Positions 1 through 55,022 of a DNA stretch of 55,022 bases are shown here, piece by piece; the first letter of the stretch is position 1; every line of letters begins with the position of its first letter. The notes under the pieces were generated by a model. That model made no database searches. It saw only the letters and a program-made list of their open reading frames with translations, and was not told the DNA's origin. The stretch spans positions 1 to 55,022 of IMG/VR virus record IMGVR_UViG_3300026382_000019. One strand, written 5' to 3'. This stretch comes from a virus. The position numbers and the translations under genes are program-made.

Positions 1-882
1 GTTTTTCTTTTTAACCAAGGCCTTAACGTTTTCTCCCTGGATGTTTATGCCTTTGACATCTTCAACTTCTATGCTTGTATTGTAGTACTCCTCATAGTAT
101 TTGAATAAATCCCCTATTTTTATTTTCTTTTCATTTTTTATAAAATTTCTAAAACCCTCATCTTCTATTTCAACTTCAATAATCTGATCATAACTCCAAC
201 AATCACCAAGGTATCCATTTAATATTGTTCTGAAAAGATTTTGAATTCTTTTTGAATTTGTCCTGTAAAATTCATCTAAAAATAGGATAGTATTATAAGT
301 CCCTCTGATTTTGTCAATAGGTTTTCTATAATCTTCCCTAATTTTTGCTATATGAGCATATTTGTTAACTGCTTTATCCCATTCTGCTTGTTTCATAGGT
401 TTTTTATTCTTAAGGTCTGTAATGAGCGAACTTTCTGCTGTTATAACCTCAAAGCCCATTGCTGCATTTTTATCCTCTTTCATTTCCATAGTCTTTTTTT
501 CAGTGTTCATTCCTGTTTTTACAAGATAAGGCACTGAGATAATAGCATCTTCAGAAACATGTGGTGCTTCAATTGTAATGATTTTCATACCAATAATATC
601 AGCAAATTGTTGAAGACTTGAGGTTTTTCCTGATCCAGGATCTCCTTTTAATAGTAAAGAACCTTTTTCCTGTCCTTTTGATGTGTTTATCATGTTCAAT
701 AAAACAGTTTTGACAAATTTACCAAATTTTCCGTCTTTTGAAGAAACTGGTATTTTATATTTTTTGGATTTTTTTGCAGAAACTTTTGAAAAGCTTTTTG
801 CTTTGCCCGAACCCACTTCCTCATTATCAATATTTATGTCATCTTCTTTTTCTATCATATATTTGTAAAAATCTTTTGTCAT
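1..882 (-). CDS. MoxR/CobS-like AAA+ ATPase (3'-partial)
   Basis: The gene runs off the left edge, so the C-terminus is missing; 294 codons are visible without a stop. The translation shows a Walker A loop GDPGSGKTSS and a Walker B segment ILFLDEFYR, in the arrangement of MoxR/CobS-type AAA+ ATPases. I chose the second of two close ATGs (882 rather than 888) because GGAAGGGAG directly abuts the first and is six bases from the second. A 59-codon gene ends 16 bases upstream, and a VWA protein and a metallopeptidase lie farther upstream on the same strand. AAA+/VWA pairs of this kind act as remodelling or chelatase-like machines; the substrate here is unknown. The family call is strong; the role is inference. 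Confidence 0.85.
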   Translation of the reverse strand, partial: MTKDFYKYMIEKEDDINIDNEEVGSGKAKSFSKVSAKKSKKYKIPVSSKDGKFGKFVKTVLLNMINTSKGQEKGSLLLKGDPGSGKTSSLQQFADIIGMKIITIEAPHVSEDAIISVPYLVKTGMNTEKKTMEMKEDKNAAMGFEVITAESSLITDLKNKKPMKQAEWDKAVNKYAHIAKIREDYRKPIDKIRGTYNTILFLDEFYRTNSKRIQNLFRTILNGYLGDCWSYDQIIEVEIEDEGFRNFIKNEKKIKIGDLFKYYEEYYNTSIEVEDVKGINIQGENVKALVKKKN

Positions 883-898
883 TGTCATCTCCCTTCCA

Positions 899-1078
899 TT
901 ATTTCCAGTCCATCATTCTTTCAAATGATTCTGGGTCTTCCTGTTTTAGTCTCATTGCTACAATATATAATTCCCTATAATTGTGATCATTTTTATTTAA
1001 CATTGGTATTTCATATCTTTTTTTTGTATCTGGATTTACTATATTAAACAATTTATTATCTTCTTTCATTTTATTCAT
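899..1078 (-). CDS. Small hypothetical protein, 59 aa
   Basis: A 59-codon open frame between the LRR-like gene and the AAA+ gene, starting MNKMKEDNKLFNIV and ending RMMDWK. An AAGGA box lies about eight bases before the ATG, and its stop is 16 bases before the chosen AAA+ start, so the two are probably co-transcribed and coupled. The protein is charged and has no membrane segment or recognisable motif. Met4 is a possible alternative start. Function unknown. Confidence 0.65.
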   Translation of the reverse strand: MNKMKEDNKLFNIVNPDTKKRYEIPMLNKNDHNYRELYIVAMRLKQEDPESFERMMDWK

Positions 1079-1101
1079 AATATTTTTCCTTTTCCATTAA
1101 T

Positions 1102-1599
1102 CTAAATAAATTTTTGCAAAATACCAATTCTTTGGTTTTTACTAAATTCTTGTACTTTTTTAGAATCCTGAATGAATTCACCGAAATCTGTGTATATCTT
1201 ACCACCGACAACAATGTTTGCTTCCATGAGAGCAAATTCAATCTCCTGAAGTTCATTAAAATTTTCCAAATCTTTAAGAAAAAGGTTTCCTGTAACCTTT
1301 CTAATGTCTCCTTTAAAATCTTTAAGATAATTGTTTGATAAGTTTAGATTTCCTATTACTGTAACCAAAGAACCTTTTAGGGAATTCATAAGATTATCTT
1401 CAAATATTGCATTTCCGTAAATTTCTTTTGGAGCAAATTCTAGGTTCACTAAATCATTCCCACTCATATTGTAATCACCTCTAAATATTTCAGGTGATCC
1501 TTCCAATGAGTCTATGTCAGAATCACTTAGTGAAAGGCTTCCCATTGTGATATCTTGTCCAGTTAAATCACCGAATCTTGAATCTTTAAATTTTCCCAC
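1102..1599 (-). CDS. Leucine-rich-repeat-like protein, 165 aa
   Basis: From about residue 20 the protein shows irregular repeats of roughly 20 residues with spaced Leu, Ile and Asn (for example GSLSLSDSDIDSLEGSP and GNLNLSNNYLKDFKGD). This resembles the short solenoid repeats seen in some phage and bacterial proteins and suggests a protein-binding solenoid. No enzyme motif was seen. A perfect late-promoter octamer sits 23 bases before the ATG, and an AGGAG box precedes the start, so the gene can be transcribed late and independently of the VWA gene upstream. The repeat reading is moderate; the function is unknown. Confidence 0.7.
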   Translation of the reverse strand: MGKFKDSRFGDLTGQDITMGSLSLSDSDIDSLEGSPEIFRGDYNMSGNDLVNLEFAPKEIYGNAIFEDNLMNSLKGSLVTVIGNLNLSNNYLKDFKGDIRKVTGNLFLKDLENFNELQEIEFALMEANIVVGGKIYTDFGEFIQDSKKVQEFSKNQRIGILQKFI

Positions 1600-1621
1600 G
1601 TGTTTTCTCCTAGTTTTCTTT

Positions 1622-1629
1622 TATTTATA
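1622..1629 (-). promoter_or_regulatory. T4-type late promoter
   Basis: Perfect TATAAATA on the minus strand, overlapping the stop codon of the VWA gene and 23 bases upstream of the LRR-like gene. Confidence 0.75.
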
Positions 1630-3451
1630 TCTCTTTTTTGCCTATATATGATATATATTTGTAACCGCTAAGTTTTGGCTTTATTACATCAAATGATGCT
1701 CTATTGTTTAATATTATATTGAAACTGAAAGGTCTTTTTGATGCCACTAAAGCAATTTTCTTAAGGACAGCCATATTTCTATCATCGAGGATATCAGTAT
1801 CAGTAAACATAACACTATTGAATGCCCCATCTTTTCCTGATATCATTTTAAGGATTATCTTTGACATTTCCACAGGAAACTCAGTTCCTCCTCCCCACAT
1901 ATCTCTAAATAAAACTTTTATTGGGTATGAATTTTTTTCTAATAATTTATCAACCTTTTTAGGGTCATTTAGATATTCTGCCTTTTTCACAATATCCATA
2001 TTATTTTTGAATTGTCTAAATTTATGTTTTTTGCCTGTTTTATCCAAATCTATCTTATATACATCCCAATCACTGTCAAATTTTATAATATACATATCTT
2101 CAATGCCATTAAGTTTTGATTTTTCAATAACCTTCATAATATCAGGATTTACACCTGCAATGGTTGCTGCCATTGAACCTGAATTATCAAGCACAAACAA
2201 CAATTTTTGTATATTTTTCTCACCCTTAATAATACCAGCCTTAATAGCAATACCATCATTATCATCAGAATCTAATACCATCGCTAATGAAGATTTTGTT
2301 CTATTGTGCATTTTTGTAATGCTCTCTTCCTCAATGTCAATAGGTTTAGGTACCATTTTTTTGAGTAAAATTTTCCAATTTATTGGTTTTACGGGTTTTT
2401 TAAGGCCTTCACCTGAACTACCATTCCTTGCTTTTTTTCTTGCCTCTTTGGCATCCTCAATAGACTTCATCCTTTCCTGTTCTTCTGCCTCTGCCTGTTC
2501 TTCCATTTTTTTAATTTCTTCTTCAACTTTTTCAGGAGTCAGTTCATCCCTTTCATCAGCATCTAGCATATCCTCATCTTTTGTAGTTTCCTTCATTGCA
2601 TCATCGATTTTTTCCTGATCGGTTTTCTCATCCTCATCCTTTTCCTCGTCACTGTCATCGAGAGGGTCTTCGTGGTTCGAAGCTGAAGATGATGATCCAG
2701 AACCTCCTTCAATAGCATTATCAGGTTCTGCTTCGTCGCTACCGTCGCTACCGTCATCACTGCTATCAGTCTCCTCACCGTCTCCGTTGATACGTTCCCA
2801 TTGACCATCTTCCTGGTTTTCTAAGGCATCCTGGATTGCTTGTTTTTCCTCGTCAGAAACTTCATCATCCTCCATAATATCCTCGATTCTATCCTCGATA
2901 GCATCCTGAATATCCTGCATATCCTGAAGTTCCTCGTCCGTAAGGTCCATATCGTTATCCTCACCAGCTTTCATTTTGTCTAGCATGTCTGCTAATTCCT
3001 CAGGAGACATTTCTGCAATCTCGTCTTCATCAGGCATATCAGCAAGGTCTGGGCCACCGGAAGCATCAGAGCCTTCAGGGCCTTCATCTCCATTAATCTG
3101 ATTATTGTCTGCATCGAGATGTTCATCCATTGCAGATTGCATTTTTGAGATTTTATCCATCAATGAATTTTGAGGATCAGGAGTGCCCTCCTCAATGTCA
3201 TCAAGAACAGCAATCTGAATATCCTCTATACTGTCGAAATGGTCATAATTGTAATCTGATGCAAAAAGGCCTATCGGAAGCTGAGCATAACCCTTCTTTT
3301 TTAATTCGTAATTCGTGATGTAATCACCGATGTAATTTTGGATTTTCCCATTGGCGTTCCTTGCTGCTCTACGCAATGTTTTTCTACTTCTCTTTTTTTG
3401 TTTTTCTGTTAGGTGATTATCCACTGCTTCATCAATATTTTTATTTTTCAT
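1625..3451 (-). CDS. VWA-domain protein (CobT-like), 608 aa
   Basis: The C-terminal third carries a von Willebrand factor A domain with a MIDAS motif (LFVLDNSGSM, DxSxS) near residue 410 and a second acidic cluster FTDTDILDD. The middle (about residues 70-330) is extremely rich in Asp, Glu and Ser, as in CobT-type chelatase partners. The N-terminus is basic. The start overlaps the stop of the GIY-YIG gene (ATGA), showing translational coupling. With the AAA+ ATPase downstream and the metallopeptidase upstream it forms an AAA+/VWA/peptidase set. VWA proteins usually deliver substrates to MoxR-like ATPases; the target in the phage cycle is not known. Confidence 0.85.
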   Translation of the reverse strand: MKNKNIDEAVDNHLTEKQKKRSRKTLRRAARNANGKIQNYIGDYITNYELKKKGYAQLPIGLFASDYNYDHFDSIEDIQIAVLDDIEEGTPDPQNSLMDKISKMQSAMDEHLDADNNQINGDEGPEGSDASGGPDLADMPDEDEIAEMSPEELADMLDKMKAGEDNDMDLTDEELQDMQDIQDAIEDRIEDIMEDDEVSDEEKQAIQDALENQEDGQWERINGDGEETDSSDDGSDGSDEAEPDNAIEGGSGSSSSASNHEDPLDDSDEEKDEDEKTDQEKIDDAMKETTKDEDMLDADERDELTPEKVEEEIKKMEEQAEAEEQERMKSIEDAKEARKKARNGSSGEGLKKPVKPINWKILLKKMVPKPIDIEEESITKMHNRTKSSLAMVLDSDDNDGIAIKAGIIKGEKNIQKLLFVLDNSGSMAATIAGVNPDIMKVIEKSKLNGIEDMYIIKFDSDWDVYKIDLDKTGKKHKFRQFKNNMDIVKKAEYLNDPKKVDKLLEKNSYPIKVLFRDMWGGGTEFPVEMSKIILKMISGKDGAFNSVMFTDTDILDDRNMAVLKKIALVASKRPFSFNIILNNRASFDVIKPKLSGYKYISYIGKKEI

Positions 3452-4518
3452 TTATATTCTCCTGTAATTATATTTTTTACAAATAATTCAGTATTACCTG
3501 ATGGTAATATACTTTCGCCTATATATCTGTAATCTTTATATTTTGATATTAACTCTTGTTCCTTTGCATGTGCCTCACTCCCGTTAGGGTATTCTTTGTA
3601 AAAAATCAAATTCAATTCACTTTCTATACTTTTGCTATATCGCATTCTTAGACTGTAATTAATATTTTTTGTTTTCTTAGTTATTCCTATTTTATAAAGA
3701 CCTTTATACTCAAAAAAATACAGATATGTTGCATGCTTAGTATCATGTTTTGATGACACTCTGTTCCTATATCCACAATCTCTGCAAAGTTTTCCCTTCA
3801 GTATTGATACAGGGTGTGCACTAAATTCATTGCCACATACACATTGAAACTTCATTCTTTCTGCACCTGATATGAATTCAGTGATTATTTTTGGCTTTGG
3901 TTCAGGCATATCATTGTATTTTTTCATATAAATTTCTTTCGAGATTCTTCTCTTCATCCCAGCCTGAATTTTTGAACAACCACAGGTTACGCCCCTTAAA
4001 ACATCATTTGGAGATATCATATATTCATTACCACATCCACATAAATGTTTTATTTTTTCTTTGGAGCCTTTATAATCTTCAATGGGTAATGCTTTTATTC
4101 CTTTGTCAATCAAAGCTTTCTTATATTTATCTGTATCAATATAAGGTCTCTTTCTTGAGCATCCGCATGTGCTCCTAATTGCATTAGAGGGTTTTGTTAT
4201 ATATTCATTGCCACATATGCACCTAAACAAAGTTGGTGTATTCATGTCCTTATAGGTTCCTATTAATATAACTCCGGTGTTTAGTAATTTTTCTTTTAGT
4301 TTATCTATTGTTGTAGATTTTCTCTTATTATGAGGCACACTACATTTTTGACATTTATATCCTTTATATGCATTATTTGGAGATATCATATATTCATTGC
4401 TACATACACATAAATGTTTTATTTTTTCTTTAGCACCTTTATATTCTCCCAGGCATTTTATGCCTGTTTTATTCAAGATTTTATTTTCATACTCCTCCTG
4501 AGTTAATTTTCTTGGCAT
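3448..4518 (-). CDS. GIY-YIG-like homing endonuclease with zinc-finger repeats
   Basis: Four copies of a roughly 60-residue module, each with Cys pairs in the pattern HLCxCxNEYMISPN...C, fill residues 1 to about 240. They look like zinc-binding DNA-recognition modules. The C-terminus carries a GIY-YIG-type nuclease core (YLYFFEYKGLYKIGIT, then an Arg-containing helix and a late Glu). The gene sits between a metallopeptidase and a VWA gene that form a functional set elsewhere, and it overlaps both neighbours by only one to four bases, so it appears to have inserted as a free-standing homing endonuclease while keeping translational coupling. Family call good; cleavage site unknown. Confidence 0.75.
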   Translation of the reverse strand: MPRKLTQEEYENKILNKTGIKCLGEYKGAKEKIKHLCVCSNEYMISPNNAYKGYKCQKCSVPHNKRKSTTIDKLKEKLLNTGVILIGTYKDMNTPTLFRCICGNEYITKPSNAIRSTCGCSRKRPYIDTDKYKKALIDKGIKALPIEDYKGSKEKIKHLCGCGNEYMISPNDVLRGVTCGCSKIQAGMKRRISKEIYMKKYNDMPEPKPKIITEFISGAERMKFQCVCGNEFSAHPVSILKGKLCRDCGYRNRVSSKHDTKHATYLYFFEYKGLYKIGITKKTKNINYSLRMRYSKSIESELNLIFYKEYPNGSEAHAKEQELISKYKDYRYIGESILPSGNTELFVKNIITGEYK

Positions 4519-5372
4519 TATTTCTTAGGTCCTATTATGCTTCTATCTATTTGTTCTTGTAATAAATCTCCACTCCAACCCGCTGACTGTAGCAATTTTG
4601 GCCATCTGGTCGGTCCTTCTCTTACCATTAAGTTAAATAAATCTACAGAGCCATAAAAGTGATCGGCGTGCACGATATGATAGATTTCATGAAGTATCAG
4701 GAATTCGATATATGCATAGGCATCAGGAATATTTCCTCCATTGCTTTCGTACATTCCGCCTGCTGGCTTAACACCCTTCATATGTGCGTATTGGATTAAT
4801 TGCTTACAGAATGCAACATTGAAAATCAATTCTCCGTTTGCTGTTGCTGCGGCTGTTCCTACCTGTTTCATCCATTCTGGTTGTCTTACGAATTTGGGTG
4901 CTGGAGTAACATGAATTGAAACCTTTACTTTTTTGCCTGTAATAGGATCCCTCAGTTTGAAAAATGCTGGATTTGACACCCTAACCCATTTTATCATTTC
5001 CTTTAATTCTTTGAGAGTAACTTTAGGTACTTTGTCAGACGGTGTTATGTAATCGAATAATATGCTTTCTATCATATTTTTTTTATTTACAGCATTTTGC
5101 CTTTCATTAGCATGCTCCAGATGTGACATCTGAATATCCAATCTTTGCTGAAGGTCTTCAGTGATTTCCTTTACAGTTTTGCCTCGTTCCTTTGCTTCTC
5201 TTTTGATTATTTTTTTGACATAAGGAGTGGATAAATCTACATGCTCAAATTGAGCATGGACATTTTTGTCAATAGATTTTGTAAACTGTCCTTTTATTTT
5301 TTCATCTAAAGCATTTCTAAATATTTCTGAGAATATTTGAAGGCTCTCGTTTTTTGGTGTAGAATTTTCCAT
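4518..5372 (-). CDS. Zinc metallopeptidase (HExxH), 284 aa
   Basis: A canonical zinc-protease motif HEIYH at residues 228-232 followed by IVHADHFYG gives the catalytic Glu and metal ligands. The N-terminal half is helical and charged. It resembles the metallopeptidase domain that in bacteria is often fused to or paired with VWA domains (DUF2201-like), consistent with the VWA and AAA+ genes downstream. Its own late promoter (TATAAATA) lies about 20 bases before the ATG. No signal peptide, so it should act in the cytoplasm or virion. Substrate unknown. Confidence 0.75.
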   Translation of the reverse strand: MENSTPKNESLQIFSEIFRNALDEKIKGQFTKSIDKNVHAQFEHVDLSTPYVKKIIKREAKERGKTVKEITEDLQQRLDIQMSHLEHANERQNAVNKKNMIESILFDYITPSDKVPKVTLKELKEMIKWVRVSNPAFFKLRDPITGKKVKVSIHVTPAPKFVRQPEWMKQVGTAAATANGELIFNVAFCKQLIQYAHMKGVKPAGGMYESNGGNIPDAYAYIEFLILHEIYHIVHADHFYGSVDLFNLMVREGPTRWPKLLQSAGWSGDLLQEQIDRSIIGPKK

Positions 5373-5391
5373 ATAAAACCCCTTTTTAGGT

Positions 5392-5399
5392 TATTTATA
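5392..5399 (-). promoter_or_regulatory. T4-type late promoter
   Basis: Perfect TATAAATA on the minus strand, overlapping the primase stop codon and 20 bases upstream of the metallopeptidase start. Confidence 0.75.
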
Positions 5400-6639
5400 C
5401 CCTAATCATTTTCATTTTGAGTATTCCCATCATGCCTTGATGGACATTGGACGTTATCATGTTTGCTATTTTTTCATATGGAACCTTGAGTTTTCTGAGG
5501 TCATTTGTATCCTTGAACCTTTCAGATCCTTCAGGCCATATGAAGCATTTGTATCCTCGTTCCAAATATTTTAAGGTTTCTTCATGGGCTTTTTGGTCAC
5601 ATCGTTGATTATCAAGGCAAAAGATTGGTTCCTTTAATTCCTGAATCCTATCGTCACCGAGGTTAGCCCCGAGTTGTGCTATGACATTATCTAAGCCACT
5701 AGACATTGCGTCATAAATTGATTCAAAAATATATACTGGTTTTTCCTTGTCAATATTATAAAAATTCCATGCCTTATGACCGCTGTTTCCTGTAACCATA
5801 TAAACGAAAAATCTTTTTTCTCTCCATGCCAATGCCTGAAATCCATACCATAGGTCTCCTTTTTTGAGTGGTATGATGATGTATTCTGATAGAGTTTGTA
5901 ATGCTCCATTAAATTTTATTTTGTTCCCTTTGGGACTGTATCTCCAGTCACTCTGAACCTCAATCCCACGATTCTCAATGTATCCTGAAGGTCCATCTGG
6001 TCCTGAAGGCATATCAGTGAAGCCTGCTGGTTCAGGTACCAAAAACAGACCTCCATCATTTATCGGTATATTGAGTGCTTTTGGCACTCCTGCTGCTTTT
6101 GATACAGAAGGAGTGCCAAAATCAAGTCCTGAAGAAAATGACATAATCTCATCGGCTGACAGTGCTTTTTCCTCATGACCATCTTGGTCATCCTGAGTAT
6201 TCTGAGAGTTCTGAGTGTCTATTTTTTGTACAGTTTCTTGATCAAAATTTAACCCGGTGTCAAAAGTCGGAATCTCATCCATTCCTTTTTCCTGATCATC
6301 ATTCTCATCCTCTTTAACATCATCCTTAAAAAGTGTCTTCAAGGTCTTCAGTCCTGCCCCTCGTTTTTCATTGGCATATAGCGAAAATTCCCTTGGGTGA
6401 TTCTCTTTAAGGTATCCGTAAAGGTTTGTAGAGTATTCACAATTGAAGCATTTCACTGCAGCATTGTCATACGAAGGTTTGATATAAAGGTGTAAACGAT
6501 GCTTTCTCATCCATGAACCGCCCTCATTACATATCGGACAACATACGGAAATGTCAGAAGGACCAACATTGCCTATGGTATCATATGGATGAACCATCAT
6601 CCAATATTTTTTGTCAATTTCATCGAGGTATTGTGCCAT
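5395..6639 (-). CDS. 61: DNA primase, gp61-like
   Basis: DnaG-type primase that makes RNA primers for lagging-strand synthesis with the gp41 helicase. An N-terminal zinc-binding domain is visible (Cys34/Cys37 in CCPIC and Cys64/Cys67 in CFNC). The C-terminal half has a TOPRIM core: VYIFESIYDAMSSG supplies the conserved Glu and IFCLDNQRCDQ the acidic pair. A long Asp/Glu/Gln-rich linker of about 100 residues (roughly 100-190) between the two is larger than in T4 gp61. The start is supported by AAAAAGGAG about nine bases upstream. Cytoplasmic replisome protein. Confidence 0.88.
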   Translation of the reverse strand: MAQYLDEIDKKYWMMVHPYDTIGNVGPSDISVCCPICNEGGSWMRKHRLHLYIKPSYDNAAVKCFNCEYSTNLYGYLKENHPREFSLYANEKRGAGLKTLKTLFKDDVKEDENDDQEKGMDEIPTFDTGLNFDQETVQKIDTQNSQNTQDDQDGHEEKALSADEIMSFSSGLDFGTPSVSKAAGVPKALNIPINDGGLFLVPEPAGFTDMPSGPDGPSGYIENRGIEVQSDWRYSPKGNKIKFNGALQTLSEYIIIPLKKGDLWYGFQALAWREKRFFVYMVTGNSGHKAWNFYNIDKEKPVYIFESIYDAMSSGLDNVIAQLGANLGDDRIQELKEPIFCLDNQRCDQKAHEETLKYLERGYKCFIWPEGSERFKDTNDLRKLKVPYEKIANMITSNVHQGMMGILKMKMIRV

Positions 6640-6759
6640 GAAGGCTCCTTTTTGTTTTTATAAATAATCTCATATAATAGATTTTATCAAAATAATGCTT
6701 AATTTTATGCCTATGTTCTGATAAAATCTGAATCTAAAAATTTAAAACTGGAGAATATT
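6640..6759. promoter_or_regulatory. Divergent intergenic promoter region
   Basis: About 120 bases between the primase gene (minus) and a small plus-strand gene. On the plus strand a perfect TATAAATA lies at 6659-6666, about 94 bases before the ATG at 6760. On the minus strand TTAAGC followed ten bases later by TAAAAT fits the non-late promoter pattern and could serve the primase. No gene is seen here. Confidence 0.5.
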
Positions 6760-7041
6760 ATGAATGATAAAATTTTAAATGAAAGTGTGAGAGAATCTTT
6801 TGAGAACCTTATAGCAAAGTACCCGATTTCTGAGTGCAATTACATCATAACAAATTCTCTTGCTATACTTGGGGATAAAAAAATTCAACCAAGCAAAGAA
6901 ACAAAATTAACTGAAGCATCACTGAAAAGGATAAACAGGTATAAATATCCTGAGAGATTAGCATCTCTCATTAATATTACAATAGATAAGACCGAAGAAT
7001 GGGCTAATTTCAGTTTTACGAAACTTGCTCTTCAATCTTAA
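6760..7041 (+). CDS. Small hypothetical protein, 93 aa
   Basis: A lone plus-strand gene between primase and RNase H. GGAG precedes the ATG by six bases. The protein is mixed-charge and soluble, with no transmembrane segment or motif I recognise. It converges on rnh with only four bases between stops. Transcription could start at the TATAAATA at 6659 or at an upstream AT-rich site. Function unknown. Confidence 0.65.
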   Translation: MNDKILNESVRESFENLIAKYPISECNYIITNSLAILGDKKIQPSKETKLTEASLKRINRYKYPERLASLINITIDKTEEWANFSFTKLALQS

Positions 7042-7045
7042 TATA

Positions 7046-8182
7046 TTAAAAATCTAAAAAATCATCCAGTGAGTTTGTGTTTTTAGTTTTATATTTTGCA
7101 CTATAAAATTTATTAATGTTATTTACATGTAGTGGAAGTTTTTCGTCCATAAAAAACTCTAATATTCCATTAGGATTATAATTTACTTCTACAGTATTGA
7201 ATTCATGAATAATTTTATCTTGTATATCCTCTGGAACCTCTGTAAAATCTACAAGAACTTTATTTCTGGCAAAATTATCTTTGTACATATTATGCTCTCC
7301 AAAAAATTCATTTAATGAGTCATTGCATACACAATGTTTTTCTGCTTTTTTTATACCATAAGGTTTTGTTTTAAAGATATTTTTTGAATCTTTTAATTCA
7401 CCTTTTTTCTTGCCACTCTTTATAATATCATAAATATCATAATTTTCTACAAGTTCATCCCAAATATCCATTGTTGTGACTGTCTTTACACACTCTGAAT
7501 TTATATTGTTCTCTTTTAAATAACCAATAAATTCGTCGCTAAAATGAGACTTTCCTGTAACAGTTGGCACATTATCACCCTTATCACCAATTAATCCATG
7601 GATGATTGTAAATCTTGACATTGGCCCAAAATCTGTCTGAACAATTTCTGATTCAAAATCAGTTAAAAATTGGTCCTCTTTTTTAATAGGATCCCACATT
7701 CTAACATTATTGTGTGCTTGAACCTGTTTCCAGTCATGATCAGAAGTCACGAGAATGATATCCATTTCATTACCATATTTTATTGCTATTGTGCCTGCTA
7801 TATCATCAGCTTCGGCTTCATTTACTCGTAGGACCTTGAAAGGAAAATTCTCTTTGATTTTTTCTAACATTTTGTCAGTTTCTTCGAAAAATTCCTCAAA
7901 ATTTACGTCATTATCTTCTTTGGCCTTGCTTCTGTTAGCCTTATAATCTGGATAAAATCTTTTTCGCCAGTTATCTTGACCATCTATTGCCAGTATAATT
8001 TCATTTTTGAATTTATTTTTTATGAATTGAAGTGAGTTAAATAATAAAGATTTGTGATATTGAATAAAATCTTCAGTAACAAACAGCCCATCTTTTTTTC
8101 TAGGCTTTGCTTGTTGTAATGCAATAAAAAGGTTTCTCATATTTAAGTGACTAAAATCCACTATCGTTATCGATTTTTTCAT
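7046..8182 (-). CDS. rnh: RNase H / 5'-3' exonuclease (T4 Rnh-like, FEN family)
   Basis: Flap-endonuclease-family nuclease that removes RNA primers from Okazaki fragments. Family acidic clusters are visible: IVDFSHLNMRN at the N-terminus, ILAIDGQDNWR with YKANR near residue 85, VNEAEADDIAG, VTSDHDWKQ and the helix-3-turn region LIGDKGDNVP. At 378 residues it is longer than T4 Rnh (about 305), mainly through a C-terminal extension. AAGGA precedes the ATG. It lies just downstream of gp32, a sensible replication partner. Confidence 0.9.
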   Translation of the reverse strand: MKKSITIVDFSHLNMRNLFIALQQAKPRKKDGLFVTEDFIQYHKSLLFNSLQFIKNKFKNEIILAIDGQDNWRKRFYPDYKANRSKAKEDNDVNFEEFFEETDKMLEKIKENFPFKVLRVNEAEADDIAGTIAIKYGNEMDIILVTSDHDWKQVQAHNNVRMWDPIKKEDQFLTDFESEIVQTDFGPMSRFTIIHGLIGDKGDNVPTVTGKSHFSDEFIGYLKENNINSECVKTVTTMDIWDELVENYDIYDIIKSGKKKGELKDSKNIFKTKPYGIKKAEKHCVCNDSLNEFFGEHNMYKDNFARNKVLVDFTEVPEDIQDKIIHEFNTVEVNYNPNGILEFFMDEKLPLHVNNINKFYSAKYKTKNTNSLDDFLDF

Positions 8183-8232
8183 ATGTTTCCTTTTATTTTA
8201 TTTTTTGTGTCCTTTGACTCAGTGACCTAATT

Positions 8233-8250
8233 GATGACCTAAAGGTCATC
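8233..8250 (-). terminator. Hairpin at the gp32 stop codon
   Basis: Seven-base perfect stem GATGACC/GGTCATC with a four-base loop spanning the gp32 stop codon. No T-run follows, so it is more likely an mRNA-stabilising or processing hairpin than a terminator. Confidence 0.45.
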
Positions 8251-9288
8251 AAGGAAATCTAAATCTGAACTAGCAGATGCTGTAGGAGCTGGTTGTGTAG
8301 ATTGAGCTGGTTGAGCTGGTGCTTCCTGCACAGGTGTTTCTACTGCTGGTTGTACTGGAGCAGTTTCAGCTACTGGTGCTTCCTGTGCAGGTGTTTCTAC
8401 TACTGGTTGTACTGTCTGATCTGGCTGAGTAGTTGGCGCTGAAGTATCAGTTTTTGCGGTTACTCCCACGATACCAGAAACTACATTTTTGAATTGGATT
8501 GGATCAACAAATTCTGGTTGATATGCTTCAAGAACAAATTTCATTTTTGTTCTTAATTCTTCGTAAGTTTCGAAAGCCTCAGGTTTCATAAATTCTTCTA
8601 ATTTAAAAGCACTATTGATAATATCATTTTTTGCTTCTTCGCCATCTGCATATATAGAACTTGGTGCCATAATCTCTGTGGCATCATAGTTTAAAAAACC
8701 AGCAACTTTAGCAATTTTAAGTTTAATATTACAACCTGTTAAAGGATTGAATAATTGTTTTGGTTCTTCGCCCATTGCAATTTCTGATTCTGATGGTTGA
8801 AGTGCTGCCATAAATTTATCTTTAAGTTTTGTTCCAAATTCCCATAAGAAAATTTTACCTTCATTTTGAGGATTTGCGGGGTCTTTGATAACCTTGATGT
8901 TTGCCATAAATTTAATTTTTCTGCTAAATTTCTTAGCCTCTTTTTTGCCTTCTTCAGTGCCTATGTTATATAGTGCTGACCAAAGTTCTGATGCTGGACA
9001 AGGTTCACCGATTGTCTCTGGTGAAATATTGATATACCATCTTTTTTTCTTGTTTACATTATCAAATGATTGAAATGCATGGTTATATCTCTGAATAAAT
9101 GGGGTACCTGTTGGGTCTGGAAGTAATCTAATAATTGCTCCTCCATTATCGTTCTCGTCCCGACTCAATTTCCAAAATCTATCATCTTCGTAATTTTTCT
9201 TTCCGCCTGCGTTTACATTTGCACCTAAGTTTTTCTCTAATGAACCCCAGTCCATGTTTCCTGTGCTGCTAAAATCTAATGCTGCCAT
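8239..9288 (-). CDS. 32: Single-stranded DNA-binding protein gp32
   Basis: Replication and recombination ssDNA-binding protein. The order of motifs follows T4 gp32: RFWKLSRDENDNGGAIIRLLP, the RYNHAF segment, then GEPCPASELW in the core and an acidic tail ending SSDLDFLDDL that recruits partners. I start at the Met preceded by AGGAG (9288); an in-frame ATG 42 bases upstream lacks a good site. A Gln/Pro/Ala/Thr-rich linker with repeats of AQEAPVAE type precedes the tail. Two of the four T4 zinc ligands appear to be missing (CPAS instead of CPxC, and no Cys in WYINIS). A TTAAGT-N10-TATAAT promoter lies 101-122 bases upstream. Confidence 0.93.
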   Translation of the reverse strand: MAALDFSSTGNMDWGSLEKNLGANVNAGGKKNYEDDRFWKLSRDENDNGGAIIRLLPDPTGTPFIQRYNHAFQSFDNVNKKKRWYINISPETIGEPCPASELWSALYNIGTEEGKKEAKKFSRKIKFMANIKVIKDPANPQNEGKIFLWEFGTKLKDKFMAALQPSESEIAMGEEPKQLFNPLTGCNIKLKIAKVAGFLNYDATEIMAPSSIYADGEEAKNDIINSAFKLEEFMKPEAFETYEELRTKMKFVLEAYQPEFVDPIQFKNVVSGIVGVTAKTDTSAPTTQPDQTVQPVVETPAQEAPVAETAPVQPAVETPVQEAPAQPAQSTQPAPTASASSDLDFLDDL

Positions 9289-9388
9289 ATTTTTTCTCCT
9301 AACGTATTTTAACGTGTGTTTTAATTTCATATCTTTTTTGTGGAGGTTAAATGTTGTTGCTCCATGTTTTGTTTGTTTTCTTGCTCTA

Positions 9389-9410
9389 ATTATAGAGAAA
9401 ATTTACTTAA
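9389..9410 (-). promoter_or_regulatory. Non-late promoter of gp32 (TTAAGT-N10-TATAAT)
   Basis: TTAAGT at 9410-9405 and TATAAT at 9394-9389 on the minus strand, ten bases apart. The TTAAGT box contains the stop codon of the upstream homing endonuclease. Confidence 0.65.
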
Positions 9411-9414
9411 TTTT
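9398..9414. repeat. 17-bp direct repeat flanking a homing endonuclease, copy 1
   Basis: AAAATTTACTTAATTTT, identical to 10318-10334. The two copies bracket the HNH gene and each contains the TTAAGT box of a promoter. Confidence 0.7.
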
Positions 9415-10291
9415 TATAAAATTCCAATATTATTTTATCAATATCGTAAATGCTTCTTTTTGACTTTAGTAAATTTTCCTTGCAAAGAAGCATTTGTAAA
9501 TTTTCCTTTGAAGCAATTATAAAAATAGGAATATTTTTCGTAAATCCTTCAAAAACACTAATTTTATGATCAAGATGATAATCACCATATGACCTAATTA
9601 GATTATATGGGTTTATAATATCACCGTAATTTTTGTAATTCTTTTCACTAAGCCTCCTAACCAATTTTGAATATCTATCAAAATCTTCCCTATCTTCGTC
9701 TTTTATCCAAAAACCAGATGACATTTTTGTTTTTCTTTCATTTTCTTTGATTTGCACAGGATTATTGTAATATTCATAACCATATCTATTTAATTTTGTT
9801 ATCTTTGATTTTTCTTTCATGGCCTCTGATTGCGTTGAATATTCACAACCATAACGAGATAAGTTTGTATTCATGATTTTCTGTTTAACTTCTGAACTTT
9901 GTGCAGCAAAATCAACCCCATATATATTTCTATTTGTTGATTTTCTTTTTTCTGTTACTTCATCCCAGTTATCTTTATCATTCAAAGATTTTGATATTTT
10001 CTTGCCATTTTGTTCATAATCTGTATTGTTTACTCCTAATAATTTTTTATCTTTATCATTATTAGAACACTTCGAAGAACAAAATTTATGAAATCCTTTA
10101 TTGAAACTTATGAATTTAGGAATATTGGTGCAGTCATTTGACTTGCATTTAGGCACATCCATATCATTATATATACAGTATATTTCCTCTTTTGAGATGT
10201 TAATTTGATTGATGATACGAGAATTCAATCTCCCATCAGAACGCAATAGATTTTCTTGAATGTATTCTTTAGTCATTTCATTGATCATCAT
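9407..10291 (-). CDS. HNH-type homing endonuclease, 294 aa
   Basis: Free-standing homing endonuclease. The N-terminal part has a Cys cluster (CKSNDC, later CSSKC) likely to bind zinc. The middle has repeats of the type NRYGxEYxxxS, and the C-terminus has an HNH-like catalytic core DYHLDHKISVFEGF followed by NLQMLLCKENLLKSKRS. The last residues EFYKN match those of the endonuclease at 54294-55001. Its stop codon lies inside the TTAAGT box of the gp32 promoter, so insertion left gp32 expression intact. GGAG precedes the ATG. Confidence 0.8.
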   Translation of the reverse strand: MMINEMTKEYIQENLLRSDGRLNSRIINQINISKEEIYCIYNDMDVPKCKSNDCTNIPKFISFNKGFHKFCSSKCSNNDKDKKLLGVNNTDYEQNGKKISKSLNDKDNWDEVTEKRKSTNRNIYGVDFAAQSSEVKQKIMNTNLSRYGCEYSTQSEAMKEKSKITKLNRYGYEYYNNPVQIKENERKTKMSSGFWIKDEDREDFDRYSKLVRRLSEKNYKNYGDIINPYNLIRSYGDYHLDHKISVFEGFTKNIPIFIIASKENLQMLLCKENLLKSKRSIYDIDKIILEFYKN

Positions 10292-10308
10292 ATCTCCTTA
10301 TATACAGT

Positions 10309-10330
10309 ATTATATACAAAATTTACTTAA
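10309..10330 (-). promoter_or_regulatory. Non-late promoter (TTAAGT-N10-TATAAT)
   Basis: TTAAGT at 10330-10325 and TATAAT at 10314-10309, ten bases apart, directly upstream of the 294-aa HNH gene. Nearly identical in sequence to the gp32 promoter at 9389-9410. Confidence 0.65.
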
Positions 10331-10334
10331 TTTT
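10318..10334. repeat. 17-bp direct repeat flanking a homing endonuclease, copy 2
   Basis: AAAATTTACTTAATTTT, identical to 9398-9414 on the other side of the HNH gene. Confidence 0.7.
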
Positions 10335-10429
10335 ATGAAAATGGATTATTAGATTTTTGAGGATTGGTATGCCTAAACAGCATATCAGATGTAGTTTTAT
10401 ATTCATCATTTTCAACGTATTTATGATAT

Positions 10430-10437
10430 TATTTATA
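10430..10437 (-). promoter_or_regulatory. Possible T4-type late promoter
   Basis: Perfect TATAAATA on the minus strand just after the stop of the 163-aa HNH gene and about 140 bases before the next ATG. The intervening 120 bases hold no convincing gene. Confidence 0.45.
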
Positions 10438-10440
10438 TTT

Positions 10441-10932
10441 TTAAAATGTTCTAATTCCTGGTTTTGAAATGCCTTTTGTCTTTCGTCCAGCAGAAGAGCC
10501 ATCGTTATTTTTCCATGTTTTTGTTTTATGACAGGTAGGACATAAAACCATAAGATTATCATCATGACAATTTGAGGGATTACCATCAATATGGTCCACT
10601 TCAAGGACTTTGATTGTATCATATGAGCCATCGAAGTAATCTTCCTTCATACCACAACCAAAACCTAATCTCCCATCCTTATTTTGACAATAGGGAATGT
10701 CATATTTTTTGCCTCTGTAGGTTTTGCTATTCTGCATTTGAGTATATGAGTCATATTTACTATTTTTCTTGGCAATATCATTATTAAAACATTTGGCACA
10801 TACCGATTTTCCTGTTAAGCATGATACTCTCGGGGGATACGTCCCATCTTTTCTTTTAGTATTGATTGAGCCTCTTGCCGCAGGTTTCCCACATTTGCAT
10901 TTATATTGTGTATGATCATTCCATTTTGCCAT
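10441..10932 (-). CDS. HNH endonuclease, 163 aa
   Basis: Classic HNH nuclease core: LEVDHIDGNPSN, then NLMVLCPTCHKTKT, giving the catalytic His pair and structural zinc Cys residues. Further Cys pairs near the N-terminus (CKCGK, CLTGK, CAKC) suggest a second zinc site. With the adjacent 294-aa HNH gene it makes a two-endonuclease block upstream of gp32. GGAG precedes the ATG. Probably a homing endonuclease; the target is not visible. Confidence 0.8.
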   Translation of the reverse strand: MAKWNDHTQYKCKCGKPAARGSINTKRKDGTYPPRVSCLTGKSVCAKCFNNDIAKKNSKYDSYTQMQNSKTYRGKKYDIPYCQNKDGRLGFGCGMKEDYFDGSYDTIKVLEVDHIDGNPSNCHDDNLMVLCPTCHKTKTWKNNDGSSAGRKTKGISKPGIRTF

Positions 10933-10942
10933 ATTACTTCTC

Positions 10943-11404
10943 CTAATACCATACCAATGATTTTTTATTAGATAACTTTATGCTTCCTTTTATATAATCA
11001 TTTGCTGCTAATTCAGGCAGTTCTGAGTTATCTACTGTAGTTTTGATAAGATTATCATTGTTAAATAGTTCTTGTAATTCATCATCAATCTGAACAAACT
11101 TCTTTGAACTAATTGTTACTTCATTAAATTTATCTTTAATATTAGAAGTTTGGTTTTCGAGAATATCCATAAAATATACTTTTGGAAGATACTTTGATAA
11201 ATTAGTGAATTCATTATCTTCAATAACTTCTCTAATATAATTAGGTAATAATAGACTTTTTTTGTTTATAAGCACAATGCCACCATATTTTAGATAATCA
11301 TCACCCTCAATTAATCCAAAATCCGATAAAAGCATACTAATATTCGCCTGATGGAAATTTCCTTTTTCTGCTATTTCTGTTCCTAAAATATAATCTTTTA
11401 ACAT
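10943..11404 (-). CDS. Hypothetical protein, 153 aa
   Basis: Soluble protein without a family I recognise. Residues 9-28 (TEIAEKGNFHQANISMLL) could form a helix-turn-helix, which would fit a small DNA-binding protein, but this is weak. Its start overlaps the stop of the 43-aa gene by one base (TAATG), so the two are translationally coupled in a run of small minus-strand genes. Confidence 0.6.
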   Translation of the reverse strand: MLKDYILGTEIAEKGNFHQANISMLLSDFGLIEGDDYLKYGGIVLINKKSLLLPNYIREVIEDNEFTNLSKYLPKVYFMDILENQTSNIKDKFNEVTISSKKFVQIDDELQELFNNDNLIKTTVDNSELPELAANDYIKGSIKLSNKKSLVWY

Positions 11405-11535
11405 TATTTTACTTCCTTATTTTTATTATCTTCATTGATTATATCATCCTTATACTGTGACGTGTACTCGTCTTTATTAATGCATTTTTCCGTTGGTACC
11501 TGGTTTATTCGTAAACCTTTAATTATTTTGCTCAT
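11404..11535 (-). CDS. Small hypothetical protein, 43 aa
   Basis: A 43-codon frame starting MSKIIKGLRINQVPTEK, with AAGGA eight bases before the ATG and a one-base stop/start overlap with the next gene. Charged, soluble, no motif. The spacing and coupling argue that it is real. Confidence 0.55.
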   Translation of the reverse strand: MSKIIKGLRINQVPTEKCINKDEYTSQYKDDIINEDNKNKEVK

Positions 11536-11539
11536 TTTT

Positions 11540-11821
11540 TTATCCTTGAATGTATCTAATTTTTGGTTGTTTTAATTCTGAATATCCTGTGCTACCTTTT
11601 GGTCCCATATAACTATAATCTTTGGGAATAATGTATTTTCCTGTTAAAAAAGAATCTAAAGGAACAGGATTAGCCGAGAATACATCATTAACATCAGCAC
11701 CATTCTTGATAAGGTTAAAGTTTAAAGAAATTTTAACCGAATTATCTATTAGACCGAGAACATTAATGCTAGGTTTTTGCTTCATATTTTTTGTGTCTTT
11801 TGTATAAAAATCATTTTCCAT
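11540..11821 (-). CDS. Hypothetical protein, 93 aa
   Basis: Soluble protein of unknown family. Residues 18-45 (NVLGLIDNSVKISLNFNLI) look beta-rich. GGAG precedes the ATG, eight bases after the stop of the membrane protein gene upstream. Part of the small-gene run from 12060 to 10943. Function unknown. Confidence 0.6.
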   Translation of the reverse strand: MENDFYTKDTKNMKQKPSINVLGLIDNSVKISLNFNLIKNGADVNDVFSANPVPLDSFLTGKYIIPKDYSYMGPKGSTGYSELKQPKIRYIQG

Positions 11822-11829
11822 AATATCTC

Positions 11830-12060
11830 CTAAATATATACTTTTTTATCTGAATTTTCAATATTGTCTTCTTTTTTCTTTTTAGTTTTCTTTGGTTTTT
11901 TGGTTTTCTTAGTTTTTTCGGATTTCAAAACTATACTCATAAAAACTTCATATAATCCCCAGACTATCAGCCACTGTAATAAACCTAGATTCACAACTAA
12001 AATTATAAACCATATAAATGAGGTTTCATTAACAAATTTATCTATTCTTTTAAAACTCAT
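11830..12060 (-). CDS. Small membrane protein with Lys-rich tail, 76 aa
   Basis: One or two membrane segments fill residues 13-45 (FIWFIILVVNLGLLQWLIV and LYEVFMSIVL), followed by a tail of repeated KTKKPKK. The N-terminus MSFKRIDKFVNET loosely resembles the capsid-targeting motif shared by many late genes here, but the membrane segment follows at once, so this is probably coincidence. The start overlaps the end of a 12-codon leader frame (ATGA), and the ribosome site GGGAG lies inside that leader. Function unknown. Confidence 0.65.
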   Translation of the reverse strand: MSFKRIDKFVNETSFIWFIILVVNLGLLQWLIVWGLYEVFMSIVLKSEKTKKTKKPKKTKKKKEDNIENSDKKVYI

Positions 12061-12095
12061 CCGATATACTCCCAGATTATACCAGTTATTCTCAT
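12057..12095 (-). CDS. 12-codon leader peptide
   Basis: ATG to TGA frame of 12 codons (MRITGIIWEYIG) with AAAGGA before it. Its stop overlaps the ATG of the membrane-protein gene (ATGA), and it contains that gene's ribosome site. It could couple or gate translation of the downstream gene. Confidence 0.4.
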   Translation of the reverse strand: MRITGIIWEYIG

Positions 12096-12125
12096 TTTAA
12101 ATCCTTTTGTTCTTTTATTACTATA

Positions 12126-12147
12126 ATTATAATATAATATACTTAGA
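12126..12147 (-). promoter_or_regulatory. Non-late promoter (TCTAAG-N10-TATAAT)
   Basis: TATAAT at 12131-12126 preceded ten bases upstream by TCTAAG, about 35 bases before the leader ATG. The rest of the intergenic stretch 12096-12198 shows no gene. Confidence 0.6.
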
Positions 12148-12198
12148 GGAATATTAAATTACTCCATTAAAATTTCCATATAGCTCATAATATGTCCT

Positions 12199-12789
12199 TT
12201 ATTTTATTAACTCTATACTTCCATTGTTTATATAGAATGCGTTAAATGATATTTCGGGATAATCAAGAATTAACTCTAAAAAAGCATTGATATTATCTCT
12301 TGAATCATCGTATAGTCTTACTTTTTTGAACTGAGTATTATCTCCTAACATTTTTTTGATAATGTGATATTTTTTTGATGCATTATCCAATCCTGGGATG
12401 TTTCCTGCTCTGATAACATGAACTTTTTGGTCATCTTTGTGCCCAGCTTCAATGCCGTGTTTGACCAAAAACTCTAAAAATCTATCTTTGTCGTCAAAAT
12501 CTTGTCTTGCTGTTAGCAAATAAACCTCTGAATTTGTTGTTTTTGTATTCTCAAAAAGTTCTTGAAGTATCTTTATCATTGGAGTGTTTGGCACTGAAGT
12601 GTTTATAAAAATATCAGTGTCTACAAATTCGGAGAAGTCGAAAACTTCTCCTGTTAATGCTATATATGTATTGTATTCTTGATTTGTTAATTTTCGTAGT
12701 ATATTTCCATTTTCGTCTTTTATGATGATTTTTGCTTTTGTGAAAAATAATGTTTCATCAAGGTCAATAAAAGTAATTGCGTTATTCAA
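12199..12789 (-). CDS. HAD-superfamily phosphatase, 196 aa
   Basis: HAD hydrolase motif I FIDLDETLFF at residues 7-16 supplies the nucleophilic and acid/base Asp pair. Motif II is YLLTARQD near residue 95, and motif IV is RLYDDSRDN near residue 160. The family removes phosphate from nucleotides, nucleic-acid ends or proteins. Because the polynucleotide kinase elsewhere in the window (30686-31954) lacks a HAD domain, a role in nucleic-acid end healing is possible but unproven. A CTTAAG-N10-TATAAT promoter lies 30-50 bases upstream. Confidence 0.8.
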   Translation of the reverse strand: MNNAITFIDLDETLFFTKAKIIIKDENGNILRKLTNQEYNTYIALTGEVFDFSEFVDTDIFINTSVPNTPMIKILQELFENTKTTNSEVYLLTARQDFDDKDRFLEFLVKHGIEAGHKDDQKVHVIRAGNIPGLDNASKKYHIIKKMLGDNTQFKKVRLYDDSRDNINAFLELILDYPEISFNAFYINNGSIELIK

Positions 12790-12817
12790 AGATTATCCTT
12801 TATGTATTGCTTATATA

Positions 12818-12839
12818 ATTATAACACAATAACCTTAAG
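12818..12839 (-). promoter_or_regulatory. Non-late promoter (CTTAAG-N10-TATAAT)
   Basis: TATAAT at 12823-12818 with CTTAAG ten bases upstream, ahead of the HAD phosphatase gene. Confidence 0.55.
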
Positions 12840-12859
12840 AGGAGATAAAATTTATATAT

Positions 12860-13228
12860 TTATGTGAATTTTTTTATATCTCTTACAGCTTTTTCAAATA
12901 TTTCCTCATTATATTTTCCAAAATAACTGGCAATTTCATAGGGATTGAAATTATATTTTTCGGCAAACCTAACATGAAAATCTATAATAAATCTTGATGA
13001 TAATATTATTCTTTCATCCTCATTATATTTGTCTGTCTTAATAAGGTTCAGCATATCCTTCAATGTTTTACTAAAGAACCTCTCAACTTTTTGAACATCT
13101 GAAGGCTGAGATATTTCGATATTTTTATTTTTTATAGTCTCATAAAATTCTTTTTCATATACATCAATCAGAACCAAATCTTTTATTTGGCTCTGCATGT
13201 TTTGTTGTAAGTTTCCTTTAGCGTTCAA
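12860..13228 (-). CDS. Hypothetical helical protein, 122 aa
   Basis: Predicted mostly helical and charged, with no membrane segment. Phrases such as YEIASYFGKYNEEIFEKAV look like a globular helical bundle. It follows the acidic/basic head-type gene upstream by ten bases and has an AAAGGA ribosome site. No family recognised; late-region co-transcription makes a virion or assembly role possible. Confidence 0.6.
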   Translation of the reverse strand: MNAKGNLQQNMQSQIKDLVLIDVYEKEFYETIKNKNIEISQPSDVQKVERFFSKTLKDMLNLIKTDKYNEDERIILSSRFIIDFHVRFAEKYNFNPYEIASYFGKYNEEIFEKAVRDIKKFT

Positions 13229-13238
13229 TGTTTATCCT

Positions 13239-13730
13239 TTATTTTATGATTTTATTTTTGTTTCTTTTTCTAGTTTTTGCTAGTTTTCTTTTATCTGCTC
13301 TACTCATGCCTTTTACGAGTTTTCCTTTAACATCACAAACCATAGACACTCCTGAATCTTTTGATTTTTTAATTTTGTCAGCATGTTTTTTCTGACATTT
13401 TAATTTTTTCTTCATAGCACGTTTGAATGCTGGCTTTCTTCTTTTTTTGGCTGCATCTTTTTTTGCTTTTGCTGTCATTCTCTCACTGATAGCATCATCG
13501 TCCTCGTCCCAGTCATAAGCATCCCAATCAAAATTATCATGATCAAAATCTTCGCCATCAAAATCACCATATTCTACGATTTCCATTACCAATTCTGTAA
13601 TTTCTGCAATATCATCATCATCCAGGTCTTGTTCTTGTATGAGCTCAATTAAATCTTGCTTTGTCCAATCTTTATCATTGTTTTCATACTCTTGTGCCTT
13701 ATCCTCTAAAATTTCTCTAAAACTTCTCAT
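13239..13730 (-). CDS. Putative head core/internal protein with acidic and basic halves
   Basis: Begins MRSFREILEDKAQEY, matching the T4 capsid-targeting pattern with a hydrophobic-x-Glu protease site (ILE) at residues 7-9. Residues 30-80 are very acidic (repeats such as FDHDNFDWDAYDWDEDDD); residues 85-163 are very Lys/Arg-rich. Such charge segregation is seen in T4 prohead core and internal proteins that help condense DNA. It overlaps the next CTS gene upstream (one base). Packaging in the head is inference from the N-terminus and late context. Confidence 0.7.
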   Translation of the reverse strand: MRSFREILEDKAQEYENNDKDWTKQDLIELIQEQDLDDDDIAEITELVMEIVEYGDFDGEDFDHDNFDWDAYDWDEDDDAISERMTAKAKKDAAKKRRKPAFKRAMKKKLKCQKKHADKIKKSKDSGVSMVCDVKGKLVKGMSRADKRKLAKTRKRNKNKIIK

Positions 13731-13942
13731 TATTTAACTCCTAATTCTTTTTTTATTGTTTCTATAAATTCACCGTAGTTATGTGTTCCATACTCATCTT
13801 TAACAATTTTTGAGACAGATAAAGCAAAATCTTTTATTGACATACTATCATCTATTTTTTCAATGTTTTTGTCTATCTCTATTGCTAACTTATCTGACTT
13901 TTTGCTTTCGTCAATATTAATAATCTCTCTAAAACTTTTCAT
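13730..13942 (-). CDS. Short protein with capsid-targeting-like N-terminus, 70 aa
   Basis: Starts MKSFREIINIDESKK, with IDE at residues 10-12 as a candidate gp21-type cleavage site. The mature part would be about 58 residues, helical and charged. Stop/start overlaps of one base on both sides place it in a tight operon between a virion protein gene and the acidic/basic core-like gene. Function unknown. Confidence 0.65.
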   Translation of the reverse strand: MKSFREIINIDESKKSDKLAIEIDKNIEKIDDSMSIKDFALSVSKIVKDEYGTHNYGEFIETIKKELGVK

Positions 13943-14601
13943 TATTCTAATACCCCCTGTGCTAACATTTTAAGTTTTGCCTGCAAAACCTCTCTTCTGA
14001 AAATTGGGTCTCCATTTTCATCTAATTCTCTCACTTCAACACTTAATATATATGTTGTGCCAGCTGTCAATTGTTGAGATTGTAATGGCATTATTTGAAA
14101 GATAAAAAATGAATCTGCTGGTGTTTTTATGGTGGCGCCGATATTAAAATCATAAGTAAAATTTCCATCTGCACCTGTTTTAATTCTCATTTCTCTCGAA
14201 AAATCAACAAAAACCCCTTTTAGGGTGATTGTGATGTACCTATCTACTTCAGGAACTTCAATGACATTTCCATCTGCATCTGTGCTATCATGATATATTC
14301 TACCGCTTACTGTGCAGATATCATTATCTGCACCAGAAATAACATCATCATTAAAAACAACTTTTTCTAATCCTGTGCTCTCAAAGATTTTATATGTTTT
14401 TCTAAAATCTTTTCCTATTAGAGAATCTGAATTATAAATATTTTCATTCTTGGTCAAGGTTCCTTCTAAAATAGGAGTTCCTCCAAGAGTATCTGAAACT
14501 ACCCAAGAACCCTCCCAATTGTTTGGTAAGTTTATGACTTGTTTGCTACTGAACTCATAAATATCTCCCGAATCTCCTTGTATCAATTCTATGGTTTCCA
14601 T
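13942..14601 (-). CDS. Beta-rich virion protein, 219 aa
   Basis: Two beta-sandwich-like halves. The N-terminal half (LIQGDSGDIYEFSS, LPNNWEGSWVVSD) resembles attachment domains of baseplate or fibre proteins. Residues 95-160 (CTVSGRIYHDS, DRYITITLKGVFVDF, GNFTYDFN) look like a carboxypeptidase-regulatory-like Ig fold. No signal peptide or membrane segment. It lies in the late virion block. Best read as a tail, baseplate or decoration protein; exact location unknown. Confidence 0.6.
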   Translation of the reverse strand: METIELIQGDSGDIYEFSSKQVINLPNNWEGSWVVSDTLGGTPILEGTLTKNENIYNSDSLIGKDFRKTYKIFESTGLEKVVFNDDVISGADNDICTVSGRIYHDSTDADGNVIEVPEVDRYITITLKGVFVDFSREMRIKTGADGNFTYDFNIGATIKTPADSFFIFQIMPLQSQQLTAGTTYILSVEVRELDENGDPIFRREVLQAKLKMLAQGVLE

Positions 14602-14613
14602 TACTTAATCTCC

Positions 14614-14967
14614 TTAATCCTGAAATTTGCCATTAAAGTCATTTTTAACTACAAATTCATTATCCGCTATTTTCTTTCCCTCAGGTAATGCAGATTCGTT
14701 CATAGCCTCTTTGACATTATATTTTAGTAAGATTTTTGCTATTTGATTGTTTAATCTTCTATCAGATATTTCAGGAATATGAAAAAACTTTCTGTCTTTA
14801 GTAACAAGTACATCATCTTGTTTTAGTGCTATGGCTATTTCCATAACAGCTTCGGCATCATAGAAATAAGTAGTTGCCTCCCCATTCCATTCTTTTGCTA
14901 TATAAGAATCAATTTTTTCATCTGACATTTTCTTAACAGCCTCGTTTACGTAATCTTTAAAAGTCAT
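14614..14967 (-). CDS. Protein with capsid-targeting-like N-terminus, 117 aa
   Basis: Starts MTFKDYVNEAVKKMSDEKID with VNE at residues 7-9 as the candidate cleavage site. A second site-like string NESALPEG lies near residue 90. The rest is soluble and mixed alpha/beta, without a known family. It has its own perfect late promoter 22 bases upstream, supporting production at the time of head assembly. Possible injected internal protein. Confidence 0.65.
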   Translation of the reverse strand: MTFKDYVNEAVKKMSDEKIDSYIAKEWNGEATTYFYDAEAVMEIAIALKQDDVLVTKDRKFFHIPEISDRRLNNQIAKILLKYNVKEAMNESALPEGKKIADNEFVVKNDFNGKFQD

Positions 14968-14988
14968 TATATACCTCTTTTTTATTTT

Positions 14989-14996
14989 ATTTATAA
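14989..14996 (-). promoter_or_regulatory. T4-type late promoter
   Basis: Perfect TATAAATA on the minus strand, 22 bases before the 117-aa CTS gene and overlapping nothing else. Confidence 0.75.
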
Positions 14997-15002
14997 AGTT
15001 TG

Positions 15003-16466
15003 TTATATGTCGAAATAAATTTTATATTTCCATTCTCTTGAAATAACATTAGTTTTCCAAAAAACAGTTATTGGTTTATTTTTCCATTGCATTCTTTTGG
15101 GTGTCATGTCCCATACCATTTTGTGTATTTTGTTTTCCCATGTTCTTTTTTCTATATTAAGAGTAAAATCAATAATATTAATTTTTTTATTCCAATCAAT
15201 ATTATCAAAAGAGATTAATAAATTATCACAAGAAGCATCGATCAAAAAGTCTTCATGAACAGAAGCACCCAAATTATCATATACAATTGCTCTTACTTTT
15301 AACTCACCAATTAAATCTTTAACATCAAAAGTCCAATCTGATAAATCAGGAATAGGCCCAGTGGTGTAATAGAGTGACCAATTTTCATTGCCATTGATAT
15401 CAGGATTATTTCTCCATATTTGCCATTCTACTTTTTCTATTGTTCCATCTGTATCTTTGCCATTATGCGCAAAAATATATTCTGAATTTTCTACAGTTCC
15501 ATCAGGCTCTTTTAATGTTTTGAGTTCCATCTCGGGCGGAATATTATCCATTGCGAGTGTTTTTTGCTCTTCAATAGTAATATTATTATAGCCATCAAAA
15601 TAAGTTATATATTGAGTTACAGGAATTTCTCCATATGTTTCCAATAATCTAGTAAATTCTTCTGCTGTTATTGTCTCATTATAAAATAGAAATTCTATAT
15701 TTATTATTTGGTCTATATTTCCTGACGGATTTGATTTGATTGTAATCTCATCCCCAACAGAATAAGGAGCTGTAGAATCTAAGAATCCTGTTTCAACAAC
15801 ATAATAAATAGATGCTGTTTTTTCGCATATAGCTTCATTGCCAAAATAATCCATCACTTTTATTTGTGCTGTGATATCACCTGCATTGGTTGTAGTATAA
15901 ACATTCCCTGAGATAAATCCCTCATCATTAAAGTTATACTCAACAGTATTTGTGCCCATAAAAGCAAAAACTATTTCATTATTATATTTCTGATATAAAA
16001 AATGCTCTATATCAAATTCAGTATAAGACATTTCATTGGTATTATTATTTAATGCTATTATATTTTCACCAGAATTAACTTTTTCTGTTAGAGTCCAATC
16101 AGAACACTCAATACTATTTGGTTTATTGAGTTTTATGTCTTGTACATATACATCTTCACCTTTTAATTCTTGCACTATATATGCAAATTCTGATGGAATG
16201 TTGTCAGTGCTTGTTCTATCTCCATCTAACCATACAGCTATTAATATAAATTCTCCAGATGCATTTGTTAATCCTAGTGTATTATCCTGAGAGGATATAC
16301 TTGCGTCACCGAGATTTTTATTGTAGCTTCCGTCTTCTGTATAAAAAACATCCGACCATTTTGTTAAACCATTATTTGTATTATTTACAAAAATTTGAAG
16401 AGAAGCATCTATTATGTCGCCAGAAGAATTATAAATATCCCCTGCCATTGTTATGTTTAATGACAT
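15003..16466 (-). CDS. Multi-domain Ig/PKD-like virion protein, 487 aa
   Basis: Several beta-sandwich domains in tandem: an N-terminal domain (residues 1-115) that also starts the 1008-aa protein at 21400, then PKD/Ig-like segments (ITAQIKVMDYFGNEA, IEKVEWQIWRNN, LKVRAIVYDNLGAS). The C-terminus is Trp-rich (KRTWENKIHKMVWDM). No signal peptide, as expected for a virion protein. It is probably a fibre, whisker or capsid-surface decoration. GGAG precedes the ATG, and the CTS gene at 16477 lies ten bases upstream. Confidence 0.65.
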   Translation of the reverse strand: MSLNITMAGDIYNSSGDIIDASLQIFVNNTNNGLTKWSDVFYTEDGSYNKNLGDASISSQDNTLGLTNASGEFILIAVWLDGDRTSTDNIPSEFAYIVQELKGEDVYVQDIKLNKPNSIECSDWTLTEKVNSGENIIALNNNTNEMSYTEFDIEHFLYQKYNNEIVFAFMGTNTVEYNFNDEGFISGNVYTTTNAGDITAQIKVMDYFGNEAICEKTASIYYVVETGFLDSTAPYSVGDEITIKSNPSGNIDQIINIEFLFYNETITAEEFTRLLETYGEIPVTQYITYFDGYNNITIEEQKTLAMDNIPPEMELKTLKEPDGTVENSEYIFAHNGKDTDGTIEKVEWQIWRNNPDINGNENWSLYYTTGPIPDLSDWTFDVKDLIGELKVRAIVYDNLGASVHEDFLIDASCDNLLISFDNIDWNKKINIIDFTLNIEKRTWENKIHKMVWDMTPKRMQWKNKPITVFWKTNVISREWKYKIYFDI

Positions 16467-16476
16467 ATATTATCTC

Positions 16477-17034
16477 CTATTCTATTTTTTCTAAATTGCT
16501 TATATTATATTTTTCAAATAAAATAACTTCATTTTGTTTTTTCAAATCCTTTATAGTATCATAAAAAACATCAAAAGTCATATCACCAGAACTATCATAT
16601 TTTCCTGTATAATACTTCTTTTTACCTTGAAATAATTTCCCAAAGACATTAAAATCAAAACCTTCTGCATTATCTATCTCTGCCCAATAAAAATCTTTAT
16701 CTTTTGTATTGGTGTATTGTCCTATCATATCTTTTACATCTTCTAGGTATTCTCCTGTATATTTCTTCTTTGTAGTTGATGTTAAATCTCTGTGCTTATA
16801 AGATTTTTCATCTTTCAATGAAACAACTCTATACAGTTTTTTGAATTTTTTTATTACCTTTAGTTTTTGAAGTTCTTTCTTATATTTCCTCAAAAACATA
16901 AGAAGATTATCTCTTGACTCGTCATCATTATATAAAACATATCCTGATAATTCTTCCACAAATTCTTTTAATTCAGGTATCAGATCCTCAATATTTTCTA
17001 TGTTTTCATTCATAAAGTCCTTAAATTTAATCAT
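16477..17034 (-). CDS. Protein with capsid-targeting-like N-terminus, 185 aa
   Basis: I start at the Met whose ATGA overlaps the stop of the 412-aa gene, giving MIKFKDFMNENIEN with MNE at residues 8-10. An earlier in-frame Met five codons upstream would bury the motif. The body is rich in Lys, Glu and aromatic residues and predicted alpha/beta, with no known family. Translational coupling to a virion protein gene supports late synthesis. Possible internal head protein. Confidence 0.65.
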   Translation of the reverse strand: MIKFKDFMNENIENIEDLIPELKEFVEELSGYVLYNDDESRDNLLMFLRKYKKELQKLKVIKKFKKLYRVVSLKDEKSYKHRDLTSTTKKKYTGEYLEDVKDMIGQYTNTKDKDFYWAEIDNAEGFDFNVFGKLFQGKKKYYTGKYDSSGDMTFDVFYDTIKDLKKQNEVILFEKYNISNLEKIE

Positions 17035-18269
17035 TCTATCACTCCCCATTTTATTTTGAAATCTCTTCCATTAGGTTTTATCCAAAAACCACATATTTCA
17101 TACTTTATTAAATCATCAGCCAAATCATTATCATCATCTATTTGTACAAGATTGAAATTATGAACTGAAGTTTCTTTTGTTACGCCTGAGATATAGTTAT
17201 ACATTGTTCCTTCTAAATCTCCAACAGCCGTATTGATAACTTTTATATACTCTGTCGCGGTGGCGCCATATACATCTTCTATCTGGTCTATTATAACATT
17301 TTTTACTGTACTTCTTATAGGATTATTTGTATTATTTATTATCTTATGTTTATCTTTATCCCAATATCCATTTACCATTGGTATAGCACAAAGTTGCCAT
17401 GAGTTACCTTCCACTTCTATTTCACCATAGGCTTGTATTGTTTGTTTTTCTGCTACAGTATCGCCGCATTTTTGAAATACTATATCATATTCCCTCACAG
17501 CATCACTACTATCACCATCTGTATCGGTGGCTATTTCTATTAATTTATACCTACCTTCATTATTATAAGTCCAACTAAAAACAGGATTGCTATCAAGTGA
17601 TGTTTGCAACGACCAATCCTGATTATCTTCATCATATACAACAGTTCTTACTTCGTTGCCGTTTTCATCTTCCGATATCTCTATATATGAGTTTGAGTCT
17701 AAATATAATTTCCAATCAATTTTAAGATTTTGAGGATTATCTTCTTGATCGGTAGAACAACTCGTATATATGGCTGTAGGTACGGTAAAACATGATATAT
17801 TTTCTTCATTACAGGCATCTGGCGGAATGTTTGTTTTCTCTATATCTTTTGAAATAGTATCGGTTTTTATTTCCCAACCTGTAAAATATCTTACGGTTTG
17901 AATTACTGTCTGAAGTCTAGGAACACTTAAAATTTGATTGACTGTTTCGGATTCCTGATGATTGAGCGATGTTCCATCCTCGGAAAAATTATAATCTACA
18001 CCATCCTCTTGTACAACATCATAAGAATCTCCAATAACAGGTATAATTTCTGCTTCATCTATTATGGTAGGTTCTTCTGGGTTGACATTAAAATCTGGCT
18101 GAATGGTGTATTCCTTCCATTCCATATCTTTTGTGAGAACATAATCATAGAATTTACCTGTGCCGTCGTCTATCGTAATTATTTGTTGGATTGTTTTTCC
18201 TGATTCAGCACAATTTCCTATGTGCTGAAAGGAGTCTGTATATGTAGAAGATTCATAAATAGTTTCCAT
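17031..18269 (-). CDS. Ig/PKD-like virion protein with shared 'IDQIEDVYG' module, 412 aa
   Basis: Beta-rich protein with a central PKD/Ig-like section (PVFSWTYNNEGRYKLIEIA) and a C-terminal module containing WDKDKHKI followed by NVIIDQIEDVYG. The same module occurs in the plus-strand 266-aa protein at 20589, so the two share a domain. Several Cys residues (residues 150-175) are unusual for the region. A perfect late promoter lies 20 bases upstream. Probably a fibre, baseplate or decoration protein. Confidence 0.65.
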   Translation of the reverse strand: METIYESSTYTDSFQHIGNCAESGKTIQQIITIDDGTGKFYDYVLTKDMEWKEYTIQPDFNVNPEEPTIIDEAEIIPVIGDSYDVVQEDGVDYNFSEDGTSLNHQESETVNQILSVPRLQTVIQTVRYFTGWEIKTDTISKDIEKTNIPPDACNEENISCFTVPTAIYTSCSTDQEDNPQNLKIDWKLYLDSNSYIEISEDENGNEVRTVVYDEDNQDWSLQTSLDSNPVFSWTYNNEGRYKLIEIATDTDGDSSDAVREYDIVFQKCGDTVAEKQTIQAYGEIEVEGNSWQLCAIPMVNGYWDKDKHKIINNTNNPIRSTVKNVIIDQIEDVYGATATEYIKVINTAVGDLEGTMYNYISGVTKETSVHNFNLVQIDDDNDLADDLIKYEICGFWIKPNGRDFKIKWGVIE

Positions 18270-18288
18270 AAAGACTCCTTTTTATGAG

Positions 18289-18296
18289 TATTTATA
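18289..18296 (-). promoter_or_regulatory. T4-type late promoter
   Basis: Perfect TATAAATA on the minus strand, 20 bases upstream of the 412-aa virion gene. Confidence 0.75.
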
Positions 18297-18302
18297 TTAA
18301 AT

Positions 18303-18611
18303 TTAATAACTTAATGCCGGTTTTCTTTTTGGGTCTTTCTTGTCCATCATAATTAGAAAATCTCTCACTGTTTTATATTCCTTTTCATCAAACGAATAAG
18401 AATAATTTGACTTGTCCCATTGAGCGATTAAGGCTTTTAGGTTCGAGTTATTTTTAGCCTTTTTAACTGTAACAGTTATTGGTCCTTTTGTAAATAAAGT
18501 GTATTGAGAATTATACTCTCCCTCTTTATATCCATAATCCAAAACTTCCTCTTTTGCTTTATAGAAGTCATATTTTTTTGCTTCGTTTACATATTCTCTA
18601 AAAGTCTTCAT
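18303..18611 (-). CDS. Protein with capsid-targeting-like N-terminus, 102 aa
   Basis: Starts MKTFREYVNEAKKYDFYKAK, one of the clearest copies of the shared motif (VNE at 8-10). The rest is a small basic alpha/beta protein ending KKDPKRKPALSY. A near-match late promoter GATAAATA lies about 22 bases upstream. No known family. Possible injected protein. Confidence 0.68.
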   Translation of the reverse strand: MKTFREYVNEAKKYDFYKAKEEVLDYGYKEGEYNSQYTLFTKGPITVTVKKAKNNSNLKALIAQWDKSNYSYSFDEKEYKTVRDFLIMMDKKDPKRKPALSY

Positions 18612-18639
18612 GCTATTCTCCTATTTTGTTGTTATTTAT

Positions 18640-19071
18640 CTAAGCTAGAGTTTTCATCCAGTTCATTGCTTCATTTTTCTTTTCAAAAAAGTTTACAATA
18701 TCACTTTTTTCTCTTGTAACGATCATATATATTTTCCCATTGGGCTTAATATTCCCGCCCCATAGGTCTTGTTTTTCTGCTCCATGACTTGCTGGATATG
18801 TTGGTATTTCAAAAAGTTTAACTTTTTGATTTTTTGTTTGTTTCATAGGCTTAGTCACTTCTGACCATTTAACCAATTTTCTGACAATGCCATCATAATG
18901 TTCAGTGTCTGAACTGTCAGAATTGAAATATCTTTTTAAATCTGGAAGTTGTGCTGTCATTCCTGAACCTTCAGCATATGTTATCCATAATTCTTTGTAA
19001 TCTGTATTATATAGTACATATTCTTTTGTTGCCTCATTTATCTCATTTATAAATTCACTAAATGTTTTCAC
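18640..19071 (-). CDS. Protein with capsid-targeting-like N-terminus, 143 aa
   Basis: Starts MKTFSEFINEINEATKEY, with INE at residues 8-10 as the candidate cleavage site. The body is alpha/beta and basic, with no family I know. The gene overlaps the upstream CTS gene by 14 bases, so the two are co-translated. Possible internal head protein. Confidence 0.65.
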   Translation of the reverse strand: MKTFSEFINEINEATKEYVLYNTDYKELWITYAEGSGMTAQLPDLKRYFNSDSSDTEHYDGIVRKLVKWSEVTKPMKQTKNQKVKLFEIPTYPASHGAEKQDLWGGNIKPNGKIYMIVTREKSDIVNFFEKKNEAMNWMKTLA

Positions 19072-19333
19072 AATCCACCCCTAAACCTTTTGACTCACTT
19101 ATAACATCTATATTATCATAATCCTTGTTTAAATCATTTATAATTTTCTTAGCTTCTTTCTTATTAGTTTTGAAGAATAAAACTATTCCTCCTGAAGATA
19201 GATCAACTTCTACCCCATAACTACTATAAGCATCTTTGAGTTCTTCTGCATAATCATTCTCATCAGAACCCAAATTAATTATTATTTCTACTTCTTTTTT
19301 CCCCTCTGTTATATATTCTTTAAATTTTATCAT
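19058..19333 (-). CDS. Protein with capsid-targeting-like N-terminus, 91 aa
   Basis: Starts MIKFKEYITEGKKEVEIIIN, with ITE at residues 8-10. The mature part looks like a small ferredoxin-like alpha/beta fold (VEIIINLG, GVEVDLSSGGIVLFF, KKIINDLN). AAGGAG precedes the ATG. It sits directly downstream of the capsid-fold gene, in the position of a head-related gene. Function unknown. Confidence 0.65.
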   Translation of the reverse strand: MIKFKEYITEGKKEVEIIINLGSDENDYAEELKDAYSSYGVEVDLSSGGIVLFFKTNKKEAKKIINDLNKDYDNIDVISESKGLGVDCENI

Positions 19334-19378
19334 ATTATTTCTCCTTATTTTATATTGTATCTAACTAAGACTTAAATC

Positions 19379-20290
19379 TTACTTAAATAGCGCTAAATCT
19401 GATAAATCTACGTCGAATTTTCCGAGGAAACCACTAACGCCATTGCCAGCATCATACATTTTTTCATCCAATGGGTTTACTGCCATCCCACTTCTATTCA
19501 ATAAGAAAAATATTTGCTCTCCAGTTTCTGGGTCGATTGTATCAATCCATTGTGTTGTATAATGAGAATAAATTGTTGAACCTTTTGAGTATCCATTGCC
19601 TTTAATCCCGAAAACCACTGAGTCAGTGCCATCATTTGGATGAGTATAATCGATGTAATATTCTACACCTGAAACTCTGCCTAGGTATGAAGGACTTATA
19701 TTATCGTTAATGCCTTCATTATTTGTGTCATTCAGTGTACCTCCCAAAAGACTTGCTACATTTGATGATACAACAGCCCAACCCAAAGGACTTCTATTAT
19801 CAGAAATTGGCAAGTCACAAAGGCCTTTATTTACCGTGATTGCAATTGATTGTCCTACAGCCCACAATAAATTGTCAAAATCTGCACCAGAAAATGTAAG
19901 AGTTGCTTTAGTGCTTGCTCTATTTTTTACCATTGTAAGGAAATCATCATCAACTTTGTATGTCATTTCATCAACCAAATAATGCGCCAGAACTTCATAA
20001 AAATCATCTCCATATATGTTTTGTAAGTCCTGTAAAGCCTCTTTTGTAAATTCTGTTCTAATTTTTTTAGAAACAGCCTTTATGTCTGCTTTAGCAATAG
20101 ACAATTTTCCTGTTCCTTTATCCCATTGTGCTCCTGAAATTATTCCCACTGGACCAGTCATAGGTTGAAGGTCTGAAACTCTCCTCGCTATACTTCTTTT
20201 TTTCAGAATTTTGTCTATGTTACCTAACAGTTTTGGCTGGTCGATTATAGAATTTTCTTCATTTAAGATTTGTTCTTGATTCTCCATCAT
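19379..20290 (-). CDS. gp23/gp24-fold capsid protein, reduced size (303 aa)
   Basis: Can be aligned by eye along the T4 gp23 order: VSDLQPMTGPVGIIS corresponds to the conserved QPM.GP.G segment, EFTKEALQDLQNIYG to the SIELAQDLRAVHG helix, WAVVSSNVASLL to the IIASRNVVNVLAS region, and FGIKGNGYSKGSTIYSHY to the YKGPNEMDAGIYYAPY loop, ending RSGMAVNPL. At 303 residues it is far shorter than gp23 (521) or gp24 (427). The roughly 130-residue insertion domain is replaced by a short linker. It may be a vertex protein or a second capsid paralogue. A perfect late promoter lies 19 bases upstream. Confidence 0.78.
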   Translation of the reverse strand: MMENQEQILNEENSIIDQPKLLGNIDKILKKRSIARRVSDLQPMTGPVGIISGAQWDKGTGKLSIAKADIKAVSKKIRTEFTKEALQDLQNIYGDDFYEVLAHYLVDEMTYKVDDDFLTMVKNRASTKATLTFSGADFDNLLWAVGQSIAITVNKGLCDLPISDNRSPLGWAVVSSNVASLLGGTLNDTNNEGINDNISPSYLGRVSGVEYYIDYTHPNDGTDSVVFGIKGNGYSKGSTIYSHYTTQWIDTIDPETGEQIFFLLNRSGMAVNPLDEKMYDAGNGVSGFLGKFDVDLSDLALFK

Positions 20291-20308
20291 ATTCTCCTTG
20301 TTTTGTTT

Positions 20309-20316
20309 TATTTATA
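20309..20316 (-). promoter_or_regulatory. T4-type late promoter
   Basis: Perfect TATAAATA on the minus strand, 19 bases upstream of the capsid-fold gene and overlapping the stop of the 76-aa gene. Confidence 0.75.
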
Positions 20317-20542
20317 TTTTATTGTATATTACCACAATAGTGTCGTTATTAGCCATTTTAATATCTTCCTGAAGTTCAATATGATTTTCTTTTATGCTAA
20401 TCACATCTTCTTTACAAAAAATATTAGAGTTATTAATGCTTATGCTGATTTCTTCATCAGCATCTATGTCAAATTCGGTACTAATAATTGAGCCATTAAT
20501 TCTTGGATAATTATCAATAACTAGCATTTCTATATTATTCAT
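20312..20542 (-). CDS. Small beta-rich virion-type protein, 76 aa
   Basis: A strong ribosome site AAGGAGG precedes the ATG. The protein is acidic and beta-rich, with the pattern ISISINNSN ... DTIVVIYN. It resembles the 73-aa protein at 24407 (VCITINGLV ... DIFYVMYT) and the first 80 residues of the plus-strand 266-aa protein (VTIFINGQM ... DFLYIIYD). I infer a shared small domain, perhaps an attachment or capping unit of the neighbouring fibres. It is transcribed from the palindromic late promoter at 20560. Confidence 0.6.
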   Translation of the reverse strand: MNNIEMLVIDNYPRINGSIISTEFDIDADEEISISINNSNIFCKEDVISIKENHIELQEDIKMANNDTIVVIYNKI

Positions 20543-20559
20543 AGTTAAACCTCCTTTTT

Positions 20560-20573
20560 ATAAATATTTATAA
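20560..20573. promoter_or_regulatory. Palindromic bidirectional late promoter
   Basis: Perfect palindrome TATAAATATTTATA containing TATAAATA on both strands, placed between divergent genes starting at 20542 (minus) and 20589 (plus). Confidence 0.75.
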
Positions 20574-20588
20574 AACCATGGAGAAGAA

Positions 20589-21389
20589 ATGTTAAAAAGA
20601 TATAACCCAACAACTCAACCTGACAGCACAATAACTTCATGGGATTTGCCTGATACTTTTGTCGGAGGTACTGTTACCATTTTCATAAATGGTCAAATGT
20701 TAGCATTACAAGATGATGATTCTGAAGTATATGGTTATACTGTTGATGAAGATAATAAAACTCTTGATTTTTATAATGCGCCTTTGGATGGCGATTTTCT
20801 TTATATAATTTATGATTCAGATGGTAGTACTGATGCAGCCTCTGATTATAGTGGTACCGGATTGATGAGATTGAATAAAGGTTTCAATCTAATTTCATAC
20901 CAAGGACAAAAAGAAGCATTATGGGATAAAGACAAATCGCAAATAGATTATAAAGAAGGTATTTTGGCAAATGTACAAAATCTATTTATTGATCAAATAG
21001 AGGATGTCTATGGTGTATCTGCCAACACAATAGTAAGGGAAATACAAACATATGAAACAGACTCAGGAAAATATAGGACATTTAATGTAGGAAATACATC
21101 ACCGGCTTGGTGTGGTAATGCTGAACATATTACAGACTCATCATTATATAGGGAAGCATTAACTGATGGCACAGAATACGGAGATCCTGGTGATAATGAT
21201 TATGTTGTTTATAATCCTAATAATTTTACTTTAAGTAACTGTTATATAGATACTGACACAATAACATCATTGGATATAGATAATAAACTAGAAGATTTAC
21301 CTGCAGGTTTAAGGACAGGTATTTTAATATACATATACCCTGACGCAGATTTATCCAAAACAGATGATTTGTTGGAAATATGGTTTTAG
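20589..21389 (+). CDS. Virion protein with shared fibre modules, 266 aa
   Basis: Residues 1-80 form a beta-rich domain (VTIFINGQM, DFLYIIYDSD) like the two small minus-strand proteins nearby. Residues 100-150 contain WDKDKSQI and NLFIDQIEDVYG, a module shared with the 412-aa protein at 17031. The C-terminal part (CYIDTDTITSLDID) is again beta-rich. Start chosen from GGAG five bases upstream of ATG and from the late promoter 16 bases before that. It is followed after ten bases by the 1008-aa gene. Tail-fibre or surface protein is the best reading. Confidence 0.65.
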   Translation: MLKRYNPTTQPDSTITSWDLPDTFVGGTVTIFINGQMLALQDDDSEVYGYTVDEDNKTLDFYNAPLDGDFLYIIYDSDGSTDAASDYSGTGLMRLNKGFNLISYQGQKEALWDKDKSQIDYKEGILANVQNLFIDQIEDVYGVSANTIVREIQTYETDSGKYRTFNVGNTSPAWCGNAEHITDSSLYREALTDGTEYGDPGDNDYVVYNPNNFTLSNCYIDTDTITSLDIDNKLEDLPAGLRTGILIYIYPDADLSKTDDLLEIWF

Positions 21390-21399
21390 GAGATAATAA

Positions 21400-24300
21400 A
21401 TGGCATTAAATTATGATATATCTTGTCATGCTCTTGATGAGTTAGGAGGCAACATTGAAAAGGCCAAGGTACATGCTTATTTCATACAAGTAGATAGTGG
21501 CTCAAGTGAATCGACATGGGATAATGATATAAGACTAACAGCAGGTAATGGTAAAGTTTCTTTTAACCTCGGCGATGATTCTTTTTTGACATCAGAGGGT
21601 ATCATAAAGACAGGAGATAAAGTTCTTATATGTGCATGGGTTTCTGATGGGGATGCAGGGAACAATGATAAATCTTCAAAAGAAAATAATACTATAACAA
21701 AATGTGTTAATTTCATTCATACTGTTGATACAAGCTCTAGTTCATGGTCTGAAGATTTTACAATATTTGATGTCAAAACACCGGTTTGTGATATTTCTAT
21801 ACCAACTGTTAATTATACAGGACATTCTTTTACCATAACTAATAACAGCACTGTTAATCAAGGAAGTTTTGACGATCCAAATTTTGATAGAAGTGATTTA
21901 TATCAAAATATTACAAACTCAGGACAAAATATATATTTAGGATTGAATATCGAAAAAACTATATATAACTATGAAGAAAATTCTTTTGAAGAAAATGTAA
22001 CAAAAAATAATACATATTCATACATCGATGCAGGTGACTATACTATTGTAGTGCGACCATATAATTTCTTGGGATTTTATTGTGAAGTAACAAAAGATGA
22101 ACATATATTATACAATAAACCAAGTATTGATTTTGATTATACTTTTAGTAAATTATTAAATTCTGATAAACATATAGGGGTAGGCAATGATGACAAACTT
22201 ATAACCTCCCAATTAAGTTCTACAAATTACGGAGATACTTGGGAACAGATACAAGCAACCTTTGATTGGGAGATAGCAGATACCAATCAAGATGATTCAA
22301 GTAACACAGATACATATACAGGAAAAGACGAAGATTTTGAGCCAACAAAATATTTTATGTCAAAAGGCGATAAAACAATAACTTTGAAACTAAATTGGAA
22401 TGATGGTTTTGATGATTTTACTGAAACAAAAGAATTAAATCCTTTTCTTGATATATATAATATAAGACAAGAAATTAATATTATTACTCAAAAAGAATAT
22501 ACTGTTAACAATACATATGTTCCGTTGGGTGATAATGATTTGGTTACTCTCAAAAATCTAAATTTTGACAACGCTTCTCAAGATTATGATAGTAATTCTC
22601 AATGGAAAACCCTTGATTATAGTATCACAAAAAAGAAAAATGACGGTTCAGATGACAATGAAAGTTACTCTCTTTCTGCAGAAGATGACGATGATTATTT
22701 TAAAGAAATAGAATTTTTTGTTAAATATTATCATGATACAGATAATCCTTGGTCTATAACACAAGACCTTCTATATTGGGATGGATATAAAGATGTTCAG
22801 AAGAGTATTACAGAAGATTATACATCAGAAAAATACTCAATAACTCACAATTTTTATTGGGAAACAGATAGACACGGCAAAGAAAAAAATATTGTTGATG
22901 ATAATGATATGGTTTCTGTATTTAATACATCTATATTTGGTCCTCAAAATAATCAGGATATAGTTATAAAGGATTATTATGATGTCAGGAAAGAAAAGTA
23001 TGCATCATATACAGATGACACCATAGAAGATGACACAGAAGAATTTGAATATACAGAAGATAACCTTACTAATGTTTCAACATTTTATGTAAGAAAGGAT
23101 GGTGATTTTGAAATTGAGAATATAATAACATATTATAATGGTTATGATGAGGTACAATCAACCAAAACAAGAACACTAACTGCATCTGTGCTTATACCTA
23201 ATATAATATTTAATTATACTTCAAGATTAGGTACAAATAAAGATATAGTAGGAAGAGATGATACTGTAACTTTTATTAATAGTTCTTATTTATCCGATTA
23301 TTATAATACAGAATACTCAAAAACAGGTTCAAGGAATCTAAGCATAGATTGGTATTTTTCAAATGATAAAACAAAAGATAATTTCTCAAATATCAATGCA
23401 ATAGGAGGAGATACTTTTACTGAAGATGAAATAAATACAGACGAATTTTTGGATTATGGTATGGAAGATGAACCTAAAATAAATTATTGGAGTATAGGAG
23501 ATCATGATGCAGAAATGATTTTTTATTATAATGATGGTTACTTTAATAGAGATAAAAACTTAATAAAAACAACAAAAACTATACCATATTCTAATCTAAA
23601 TCCTGACGCTACATATACTAATACTGTACCAGATAGAAATACAGAAATATCTTTTATAGATAATAGTACAAATAATGAAAATAGAATAATAGATATAGAT
23701 TGGTCGCTAACAGACAGATATGAAGATAATTCTATGACAACTGATAAAAGGGGAGAAAACAATTTACAGACTTGGTTGAATGCAGGGAGAACAGAAGAAA
23801 TTACAACAACTGTAAATTCAAATGAAAATCATACTTTATCACAAGATACAATAAGATGGGATAATGGTTTTTCATTAATAAATTTCAATAATTCTTATAC
23901 TATATATACAACTAAATATAATATAAACCCTTTATTTAGTTATAAACAAGAATTCGTAACAGGTCCCGAAATTATATTTACTAATGAAAGCACTCCTAAT
24001 GATAATGCTGTTTTATTGCAATATGATTATGAGATTTCGGACACAGATAATGATGGTAATGATGCATTTGTGGCATATAGAGATATAGACATAAGTACAG
24101 CTGAACAAAAGCACACTTATAAAAGTGTGAGTAATTCTCCATTTGAAGATGATGAAGCAAATAAAGAGGTTATTATATTTCAGGATTATGATGATGGATG
24201 GAATGAAGTTTATGATAATTATACAGAATTAATATTGGTAAAACCAAATAGAATATCTCAAGATTTTTTATTGACACCAATAAGACATGAATCAGACACC

Positions 24301-24426
24301 GAAACAGCCAATAATATTATTACAGGAAATAATCCTATAGAATTTCACGATACTTCAAGCACAGAAAGAACGGATGATTTATTTATTACTAATGTAAAAT
24401 ATACTATTATTGAGACGTGTACATAA
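21400..24426 (+). CDS. Large repeat-containing virion protein, 1008 aa
   Basis: N-terminal 115 residues match the start of the 487-aa virion protein (both open with a beta-rich domain containing VxIxAWxxDG-type text). The rest is a chain of PKD/Ig-like repeats about 90-100 residues long, each with a pattern such as DDNDMVSVFNTS, then a Tyr/Trp/Asp-rich strand, DGYxDxQ and a Thr-rich linker. Very rich in Asp, Asn, Thr and Tyr, with almost no Cys. AGGAG precedes ATG. Likely a long fibre or capsid-decorating adhesin; host binding is inference. Confidence 0.65.
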   Translation: MALNYDISCHALDELGGNIEKAKVHAYFIQVDSGSSESTWDNDIRLTAGNGKVSFNLGDDSFLTSEGIIKTGDKVLICAWVSDGDAGNNDKSSKENNTITKCVNFIHTVDTSSSSWSEDFTIFDVKTPVCDISIPTVNYTGHSFTITNNSTVNQGSFDDPNFDRSDLYQNITNSGQNIYLGLNIEKTIYNYEENSFEENVTKNNTYSYIDAGDYTIVVRPYNFLGFYCEVTKDEHILYNKPSIDFDYTFSKLLNSDKHIGVGNDDKLITSQLSSTNYGDTWEQIQATFDWEIADTNQDDSSNTDTYTGKDEDFEPTKYFMSKGDKTITLKLNWNDGFDDFTETKELNPFLDIYNIRQEINIITQKEYTVNNTYVPLGDNDLVTLKNLNFDNASQDYDSNSQWKTLDYSITKKKNDGSDDNESYSLSAEDDDDYFKEIEFFVKYYHDTDNPWSITQDLLYWDGYKDVQKSITEDYTSEKYSITHNFYWETDRHGKEKNIVDDNDMVSVFNTSIFGPQNNQDIVIKDYYDVRKEKYASYTDDTIEDDTEEFEYTEDNLTNVSTFYVRKDGDFEIENIITYYNGYDEVQSTKTRTLTASVLIPNIIFNYTSRLGTNKDIVGRDDTVTFINSSYLSDYYNTEYSKTGSRNLSIDWYFSNDKTKDNFSNINAIGGDTFTEDEINTDEFLDYGMEDEPKINYWSIGDHDAEMIFYYNDGYFNRDKNLIKTTKTIPYSNLNPDATYTNTVPDRNTEISFIDNSTNNENRIIDIDWSLTDRYEDNSMTTDKRGENNLQTWLNAGRTEEITTTVNSNENHTLSQDTIRWDNGFSLINFNNSYTIYTTKYNINPLFSYKQEFVTGPEIIFTNESTPNDNAVLLQYDYEISDTDNDGNDAFVAYRDIDISTAEQKHTYKSVSNSPFEDDEANKEVIIFQDYDDGWNEVYDNYTELILVKPNRISQDFLLTPIRHESDTETANNIITGNNPIEFHDTSSTERTDDLFITNVKYTIIETCT

Positions 24427-24628
24427 CATAAAAAATGTCATTGTTATAATCTATATCTAAAGAGTTTTTTACTGTGATAACATTATCTGTAATATCTGTT
24501 ATATCAACGAGAGTGATTCCAACTAATCCATTTATGGTTATACAAACTTCTTCAGAATCATCTATATTATTTTGAACAGTAAAAGTTTTATTATCAGAAT
24601 CAATAGTAGGGTTATTTTCTATGGTCAT
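24407..24628 (-). CDS. Small beta-rich virion-type protein, 73 aa
   Basis: Related in pattern to the 76-aa protein at 20312: VCITINGLVG then DIDYNNDIFYVMYTSQ. It converges with and overlaps the end of the 1008-aa gene by 20 bases. GAGG precedes the ATG, and the palindromic late promoter at 24652 lies 24 bases upstream. Probably a virion accessory domain; function unknown. Confidence 0.6.
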   Translation of the reverse strand: MTIENNPTIDSDNKTFTVQNNIDDSEEVCITINGLVGITLVDITDITDNVITVKNSLDIDYNNDIFYVMYTSQ

Positions 24629-24651
24629 TTTATTGCCTCATGATGTAAATT

Positions 24652-24665
24652 TATAAATATTTATA
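24652..24665. promoter_or_regulatory. Palindromic bidirectional late promoter
   Basis: Second perfect TATAAATATTTATA palindrome, between divergent genes at 24628 (minus) and 24681 (plus). Confidence 0.75.
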
Positions 24666-24680
24666 AAAGGATACTTAAAA

Positions 24681-24854
24681 ATGAAATTAGAAATAGATTT
24701 CAATAAAATTCTAACTAGCATTATATTAGCCATTCTAATGTATATGGGAAGTACAATATATGAGATGGACAAAGAGCAAAAACTAATTAATTACAAAATT
24801 GATCAGATTCATATGGTCCTTCAAAACCTATATGAAATAAAAGCTAAGGATTAA
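24681..24854 (+). CDS. Small single-span membrane protein, 57 aa
   Basis: Starts MKLEIDFNKILTS; residues 10-28 (ILTSIILAILMYMGSTIY) form one membrane span, followed by a charged tail predicted to be coiled coil (MDKEQKLINYKIDQIH). AAAGGA precedes the ATG, and the palindromic late promoter is 16 bases upstream. Its 3' end overlaps the convergent kinase gene by 11 bases. Late timing and topology would fit a lysis accessory or spanin/holin-type protein, but this is a guess. Confidence 0.6.
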   Translation: MKLEIDFNKILTSIILAILMYMGSTIYEMDKEQKLINYKIDQIHMVLQNLYEIKAKD

Positions 24855-25410
24855 TATAACTTACAATTTCTTTGATTGCTTCAGCTAAGTTTATATTCTC
24901 TACCAGGTGGTCACATTCATTGTCTATATCTTCTTGAGAAAATTGTTTTTTGTCATCTTCTAATCGTCTATCCCATTCTGTCTTATCAAATGAACCCCTA
25001 AGTTTTGCTCGGTTTTCTCTGATATCATCAGGTACTCTGATAAATATGGCAACAACCCTATCGCCAAAATATTCCTTGAATTCCTTTACACCAAGTATAT
25101 CTAGCACTACAACATAGGATTTATCATCTTGAATCTCATCATTATGGACTCCATAATACCATAAGTCTTTTTTGCCATTAACTAAGGTTTCATATTTCCT
25201 GCACTCAATAAGTGAACCATCAGCTTCATATTTCAACATGGTTTCTTTGTCTGTAAACCAGTAAGGATTTCCTTGAGATTCATAATCCCTCATCGGTCTA
25301 GTTGAGTGAGAAGTCACAAAATTTAATTCACATTCTTTATTAAGTTTTTCTGCTATGGCATCTTTTCCTGCTCCAGAAAAACCAACTAGCACTAAAATTT
25401 TATTATTCAT
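24844..25410 (-). CDS. Guanylate-kinase-like deoxynucleotide kinase, 188 aa
   Basis: P-loop LVGFSGAGKDAIAE at residues 6-19, then the guanylate-kinase signature HSTRPMRDYESQG and YWFTDKETM, which bind the nucleotide base and phosphate. Length and order match guanylate kinases (about 190-205 residues). It would phosphorylate dNMP/GMP for DNA precursor supply, a role analogous to T4 gp1. The gene overlaps the NadR-like kinase upstream by eight bases in a nucleotide-metabolism operon. Confidence 0.85.
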   Translation of the reverse strand: MNNKILVLVGFSGAGKDAIAEKLNKECELNFVTSHSTRPMRDYESQGNPYWFTDKETMLKYEADGSLIECRKYETLVNGKKDLWYYGVHNDEIQDDKSYVVVLDILGVKEFKEYFGDRVVAIFIRVPDDIRENRAKLRGSFDKTEWDRRLEDDKKQFSQEDIDNECDHLVENINLAEAIKEIVSYINP

Positions 25411-25936
25411 TATTTTCCTTACTTAGTATCTTATTTAAAGCTAAATTTATAAATTCCTCACCTGATTTTACAGATATGTATTCTATTCCTGATTCATCCA
25501 AAAAATCTTTTATTTCTTTTGCCTTTTCTTTTGCTTCATCTTCTGTTTGATTCCTTCCATATTCTTGATATTTGTGGTTTCTCTCAATGAAAAAATTTAA
25601 TGTATTATATGAATTATGCATAGACAATGCTAACTTCTTAGCTTCATTATAATAGGGTAAAGTATCTTTCATATATGTAATTCCCATCACAAAAGGACTA
25701 TCCGTTACTATATAATCAACTTTATTATCAAGAACAAAATGAGGATGAAATTGTTTGCCAAGCATCAAAATCTGATTACTTAATTGAACAAAATTTTCAT
25801 CATATGTTAGTTCTTTGGCATACTCCACCACTTCTTCAACTTTGTATTGTCTTTTCTTTAATTCATAAAATAATCTTGAACGATTCGTACTTTTGCCACT
25901 TCCAGGTTCCCCAAAAATATTAATATGTAATGCCAT
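25403..25936 (-). CDS. NadR-like P-loop kinase, 177 aa
   Basis: P-loop IFGEPGSGKSTN at residues 7-18, then EVVEYAKEL and DYIVTDSPF, a motif order like the ribosylnicotinamide-kinase domain of NadR and the AAA_28 family. If so it would phosphorylate nicotinamide riboside in NAD salvage. Another small nucleoside or nucleotide kinase is the main alternative. It sits between a guanylate-kinase-like gene and a 47-aa gene in one transcript. GGAA precedes the ATG. Confidence 0.7.
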   Translation of the reverse strand: MALHINIFGEPGSGKSTNRSRLFYELKKRQYKVEEVVEYAKELTYDENFVQLSNQILMLGKQFHPHFVLDNKVDYIVTDSPFVMGITYMKDTLPYYNEAKKLALSMHNSYNTLNFFIERNHKYQEYGRNQTEDEAKEKAKEIKDFLDESGIEYISVKSGEEFINLALNKILSKENNE

Positions 25937-25937
25937 T

Positions 25938-26081
25938 TTATTCCTTTAATTCTATTACAATATATGATTCATCTTCATAAAAAATTATTCCTTTAAGTTT
26001 TCCATCAGTAAAAATATCCTCACCTCTATCAGCTAAATGCCATTTTTCTTTAAATAGGTCTACTTCTATATTAATTTTCAT
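25938..26081 (-). CDS. Small hypothetical protein, 47 aa
   Basis: Frame of 47 codons starting MKINIEVDLFKEKWHLADRG, beta-hairpin-like, with AAGG nine bases before ATG. It fills the gap between the PPP phosphatase and the NadR-like kinase, with gaps of one and four bases. Function unknown. Confidence 0.55.
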   Translation of the reverse strand: MKINIEVDLFKEKWHLADRGEDIFTDGKLKGIIFYEDESYIVIELKE

Positions 26082-26085
26082 ATTT

Positions 26086-27186
26086 TTATACCTTTTTATT
26101 TAGGAAGTAAGTTATTCTTATAAGATTTTCTTTTTCACTATATATTGCTTTTATATCTTCTATTATATCAAAGAATTGCTTAATTTTCCCATTTTTCTTA
26201 TAAAAAGTCTTTTGAAGATTTACAGGAAATTTTAATTCGTCATTATACATAAACTCATATTCTTCTTTAATGCAATCTTTATATATGTAGATTTCTTGAA
26301 TTTTTTCTTTTAATTTTAAAGTTTCTGTTCTGATAAAAACTTCTATTTCTGTTTCTTCTGGCATTATATTCTCCTGTTTCTCAATATTTTTTTGTTGTAA
26401 AATCTCTAATTCCGGAAATGAAATTGCTGTCATTTTTCCTCCAAATTCTACTTCGTATCTTTTATCAATGAATGCACCAGTGTCGATACAAGCATATCCA
26501 ATGTCATTGTCTATGATAACCTGAGTCTCATCATCATAGCCTTCTATACTTATGTACCTATCCAAAAGGTGCCCAGTGATGTTATGTCCTGTAATATTAA
26601 AATATCCTGTATCATCTTTTTCAGGAAGATTTCTGTTCCAATTGAACAAATCTCCTTTTTTGGTTATAGCAATCCTTGCCCTTAATCCATATTTCTCATC
26701 ATAATCATCTCTGAATTTTTCTCGCTCATCCTTGTTACCGACAGTGAAAGGTAAATATTCGTCAATAAAATCAGCGCAGAATGCATGAGATACCAAAAGC
26801 TTTCTACCTTTATTGTCAAGACAATCGTCAAAAATTAAGTATAATGGAAGGTCTGCTATTGCGTTAACATGCTCTTCCATAAGGTCTATATCCCCGGAAT
26901 ACGATTGTCTTGTTGCGGCACCTCCGTTGGAATCCCAATTTGAACTGAATGGATGATAAATTCCGTTGTGCATGATTTCTTCGTGATTTCCCTTAACGGC
27001 TTTGAACTCACCGCTTTCAATTCTTGGCAAGATGTACTCCAAGACCTCTTTGGATTTTGGTCCTCTATCCACAAAATCACCAGTAAATATGAATTCAGCT
27101 TCTGAATCTTTCTCTTTAACTTTCTCAATAAGTGCTAACATTGTAAGATAACAACCATGCACATCCGAGATACACCACTTACTCAT
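26086..27186 (-). CDS. Ser/Thr protein phosphatase (PPP family, lambda-PP/PrpA-like) with C-terminal extension
   Basis: PPP signatures in order: SDVHGCYL, FTGDFVDRGP, KGNHEE and later HNITGH, all metal-binding in this family. The catalytic part (about 230 residues) is the size of lambda phosphatase. An extra 130-residue helical C-terminus of unknown role follows. It would remove phosphate from Ser/Thr/Tyr or phospho-His. Promoter TTAAGT-N10-TATTAT lies 20-40 bases upstream, so expression is not late. Cytoplasmic. Confidence 0.88.
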   Translation of the reverse strand: MSKWCISDVHGCYLTMLALIEKVKEKDSEAEFIFTGDFVDRGPKSKEVLEYILPRIESGEFKAVKGNHEEIMHNGIYHPFSSNWDSNGGAATRQSYSGDIDLMEEHVNAIADLPLYLIFDDCLDNKGRKLLVSHAFCADFIDEYLPFTVGNKDEREKFRDDYDEKYGLRARIAITKKGDLFNWNRNLPEKDDTGYFNITGHNITGHLLDRYISIEGYDDETQVIIDNDIGYACIDTGAFIDKRYEVEFGGKMTAISFPELEILQQKNIEKQENIMPEETEIEVFIRTETLKLKEKIQEIYIYKDCIKEEYEFMYNDELKFPVNLQKTFYKKNGKIKQFFDIIEDIKAIYSEKENLIRITYFLNKKV

Positions 27187-27206
27187 TTTATACCTTCTTT
27201 CTATAT

Positions 27207-27228
27207 ATAATAGTACCTTAATACTTAA
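27207..27228 (-). promoter_or_regulatory. Non-late promoter (TTAAGT-N10-TATTAT)
   Basis: TTAAGT at 27228-27223 and TATTAT at 27212-27207, ten bases apart, ahead of the PPP phosphatase operon and just after the stop of the 105-aa gene. Confidence 0.55.
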
Positions 27229-27546
27229 TTATCCAGCATTAAATGAACTTACAATCTCACCAACACCCAAATCTTTATTGGCTTTGCCTATTTCAATTAT
27301 TTCTGAATACCTATAATCTTCACCCATTCTCTTAATTACCCTTTCGATACACTCTTTTTTAGTCCAAGCACAAAATACTGCTGAGTCATAAGTGTCCCAA
27401 CCGCTTTGATATGTTTCTATTAAAAATAATTTCTTATGGGTTTTTACTACATTGCCTGTAGTTTGCTCTTTTATAAAAAGTTCTTGGTCAGTATAAAAAT
27501 CAGCTAATTCATTCTCATTGATATTTTGTTCTATTAATGAAGACAT
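27229..27546 (-). CDS. Hypothetical protein, 105 aa
   Basis: Soluble alpha/beta protein with no family I know; AVFCAWTKKECIERVIKRMG looks like a helix packing against a sheet. The frame stays open for 12 codons upstream of the ATG without a start (reads ...EELNINEDY), which suggests the 5' end of the gene has been altered. No strong ribosome site. It is flanked upstream by a degenerate gene remnant. Confidence 0.5.
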   Translation of the reverse strand: MSSLIEQNINENELADFYTDQELFIKEQTTGNVVKTHKKLFLIETYQSGWDTYDSAVFCAWTKKECIERVIKRMGEDYRYSEIIEIGKANKDLGVGEIVSSFNAG

Positions 27547-27712
27547 ATAATCTTCATTAATATTTAACTCTTCGTACTCTGTCTACCATTTATTTAAAAA
27601 ATGTACAAATACATTTTATTTCCGCTTGGGTGAGTAATATAATCTTTTCATCTTATGAAGATGCATAATCCCGTATATATATACATATATATACTAGCTA
27701 ATTGGCTAGCCT
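27547..27712. other. Intergenic region with gene remnant and AT repeats
   Basis: Contains a 17-codon remnant (27594-27644) matching the end of the 309-aa gene downstream in coordinates, an alternating run around 27675-27695 made of TATATATATACATATATATA, and a near-palindrome CTAGCTAATTGGCTAG at about 27696. No intact gene is seen; the pattern suggests past rearrangement. Confidence 0.5.
27594..27644 (-). pseudogene. Tail fragment duplicated from the 309-aa gene
   Basis: Reads DYITHPSGNKMYLYIF then stop. The intact gene at 27982-28911 ends HYVTHPGGNKSEMEIKF then stop. The DNA is also similar, so this is a leftover or duplicated 3' end. It has no start codon. Confidence 0.5.
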
Positions 27713-27910
27713 CTATTTACACCCTGCATCATACATATCATCTTGTAGATTGCCACATTTATTTTTTTGTTTGTCTAGCCTAGCTCTCCCCTCTTTTTTA
27801 TCATACATATTGTGGAGGATTTCCTTTTCCTTCTCTAGTTTTTTCTTTAGTTTTTTGCACTTCATCATGTTTAGAAGCCCCTCGTTTAAATATTCTTTAA
27901 ATGTTTTCAT
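27713..27910 (-). CDS. Lys-rich protein with capsid-targeting-like N-terminus, 65 aa
   Basis: Starts MKTFKEYLNEGLLNMMKCKK, with LNE at residues 8-10. The mature part is very basic and helical (KKLKKKLEKEKEIL), with three Cys residues, as in small DNA-associated internal head proteins. A perfect late promoter lies 26 bases upstream and GGAG precedes ATG. Possible internal protein. Confidence 0.68.
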   Translation of the reverse strand: MKTFKEYLNEGLLNMMKCKKLKKKLEKEKEILHNMYDKKEGRARLDKQKNKCGNLQDDMYDAGCK

Positions 27911-27935
27911 TTGTAATTCTCCTTTTATTTTATTT

Positions 27936-27943
27936 TATTTATA
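27936..27943 (-). promoter_or_regulatory. T4-type late promoter
   Basis: Perfect TATAAATA on the minus strand, 26 bases upstream of the 65-aa CTS gene. Confidence 0.75.
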
Positions 27944-27981
27944 TTTTTTACTCTACTTTGTTAGGGATGCCATTTATTTCC

Positions 27982-28911
27982 TTAAAATTTGATTTCCATC
28001 TCACTTTTATTTCCGCCTGGATGAGTAACATAATGGAAAGTTCCATTTCCTAATTCTCCCATTGCTTTAATAATTCTCTCATTTCTTTCTTCTGCTTCTC
28101 TATACCCTCTATCAATAGCCCAAGTTTCGCAGTCATAACTTCTTACAAGATTTCTTGCTTCTTCTTTGTCAAAACCTTCTTTGGTGAATACTATATATGT
28201 TGTATCATTTGCTGCAGCAACTTGATTTGCTTTAACTCTTTCTTTTTTTGCTATTTTTGCTTCAAGTTCTTGACGTTCATATTCTTCTTTATTTTTCTTT
28301 TTAAGTTTTTCAGATTCTTCTTTAATATAATTTTCTTTTGCTTTAGTAACAGCCTTAATAATTTCAGGGAAGTTTAGTGTTTCCTCTTTTGAAGGAATTT
28401 TTACCTTTTTCTCTATTGAAGCGATTAGTTCTTCTAATGCTCTTTTGCCTTTTGTTTGAATTTTTTCATTTTTTAAAGTATTAAGTGCCAATTCTTTTGT
28501 TTTTTTATCAAGCTTAAATTCAGAACCATTTAGTTTCAGTGAAACCAGTCTGGCTCCAGGTATATTAAAAGATTTATTCATTTCTTTTTTATATTGTCTT
28601 TCTTTTTCATCTGCATAATAATTATACCATGTACTCATATCAATCTCAAAAGTTACTTCAACCTTATCTGCTTTATCATAACCCTCATACCAGAATGTTA
28701 CATTAAAGCTTTCTGAAATATAAGCAGTTGCTGTCGCTCCATTAACCTCACCTTTTATTGTGTTATTCATATTACTTTCAAAAGTATATTCGCCTCTCAT
28801 AATAGATTGAATATATGATAATCTTGATAACAAGTCAAGAGAAATTGCTCTTGCTTCCTTAAAACTGACCTCTTCATTTACTATATCTCTAAAATTTCTA
28901 ATTGCTTCCAT
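27982..28911 (-). CDS. Protein with capsid-targeting-like N-terminus and coiled coil, 309 aa
   Basis: Starts MEAIRNFRDIVNEEVS: the shared motif is shifted by three residues, with VNE at 11-13. Residues 200-240 are a strong coiled coil (repeats of Lys and Glu, such as KKKNKEEYERQELEAKI). The end (HYVTHPGGNK) is duplicated nearby as a fragment. GGAG precedes ATG. Both a late octamer (28934-28941) and a double-box early-type promoter (28947-28979) lie upstream. Possible internal head protein. Confidence 0.65.
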   Translation of the reverse strand: MEAIRNFRDIVNEEVSFKEARAISLDLLSRLSYIQSIMRGEYTFESNMNNTIKGEVNGATATAYISESFNVTFWYEGYDKADKVEVTFEIDMSTWYNYYADEKERQYKKEMNKSFNIPGARLVSLKLNGSEFKLDKKTKELALNTLKNEKIQTKGKRALEELIASIEKKVKIPSKEETLNFPEIIKAVTKAKENYIKEESEKLKKKNKEEYERQELEAKIAKKERVKANQVAAANDTTYIVFTKEGFDKEEARNLVRSYDCETWAIDRGYREAEERNERIIKAMGELGNGTFHYVTHPGGNKSEMEIKF

Positions 28912-28933
28912 ATTAATTCTCCAGTTTTTCTCT

Positions 28934-28979
28934 TATTTATATATTAATTATAACCAAATAAATATTAGATTGAGCTTAA
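28934..28979 (-). promoter_or_regulatory. Overlapping late and non-late promoters
   Basis: TATAAATA at 28941-28934 (late). Just upstream, TATAAT at 28952-28947 with TTAAGC 21 bases further up (28979-28974). Both can drive the 309-aa gene. Confidence 0.6.
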
Positions 28980-28988
28980 AATCTCACT

Positions 28989-29099
28989 TTATTTCCAACA
29001 ATTAGATTTTAATGTAAAATAACTTGTATCATTAGTATATAAAATATTTTTCTTGGTGTCAAATTCTCCGATTTCTTGATAGTCATATTTGATAACTTT
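28989..29099 (-). pseudogene. Start-less 37-codon coding remnant
   Basis: An open frame after an in-frame TAG that reads like real protein (KYDYQEIGEFDTKKN ... TLKSNCWK stop) but has no start codon. It overlaps the end of the metallophosphatase gene in another frame. It is either a gene remnant or a frameshifted extension of that gene. Confidence 0.35.
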
Positions 29100-29970
29100 C
29101 TATCTGCTTAATAATTGTATAAGTTTCATCAGAAGGATATCCAAGAGGATTGCATAGAATACGAATACCTTCTTTGGTATAGTCTAGTTCTTGATGGGTA
29201 TGTCCGTGAATATGAATATTGCATCCTGACATTTTTAAAAGTTCTATATTATCAGTATAATAAAATACATTATTTGGGTCATTTATGTATTCATCGTGCA
29301 TTCCTTGAGATTTTGTAGGCTCATTCAATGCCACATGAGTGATAAAAACATCACATTTTTGCTTTGCTACCTCGATAAGTTTTGCTTTCTCTTTCAACCA
29401 AAAATCTTGAGTTTTCCAGTTTAGTGTAGGTTGCTCATATAGCGTGCTTCCATAGTAATTTCCATAAGGTTTTGGAGCAAAACCAGAGTAAATCTTGCGA
29501 GAATCATTCATAACTTTTTTCCATCTTTCAATGTCAGATGATACTTCAAGGTTGTACCATGAACCAGTTCCACCAAATTTTACACCATTAATTTCAACAA
29601 CATTTCCATCTAAATAATGTACTCCTAACTCTTCACAAATTTCTTTTAATTCTACTAAACGATTTTCTGATTTTGAATCATATTTTGAAATCTGCCCATT
29701 TGATACGAGGTGCATATCATGGTTTCCAAAAACGATTATAATATCATTATAGATTTTCTTTAGTTCTATCAGAAGTGCTTTTGTTTGATTATTGTAATGA
29801 CCTAAATCTCCAGCAATAATTAGAACCTCACCTGGTTCATAATCTTTATCTGCTGGCATTATGACATTCTCTATAAAATCTTGCAGTTGGACTTTAAACT
29901 TCAGTTTTGAAATGTCCTTTTCTTTTATCCAGAAATCAGCGTGAATATCAGATATAAAATCTATTTTCAT
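29083..29970 (-). CDS. Calcineurin-like metallophosphoesterase, 295 aa
   Basis: Metal-binding motifs in order: FISDIHADFW, IAGDLGHYN, FGNHDMH, then FITHVAL and HIHGHTHQ. This is the MPE fold of cyclic-nucleotide or DNA/RNA phosphoesterases; it lacks the protein-phosphatase GDxVDRG signature of the gene at 26086. AAGGAG precedes ATG. Cytoplasmic. Substrate unknown; nucleotide second messengers or nucleic acid are both possible. Confidence 0.85.
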   Translation of the reverse strand: MKIDFISDIHADFWIKEKDISKLKFKVQLQDFIENVIMPADKDYEPGEVLIIAGDLGHYNNQTKALLIELKKIYNDIIIVFGNHDMHLVSNGQISKYDSKSENRLVELKEICEELGVHYLDGNVVEINGVKFGGTGSWYNLEVSSDIERWKKVMNDSRKIYSGFAPKPYGNYYGSTLYEQPTLNWKTQDFWLKEKAKLIEVAKQKCDVFITHVALNEPTKSQGMHDEYINDPNNVFYYTDNIELLKMSGCNIHIHGHTHQELDYTKEGIRILCNPLGYPSDETYTIIKQIESYQI

Positions 29971-29985
29971 CTTTGCTCCTTTTTA

Positions 29986-30252
29986 TTAATCTCTTTCCAT
30001 TATTGCTTCGCCTATCGCTGTAATCACCATACTAATTCCTAAGAACAGTAAACCACCAAACAACATAAATAATCCTGTGCTAATTGCTCCTGCCGTTAGT
30101 GGTCCAGCGAACCAAGGCATTGCCACCGCTCCTGTTAATTTTAATATAGTCATGATTACCACTGTAATTAACCAATACCTCATTGCTATTGCTGAACCTA
30201 ACATTCCCATAGCGCCTGTAATTCCTGTTATTAATCCGATCATTGCTTGCAT
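29986..30252 (-). CDS. Hydrophobic membrane protein, 88 aa
   Basis: Three predicted membrane spans (about residues 5-22, 27-45 and 58-82) with Gly/Ala/Ile-rich text such as ITGITGAMGMLGSAI and a charged tail ending MERD. AAGGA precedes the ATG. It sits between a CTS gene and a metallophosphatase gene. Small size and several spans recall holins, but no specific match is claimed. Confidence 0.6.
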   Translation of the reverse strand: MQAMIGLITGITGAMGMLGSAIAMRYWLITVVIMTILKLTGAVAMPWFAGPLTAGAISTGLFMLFGGLLFLGISMVITAIGEAIMERD

Positions 30253-30266
30253 ATCTTTCCTTTTAT

Positions 30267-30650
30267 TTAATCTTTGTATATTCTCATATAAGCTTTTCCA
30301 TCACCTTTTTTATTAAAATAATCTAAAGCACTGAAGTGAAATTCCGTGCCGTCAACCGTGATTGTTCCTTCTATATCTTCAACAGGAGCAGCAGGATTTT
30401 GTTTAAAATTATATTTTTTCAGGAAATTTCTAAGTTCAATCTTATCTTCATAAGAGAATTCACTATCAACAAATTGCCACATATTGATAGTAGCTCCTAA
30501 CATAGAACTTGTCTTATCTTTTAACTTTCCTTTAGGTTTTTTCCCTACTTTCTTTAATGCCAAAATTATTACCGATTCTGCAAAATCCCAATCTTCATCT
30601 TTTTCTTTGCTAAATAATCCTTCACTTATAAATTCTTTGAATGTTTTCAT
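30267..30650 (-). CDS. Protein with capsid-targeting-like N-terminus, 127 aa
   Basis: Starts MKTFKEFISEGLFSKEKDED, with ISE at residues 8-10, very close to the T4 internal-protein signal MKTYQEFIAEA. The rest is a small alpha/beta protein (TITVDGTEFHFSALDYF near the end). A perfect late promoter is 23 bases upstream. Possible injected internal protein. Confidence 0.7.
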   Translation of the reverse strand: MKTFKEFISEGLFSKEKDEDWDFAESVIILALKKVGKKPKGKLKDKTSSMLGATINMWQFVDSEFSYEDKIELRNFLKKYNFKQNPAAPVEDIEGTITVDGTEFHFSALDYFNKKGDGKAYMRIYKD

Positions 30651-30672
30651 TTTTTATCTCCAAGTTTTCTTT

Positions 30673-30680
30673 TATTTATA
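30673..30680 (-). promoter_or_regulatory. T4-type late promoter
   Basis: Perfect TATAAATA on the minus strand, 23 bases upstream of the 127-aa CTS gene. Confidence 0.75.
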
Positions 30681-30685
30681 TAACT

Positions 30686-31954
30686 CTAAAATACCCATTC
30701 AATTTCAGAGAAATTAGTATAATTTGGCACCATAAAAGATTTCATCATATTCTGAATTACAAAATCAGGAATAGATTTTCCTGTTTCTTGTTCTCTTTTT
30801 ATCAGTCGTCTTTGAATCTCATTATAAGAAGTAGCAAATACAATAGCCTTAGCTCTGTATTTTTTATTGCATTTATTTACCCATTTTCTTTGAGATTTTG
30901 AACTACAATTTGTCATATCAATAATCATATTTTGTTTGTTATTAAATGCTTTTTTGAAATTATCTTCCAATACTTGATCAATAATTTTTTGGTCTTCATC
31001 TGTTAATTCTTTCCAGACTTCTGAATAATTCCCTTGAATTCCATTTGCTTCTGCAAATTCCATAAGGACATTATCCCGAGAAATAATCACAGGAGCAGAT
31101 TCTGGTGTATAACATCTATTCCCAAGAAATGTTGATTTGCCTGACCCTGGAACACCAATGAGAACTTCAATCCAAGGTTTATTTTCATTATCTTCAGAAA
31201 CTTCTTTGATTTTTGCTACTTGCTCTGCTTTATAGTCTAAGAATTGTTCTTCTGTAAAAATCTCTGTGCCAAGTCTATATGCATTATTTTTTCTTCCATC
31301 TTTAGAGACAAAAAACCTTCCAAGGCTATCACATTTTACCTGAGTAACAAATGCATTGAATAGATTCACATCATCGAACTTATCAAACACTTTATATGGT
31401 TTCTTCATTTTTCCATTTTCGTCAATGTTATCAAAAAGAGAACCATGTTTGCTTATAATGATTAAACAATCTTGAACCTCTTTTAATGTAAGTACGCCAT
31501 ATTCCTGAAGTTTTTGAAGTGGTTCAATTACTAGATAAAAACTAACACCTTCGTGTCCTCTGAATGCTGTCCTTTTCACACTCTTTGGTATGATTCTTTG
31601 TGTGCTAGATGATTTTCCATCAAATTTACCTTCATCTCTGATTTCATTTGATTCTGTAAAAACAGGCTTCTTAGCTTCAAAATCAAGTTCAATTCTTGCC
31701 ATAGGTTTGCCAATATCATGCAATAAAGCACAGATTTTATTAATTTTTGGAACATCCATAATCTCTGCTCTCTGACAAACTAACATAGTATGACAAAAAA
31801 CATCCCCGCAAATATGGTATGGGTTTGGCTCATCTCCTGTTACAGCATGGTCACTGTTTTTCATAGCATCAGCCAATTCAGTAAATTCTACTTGGAACCA
31901 ATGAATAAGCTCATTTACACTTGGGTCTTTTATATCTCTAAAATATTTATTCAT
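30686..31954 (-). CDS. HD-Pnk: HD phosphohydrolase fused to polynucleotide kinase, 422 aa
   Basis: N-terminal HD domain with CHTMLVC and LLHDIGKPMAR (His79-Asp80 metal pair), then more His residues (RGHEGVS, SKHGS). C-terminal P-loop kinase with IGVPGSGKSTFLG near residue 268 and IIDMTNCSS as in polynucleotide kinases. This architecture matches bacterial HD-Pnk enzymes, which heal RNA ends by 2',3'-cyclic phosphate/3'-phosphate removal and 5' phosphorylation. With the Rnl1-type ligase at 34838 it gives a complete RNA repair path. Promoter is the double-box type at 31985-32017. Confidence 0.85.
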   Translation of the reverse strand: MNKYFRDIKDPSVNELIHWFQVEFTELADAMKNSDHAVTGDEPNPYHICGDVFCHTMLVCQRAEIMDVPKINKICALLHDIGKPMARIELDFEAKKPVFTESNEIRDEGKFDGKSSSTQRIIPKSVKRTAFRGHEGVSFYLVIEPLQKLQEYGVLTLKEVQDCLIIISKHGSLFDNIDENGKMKKPYKVFDKFDDVNLFNAFVTQVKCDSLGRFFVSKDGRKNNAYRLGTEIFTEEQFLDYKAEQVAKIKEVSEDNENKPWIEVLIGVPGSGKSTFLGNRCYTPESAPVIISRDNVLMEFAEANGIQGNYSEVWKELTDEDQKIIDQVLEDNFKKAFNNKQNMIIDMTNCSSKSQRKWVNKCNKKYRAKAIVFATSYNEIQRRLIKREQETGKSIPDFVIQNMMKSFMVPNYTNFSEIEWVF

Positions 31955-31984
31955 TCTATATCTTCCTTTTCTTTTAATACTATA

Positions 31985-32017
31985 ATTATAACCAACCTTA
32001 TCTTATAATTACTTTAA
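31985..32017 (-). promoter_or_regulatory. Non-late double-box promoter (TTAAAG-N21-TATAAT)
   Basis: TATAAT at 31990-31985, TTAAAG at 32017-32012, with an inner TATAAG box 11 bases from TATAAT. Upstream of HD-Pnk and overlapping the stop of the 118-aa gene. Confidence 0.6.
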
Positions 32018-32370
32018 GTTTTCATCTTTTCTGCTGCATATTCTAAAGCTTCTTCAAAACCACAACCACCATTGTAAAATCTAACTAAATATTCAAAAGT
32101 TCCATCTGAATTCTGTTTCATTATAAATAAGTCATCATCATCTCTAAAACACTCATCTTCTATGATATAAATTTTTCCTTTTATTTCTGAATATTCTTCT
32201 ATATCCCAGAATAATTCATTGATATCATTATCTGTTAAATGTTCTTTTGACTTAAGGCCTAAAACCCATTTCCAATCTCCTGAATAATTATCTAAAAAAT
32301 CTTTAACAACTTCTTCTTTTGTTAAATCAGTTGGTCTAAGTATACCTTTGTGTGTTTCATAATCTGACAT
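32014..32370 (-). CDS. Hypothetical acidic protein, 118 aa
   Basis: Acidic soluble protein (DECFRDDDDLFIM) with an alpha/beta look and a C-terminal helix EEALEYAAEKM. GAGGAA precedes ATG. No family recognised. Small, acidic and non-late, so it could be a host-takeover protein, but nothing in the sequence shows that directly. Confidence 0.6.
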   Translation of the reverse strand: MSDYETHKGILRPTDLTKEEVVKDFLDNYSGDWKWVLGLKSKEHLTDNDINELFWDIEEYSEIKGKIYIIEDECFRDDDDLFIMKQNSDGTFEYLVRFYNGGCGFEEALEYAAEKMKT

Positions 32371-32411
32371 TATGCTTCCTCTCTTTTATTTTCTAAATTA
32401 TCCCAAGCCAT

Positions 32412-32630
32412 CTAAGCCACTCTATTAAGAATTATATCTTTGTAAACTTCAATCTTATCAATTTTTTTGTATACCCATTGAGTGGGATATCCCTCAAAAT
32501 TTCTATCATAATCCCTAAAGTCTTTAGTTCTTAATGATTTTATCATGTTCTCATAAGTTTTATTACCCTTGATGCTATTTCCATTAATTCTAGTTTCAAT
32601 TAAAGCTTCTATTTTTTCAAAAGGTTTCAT
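32412..32630 (-). CDS. Hypothetical protein, 72 aa
   Basis: Basic soluble protein with phrases such as YPTQWVYKKIDKIEVYKD. It overlaps the stop of the 61-aa gene upstream by one base, so both are in one coupled transcript. No family recognised. Confidence 0.55.
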   Translation of the reverse strand: MKPFEKIEALIETRINGNSIKGNKTYENMIKSLRTKDFRDYDRNFEGYPTQWVYKKIDKIEVYKDIILNRVA

Positions 32631-32815
32631 TATACTTTTCTCTCTGCTCTAATTTCTGCCAATATTAACTCAGCTTCATCATAAGTAATGCAATCTGAAG
32701 CAAAAACTATTCCACTAATTATATCATTATCAGTTAACATATATCCAATATCACTATCACGTTTAAAGTCTAAAGCTGCATTTATATGTTTTCTTAGTTT
32801 CTTAGAAATTTTCAT
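32630..32815 (-). CDS. Hypothetical protein, 61 aa
   Basis: Small helical protein (ISKKLRKHINAALDFKRDSD, later DEAELILAEIRAE). AAGGA precedes ATG. A clear double-box promoter (32841-32873) lies 26 bases upstream, so this is the first gene of a small operon with the 72-aa and 118-aa genes. No family recognised. Confidence 0.55.
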   Translation of the reverse strand: MKISKKLRKHINAALDFKRDSDIGYMLTDNDIISGIVFASDCITYDEAELILAEIRAERKV

Positions 32816-32840
32816 TTGTTATCCTTCTTTGTTATATATA

Positions 32841-32873
32841 ATTATATCCATATATACATTAAAGTAAGCTTAA
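32841..32873 (-). promoter_or_regulatory. Non-late double-box promoter (TTAAGC-N21-TATAAT)
   Basis: TATAAT at 32846-32841, TTAAGC at 32873-32868, with an inner TTTAAT box 11 bases from TATAAT. Confidence 0.65.
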
Positions 32874-33077
32874 TTAAATAAGTAATTCCAAATTATCTTT
32901 GATGAGTTTGGCTAACCAATATTTGGTACTTTCTAACTCTCTATCACATCCACCAGTATCATAGCCTTTGGAATCTTTTGACTTCCAAGAGTTATATATT
33001 TTATGTAATTCTGCATATTTCTGAACTCTTTGTTCGAGTTCAAGCTCTTTTTTGTGCCCTCTCAAAGACCTCATCAA
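32874..33077 (-). CDS. Hypothetical helical protein, 67 aa
   Basis: Charged helical protein (KKELELEQRVQKYAELHKIY) with a Trp/Lys-rich centre. The stop abuts the TTAAGC box of the next promoter. No family recognised and only a weak ribosome site, so confidence is limited. Confidence 0.45.
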   Translation of the reverse strand: MMRSLRGHKKELELEQRVQKYAELHKIYNSWKSKDSKGYDTGGCDRELESTKYWLAKLIKDNLELLI

Positions 33078-33117
33078 AATATTTTGAATTAATGTTATCT
33101 AGCAAGGTCATTTAAAT

Positions 33118-33390
33118 CTATTTTTCTTTAAGGGGCTTTTCTACCACAAATGGATTTCCAATATCAAGACTATTAAAATAATCTGTCTGAACAGCATAAG
33201 ATATGTTTCCAACTATAAGTCCTAAAGTTATAATTATAGTTGAAATTATGGGAACAATCTGTCCAAGACCTTCTGTTCTGACTGTTATATAAATGAAAAA
33301 ACCAAAAACTATAAAGTTTACCCAAATAGGTAAAGCTGTTCCAACCATAACACCAACCACAAATAATATTCCACCTAAAATTAATTCCAT
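33118..33390 (-). CDS. Membrane protein, 90 aa
   Basis: Three predicted spans (about residues 3-35 as two, and 45-66), for example LILGGILFVVGVMVGTAL and IISTIIITLGLIVGNI, then a soluble tail. It overlaps the upstream membrane protein gene by ten bases, so the two are probably made together and may form a complex. Function unknown. Confidence 0.6.
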   Translation of the reverse strand: MELILGGILFVVGVMVGTALPIWVNFIVFGFFIYITVRTEGLGQIVPIISTIIITLGLIVGNISYAVQTDYFNSLDIGNPFVVEKPLKEK

Positions 33391-34031
33391 TTTCTATCCT
33401 TATAAAAATTCCAATTCATCAACAACCAAGTTGTGAACGCTGAGTTAATTACTAAAAATATTCCTAAAGTCCAACCTAATGGCAAGAAATATAAAGTAAC
33501 AGTACTAATTAATAAACCAATCAAGGCTCCGTCAGCCCAAGACCCATTTCTGACAATCTGAAAACGAGACATAGATTTCGGATAATGGTCAGCTATATAA
33601 TTATTAAGAGTAATTGAGTAAGCACTAATAATGGCAGTTTCAAGTAAAGCGAAAATGCTATCAGCATAAATCATAATAATAGGACTAAAGAAATATAATC
33701 CGGCACTTAAAGTATATAAAATATGCAAAATAACTGTCATTTTATATAAGCTATCCATAGAGAAAGTATGCACAAAAATCTCATTAGATTTTACGGCAAG
33801 CATATCTCCTATTTTGAATAAGGCAATAATCCAAGCTAACATAATCTGTCCTTGAAGAACAGTTAAAACAGGCAAAAGCATAGAGAAACCAAAAGCTACG
33901 ATAAAAGAATTTATAAGTCTGAATTTAGTTATCTCATCGAACTCCTTAAAAGCCCTTAATGTTTTGGGAAGATTAAAAATATTCATAGAATTAAAAAATC
34001 TTCCAAATAAAATTTTAGTTTTTCTGGTCAT
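33381..34031 (-). CDS. Polytopic membrane protein, 216 aa
   Basis: Five to six predicted spans, including LINSFIVAFGFSMLLPVL, MTVILHILYTLSAGLYF and LGIFLVINSAFTTWLL. The topology loosely recalls half of an MFS transporter, but key signatures are not seen. It overlaps genes on both sides. A phage inner-membrane protein of this size is unusual. Function unknown. Confidence 0.6.
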   Translation of the reverse strand: MTRKTKILFGRFFNSMNIFNLPKTLRAFKEFDEITKFRLINSFIVAFGFSMLLPVLTVLQGQIMLAWIIALFKIGDMLAVKSNEIFVHTFSMDSLYKMTVILHILYTLSAGLYFFSPIIMIYADSIFALLETAIISAYSITLNNYIADHYPKSMSRFQIVRNGSWADGALIGLLISTVTLYFLPLGWTLGIFLVINSAFTTWLLMNWNFYKDRKWN

Positions 34032-34305
34032 TATATTCCTTTATATCAGCCTTAATATATTTTTTTGTTTTCTGAATCTTTTCTCTAAATATAACAGCTT
34101 GTGAATAAATAAAAGTTTTAGGAAAGATTTCTTTCAAAGCGCTGTTAGAATTTGTACGATTCCTATATTCAGAAACAACAATACTAATTCCTCCTTGTAG
34201 CAAAAATCCTTTTCTAAGGGCGTCATTTACTTTCTCTTGTAAATCATAAGCACTCTCAGCAGATAAAATATCATATATTGTTCTATATTCCATCACACCC
34301 GCCAT
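34015..34305 (-). CDS. Hypothetical protein, 96 aa
   Basis: Soluble, basic at the C-terminus (KIQKTKKYIKADIKEYND), with a central beta/alpha part. It overlaps the membrane protein gene by 17 bases and the upstream Cys-rich gene by 23 bases, so all three are translationally linked. No family recognised. Confidence 0.55.
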   Translation of the reverse strand: MAGVMEYRTIYDILSAESAYDLQEKVNDALRKGFLLQGGISIVVSEYRNRTNSNSALKEIFPKTFIYSQAVIFREKIQKTKKYIKADIKEYNDQKN

Positions 34306-34621
34306 GAAGAGGACAATTACAGTTAATTATTTTCTCATAACCAAATCTTTCATTATTATCCATAACAGGACAAGAACAGTTTTGAAATTTAAATGTCCAA
34401 GTATGATATAAAGGGTCTTTATCAAAATTCCAATTTTCTTGAAGTCGAAATTCTAAATCTTTCATTTTCTTAGCATAATACTTCCCTGTCTCTTTAATGT
34501 TTTTGTCAGATTTCTCTTCATCAAAAAGTCTTTCTAATTCTTTATATAGTCTATCTAGGTTTTTTCTTTGTTCTTCTGTGATTTTTTGTTTTTCTGCCAA
34601 TGTCTCATTTAAAATAGCCAT
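34283..34621 (-). CDS. Coiled-coil protein with Cys-rich C-terminus, 112 aa
   Basis: Residues 5-60 are a charged coiled coil (EKQKITEEQRKNLDRLYKE). The C-terminus has six Cys and one His in the pattern NCSCP ... NCNCPLHGGC, likely a zinc site. AAAGGA precedes ATG. First gene of the overlapping set ending in two membrane proteins. Function unknown. Confidence 0.6.
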   Translation of the reverse strand: MAILNETLAEKQKITEEQRKNLDRLYKELERLFDEEKSDKNIKETGKYYAKKMKDLEFRLQENWNFDKDPLYHTWTFKFQNCSCPVMDNNERFGYEKIINCNCPLHGGCDGI

Positions 34622-34837
34622 TTTCTATCCTTTAATTTTTTACTAAAATGTCATAATAAATATCAAATATTTCTGAGACATCTTCTTTGTCTAATTCTGT
34701 TGTAGAATTTTCTGAATCTGTATATATTAAAATAAGCTTAATTATTCGCCAAATTCCTCTTTTAATTTTAAATATTTAATTCTTCTTTTTTCCTTCTCTG
34801 TTATTATATCTTATGTCACGCAATTAAGTTTTTCATC
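34622..34837. other. Intergenic leader with promoter-like boxes
   Basis: About 216 bases between the RNA ligase stop and the Cys-rich gene. The minus strand shows TATAAT near 34810 preceded by CTTAAT, and TTAAGC near 34740 followed by AT-rich sequence. A 47-codon open frame reads on the minus strand (ends EIFDIYYDILVKN) but has no start codon. No complete gene is seen. Confidence 0.4.
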
Positions 34838-36022
34838 CTATAATCCTTCGATGTATTCTTTTGCTTTTCCTAAACTATTTGTATATTTATTCATATATGC
34901 TCTTACCTGTACTTCAGCAACCTGATTAACATCTCTGAAAGATGTGTTTAAAGATTTCATAACATATCCAAATAATGGCTCCTTGGAATATTTAAGAGCA
35001 AATTCTTTTCTATTTTCAGAAAATTCATTGAAATATTTTCCTCGTAGGCCTTTGAAAACATTGATTAAATGATTGAAATTATGAACAATTTTTCTATCCA
35101 TTTCAATCATTTTATCTTTTTTCTCGCCTGGCACTAATTGAGCAATAACATCATCCATATTTCCATCTAGGATTGTTTGTATTAACAGATTTTCTCTGAA
35201 AGCATCTGGGCCAATAATTCCATGCAACTGAATATAATGATCCGTTTTGATCTTTGCCATTTGACCATCCTCAAAAGTTACAACCCAGCCTTCAATATTT
35301 TCTTGAGAGGTTTTTTTATAATATAGCAAAGTATCCAAAACTGTATGTGCACCAACCTCTTTTCCTTTCTCCAATAGATCATCAATATCAAAAACTTTTG
35401 CTTGATTAACACACATAACCATTGAATACCATTTCAAATCCTTTTCTGACATATAGGTACCATCTTCATTTCTAATTTGGAGCAAAACCAATTCAGTTTT
35501 TTGATATTCAAGAACGATTTGGTTTTCTGGTGATACCAGTTCAAACACAGGAGTTTTTCCTTTTGATAGCAAATAATCAACTTCCTCTTTCATTATTGAT
35601 TTTCTGTCAAAAAATTCTTGTGCCATTTTAGCTTGATCAGATTCAAATGATGTTTTAGATTTTGCTCTTATTGAACCATTCGGGAATTTAACGAAGGAGA
35701 TTATCGAACCATCCTCCTTGTTTTGTACTCTTGTTATTTTTTTGTTGTCTAGGTCTTCAGGCATCCACCCTTCAGTTTGTGAATAATTGAAGAATTTTTG
35801 AAGCAAAAGATTTCTTTCCCATTCCCCAGTTTCAGGATTTTCGACAAATGTTAAACCACGAAGCTCAAATGCTTCATCATCAACAAAATCACCAATTGAT
35901 GCAAGACGATAATCATAGATTGCAACATTAAAGCCTTCTACTACTCTATCAGCTCTCAAAAAAGCATCGTTTCTCGCAACAACAGCGTCACATTCTTCTT
36001 TTGTTTTTAAGTAATATTTCAT
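34838..36022 (-). CDS. rnlA: RNA ligase, Rnl1 family
   Basis: ATP-dependent RNA ligase that seals healed RNA ends, classically cleaved tRNA in T4. The nucleotidyl-transfer motif NKEDGSIIS puts the reactive Lys at residue 102 (Lys99 in T4 Rnl1), preceded by ELRGLTF and LLQKFFNYSQTEGW, as in the family. Downstream motifs PVFELVSPENQIV and EGWVVTFEDGQMAKIK are also present. Length 394 versus 374 in T4. A promoter TATAAT at 36056-36051 lies 30 bases upstream. Works with HD-Pnk. Confidence 0.92.
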   Translation of the reverse strand: MKYYLKTKEECDAVVARNDAFLRADRVVEGFNVAIYDYRLASIGDFVDDEAFELRGLTFVENPETGEWERNLLLQKFFNYSQTEGWMPEDLDNKKITRVQNKEDGSIISFVKFPNGSIRAKSKTSFESDQAKMAQEFFDRKSIMKEEVDYLLSKGKTPVFELVSPENQIVLEYQKTELVLLQIRNEDGTYMSEKDLKWYSMVMCVNQAKVFDIDDLLEKGKEVGAHTVLDTLLYYKKTSQENIEGWVVTFEDGQMAKIKTDHYIQLHGIIGPDAFRENLLIQTILDGNMDDVIAQLVPGEKKDKMIEMDRKIVHNFNHLINVFKGLRGKYFNEFSENRKEFALKYSKEPLFGYVMKSLNTSFRDVNQVAEVQVRAYMNKYTNSLGKAKEYIEGL

Positions 36023-36050
36023 TTATTTTCCTTTATCTCTTTATGTTATA

Positions 36051-36082
36051 ATTATAACAGGTTAATATTGAACTTAGTTTAA
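36051..36082 (-). promoter_or_regulatory. Non-late promoter of RNA ligase
   Basis: TATAAT at 36056-36051 within TATAATTATA, with TTAAAC 20 bases upstream (36082-36077) and a TTCAAT inner box. Confidence 0.55.
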
Positions 36083-36135
36083 TATTATGTGTTCAATAAC
36101 TTTATTATGAGTATTAAATACTTGTGCTCATATTA

Positions 36136-36546
36136 TTACCACCCATGTTCTCTCATCCATCTTTCATTTTTTTCTTTAACATGATCCAAATATTTGCTAT
36201 ATTCGGGAGGCGTCATATCGTAATATGCTTCATCTTCTCCTGCTTCATCGCTATCATAATAAGCATAGTTTGATACTTTTTTTAATCTTTCAATTTCTCT
36301 TTCTTCTTCAACTATTTTATAGTGCTCTTTACAAGTCATACTATCAATTCTTTTATTCTTTTTTATAGGTTCTTCATCCGTTATTTTGTGACACTCTTTA
36401 CAGGTCATACCATCAATTCTTTTATTCTTTTTTATAGGTTCTTTATGTGGTATTATAATTTCTTCATCTGCAGTAATAATTTTTATGCCGGTTGTGTTCA
36501 TCCCTTTAGATTTTAATAATTCTGTTATTTCTTTAATCCTAGTCAT
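36136..36546 (-). CDS. Hypothetical protein with tandem Cys/Lys repeats, 136 aa
   Basis: Residues 34-80 hold two copies of a 23-residue unit (EEPIKKNKRID then SMTCKExxKI). The matching DNA repeats have a 69-base period. The second copy has lost one Cys (CKEH for CKEC). The C-terminus is acidic, then ends REHGW. No family recognised. Recent tandem duplication is clear from the near-identical DNA. Confidence 0.6.
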   Translation of the reverse strand: MTRIKEITELLKSKGMNTTGIKIITADEEIIIPHKEPIKKNKRIDGMTCKECHKITDEEPIKKNKRIDSMTCKEHYKIVEEEREIERLKKVSNYAYYDSDEAGEDEAYYDMTPPEYSKYLDHVKEKNERWMREHGW

Positions 36547-36600
36547 TTTTATCCTTTAAACTTTATTTAGAGTATTCATGATTTTTCCTCTAGTATCTTA

Positions 36601-37146
36601 TCAATCGTTTTGATATTTTCCAGGCCATATTGGGATTGTTTTTATTCTTATGACTTTTTCTTTTCTTTTTGTTTTTAAATTTATTAAAGCATTTGTTCTT
36701 GCGCTAAATTTATCTTTATTTGCTTCTTGTTCTAATTTTGCCAATGTTATATTACTTCCATCTGGTAAAAAATATGGGTCAAATCCATATCCTTTATCTT
36801 TACTTTCAGGAATTATAATTCCATTTACTATTCCTTTGTAAATTTCTATTTTATTTCCTGTATTATATCCTAACATAACTTGCCAAGAAGCTTTAATAGT
36901 ATTTCCTTTTGGTAATTTTTTTAATTCTTGGATTTTCCATTTAATATCAACAATTTCTTCATCTTCAATAATTAAAATAGTATCTTCGACTACGGTTCCT
37001 TTTCCTGCTTCAAGTGATTTATAAATTATAACTTCTTCGGGGGTTCCTTGAACTTCTTTTAAATCTAATCCTTTTAATATTTCCATTTCGGGTAAGATTC
37101 TTTGAAATTCTTTAAGTTTTGTTTCATTTGATGACACTAATTTCAT
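36601..37146 (-). CDS. Ham1/RdgB-like non-canonical NTP pyrophosphatase, 181 aa
   Basis: Family signatures in order: LVSSNETKLKEF at the N-terminus (substrate loop), a central VVEDT segment, then GYGFDPYFLPDG and KDKFSARTNAL near the C-terminus. The family hydrolyses ITP/XTP and dITP to keep them out of nucleic acids. In a phage it could clean the nucleotide pool or protect a specific composition. A double-box promoter (37175-37207) lies upstream. Confidence 0.82.
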   Translation of the reverse strand: MKLVSSNETKLKEFQRILPEMEILKGLDLKEVQGTPEEVIIYKSLEAGKGTVVEDTILIIEDEEIVDIKWKIQELKKLPKGNTIKASWQVMLGYNTGNKIEIYKGIVNGIIIPESKDKGYGFDPYFLPDGSNITLAKLEQEANKDKFSARTNALINLKTKRKEKVIRIKTIPIWPGKYQND

Positions 37147-37174
37147 TTATTATCCTTTTGTTTCTTATGTAATA

Positions 37175-37207
37175 ATTATAACATAAAGATACTTAGAATA
37201 ATCTTAA
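37175..37207 (-). promoter_or_regulatory. Non-late double-box promoter (TTAAGA-N21-TATAAT)
   Basis: TATAAT at 37180-37175, TTAAGA at 37207-37202, inner TCTAAG 11 bases from TATAAT. Confidence 0.6.
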
Positions 37208-37399
37208 CTAATACTCAGATCCTTTCTTGAATATAACCATTTCCTCTTTATTATCTCTCCAGTATCTCATCACTTCTTTAACGGAAAAGCTCAATAGTTC
37301 TGTATCGCCACACCCATTAACATCTAAAGTTCCCACATCAATATTGCCATGTTCTTTTTTGATTGCTTTAAGCTTTTTAATCATATCTTTAATTTTCAT
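37208..37399 (-). CDS. Hypothetical protein, 63 aa
   Basis: Small alpha/beta protein (MIKKLKAIKKEHGNIDVGTL then VMRYWRDNKEEMVIFKKG). The N-terminal helix-strand resembles short phage proteins of unknown role. It overlaps the upstream gene by four bases (ATGA). No family recognised. Confidence 0.55.
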   Translation of the reverse strand: MKIKDMIKKLKAIKKEHGNIDVGTLDVNGCGDTELLSFSVKEVMRYWRDNKEEMVIFKKGSEY

Positions 37400-37827
37400 A
37401 TATAAACCTTTTCATTATTTTTCTGTAATTGGATATATTCTTTAATAGGAGTCTTTTTTCTTCTTTTCAGAAATTTTTCAAATAATTTATCTACCAATTT
37501 TTCATGTTCAATGGCTTCTTTGTTATTTTTCTTATAAATCTTTTCATACAATTCTTCGAAGGCATCCATTATAAGGATATATTCTCTATCGTCTGAGATA
37601 TTTTTTATTTGGGTTTCATTATAATCAGGTGATAGATTTATTATTATTTCTCTTTCCCCTATTCTTGCTGTAAAATATGTAGCTTCTTTATTGACATATA
37701 ATTGCATACCATTAATATCTTCGATTAAGCCTGACTCCTTGGTTTTGACTATTTCTTTTCTTATAAAAGAAGCTAGTTTCAGAAAAGGCTTTTTAAAATC
37801 TTTTTCTGTATAACTACTCATATTCAA
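37396..37827 (-). CDS. Hypothetical protein, 143 aa
   Basis: Soluble alpha/beta protein with a beta section (MQLYVNKEATYFTARIGEREI) and a basic C-terminus. It overlaps neighbours on both sides by four bases, in one coupled transcript with the tyrosine phosphatase. No family recognised. Confidence 0.55.
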   Translation of the reverse strand: MNMSSYTEKDFKKPFLKLASFIRKEIVKTKESGLIEDINGMQLYVNKEATYFTARIGEREIIINLSPDYNETQIKNISDDREYILIMDAFEELYEKIYKKNNKEAIEHEKLVDKLFEKFLKRRKKTPIKEYIQLQKNNEKVYI

Positions 37828-38294
37828 TTTCCCATTATTTTATCAAATACAGTCCAATTTGGTGAATATCGTGAATGCTCTTTAACAGCACTATATCCTG
37901 TTTTATATGCATAGACATCGCCGTCAAAATTAACAATACATTCAACAGCACAAGCAACACCAGCACTTCTACTTTGCCCTGCCATACAATGAACTAAGAA
38001 GTTTCTATCTTTATTTCTTTCAATAAATTTTCTTATAAATTTTCCTTGTTCATCAGTAATAGGTGTGTATTTTCCTATTGCTTCTTCAATATCCCAAAAT
38101 CTTATTTCAAGAGTTTCATCGTAACTTCTCATAACCATTTTATTGTGAAATTCAATATCTGGATCATGGATACAGATTATGGCAGTATTACCTGGAATTA
38201 GCCCTTCGTTATGCAACAATAAAAATTCTTGCCTTGATACTATTCCTTGGAACAGATCATTTTTTAGATAATTTTTCAATTTGAGTGTTGTCAT
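37824..38294 (-). CDS. Dual-specificity/tyrosine protein phosphatase, 156 aa
   Basis: Cys-phosphatase signature VHCMAGQSRSAG with catalytic Cys103 and Arg109 (HCx5R). A general-acid Asp is likely in the FWDIEEA segment at about residue 68. The size fits a minimal dual-specificity phosphatase. Its start is coupled to the interrupted gene upstream (one-base overlap). It could act on host or phage phosphotyrosine, or on RNA 5' ends as some relatives do. Cytoplasmic. Confidence 0.85.
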   Translation of the reverse strand: MTTLKLKNYLKNDLFQGIVSRQEFLLLHNEGLIPGNTAIICIHDPDIEFHNKMVMRSYDETLEIRFWDIEEAIGKYTPITDEQGKFIRKFIERNKDRNFLVHCMAGQSRSAGVACAVECIVNFDGDVYAYKTGYSAVKEHSRYSPNWTVFDKIMGN

Positions 38295-38551
38295 TATATT
38301 TTGGTTCCTTTAAAATATTTCTTAAATACCCACATCTCGGCATCATCCTTTGATTTAAAAATGTATTTTTCATTGCAATCCCCATAATACATATCTCCTG
38401 ATACATCATACAATACTTCTTTATCTATAAATATAACTCAACTAATACTACCAGATACAATTCTAATACTCTCTAATGTGGCTTTACTAGACCATGGGAG
38501 AACAACTAGATATACCTTATCTTTTATGTTAAATTTTGAATTATTTTTCAT
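38294..38551 (-). pseudogene. Gene interrupted by an in-frame TGA (84 sense codons)
   Basis: Frame starts at an ATG overlapping the stop of the 79-aa gene (ATGA) and ends with a stop overlapping the start of the phosphatase gene. It encodes KVYLVVLPWSSKATLES ... GSIS, then TGA at 38440-38438 (codon 38), then VIFIDKEVLYDVSGDMYYGD to the end. Both halves look like one protein. TGA is used as a normal stop elsewhere here. A recent nonsense mutation, read-through or a sequencing error are all possible. Confidence 0.65.
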
Positions 38552-38787
38552 GATATAATATCTTCCATATTAATAGTCAAAGTATTTCTTGACATTCTTC
38601 TTGACTGAGCCAATGACATATAAGGTCTAAGTTCTTTTGCAGATTTAGCAATGTATTTTTCTAAAATCATTTGTGCGTTTACTGCAGGTAATTCTGAACC
38701 AGTTTCTAATGCTTTTAGTAATGCTCTTTTAAAATCAACTAACTCTGTTCTCATTGCTATGATTGTTTCTGTATTTACTGTTCTCAT
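38548..38787 (-). CDS. Hypothetical helical protein, 79 aa
   Basis: Mostly helical (MRTELVDFKRALLKALETG, then MILEKYIAKSAKELRP), with a basic patch SRRMSR. Clear double-box promoter 28-60 bases upstream makes it the first gene of the operon leading to the tyrosine phosphatase. No family recognised. Confidence 0.6.
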   Translation of the reverse strand: MRTVNTETIIAMRTELVDFKRALLKALETGSELPAVNAQMILEKYIAKSAKELRPYMSLAQSRRMSRNTLTINMEDIIS

Positions 38788-38815
38788 TTTCTAGCCTTTA
38801 TGTTTTTGTTATATA

Positions 38816-38848
38816 ATTATAACCAGTATATCATTAAAGCCTGCTTAA
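38816..38848 (-). promoter_or_regulatory. Non-late double-box promoter (TTAAGC-N21-TATAAT)
   Basis: TATAAT at 38821-38816, TTAAGC at 38848-38843, inner TTTAAT box 11 bases from TATAAT. Confidence 0.65.
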
Positions 38849-38864
38849 ATTGATCCAAAATGGC

Positions 38865-40103
38865 CTATTCTGCTGCCATTTTGGGATCTGATTTTTTATC
38901 CCTAAATTTATTATATGAGTATGTGATATTCACTGACTCATTTTGAAACTCATCTATATTAAACATATAATCCATCATGATATTTTCCATAACATTTCTC
39001 AGACCCCTAGCACCAGTCTTTTTCGTGAGAGCAATCTCAGCAATCTCATTGATTGCTTTCTCATCAAAATTTAGACTAACATCAGAGAGGTTAAATAATG
39101 TTTTATATTGTTCGATAATGCTATCGCTAGGTTCAGTCATAATCCTTTTCATTGCATCTTTATCAATTTCATGCAATTCTACGATACCTGAAAATCGTCC
39201 TATGAACTCAGGAATCAGGCCAAAATTTATCAAATCTTCTGTGTCCGGAACTTCCTTGATCTCAGTCTGAACAGTACCTAGAGCAGACATTTTCACACCC
39301 GGAGTATCCTTCAGTCCAACAAAAGCACCACCGGCAATGAACAGAATGTCCTTAGTGTTAATCTCCACTGCTTGACCAGATTTTCTATTTTTTCCTGAAC
39401 CTTCAGGATAAAATTTAACAATGTCACCTTCTAAAATTTTCAAGAGTTCTTGCTGAACAGCCTTTCCTGAAACGTCCTTGTTGTTCGTTCCGCCAGTGCT
39501 TGCTCTGTTTTTGTCGATTTCGTCCAAAAAGATTATGCCTTTTTCGGCTTTCTGGACGTTTTCTCCTGAATCCTTCCATAATCGTTCAAGGACTGATGAT
39601 ACATCCTCTCCAATGTATCCTGCTGCGGTGAGTGATGTTGTGTTTACAATTGCTAACGGAATATCCAAATGTTTCGCGATTGTCTCTGCAAGGTACGTTT
39701 TTCCTGAACCTGTTGGCCCGATAAACAGAATATTGGATTTGTCTATTTTTAGGTCTGGATTTTTTGTTCTCTGAATATGATTGTATATAGCAACCGATAG
39801 CACTTTTTTTGCTTCATGCTGTCCGACAACATATTCATCCAGAATTGCCTTATAATCCTTAGGCATTGTTGGTTTTTCGGGACCATTAGGCTTGATTGAT
39901 GCTTCAAGTTCCTCTGACGCTTCTTTCATTGATATATTTCTAGGTTTTATGAATTCTGCTTGGTCTTGCAAAAATATCAAATATAATGCTGTTTCGGCAC
40001 ATGACTTACATATGTTAGTATTGTCGCCCTTGATAACTCTATTTTCTTCTGAATCTTTTGTCGAACAAAAGCTACATGTCAATTCTTGGTCTTTATCTTG
40101 CAT
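38865..40103 (-). CDS. clpX: ClpX-like AAA+ unfoldase without IGF loop
   Basis: Full ClpX layout: zinc-binding domain with Cys10, Cys13, Cys32 and Cys35; Walker A IGPTGSGKT (128-136); pore loop GYIG (162-165); Walker B IIFLDEIDK; sensor-2 GARGLR. Length 412 versus about 424 in bacteria. The loop between GGAFVGLKD and GLIPEF, which in bacterial ClpX carries the ClpP-docking Ile-Gly-Phe, reads KMSALGTVQTEI and lacks IGF. The RKH substrate loop is also altered (GSGKNRKSG). It may therefore unfold or remodel proteins without ClpP, or compete with host ClpX. Driven by its own non-late promoter at 40139-40160. Confidence 0.92.
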   Translation of the reverse strand: MQDKDQELTCSFCSTKDSEENRVIKGDNTNICKSCAETALYLIFLQDQAEFIKPRNISMKEASEELEASIKPNGPEKPTMPKDYKAILDEYVVGQHEAKKVLSVAIYNHIQRTKNPDLKIDKSNILFIGPTGSGKTYLAETIAKHLDIPLAIVNTTSLTAAGYIGEDVSSVLERLWKDSGENVQKAEKGIIFLDEIDKNRASTGGTNNKDVSGKAVQQELLKILEGDIVKFYPEGSGKNRKSGQAVEINTKDILFIAGGAFVGLKDTPGVKMSALGTVQTEIKEVPDTEDLINFGLIPEFIGRFSGIVELHEIDKDAMKRIMTEPSDSIIEQYKTLFNLSDVSLNFDEKAINEIAEIALTKKTGARGLRNVMENIMMDYMFNIDEFQNESVNITYSYNKFRDKKSDPKMAAE

Positions 40104-40138
40104 ATCTAATAATCCTTGTTTTTATGTTTCTTGGTACT

Positions 40139-40160
40139 ATTATATAATATAAATACTTAA
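40139..40160 (-). promoter_or_regulatory. Non-late promoter of clpX (TTAAGT-N10-TATAAT)
   Basis: TTAAGT at 40160-40155 and TATAAT at 40144-40139 on the minus strand. The plus-strand late octamer at 40148-40155 lies within its spacer. Confidence 0.65.
40148..40155 (+). promoter_or_regulatory. T4-type late promoter of the signalling operon
   Basis: Perfect TATAAATA on the plus strand, 20 bases before the 154-aa gene, interleaved with the clpX promoter. Confidence 0.7.
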
Positions 40161-40175
40161 AAAAAGGAGCATAAT

Positions 40176-40640
40176 ATGAAAGAACTCATAAAAATCGACC
40201 AATCATTACAAAAATTACAAAATGACTTTAACTCTCAACTTGAAGTTCTCGGATCAGATACTAAAGAATTTCATAATGCTTTGATAGAATTGAGTTCGAA
40301 ATATCCTGACCATAAGGAATTGCTTCAGTTTATTGTTTTTATAAATGACAAACTTGAAATTAACCAAAATTTATTTGGTGAAATTGTATCAGATTCATTC
40401 AATGAAATGATAAGACTCAAGAAGGAATTGATATGTGATATCATGTCAAAACATGGACCATCGAAGGACACTCAAAAAGATGAAGGATCATTGTGGAGCA
40501 AAACAAAAGACTTCATTGGCTCATTTAAAAATGCAAAAATTATTCTGACTGCAATGGCAGTCATAGCACTAGCAGCAGCGGTCATCATTGCACCTGCAAT
40601 GTTTTTAAAAATTATCACTGCACTAGCAAAATTATTATAG
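40176..40640 (+). CDS. C-terminally membrane-anchored protein, 154 aa
   Basis: First gene of a five-gene plus-strand operon. Residues 1-115 are soluble, helical and charged (coiled-coil-like DQSLQKLQNDFNSQLEVLG). Residues 120-150 form one or two membrane spans (IILTAMAVIALAAAVIIAPAMFL). AAAGGAG precedes ATG, with the late promoter 20 bases upstream. It may tether or link the signalling proteins that follow. No family recognised. Confidence 0.7.
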   Translation: MKELIKIDQSLQKLQNDFNSQLEVLGSDTKEFHNALIELSSKYPDHKELLQFIVFINDKLEINQNLFGEIVSDSFNEMIRLKKELICDIMSKHGPSKDTQKDEGSLWSKTKDFIGSFKNAKIILTAMAVIALAAAVIIAPAMFLKIITALAKLL

Positions 40641-40655
40641 GATTAGGAGGATAAA

Positions 40656-41354
40656 ATGTTTAAGGGAATTACAGAATTTACAAAAAAATTATTCGAGAGG
40701 ACTTTTGAGAGGACTGACGAGCAAGGCACTACTGAGGAAGACCTTTTCGATGACGAACCTGAGATTCAGGATGATTGTTCTGTTTGTGAATTGAGACATC
40801 AGTGTGTAACAAAAAGGGCATGCGAAAAAGGTTTGGTACCTAAGCTTGATGGTATAGATACATCAAAAGATACACTCCTTATTATTGATGATAATGAGGG
40901 AGTGGTGTCATTCCTAAAAGATGATATAGAATACTTTTTTGAAAATGACATAATCAAAAGGGATGAAATTAATTTACTCGCACTTACTGGCACTGATGCT
41001 GCATTTGCATTGCAAAGAATTTACAAGAGAGGCATTGATATCAAAATAAAATGGGCTATCATAGATATAACACTCGGTGGAAGTAAAATGACTGAGAATG
41101 GAAATATTAAACTTACAGGAGTTGATGTCTTTGAGGAGATTTTCAAACATACACCCGAAAAAGAGGATTTCAAATTTTTATTTTATACAGGGAATAACCT
41201 TAATCCTTATATAAAGTCTAATGAAAAACTTATTGAGCAATTTAAAGTAGTAAAAAATGAGGGTATTAAAAAATATGTTTTATTCAAAACATCAATTGAT
41301 ATAAAGTCAAGAAGGAGTTATATTTCAAAATTTCTCTTCGGGAAGAAAATCTAA
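40656..41354 (+). CDS. Response-regulator receiver protein with Cys cluster, 232 aa
   Basis: A CheY-like receiver fills residues 70-215: LLIIDDNEG gives the acidic pair Asp78/Asp79, KWAIIDITLGG the phospho-acceptor Asp137, FLFYTGN the switch Thr178 and YVLFKTS the Lys211. Upstream, Cys41, Cys44, Cys50 and Cys56 (DCSVCELRHQC) form a probable metal or Fe-S site. There is no DNA-binding output domain, so output is likely protein-protein or allosteric. AGGAGG precedes ATG, and the cognate histidine kinase follows after 14 bases. Confidence 0.85.
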   Translation: MFKGITEFTKKLFERTFERTDEQGTTEEDLFDDEPEIQDDCSVCELRHQCVTKRACEKGLVPKLDGIDTSKDTLLIIDDNEGVVSFLKDDIEYFFENDIIKRDEINLLALTGTDAAFALQRIYKRGIDIKIKWAIIDITLGGSKMTENGNIKLTGVDVFEEIFKHTPEKEDFKFLFYTGNNLNPYIKSNEKLIEQFKVVKNEGIKKYVLFKTSIDIKSRRSYISKFLFGKKI

Positions 41355-41368
41355 AATAAGGAAATGAA

Positions 41369-42637
41369 ATGATAAATATACATGACGCGATTATCACATT
41401 AAAAAGCCATATCAAGAATATAATTATATTTTTGGTTTTGGTTAATGTTATAGCACTTGGGAGTTTTGCTGTTGTTTTTAACATTCATACTGATTACATT
41501 GATAAGCAATTAGACAATAATATTATAGAGTACCAAGAGATTGATCAAGAGCAATTATGTAAATTGGTAAATTGTAAGGGAGTTATTACAAGTTCACACA
41601 AACTATTTAGTCCTGACGAAAAAGGGCACCTAAAGATTGCAGAATATAAAGAATATAGTATGCACAAAATCAATAAAAATTTATTTTTGTTTGATACTGA
41701 TGAACTTGCATTGTATAATAAAGTTGCAGATTCATATTACATTATGGATACATCAAAAATATCAGATGATTACGGGGATATTGCAATGATCTTCATTCCA
41801 TTAATGTGTCTGATTTATCTTGTGCCACTATATAATTCCATAAAGAGGGAAAAAGAGGAGGCTCTTATTCTGAATGCTGGTTCGGAGGCTTTGCTTGCTA
41901 ACAAATCCATGATTAACATAACAGAGAATATACATCATGAATTAAATACACCCCTTGAGGTTATCGATAATAAAATTGAAAAAATTCATACAGAATTGAG
42001 TAATTTTTTACTTGAGGAATACGAAGCAACTGAGAATATTGATACCATTCCTGAGGATAGAATAAAACGAAATAAAAGGATTGTAAAACTCAACGGAGAT
42101 TTTGAATTCATTAGGACATCATCAGAGCAAATCTATGCAGTCCTTGAGAAAATGAAAGGATTCAAACACCTCAGATATAGCAACGGAAACAAATCTCTGA
42201 AAAATATTATTGATGGAGGATTTAAAATTATAAATATTAGCAACACAAACTTTGAATATAAGGTCGATCCTAAATTAGCACAATACAAAATAGGCACCAA
42301 ACTCCTTGTTAATGCAGATTTTTTGAGTATTATTTTAAATCATCTTAAAAATTCTTTGGAAGCCAATGCTTCCAAAATTTTTATTTTATTCAGTAAGTCT
42401 GATGAAAATAATGTGTATATTAGGATTATAGATAATGGAAATGGTATACCTAAAGATGCTCAAAAGAAAATATTTGCACCTAATTTCAGTACCAAAAACT
42501 CTGATACAGGAATTAGAGGAAACGGAATGTACCTAAACAAACATATAATGGAGAATGCAGGCGGAAGTATATCATTGATTTCATCAAGTAAAAAAGGAAC
42601 TACGATAGAATTGAAAATTCCTTCTATAAAAAAATAA
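41369..42637 (+). CDS. Membrane sensor histidine kinase, 422 aa
   Basis: Two spans (about residues 17-37 and 138-155) enclose a periplasmic sensor of about 100 residues with two Cys (CKLVNC). The cytoplasmic kinase shows H-box NIHHELNTPLEV (His190), N-box LNHLKNSLEANA, G1 IDNGNGIP, F-box APNFSTK and G2 GIRGNGMYLNKHI. All catalytic boxes look intact. Transphosphorylation of the receiver encoded just upstream is the expected reaction. Phage-borne histidine kinases are very rare. AAGGAA precedes ATG. The sensed signal is unknown. Confidence 0.9.
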   Translation: MINIHDAIITLKSHIKNIIIFLVLVNVIALGSFAVVFNIHTDYIDKQLDNNIIEYQEIDQEQLCKLVNCKGVITSSHKLFSPDEKGHLKIAEYKEYSMHKINKNLFLFDTDELALYNKVADSYYIMDTSKISDDYGDIAMIFIPLMCLIYLVPLYNSIKREKEEALILNAGSEALLANKSMINITENIHHELNTPLEVIDNKIEKIHTELSNFLLEEYEATENIDTIPEDRIKRNKRIVKLNGDFEFIRTSSEQIYAVLEKMKGFKHLRYSNGNKSLKNIIDGGFKIINISNTNFEYKVDPKLAQYKIGTKLLVNADFLSIILNHLKNSLEANASKIFILFSKSDENNVYIRIIDNGNGIPKDAQKKIFAPNFSTKNSDTGIRGNGMYLNKHIMENAGGSISLISSSKKGTTIELKIPSIKK

Positions 42638-42651
42638 GGAGGTACAGAAAT

Positions 42652-42942
42652 ATGAAGATTTTAAGGGTGCTTGTGATATTATTGATATTTTGTAATGTTG
42701 CTGTACCAAAAGAAACTCGAGAATATATGGATACAAAGGAAGAGATTATATTGGTTCTTCGTCATTCAGATTGTGACATCGAATCAAAATCCGTTAAAGG
42801 ATGGATCAGAATTTTTAACTCTGATGACAGACTTAAGGATTATGGTATATATATATCAGAAAAACAAAGAATAATATTTTTGAGTTATTTTAAACATAAA
42901 TTAGAAGAAAAGCAAAATAGATATAAAAGGGAGATAAAATAA
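42652..42942 (+). CDS. Small exported protein, 96 aa
   Basis: N-terminal signal peptide (MKILRVLVILLIFCNVAVPK) then a charged, helical domain of about 75 residues with one Cys. No lipobox. AGGAGG precedes ATG. It lies between the histidine kinase and the outer-membrane barrel, with a one-base overlap to the latter, so it is probably periplasmic and could link the sensor to the barrel. No family recognised. Confidence 0.7.
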   Translation: MKILRVLVILLIFCNVAVPKETREYMDTKEEIILVLRHSDCDIESKSVKGWIRIFNSDDRLKDYGIYISEKQRIIFLSYFKHKLEEKQNRYKREIK

Positions 42943-44192
42943 TGGGCAAAATAAATAAATTATTATTGATGATATTAATCACATCAGTTCTTACCTTAAA
43001 TCTTATGGCTGATAATAACATGAATTTCAGCGGGATCATGAACATAGGTTATGGCCATGCTGAAAAAAACTTTTCGAACAAGGAAAATGAAACAAAAGAG
43101 ATTTATACATCAAACCTTCAACTTAATGCAGATTACGAAACTAATGATTTCTATTTTCAGAGTACACTTTTTGGGTATGTATATACGATGCCAAATAATC
43201 AAAAAGCACATCTCATAAATTATCATGATGGATATGAGAAACAGGATGTATTTTTCAGAAGCCTTTACGGAAGTTACAAAATTAATCAAAATTTATCAGT
43301 GGGAGCAGGATACCTTGCATTCAGCAATTCTACACCATCAAAATATAACAACGATTACATTCAAGACGGCGAAGGAATCTATATGCTTAATGATAATACC
43401 CTAGCGGCAGTTTTTGCAGTGTATAAGGAAGGCAATTCCAGGACTATCGTGGGAATAGGAACAATCGATGAGACTTTTATTAATACCGGAATGTACATTG
43501 ATGATGCTTTGAGACAAGGGGGAGCATATACAATTTTTGCAATTAACACATACAAATATGAAAGATTTACATTTACATCAGAATTTTTGTATAATTCTTT
43601 AACATATGAGAAAAAAGATTTGAGTGATATTTATCAAGTCGGTTTTGCCACGGCATGGGATGATTCAGAAAATTCTGGATGGTCACTCTATAATGTCCTT
43701 GGCGCAAGTATATATGATAATCATAATGAAGATGCCAAAGAGGAAATTTTCAAAAATGTACTTGGGCCTAAGGCAAAATATGGCGATTATATTTTGGCTA
43801 AATATCCTAATAATTTTGCTATTGAGAACAAAAAATATTATGGTGCGGCAATGCTATGGGGTTTCAGAAAAGATTTTGATATTGATAGGCAAGAATTTTT
43901 CGTCACTGCAGAGTGGTTCCATACTTTTGGTGATTGGACATCAGGCAATCAAGGAAACATTTATTTGTGTCAGGATAATCAGGTTTTTAATATTAGAGAT
44001 GATTCATATTATGCGACATTAGGATATATAATTAATGATCAAGCTACTGTGAAATTTGTGTATACATATTCAGAATATAATGAAAAGGGCAAAATTGGTG
44101 CACCAGCAAGCACTGTAGATACTGAAGATTATATAGGTCCTCAAATTAATAAAATAGAAATTATAAGATTTATATTTTCGTATAAATTTTAG
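42942..44192 (+). CDS. Outer-membrane beta-barrel (porin-like), 416 aa
   Basis: Signal peptide (residues 1 to about 23, ending LMADNN), then alternating amphipathic strands rich in Tyr, Phe, Gly and Asn (for example SVGAGYLAFS, YYGAAMLWGFRKDFD, ATVKFVYTYSEY). It ends in an aromatic residue (IFSYKF), the barrel-assembly signal. It resembles porin-like proteins common in Campylobacterota. A phage outer-membrane barrel could change surface receptors, block superinfection or alter permeability. Host origin is likely. Confidence 0.8.
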   Translation: MGKINKLLLMILITSVLTLNLMADNNMNFSGIMNIGYGHAEKNFSNKENETKEIYTSNLQLNADYETNDFYFQSTLFGYVYTMPNNQKAHLINYHDGYEKQDVFFRSLYGSYKINQNLSVGAGYLAFSNSTPSKYNNDYIQDGEGIYMLNDNTLAAVFAVYKEGNSRTIVGIGTIDETFINTGMYIDDALRQGGAYTIFAINTYKYERFTFTSEFLYNSLTYEKKDLSDIYQVGFATAWDDSENSGWSLYNVLGASIYDNHNEDAKEEIFKNVLGPKAKYGDYILAKYPNNFAIENKKYYGAAMLWGFRKDFDIDRQEFFVTAEWFHTFGDWTSGNQGNIYLCQDNQVFNIRDDSYYATLGYIINDQATVKFVYTYSEYNEKGKIGAPASTVDTEDYIGPQINKIEIIRFIFSYKF

Positions 44193-44193
44193 G

Positions 44194-44223
44194 ATTTTAG
44201 AAAAATTTTTATTTTTCTAAAAT
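44194..44223. terminator. Bidirectional stem-loop terminator
   Basis: Perfect 13-base stem ATTTTAGAAAAAT with a TTTT loop between the convergent barrel and NMNAT-like genes. It is T-rich in both directions and overlaps the stop of the minus-strand gene. Confidence 0.6.
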
Positions 44224-44745
44224 TTCCTTTAATACAGAGAACATAAAATGAATTTTTTTATCTGTAAGTTTTTTGAATGTTTCTAAATCATCATTTTTTA
44301 TAGCATTTCTAACTTTAGTGGCTGAAATATCTTCATCAGTCCTTTTAATTTCTTTGATTTCCAATGTTCTATCGTTTTCCATATATTTCATAAAAGATTT
44401 ATATGCTTTAACTCTATCAGAGCCTGCATAGGCAACGAACTTAGTTCCATCAGGAAGTTTGTTTAATTCATCAACAAAAAATCCAGTGCTAATTATTTTA
44501 ATTTGAACATTTTTTGGTGCTATTAATTCTAGCATTTTTTTCTGAATCTCTGTATCAAATGGATTTTTGGTTTTATCTTCTGATGACTTTTTACCTTTGA
44601 CCAAAAATATTATAACTTTTTTATTTTCTTTTGCCATTGTATTAATGATAGATGAGTGAGCTTTTGTGACAGGTTGGAAACGTCCACTAAAGATTCCTAC
44701 AGAATCTTTAGCTTCATTTAGTGCTATTTCTTTAAATGTTCTCAT
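44209..44745 (-). CDS. NMN-adenylyltransferase-like nucleotidyltransferase with capsid-targeting N-terminus, 178 aa
   Basis: I start at MRTFKEIALNEAKD (AGGAG seven bases upstream), which gives the shared targeting motif with LNE at residues 9-11. After the presumed cut the protein begins with a cytidylyltransferase-type fold: VGIFSGRFQPVTKAH (HxGH-like region, His30) and DISATKVRNAI (ISxTxxR motif) near residue 148. NMNAT/NadR-type enzymes make NAD from NMN and ATP. The gene overlaps the upstream nucleotidyltransferase gene by 14 bases. Head packaging is inference. Confidence 0.78.
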   Translation of the reverse strand: MRTFKEIALNEAKDSVGIFSGRFQPVTKAHSSIINTMAKENKKVIIFLVKGKKSSEDKTKNPFDTEIQKKMLELIAPKNVQIKIISTGFFVDELNKLPDGTKFVAYAGSDRVKAYKSFMKYMENDRTLEIKEIKRTDEDISATKVRNAIKNDDLETFKKLTDKKIHFMFSVLKEILEK

Positions 44746-45691
44746 TGTTTTTCTCCTGCAACATAGAATCATGATTGATATAATCCTTAAAAGATATGTT
44801 TTCTAACATCAGTTTTTCTACTTTATCCAAAGCCTTTTGCTTATCTATTCCTTTTTGTTTACCTGCCTCACCTGATTTAATAGAAACCATACTTTTGAAT
44901 ACTCCTTGAAGTCTTCTTAGACTTCTAGCAAGCTTGAATGTACTTTTTATTTGTTTTAGTAATTTGTCAAAAGATAGTGACAAATCCAGTTTGTATAATA
45001 TTATTTGCAAGTCATTCCAATTCCTTGATGTCCATATTACTTCTTGCTTTATAGTTTTATATTCTTTATTTTTAAGTTTATCGGGATCATAAGTAATCTT
45101 CCTTAATTGAATTTCTTTGGAACTACAATTAAACTCTATCTCCATATTTTTTTCAAGTTCTGGTTTTTTGATTTTCAAATCTTTTAATATTTTATTGGCA
45201 TTGAATTCTATCATAGCAACCTTAGTTGCTCCCAACACAATACCTTGCTTCGCTGCTGGCATATCCAAGAAATCTTTTTTGAATCTTGTTTCTGAAGCAT
45301 CCATAGCAATCATGTAATCGACTTGACATGCCTGAATAGAAGGGTTCGGCACATTAAGAGAAATAGTGATAATTTCTCCTGAGTTATAGTATCTTTTTCC
45401 TGCATATTTTTCTGACACAAAAGGAACGATTAGTTTGTCTGATTGTGACACAAAATGTTTTGCTAGTGCAGATTTGATTTTCTTTTTATCATTATCGTAA
45501 AGAGAGCCATCAATATGTGTGATTAAATCTATATCACCAAATTTAGTTTTCTTTTTATCTGAATTATATGAGCCTGTAGGCTCGATTGATACAAATCCAG
45601 GGAAATCAGAAATGATTTCCTTTGCTGTTTTTAATATCTCCCTAAAGTCTTTTCTGCTTTGTATTTTATTATTTCCTGTTACACCTGACAT
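44732..45691 (-). CDS. Pol-beta-like nucleotidyltransferase, 319 aa
   Basis: Minimal nucleotidyltransferase signature: TGSYNSDKKK followed by FGDIDLITH (Gly40-Ser41, Asp53-x-Asp55), as in MNT/kanamycin-type enzymes that transfer NMPs to proteins, RNA or small molecules. The C-terminus contains a targeting-like string ENISFKDYINHDSML. AAGGAG precedes ATG. It shares an operon with a second nucleotidyltransferase and the NMNAT-like protein. Target unknown. Confidence 0.75.
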   Translation of the reverse strand: MSGVTGNNKIQSRKDFREILKTAKEIISDFPGFVSIEPTGSYNSDKKKTKFGDIDLITHIDGSLYDNDKKKIKSALAKHFVSQSDKLIVPFVSEKYAGKRYYNSGEIITISLNVPNPSIQACQVDYMIAMDASETRFKKDFLDMPAAKQGIVLGATKVAMIEFNANKILKDLKIKKPELEKNMEIEFNCSSKEIQLRKITYDPDKLKNKEYKTIKQEVIWTSRNWNDLQIILYKLDLSLSFDKLLKQIKSTFKLARSLRRLQGVFKSMVSIKSGEAGKQKGIDKQKALDKVEKLMLENISFKDYINHDSMLQEKNNENI

Positions 45692-45706
45692 ATTATACTC
45701 TCCTTT

Positions 45707-46663
45707 TTATATAAGATTATTTATGAAACTTCTAAAATTTTCTTTTAAAAGACTGTCATCTGGTAAAAATTTTGTCTCATAATGTTCTTTTTTGTTAAGC
45801 CTTCTCCAATCATCTTGAATATCAAAAGGGATATCTGCTCGTGTATGCGATAAGATTTTGAAATAAATATTTAAAATTCCATCTCTATCTTTTTTAGGAA
45901 TTTCATCAAGTTTTTTCACAAGTTTGAAATAATTGTTTATAACATTTTTTGACAATTTTAGACCCATAGCATTTTCTAGGTAAGGAATCATGTCCTTAGG
46001 TTTCGTTGCCAGCTTTTCGCCAGTCTCAATATCACTCAATCCTTTTGTGTGACTGAAAGAATATCCATAATAATTAAACATTGAAAGCATAAGCTGAGTT
46101 CTGTGCAATCCTTTAACATTACCTTCATATTTATCAGAAAAATAACTGAATTCTAGCAAATCCATATCTCCTATCATCCAATCCATTTGAACACCATAAT
46201 CAAGTTTTTCTCCTGATTCTGTATACTGAGGAAATAAACCAAAAATATTACCTGAAGTAATTTTTTTCTCATCGCAATATAGATTTTCGGCATAAGCATT
46301 AATCTTTGTCACAATACCCTTAAGGATTGCTCTTACCATAAGTTCAGAATCTGTAGCAGTTTTTGCTCTCTTTTTGTATGCTAGCATTTGCTTTTTCACT
46401 TCTTCAGGATTCAATCCCCATTTTTGGATTGATTTGTCAGAAACTCTTTTATCTACTATGCTGGATACATCAATAGCAAAATCAATGTCACCTGATACAG
46501 GTTTTTTGCCAACTGAACCAATGTATCTCATTTTGTCATGATTAAAAATATCTTTTTTATTAGGAAATACTCTGCCTAATTCTTGAAAATATCTTTTTAC
46601 TGTCGGATCAATATTTTCTAATTTTATGCTTTGTGTTTTGCCTTTAAATACGTTTCCTCCCAT
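45707..46663 (-). CDS. Pol-beta-like nucleotidyltransferase, 318 aa
   Basis: Signature RYIGSVGKKPVSGDIDFAID (Gly49-Ser50, Asp59-x-Asp61) near the N-terminus. I start at MGGNVFKG, whose ATG overlaps the stop of the upstream gene (TAATG) and has GGGGAG eight bases before it; another in-frame ATG lies five codons upstream. The C-terminus ends LLKENFRSFINNLI, again similar to the targeting motif. Related in architecture but not closely in sequence to the next nucleotidyltransferase. Confidence 0.75.
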   Translation of the reverse strand: MGGNVFKGKTQSIKLENIDPTVKRYFQELGRVFPNKKDIFNHDKMRYIGSVGKKPVSGDIDFAIDVSSIVDKRVSDKSIQKWGLNPEEVKKQMLAYKKRAKTATDSELMVRAILKGIVTKINAYAENLYCDEKKITSGNIFGLFPQYTESGEKLDYGVQMDWMIGDMDLLEFSYFSDKYEGNVKGLHRTQLMLSMFNYYGYSFSHTKGLSDIETGEKLATKPKDMIPYLENAMGLKLSKNVINNYFKLVKKLDEIPKKDRDGILNIYFKILSHTRADIPFDIQDDWRRLNKKEHYETKFLPDDSLLKENFRSFINNLI

Positions 46664-47070
46664 TATTTTTCTCCCCATTTGCCATCAAAAATAGCTTTGT
46701 GTGCTTTAATTAGTTGTTCTTTATATTTTGACCATTTAGCACTTAATTTTTGAGTGTATTTTGAAGAGTGGTTTGAACCAAAATCAGGATAGTAAGCTAA
46801 ACCAAATTGAGCATTCTCATAATCATCATCTTCTTTTAACCAAACAGAGATTTCAACTTTTTTATCACCATTTTTTAGATATAAAGATACTATATTAGTT
46901 GGATGAGTTGAGTATTCCTTACTCATAGCCTCATAAGTAACTCCATTTACAATAAAGTGTGCCCCACAATTGGCACACTGCATACCTTCAATCTTAGGGG
47001 CATCACAGCCACCTTTATAAGTCATTTTGGCTGTACTTTCTTGAAGTGCAATATCTCTAAATGTTTTCAT
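46663..47070 (-). CDS. Zinc-ribbon protein with capsid-targeting-like N-terminus, 135 aa
   Basis: Starts MKTFRDIALQESTAKMTYKG, with LQE at residues 9-11. Cys residues in GGCDAP and MQCANCGAHF suggest a zinc site. The rest is a small alpha/beta domain rich in Lys and Tyr. First gene of the late nucleotidyltransferase operon, with a perfect late promoter 24 bases upstream. Possible injected internal protein. Confidence 0.68.
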   Translation of the reverse strand: MKTFRDIALQESTAKMTYKGGCDAPKIEGMQCANCGAHFIVNGVTYEAMSKEYSTHPTNIVSLYLKNGDKKVEISVWLKEDDDYENAQFGLAYYPDFGSNHSSKYTQKLSAKWSKYKEQLIKAHKAIFDGKWGEK

Positions 47071-47093
47071 TTTTATCTCTCCGTGTTTGTGGT

Positions 47094-47139
47094 TATTTAT
47101 ATAATAATTATATCATAAAATACATTAAATGATGCTTAA
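47094..47139 (-). promoter_or_regulatory. Overlapping late and non-late promoters
   Basis: TATAAATA at 47101-47094 (late), and a double-box promoter with TATAAT at 47112-47107 and TTAAGC at 47139-47134 (N21, inner TTTAAT). Both precede the 135-aa gene. Confidence 0.65.
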
Positions 47140-48494
47140 TATACCTTAATGAAAGGACCAAATTTCTCTCCTTTTTTCTGTGCCAAAAAGCCCCATTCCG
47201 TTACTAATTTGTCCAACTCCTTTGATGTAATACTAGACATATAAAATGCTAAATGTAATCCTTGAAGTTTTGTATTTAATTCTATGAGTGAGTATGTTTC
47301 TCCTGCACCATAGGCCATTTCAATTGACTGTAATGCCTCCTGCACTGATGGTACACCAAGATTAAATAATTTTTTTGATTTTATTTTGGTAAGCATTTTT
47401 TTATAATCACCTTTAACCTTCAAAAATTCTTCTAAGGTTTTTGGCATTTTCTTACCTTGAGGAAAATCATAAGACAGCATTTTTAATGTTGCATTTCTCA
47501 TAGCGGCAGGCACTTTGCCCATTTCAGCACTAGCGCCTTTGCTTTTGTATGACACTTGAACATTGCTTGTTTCTTTTTTTGGGTACATCCTAACCTGAAC
47601 ATTTATTTTGGATGATCCTATATATTGAAGGTCATAATTTAATTCATCGTTTACAAATTTCCCGTTCTTGAGTGATAGCAAAAGATTTCCTGTCAAAAAA
47701 GGATAATCCTCATGAACACCTTTTTTGACATTGATTATATCATATGTTGCTTTTGCTTTAGTTTTTTTGAGCGATATTCCTATAAGCCTTCTGTCATTAA
47801 AAAGTTCTACCATTTTTGCATTAAGATGTTCTATTGTTTTGAAGTTTGCTTCTTTAATTTCCTTTTGAACCTTTTCGTCCTCAATCAACCATATATCAGC
47901 AGGGTTCCATGAATCCTTTTGAGAAAATCCTAGTCGTTTAACCTCTTTGGTTATAAAGTCCATAAAACCACCGTCTCGGTTGAATATTTTGATTTTCCTA
48001 ATGCCTAATGTTTGTACTATTTTTTTGAATGTTATATATTGTGCTTCAAATGATATAATCCAAGATTTTTCATTTGGAAGGTCAGTGTAAATTTCTGAAA
48101 GTTCTTCGATTGTATATTTTTTGCTTGGCGTCTTAATGATTTTTTCTATAATCTTGAGCGAACACAATTCCTGATATTGAGTGGTTTTGGCATCACCTTT
48201 TCTGGCATTGACCTTAACATTTTCCTTGCTTATGTCTGATAATGTTATATATTTTTTTGTTTGTACATTTAGAAACATTTTTCTTAGCCTAGTGCCGTCC
48301 TTGATAATACTTTCAAAATCTTTTTTCGTTTTTGCAATCAATAATTTGTCAATGTATTCTTTATCAATTTCAATTTTTGTAAACTTCTTTTTATTCTCGG
48401 GAAATAACAAAAATGGCATGCCATTTTCAATTTTATTCAATAAAACCTCAAGATATGAATGTTTTACTAGGTCTGCAATTTGTAATTTTGCCAT
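47136..48494 (-). CDS. Hypothetical protein with possible PD-(D/E)xK-like motif, 452 aa
   Basis: Large soluble protein of unknown family. Residues 180-240 contain DSWNPADIWLIED and, about 45 residues on, LIGISLKKTKA, a spacing that could be the metal-binding Asp and SxK of a PD-(D/E)xK-type nuclease; this is only suggestive. A perfect late promoter lies 32 bases upstream. It follows the adenine methyltransferase gene, so a restriction-like pairing is conceivable. Other reading: a virion protein of unknown role. Confidence 0.5.
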   Translation of the reverse strand: MAKLQIADLVKHSYLEVLLNKIENGMPFLLFPENKKKFTKIEIDKEYIDKLLIAKTKKDFESIIKDGTRLRKMFLNVQTKKYITLSDISKENVKVNARKGDAKTTQYQELCSLKIIEKIIKTPSKKYTIEELSEIYTDLPNEKSWIISFEAQYITFKKIVQTLGIRKIKIFNRDGGFMDFITKEVKRLGFSQKDSWNPADIWLIEDEKVQKEIKEANFKTIEHLNAKMVELFNDRRLIGISLKKTKAKATYDIINVKKGVHEDYPFLTGNLLLSLKNGKFVNDELNYDLQYIGSSKINVQVRMYPKKETSNVQVSYKSKGASAEMGKVPAAMRNATLKMLSYDFPQGKKMPKTLEEFLKVKGDYKKMLTKIKSKKLFNLGVPSVQEALQSIEMAYGAGETYSLIELNTKLQGLHLAFYMSSITSKELDKLVTEWGFLAQKKGEKFGPFIKVY

Positions 48495-48525
48495 AGAAGC
48501 CTCCCATTTTATGATTATTTATATC

Positions 48526-48533
48526 TTAATGCT
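48526..48533 (-). promoter_or_regulatory. T4-type late promoter
   Basis: Perfect TATAAATA on the minus strand, 32 bases upstream of the 452-aa gene and touching the methyltransferase stop. Confidence 0.75.
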
Positions 48534-50140
48534 TAATCAATTAGTTCAAGTCCTAATTTTTCTAAATCCCTTATCCTTACATTATACATATATAGTAAAT
48601 GCTCTTTTATTTCTTCTATATCAATATTTAATTTTTTGCAAATAATTTCCTGATTTTTGATATAATTTTTATTTTTCATTAAATCTTCTATATTAAAGAA
48701 TGTTAAATTTTTATATTTTTCGTAATTTTCATGGATTTGCTTTTTCTCAGAATCACTCAAAATGTTAAAATCAAAAACAGGGAGGTTTAACAATTGCTTT
48801 CCTCCAACCTCTTTAATCACTCCTCGTTTATTTTTTCTACCTGACCTTTTGGTGCCATTTTTGATAAAAGCCTCAATAACCAAAAGGGAAGGTAATGACA
48901 TCATCAATATAGGAATAACTTCAGTATCAATACTTTTCGGGTTTAGTCTGACATACTTTGAAGATAATACACATTCTTCTTTATATGTAAATAATCTAGG
49001 ATATAAATCAATAGCCATTGTATAAAAAACAGAATTTTTATGAATATTGTACCTTGTTAGGTTCACATCAGAATATTTTACATAATATTCTAGGTCTTCC
49101 TCTTTAAGATTTTCTCTATATATGGCAGGAGAATTTACTCTAGCCTGCTTTTGGTAAAAAAGTTTTATATTTCCTTTTTCTTTTTTATTATGTATTTTAT
49201 TATCTTTTAGTAACGAAGCAAAATTTAATCCTGCAGTTTCTAATGATATATACTCGCTCAATGGCTCAAAGTCCTTTGTTATTTTTTGAGTGTATTCATA
49301 TGACTCATTGTACATTATAAGTCTATTTTTCATATTATGAGTATTACTAATAGGGTCATCAATAGGAACATTAATAATTTTATCATTGAGGCTAAACTCT
49401 GTATCAGTTACTGAATTCAATATAATATCATTATTATTTTTATCATTACTCTTATCATTCGTGATATATACACCTATGGCATTGGTGTCATCCCTGAAAA
49501 AAGGATAAAAATTACTTGTAATTAGTCTATCTAATCTAAAATGATTTGATGTTTTTGGTCCTAATATCTTCCTTAGGACATCGCCATATCGTGTTTCCAA
49601 CCATTTATCGGCACACAAAAACACCAATTCTCCATCCTCATCGAGATGCGATAAGCATTTTAGATAAAAATAAATGTAAATGTCAGACCTTAAATCTACG
49701 TCCTCTCGTTTGATACCTAGAACATCAAAATCAATATTATCCTTGATAGCCTCTATATACTCAGATTTTGACATACTGTCATGTTTTATATTTCTGTAGC
49801 TGATGTAAGGAGGATTGGTAATGATGAGAGAATATTTTTTGTCATTTTTTGATAACAAAAAATCTTCATGATACAGGTTCGTATTTTTCTGAACATCAAT
49901 CACATCCAATGCTGTCTTTTCGATGTCATAACAGTCATATTCGAGATATTCATCTATATTGTCTAGGCAAGCATAATAAAAACTCCCTGTGCCCACTGAA
50001 GGGTCAAGGATTCTTTTTTGCTTTTTGTTTTCTATCTTTGAACAAATCTTGTCTGATACAAAAGGATGAGTATATGTATTTCCTAGGTTTCTATCTTTAT
50101 CAATGTTAAAATTTTTATTTACATCCCATATTGCTTTCAA
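48533..50140 (-). CDS. Adenine-specific N6 DNA methyltransferase, 535 aa
   Basis: Gamma-class adenine methyltransferase with AdoMet motif I ILDPSVGTGSFYYA near residue 44 and catalytic motif IV LIITNPPYISYR near residue 107. The long C-terminal part is likely the target-recognition domain, as in Eco57I-type enzymes. A perfect late promoter lies 17 bases upstream. It could mark phage DNA against restriction; no separate cognate endonuclease is certain here, though the next gene is a weak candidate. Site specificity unknown. Confidence 0.85.
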   Translation of the reverse strand: MKAIWDVNKNFNIDKDRNLGNTYTHPFVSDKICSKIENKKQKRILDPSVGTGSFYYACLDNIDEYLEYDCYDIEKTALDVIDVQKNTNLYHEDFLLSKNDKKYSLIITNPPYISYRNIKHDSMSKSEYIEAIKDNIDFDVLGIKREDVDLRSDIYIYFYLKCLSHLDEDGELVFLCADKWLETRYGDVLRKILGPKTSNHFRLDRLITSNFYPFFRDDTNAIGVYITNDKSNDKNNNDIILNSVTDTEFSLNDKIINVPIDDPISNTHNMKNRLIMYNESYEYTQKITKDFEPLSEYISLETAGLNFASLLKDNKIHNKKEKGNIKLFYQKQARVNSPAIYRENLKEEDLEYYVKYSDVNLTRYNIHKNSVFYTMAIDLYPRLFTYKEECVLSSKYVRLNPKSIDTEVIPILMMSLPSLLVIEAFIKNGTKRSGRKNKRGVIKEVGGKQLLNLPVFDFNILSDSEKKQIHENYEKYKNLTFFNIEDLMKNKNYIKNQEIICKKLNIDIEEIKEHLLYMYNVRIRDLEKLGLELID

Positions 50141-50156
50141 ATTATTCCTTTTCTAA

Positions 50157-50164
50157 TATTTATA
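50157..50164 (-). promoter_or_regulatory. T4-type late promoter
   Basis: Perfect TATAAATA on the minus strand, 17 bases upstream of the methyltransferase gene. Confidence 0.7.
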
Positions 50165-50176
50165 ACCCAATTCATC

Positions 50177-51257
50177 CTACCATTCATCCTCATCAATTAA
50201 TTCTGTGGAAGGAGTAAGGTCCCATCCTATTGGATCAGTGATGAGTTTTATGTTTCCTTCAAAACCTTTTTCGTACATTAAGTCTATATCTATAAATTTA
50301 TCTAATCCATACTCAAAGATTTTTTCGTTATTAAATGCAAAAGCATTGCTTCCTGTAATATTTGGTTCTTTCATATATAGAAAACCTATTTTATCTCCTG
50401 GTTCTATTTCTTTTATCCCTTGTATATTTTTATCCTGAATATATTTATTATGAATAAGGGATGCTCTTGAATTTACAGGAGCACTAAGCCATTTATTTTT
50501 CTCTGGTACCCATCTTTTGAATTTTTTATCCTGTTCCTGCCACTGATAATCAAGGCTGGATACACCCTGATTTATACATATTTGAGATGGCAACTGTTCA
50601 TATGTTTTTTCTTTTACCTCTTTCATAAAATTTATAACTTTAGGTAAATCACCATCAATCAAAATGTCCATAGCAGCACCAAGCTCTTTTCTGAAAAATT
50701 TTGGCGTTGTCGCTCTTATCATTGATAATCCCGTTACTTTAAGTTTAGGTTTTGCTAATTTTATATCATCTTCTTGTAATTTTCTACAGAAATACATTTT
50801 TGGTGCAACTGAGATAAAGCAGTCTGCCACAATTTCTCCGTCTTCTATTAGTTTTTCTGGTAAAAAAGCATTAATAGTGTCTGACTGATGAGTTAAGCTT
50901 TTATATGTTACAGGCAACGAAACTTTCTCTATAAAATTATTGGTAAATTCCAATAATCTGTCCTTAGATGCATTATTTTCATAGTCTTTCCCAAATTTCT
51001 TGACAATAAGAGGTTCCACAGACATGTACAAACTGTCGGTATCAATTTGTGCTACATGCCTCCAATTAGTATTCATTCCGTGAAATGTTTCTGTGTCTTC
51101 TTCACCCAATACTTTATCTAAATGAGTGCTATTTGCTTGAATAGCATTTAGGTTAGCATTTCTTGCCCCTGATGTTACTGCCCCAGAAAAATATTCAGCG
51201 TGACCTGCAAATACTGTTGCTTGCATACTTAAGGCACCATAGGCACTATTAATAAGG
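50177..51257 (-). CDS. 43: DNA polymerase gp43, exon 2
   Basis: C-terminal part of the family B polymerase. It begins inside motif B, reading LINSAYGALS after splicing, then has motif C QIDTDSLYMSV with the catalytic Asp pair and ends in an acidic tail LIDEDEW. Splicing to exon 1 at 51619/51257 restores MGMKILINSAYGAL in frame, giving a protein of about 1000 residues. Without splicing the frame is closed by a TGA just upstream of the exon. The exact junction is inferred from protein alignment and the terminal G rule. Confidence 0.88.
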
Positions 51258-51618
51258 CGATGTGTTCAATTTAAGTTCGTTACTCTTAAATCTGAGCTTT
51301 TAACTCAACTCTGTATCTCTACAGATGTCCAGACTATATCTTCATCCTTAACTTAATATTAGGATGCCCACCACTTCCACTCACTTGAGTGTACTTCCTT
51401 TCGGAATAGTCGTTGAACCTTCTTCGTATTATATATTATATGTTATATAACTTAGAAGCTTGGCTGCTGATTGTCTTTACCTTATATTTTTCAAACGTTC
51501 ATATAGTGATTTCTCCTATATTGTAGTATATAAGTATTATCCAGATGTCCCAGCAATTCAATGGGTTTCTTCAATGAGAACTATCATATATTACTATATG
51601 ACGAGACCTTGATTTTTA
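51258..51618 (-). ncRNA. Group I self-splicing intron in DNA polymerase gene
   Basis: About 361 bases with the conserved core elements of a group I intron in order: P-like AATTGCTGGGA (51558-51548), Q-like AATCAGCAGCCAAG (from 51472), R-like GTTCAACGACTAT (from 51417) and S-like AAGATATAGTC (51342-51332). The 5' exon end AGAU can pair with GUCU in the intron (U-G at the splice site) and the intron ends in G. It contains no open frame for an endonuclease. It interrupts the codons of polymerase motif B. Confidence 0.85.
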
Positions 51619-53540
51619 ATCTTCATTCCCATTTGAAATACATTCCATCTATCAGCCTCTGCTGATAGATTGAAAATTTTATCTTTATCTTCCTGAGATA
51701 ATTCAACTTTTTTCTTAATTTCTTCTATTTGCACATAGCATGTTTGCATCAATTTTTTGTACTTTTTACGCTTAACCATAATGTCTTCCATTGTTTGTGA
51801 AAGGACACTTCTGAAGTCTTTTCTAAAGAACATTCCGTTTGGAGCCATCGAAACATTATATTTTTTACAGACTCTCATAACTTCTGAACTTGCTTCATCA
51901 TTATTGATAACATGTTCTTGAAACCAAAAGTCGTATTTAATTAATTCTTTAGCATCTACATTCCTAGGATAAAAAATTGCATATTTTGCTCTTAATAATA
52001 AAAGTTCATCAGGCAAATCTTTTGGCTGTATTAATGTCTCAATACCGATATTTAACCACTGAATAACAGAAGGGTATAGTGAAGCAAAATCTAATGAATA
52101 TACCCATTTCCAGAATTTTGCTGTCCCTTTAACAATACCGCCAGGGAATGTCTGTGATGTCAATTTATTTTCATGATCATTTGCTGCTATGAGGTTCATA
52201 TAAAATTGAACCCTATCATCATCTATAAGACTTCTAAAATTTTCATCTTTTTCTATTCTAGTTAATAAAACCGTGTCAGTATCGTCAAATTTGCCTTCTA
52301 ATGGTAGAACCTGGGATTTTTTATAATGATTGTTAAACATATAACTGTTCCACTGCGCTAGTGTTCCTCTGATCATATCCATCGTTACGCCAGTTTCGTA
52401 TGAAATCATTTTCGCTAGGTCAATAAGTTTCAGTTTTTTGTCTAATCCAATGAGCAATTCAACATCCTTAACACCGTACTCGATGAATGTCTCAAAATTA
52501 TTAGCGTAAAATTCAGCAAAATCTGCATGTTCATCATGTTCTACTTTATTTTGGCCAAGTTCATACCCCGCCACCGTATCCAGACTGTATGATGTATGAG
52601 TGGTATATGTATATTTTTTGTACATTTGCATGTAATCTTCTTGAATTATACCAACCCATAAAAACTCATCTTGAACACCGTATGTTGTATTAACCTCTTT
52701 ATGCTTGATGAGGTTTGCGTGTGGTGATAATTGTTTAACATATTCACCGTTAAGGCAATCAGTATCAAATCTCCATCTTGCTTTTTCTTTATCATAATAG
52801 TAAAGGTCATTCCTTTTGTCAAGGACTCTTATGATTCTATTAGTGATATAAGGATCATCATATGTTTTTGTATTCCATCCTGTCATTACAGAAGGGTCCC
52901 TCTTTTTAAGAAGTTCTAAGAAAACTTTTAATAATTTTTCTTCAGTTTCACAATTTATATATTTTATAGCACCATATTCAGATTCATATTTATTTTTGTT
53001 CTCCCACTCTTTATTAAGTCCTAAAATAAAAAAAATATTTGCCTTAGTGTCAAAAATTTGTATTGATGTGATTGATGCCATTGCTGCTCTATCATGACCC
53101 ATTGGTTTCCAATCATTTTTACATTCTATGTTTTTGTTAGGAAGCATATTTTCATCTAATGAAGCTGTTTCAATATCAAAATACCATGTATTACTAAATT
53201 CATGAAAGGCATCAATTGGGTTAGGCCAATATTTTCTAATATATGTTTGCTCTTGAGATTTATTTCCATATATGCTAATGTTTGAACTTTTATAGAGATT
53301 TGCAGCATCTCTATGTTCTTTCATGGTTTTGAATGTTAATTCTTTTAAGGATTGATTTTCTGGGACAGATTTTAATTTTGAATTTCCTTTTTTATCATGA
53401 ATAAAAATGCTTGGTATCACTTTTATTGATTCTGTAAAACATTCTTTTGTCTCGGGATCATATAGTCTTGCATATAAGGCTCCCATGTTTCCTTTGAAGA
53501 CATTCTCATATTGTAGATTTCGTGTGTTTGGGTTTGTCAT
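51619..53540 (-). CDS. 43: DNA polymerase gp43, exon 1
   Basis: N-terminal part of the family B polymerase: exonuclease motif I YFDIETASL (Asp122/Glu124), later exonuclease text SYSLDTVAGYELGQ and YGVKDVELL, and polymerase motif A YSLDFASLYPSV. Exon 1 ends at the codons for MKI. Without splicing, translation would stop ten codons later at a TAG. Replicates phage DNA with proofreading. A non-late promoter lies 90-110 bases upstream with a hairpin between. Confidence 0.92.
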
Positions 53541-53600
53541 TATTTTCCTTTTCGTTTTGTCTCCTGTAACTCCACATTTGGCAGGATTTTCTTTTTGGAA

Positions 53601-53620
53601 AAAGAGGAAAATTCCTCTTT
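53601..53620 (-). other. 9-bp hairpin in the DNA polymerase leader
   Basis: AAAGAGGAA/TTCCTCTTT stem with a two-base loop just downstream of the polymerase promoter, followed by a short T-run in the minus-strand sense. It may be an attenuator or an RNA-stability element. Confidence 0.5.
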
Positions 53621-53628
53621 TATGTCAT

Positions 53629-53650
53629 ATTATAACTAATTTTTGCTTAA
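53629..53650 (-). promoter_or_regulatory. Non-late promoter of DNA polymerase (TTAAGC-N10-TATAAT)
   Basis: TTAAGC at 53650-53645 and TATAAT at 53634-53629, overlapping the last codons and stop of the helicase fragment gene. Confidence 0.65.
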
Positions 53651-54252
53651 AATTGCAATTGACCAAAGTCAAAGTCATTTTTGTCTGGCTGCACTGGTAC
53701 TCCAGTGTTTAATTCCTCTTGATCCACTGCTTCATATGAATTTTCATCATTGAAAGGTTTGTACTGCATTCTATCAAAATGTGTTTCCATCATCAATGAA
53801 GGCATCTGTCCCGTATAGCGATTTTTTACGAGTTTCCATATTTGTTGATTCTGCTCTCTCATTTGCTCGTTGTTGATAAGCATAATTGCAACATCCGCAG
53901 TCATTGCAATTTTCAGAGATTCTGAAATATTTTCCATTCCAGCATCCGTATTTCCCATGGCTGAATTATGAGTAAGAATATCGTTAGCATAAAATAAGTT
54001 ATCGTGTGACACTTCTATATCATATAATTCTTCTTCACCTATATATTCAATCGAAATAATTTTATCATTAAAATCAATATCAGAATAATCTTCTTTTATA
54101 CCATATACTCCGTCTATTATTTTATTATAGTCCTCCTCATAAGGTAAAATCAAGCCTTTAGTTAATGCAATTTTATTAATCACTTTATATATAAAACTAT
54201 CATCCCAATTCATTTTATATTCTTTGTTTATTTTTTCCAAATACTTTCTCAT
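53647..54252 (-). CDS. 41: C-intein plus C-terminal half of replicative helicase gp41
   Basis: Residues 1-96 end with intein splicing blocks: ELYDIEVSHDNLFYAND (block F) and ILTHN then Ser (block G and +1 Ser), very like the gp41-1 type split intein. Residues 97-201 are the C-terminal part of the DnaB-family helicase (MENISESLKIAMTADVAIML, LVKNRYTGQ). An in-frame TAA lies four codons before the ATG and AAGGA precedes it, so this half is translated separately. The N-terminal half with the N-intein is expected beyond 55022. Trans-splicing would rebuild the helicase. Own promoter at 54276-54297. Confidence 0.88.
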   Translation of the reverse strand: MRKYLEKINKEYKMNWDDSFIYKVINKIALTKGLILPYEEDYNKIIDGVYGIKEDYSDIDFNDKIISIEYIGEEELYDIEVSHDNLFYANDILTHNSAMGNTDAGMENISESLKIAMTADVAIMLINNEQMREQNQQIWKLVKNRYTGQMPSLMMETHFDRMQYKPFNDENSYEAVDQEELNTGVPVQPDKNDFDFGQLQF

Positions 54253-54275
54253 TTTATTCCTTTATGATAATTATT

Positions 54276-54297
54276 ATTATATTATTTTTTTACTTAA
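54276..54297 (-). promoter_or_regulatory. Non-late promoter (TTAAGT-N10-TATAAT)
   Basis: TTAAGT at 54297-54292 and TATAAT at 54281-54276. The box includes the stop codon of the HNH endonuclease gene. It serves the C-intein/helicase gene. Confidence 0.65.
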
Positions 54298-55001
54298 TTT
54301 TTGTAAAAACTCTCTTTAATGTGCTCACATTGACTAATCACAGAATAACTATTGTATCTTTTTGAAGTATTTTCTGATTCTTCAATAAATTGTATATTTG
54401 ATATTGATCCTATAAATTCAGGATCAATATCAAATTCAAAACCTGTTTTAATAGATATTATATGATCTAAATGATAAGGTTTATCTTTTGTTTTTTGGGT
54501 TCCTCTATTTTGATAATTTTTAGCTTCATTAATTGTAATTTTATTTGTATGTGCCCACACTTTCCTGCTGTATTTTTCAAAAAGGCCTATATCTTCTTCT
54601 TTGACCCAAACACCACTATCTTCTAAAGTTTTTCTCATCTTTGTAATATAAGATTCAAACTTTATTTTTCCTTGAACTTCTCCATATCTTTCTATAAATG
54701 ATTCAAGAGAAGTTTCTAAAGATTTTTTTCTATTTTCCCATTTTTCTTTCCAATCATCTTTATACCATTTTTTATAATTCTCTAAAGTATGAGCAGTCTT
54801 TTTATTTCTTTCTTTATATCGTTTTGTTCCTTCTTCCTCTCCATATTTTTCTATAAATGATTTAAGAGAATTTGTATATCCCATCTTTATGCAGTTTTCT
54901 TTATATCGTTTTGTTCCTTCTTCCTCTCCATATTTTTCTATAAATGATTTAAGAGAATTTTTATCCATATTTATTTTTCCTTCAGATATATATGCTTTCA
55001 T
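54294..55001 (-). CDS. HNH-type homing endonuclease between split-intein gene halves, 235 aa
   Basis: N-terminus has three copies of a DNA-binding-like unit (SLKSFIEKYGEEEGTKRYKE), two nearly identical. The catalytic part YHLDHIISIKTGFEF followed by NIQFIEESENTSKRYNS resembles the HNH core of the 294-aa gene at 9407, and both end FYKN. It lies between the expected gp41 N-half (outside) and the C-intein gene, the arrangement of fractured genes with a free-standing endonuclease. It may promote the spread of the split site. Confidence 0.82.
   Translation of the reverse strand: MKAYISEGKINMDKNSLKSFIEKYGEEEGTKRYKENCIKMGYTNSLKSFIEKYGEEEGTKRYKERNKKTAHTLENYKKWYKDDWKEKWENRKKSLETSLESFIERYGEVQGKIKFESYITKMRKTLEDSGVWVKEEDIGLFEKYSRKVWAHTNKITINEAKNYQNRGTQKTKDKPYHLDHIISIKTGFEFDIDPEFIGSISNIQFIEESENTSKRYNSYSVISQCEHIKESFYKN
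54811..54960. repeat. 63-bp direct repeat inside the homing endonuclease gene
   Basis: Two identical 63-base copies (54811-54873 and 54898-54960) with an 87-base period, encoding the first two SLKSFIEKYG units. In frame (29 codons), so the protein gains a whole module. Confidence 0.8.
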
Positions 55002-55022
55002 CTTATTAGAATGATTTTTATT

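What the first reader, a model, noticed from the sequence alone, without database searches (positions are those of the whole stretch)
40176..44192. Phage-encoded two-component system in one operon with an outer-membrane barrel
Seen: five consecutive plus-strand genes on a background of minus-strand genes, with a perfect late octamer in front: membrane-anchored protein, receiver with all catalytic residues (Asp78/79, Asp137, Thr178, Lys211), histidine kinase with intact H, N, G1, F and G2 boxes and a periplasmic sensor, small exported protein, and a porin-like barrel ending in Phe. Known: histidine kinase/response regulator pairs are very rare in phages. Inference: a late, phage-controlled envelope-sensing circuit that may regulate lysis timing, block superinfection or reshape the surface. 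The receiver has no DNA-binding domain, so the output is unlikely to be classical transcription.
Basis: partly seen in the sequence, partly recalled or inferred. Interest (0 to 1): 0.93.

Follow-up and report, generated by a model that had tools for sequence, protein, structure and literature searches.

The report
Phage-owned envelope two-component signalling cassette
Many large, uncultured bacterial viruses, probably infecting Campylobacter relatives, carry their own bacterial-style sensor-and-switch system as a late gene block, next to cell-lysis genes in several of them, suggesting that they sense the cell envelope to decide when or how to burst the cell.

Summary
Window 40176-44192 carries five plus-strand genes behind a TATAAATA octamer: a membrane-anchored four-helix protein (TM1), a receiver-only response regulator (RR), a membrane histidine kinase (HK), a small exported protein (EXP) and an outer-membrane barrel (OMP).

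It is not a one-off or a misassembly. I found the HK in 19 other viral contigs, up to 272 kb, and one metagenome-assembled bacterial contig. The order TM1-RR-HK(-EXP-OMP) and the catalytic residues are kept. The phage HKs branch apart from 18 bacterial HKs (100/100). The RR family is missing from 298 Campylobacteria genomes, and no named phage matched.

EXP-OMP is related to a Campylobacteria gene pair (small exported protein plus DUF3373 barrel), which points to Campylobacterota hosts. Late expression is well supported: 14 of 24 octamers lie 16-29 nt before a start codon, against 0.6 expected.

In two other phages TM1-RR-HK sits directly behind a holin, in one behind a spanin pair, and in one 1.5 kb from an endolysin. 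My best reading is a late envelope-sensing relay that acts at the inner membrane, most likely on lysis timing. EXP-OMP would be an added sensing head. Genes and conservation are shown; signal, phosphotransfer and lysis control are inferred.

The parts
40148..40155 (+). TATAAATA, T4-type late promoter octamer, 20 nt before the TM1 start codon
   Evidence: Exact match; 14 of 24 window octamers lie 16-29 nt before a start codon versus 0.64 expected. Exact octamer also before TM1 in L002, L005 and L015; one mismatch in L003, L004, L014 and L030.
40176..40640 (+). TM1: 154 aa, cytoplasmic four-helix bundle (aa 2-92), linker, one transmembrane helix (aa about 107-138), short C-terminal helix
   Evidence: ORF; AF2 model, mean pLDDT 74, pTM 0.50; homologue directly upstream of RR in about 17 of 19 RR loci.
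40656..41354 (+). RR: stand-alone receiver (aa 61-232) with a disordered N-terminus that starts with a short helix (aa 4-13); no output domain
   Evidence: AF2 mean pLDDT 76.9, receiver part mostly above 85; best fold matches are receivers; conservation.
40887..40892 (+). RR acidic pair D78-D79
   Evidence: Present in 17 of 17 aligned loci.
41064..41066 (+). RR phospho-acceptor D137
   Evidence: Present in 17 of 17 loci.
41187..41189 (+). RR T178 (switch Thr/Ser)
   Evidence: Thr in 16 of 17 loci, Ser in L033.
41286..41288 (+). RR K211 (conserved Lys)
   Evidence: Present in 16 of 17 loci; not aligned in L034.
41369..42637 (+). HK: 422 aa membrane histidine kinase, TM helices from aa about 15 and about 136, periplasmic sensor of about 100 aa
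   Evidence: HATPase_c 2.5e-17; PDB kinases; TM positions.
41468..41773 (+). HK periplasmic sensor with the motif E-I-D-x(3)-L-C-x(4)-C (C64, C69)
   Evidence: C64 and C69 nearly invariant; kept in all ten relatives that carry EXP.
41936..41938 (+). HK phospho-acceptor His190 in IHHELNTP
   Evidence: The H-box is present in all 19 aligned HKs.
42323..42622 (+). HK ATPase domain with N, G1, F and G2 boxes
   Evidence: Pfam match to aa 319-418; alignment.
42652..42942 (+). EXP: 96 aa, signal peptide plus a KSxKGWIRVFNS core
   Evidence: Homologues in 10 of the phage loci; profile match to Campylobacteria partners of DUF3373, hhalign probability 96, E 3.7e-9.
42942..44192 (+). OMP: 416 aa exported beta-barrel ending in Phe, DUF3373-related
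   Evidence: hhalign to bacterial DUF3373 barrels, probability 97.9, E 3.3e-13; L028 and L031 homologues hit PF11853.
44195..44222 (.). A/T-rich inverted repeat TTTTAGAAAAA-TTTTTA-TTTTTCTAAAA between the converging OMP and 44209-44772 genes, possible shared terminator
   Evidence: Read from the sequence; not tested.

Best explanation
This is a phage-owned two-component system expressed late in infection. Shown by sequence: a core of three genes (TM1, RR, HK) inherited together by very different large phages, with intact catalytic residues and no DNA-binding output. Inferred: HK senses the state of the periplasm or inner membrane and phosphorylates RR; RR stays at the membrane and acts by binding TM1, a membrane-anchored four-helix protein. 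The most likely process controlled is lysis (delaying or triggering holin/spanin action), the purpose served by the unrelated RI/T system of T4. EXP and OMP, related to a Campylobacteria gene pair, are an added module. I think they report on the outer membrane (for example, adsorption of a second phage) to the cysteine-bearing sensor of HK, because they occur only in phages whose HK has that sensor. I put about 0.85 on the architecture and the non-transcriptional membrane output, 0.45-0.5 on lysis control, and 0.3 on EXP-OMP being the input.
For: Conserved order TM1-RR-HK(-EXP-OMP) in about 20 contigs. Catalytic residues kept in RR and HK. Receiver fold. Phage HKs separate from bacterial ones with support 100/100; RR not found in 298 Campylobacteria genomes. 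T4-type late octamer. Lysis neighbours: L096 and L098 carry endolysin (PF05838, 5e-18 and 1.5e-18) and holin (PF11351, 3e-14 and 3.5e-12; phrog_3427, 1e-28), then TM1-RR-HK, with holin-TM1 gaps of about 31 and 13 nt. In L010 a Rz-like spanin (phrog_214, 1.6e-5) is followed by an overlapping lipoprotein gene, whose end overlaps TM1. L030 has an endolysin (phrog_465, 4.7e-34) about 1.5 kb upstream. EXP-OMP matches a Campylobacteria pair: 12 of 14 bacterial EXP hits lie next to DUF3373. EXP is found only with the C-x(4)-C sensor: 10 of 10 with EXP against 3 of 8 without; hypergeometric P 0.0065, not corrected for relatedness.
Against: No phosphotransfer, expression or phenotype has been measured. 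In the window and most relatives no lysis gene is recognised beside the cassette; four of 21 loci with one is only weakly more than chance (about P 0.03 on an assumed 6% background), and L096 and L098 may share ancestry. In L003 and L009 the neighbours are tail-fibre-like genes. L004 has lost the HK G1 box and has a stop in OMP. L029 has HK-EXP-OMP without RR or TM1 on its 39 kb contig. TM1 has no confident fold match (best E 0.85).
Confidence: 0.5

Rival explanations
1. Superinfection exclusion or surface remodelling: the point of the cassette is the phage version of the EXP-OMP pair, which replaces or masks a host receptor or porin late in infection, with the two-component part tuning its assembly or an envelope stress response.
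For: OMP and EXP are related to a host-class pair; OMP is the fastest-changing part (32% identity to L002 against 67% for HK), as expected of a surface-exposed protein; late expression.
Against: EXP-OMP is absent from several relatives that keep TM1-RR-HK (L003, L005, L025, L027, L030, L096, L098; L034 keeps RR-HK with a doubtful TM1), so it cannot be the core purpose.
Confidence: 0.22
2. Host signalling hijack: HK phosphorylates host response regulators, or RR drains phosphate from host kinases, to silence or trigger a host stress response late in infection.
For: Receiver-only regulators are known phosphate sinks (general knowledge); phage proteins that act on host two-component systems exist (PIT4, PMC10714779).
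Against: HK and RR are neighbours in all but two loci and kept together over very large divergence, and the phage HKs form their own branch, as expected of a cognate pair. TM1 would be unexplained.
Confidence: 0.13
3. Transcriptional control: phosphorylated RR works on phage or host RNA polymerase to adjust late transcription.
For: Most two-component systems end in transcription (general knowledge).
Against: No output domain in any of the RRs aligned; every other part is membrane or envelope; TM1 and EXP/OMP have no role in this picture.
Confidence: 0.08
4. Artefact: a host segment misassembled or recombined into this one contig.
For: The five genes lie on the opposite strand to their surroundings.
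Against: The same block, or its core, with the same ClpX-like neighbour occurs in L002, L004 and L005, and the core occurs in some 20 contigs with tail sheath, spanin, holin or DNA polymerase genes. The phage HKs form their own branch, and RR was not found in 298 Campylobacteria genomes.
Confidence: 0.02

Closest known systems
Canonical bacterial two-component systems (membrane sensor kinase plus receiver)
   Same: H-box His, N/G1/F/G2 boxes, receiver DD/D/T/K set, two TM helices and a periplasmic sensor.
   Different: Phage-borne and late; separate branch; receiver too divergent for Pfam; no output domain; nearly always with a membrane-anchored partner; in some phages with an outer-membrane pair.
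T4 lysis inhibition (antiholin RI, holin T, RIII; PMC8385771, PMC11413866)
   Same: Late envelope-located phage control with a small exported periplasmic protein; the purpose I propose is the same.
   Different: No kinase or receiver in T4. EXP is related to a bacterial family, and no relation of TM1 to holin T or of EXP to RI was seen in the PHROGs scan.
C. difficile phage phiCDHM1 agr genes (PMC3901668, PMC7790227)
   Same: A phage that carries a histidine kinase gene (agrC).
   Different: Borrowed quorum-sensing genes without the response regulator AgrA; temperate phage of a Gram-positive host.
Alteromonas phage V22 histidine kinase/CheY-like gene (PMC7289586) and giant-virus histidine kinases
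   Same: Receiver or kinase domains in viruses; V22's protein is a fold match.
   Different: Single genes, no conserved cassette reported; no tblastn match between this family and named phages.
DUF3373 (PF11853; TCDB 1.B.62, predicted 18-strand outer-membrane pore, PMC4827864)
   Same: OMP aligns to bacterial DUF3373 barrels (hhalign 97.9-98.1%), and EXP precedes OMP as the small exported partner precedes DUF3373 in bacteria.
   Different: Window OMP is below the Pfam cut-off, shorter, and joined to a signalling operon.
HPt phosphotransfer proteins
   Same: TM1's predicted four-helix bundle; weak fold hits include HPt proteins (9h6e, 1yvi).
   Different: No conserved phospho-accepting His, membrane-anchored, fold match not significant.

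Membership tests
Two-component system: histidine kinase | Phospho-accepting His in an H-box | tested here: met
   IHHELNTP; the H-box is present in all 19 aligned HKs.
Two-component system: histidine kinase | HATPase_c domain with N, G1, F and G2 boxes | tested here: met
   PF02518 2.5e-17; boxes in the alignment; L004 lacks G1.
Two-component system: response regulator | Receiver fold with Asp pair, phospho-Asp, Thr/Ser and Lys | tested here: met
   AF2 and Foldseek; residues kept.
Two-component system: response regulator | Pfam Response_reg match above cut-off | tested here: not met
   No match in the window RR; best in the family 0.00033 in L028, below cut-off. Sequence divergence; fold and residues support membership.
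Two-component system | Phosphotransfer from HK to RR | not testable with these tools
   Needs biochemistry.
Classical DNA-binding response regulator | Output DNA-binding domain | tested here: not met
   RR ends after the receiver in the aligned members.
HPt protein (TM1) | Conserved phospho-accepting His on a four-helix bundle | tested here: not met
   H33 is present in 7 of 14 TM1 sequences; fold hits not significant.
T4-type late transcription unit | TATAAATA just upstream of the gene | tested here: met
T4-type late transcription unit | Phage late sigma factor gp55 and coactivator gp33 | not tested
   The window is a 55 kb contig of unknown completeness; not searched.
DUF3373 outer-membrane proteins (OMP) | Pfam PF11853 match above cut-off | tested here: inconclusive
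   Not met by the window OMP; met by L028 and L031; profile-profile 97.9%.
Campylobacteria EXP-DUF3373 pair | Small exported protein directly upstream of a DUF3373 barrel | tested here: met
   Same order in the phage; 12 of 14 bacterial EXP hits adjacent to DUF3373.
T4 lysis-inhibition system | RI/T homologues | tested here: not met
   No PHROGs match for TM1 or EXP to a lysis family.
Phage lysis cassette | Linkage to holin, endolysin or spanin genes | tested here: inconclusive
   Met in L096, L098, L010 and L030; not seen beside the window copy.

The most novel reading that the evidence does not exclude
A large, uncultured group of Campylobacterota phages runs its own phosphorelay to control lysis. 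A phage kinase reads the envelope, through a host-like outer-membrane pair that may act as bait for superinfecting phages, and a membrane-tethered receiver sets the holin clock through TM1. This would be the first phage lysis decision made by histidine-aspartate phosphotransfer.
Probability: 0.35. Interest if true: 0.93.

Novelty: new variant of a known kind. Interest (0 to 1): 0.82.

Why it matters
Phages are not known to keep a complete, dedicated two-component system through long evolution; the phage kinases that I found in the literature are single or borrowed genes. Here a kinase, a receiver and a membrane partner stay together across contigs up to 272 kb, with catalytic residues conserved, and in several phages they join the lysis genes. 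How lytic phages other than T4 sense their surroundings and set lysis time is an open question, and this cassette makes it testable with three small genes. It also shows a bacterial outer-membrane gene pair related to parts of a viral signalling operon, and gives a first partner for the uncharacterised DUF3373 barrels.

Tried and rejected
Named phages: tblastn of four HKs and two RRs against 50,697 records found nothing. Pfam, NCBIfam, PHROGs and PDB sequence searches gave no match for the window RR, TM1, EXP or OMP at useful E-values. TM1 as HPt: considered because weak fold hits were HPt proteins, rejected as membership because the His is not conserved. TM1 as a holin itself: considered; L096 and L098 have a separate recognised holin beside TM1, so it is unlikely there. 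Bacterial origin of the HK: the best Campylobacteria hits cover mainly the ATPase domain (E about 1e-19), so no donor was found. A first HK tree was spoiled by wrongly cut bacterial fragments and was discarded. Sigma-70 promoter scan: no more sites than in shuffles. EXP as a haem-less cytochrome c relic: only a 0.22 Pfam match to a dihaem cytochrome in one bacterial relative, not claimed. Literature: no paper held the phrases 'phage histidine kinase' or 'phage-encoded two-component'.
Full report
OBSERVATION. The window is a 55,022-base virus record. Its genes include a family-B DNA polymerase in two pieces, a primase and a T4-type RNA ligase/tail-fibre attachment protein. In a tblastn search the larger polymerase piece scored best against T4-like Campylobacter phages such as NCTC12673 gp43 and CP30A, at about 29% identity. 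Five plus-strand ORFs fill 40176-44192 with gaps of 15, 14, 14 and -1 nt; the genes around them are on the minus strand.

LATE EXPRESSION. TATAAATA, the T4 late promoter core (general knowledge), stands 20 nt before the first gene. In the window 14 of 24 such octamers are 16-29 nt before a start codon, where 0.64 are expected and none of 20,000 randomisations reached 14. The same octamer, exact or with one mismatch, precedes the first gene in several relatives that have their own promoter. In others the cassette lies inside a run of tail or lysis genes on the same strand.

THE PARTS. TM1 is predicted as a four-helix bundle, a transmembrane helix and a short final helix; the charge pattern suggests that the bundle is cytoplasmic (inference). 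RR is a bare receiver: AlphaFold2 gives alternating strands and helices from residue 72 with high confidence, and the best solved matches include receivers of a bacteriophytochrome regulator, RcsB and NtrC1. Its first 60 residues are disordered apart from a helix at residues 4-13. HK has two membrane helices, a sensor of about 100 residues and a kinase core with a Pfam ATPase match of 2.5e-17. EXP is a 96-residue protein with a signal peptide. OMP is a 416-residue exported barrel that ends in Phe.

THE FAMILY. Scans of IMG/VR with successive alignments found the kinase in 19 further viral contigs; a scan of species genomes found it in one 5.8 kb contig binned as Cloacimonadota, which looks like stray phage DNA. 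RR lies next to HK in all but two: L006, which is cut before it, and L029. TM1 lies directly before RR in about 17 of 19 loci; L009 lacks a detectable TM1 and L034 is doubtful. EXP follows HK in ten loci and OMP follows EXP in eight. Contigs range up to 272 kb and include such marks as a tail sheath (L033, phrog_23 at 2.8e-89). In RR the acidic pair, the phospho-Asp and the Thr/Ser are present in all 17 aligned loci and the Lys in 16; the H-box is present in all 19 aligned HKs. One copy is damaged: L004 lacks the HK G1 box and its OMP gene has a stop.

ORIGIN. In a tree of the kinase core, 16 phage HKs form one side of a branch against 18 bacterial HKs with 100/100 support. The RR family gave no true match in 298 Campylobacteria genomes; the only hit was a weak one to a CheB-like receiver. 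Named phages gave no match. Within these collections and sensitivities, the signalling core is therefore a phage lineage. The outer-membrane part is different. An EXP profile found 14 small exported proteins in the same bacterial genomes, and 12 of them lie directly before a DUF3373 barrel gene. Profile comparison of phage and bacterial proteins gives 96% for EXP (E 3.7e-9) and 97.9% for OMP (E 3.3e-13). DUF3373 was found in 115 of 298 Campylobacteria genomes and in none of 14 control genomes. Together with the polymerase and the late octamer this points to Campylobacterota hosts (inference).

NEIGHBOURHOOD. In L096 and L098 the order is endolysin (opposite strand), holin, TM1, RR, HK; the holin is PF11351 (3e-14 and 3.5e-12) and phrog_3427 (1e-28), and the holin-TM1 gaps are about 31 and 13 nt. 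In L010 a Rz-like spanin gene and an overlapping lipoprotein gene run into TM1. In L030 an endolysin lies about 1.5 kb upstream. L033 has a Rz/Rz1-shaped gene pair close by, without clear PHROGs support. The window and most others show no recognised lysis gene beside the cassette; L003 and L009 show tail-fibre-like genes. On an assumed 6% background, four of 21 loci has a binomial probability of 0.034, which is weak; the tight operon structure in L096, L098 and L010 carries more weight than the count.

EXP AND THE SENSOR. The motif E-I-D-x(3)-L-C-x(4)-C in the HK sensor (cysteine pair) is present in all ten phages that have EXP and in three of eight that lack it (L003, L005 and L030; not L025, L027, L034, L096 or L098). 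The hypergeometric probability is 0.0065, without correction for relatedness. In L096 and L098, which lack EXP and OMP, HK has almost no periplasmic part. This is why I read EXP-OMP as a sensing head and not as the core.

MECHANISM. Shown: genes, order, conserved active sites, predicted fold of the receiver, late promoter, relation of EXP-OMP to a bacterial pair, and lysis linkage in some relatives. Inferred: phosphotransfer, RR acting through TM1 at the membrane, control of lysis, and EXP-OMP as input. Of its three purposes I favour lysis timing, possibly in response to superinfection, which T4 achieves with RI and T (PMC8385771, PMC11413866).

KNOWN OR NEW. Histidine kinases and receivers have been seen singly in phages (phiCDHM1 agrC without agrA, PMC3901668 and PMC7790227; a CheY-like gene in V22, PMC7289586) and in giant viruses. 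I found no report of a conserved kinase-receiver cassette in phages. I file it as a new variant of a known kind: it meets the sequence tests for a two-component system, but in a new owner, with a new membrane partner and a new context. If lysis control were shown it would deserve a category of its own.

Noticed in passing
Campylobacteria genomes: loci L048-L060 (for example L051:1495-3185, L055:1489-3225): A conserved bacterial gene pair: an 84-93 aa exported protein (core QWxRxFxSxxKMxxYxID, end HAADSDxPxxxG) directly before a DUF3373 barrel. Neither protein has a known function.
   Followed up: partly
window 38865-40103 (-), also next to the cassette in L002, L004 and L005: A ClpX-like AAA+ gene with the zinc-binding domain lies divergently beside the cassette in four phages; the closest named-phage matches (39-43%) are in unrelated jumbo and gut phages.
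   Followed up: partly
L030:8174-8978 (+): Two further receiver genes directly follow HK (Response_reg 2.1e-9 and 8.8e-5), so this phage may have three receivers close together.
   Followed up: partly
L029:7131-10047 (+): HK-EXP-OMP without RR or TM1 on a 39 kb contig, the reverse of the usual loss.
   Followed up: partly
L004:9382-11998 (+): In-frame deletion of the HK G1 box and an in-frame stop in the barrel gene: decay or an assembly fault.
   Followed up: partly
L003:8983-9940: Between RR and HK lies a minus-strand 101 aa gene and a 198 aa cysteine-bearing protein with two membrane helices that might replace EXP.
   Followed up: no
window 20559-24426 (+): The only other long plus-strand unit: TATAAATA, a 266 aa gene with no PHROGs match and a 1008 aa gene with no significant Pfam match, presumably late structural or fibre genes.
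   Followed up: no
window 50177-53540 (-): The DNA polymerase is in two ORFs (349 and 648 aa) with a gap of about 370 nt, as if split; not examined for an intron or intein.
   Followed up: no
L027:7792-8436 (-): A secreted DNA/RNA non-specific endonuclease (PF01223, 8e-22) lies about 70 nt upstream of and divergent from the cassette.
   Followed up: no
L015 (QMNM01000115.1): A 5.8 kb contig with TM1-RR-HK is binned into a Cloacimonadota MAG; probably phage DNA misbinned.
   Followed up: no
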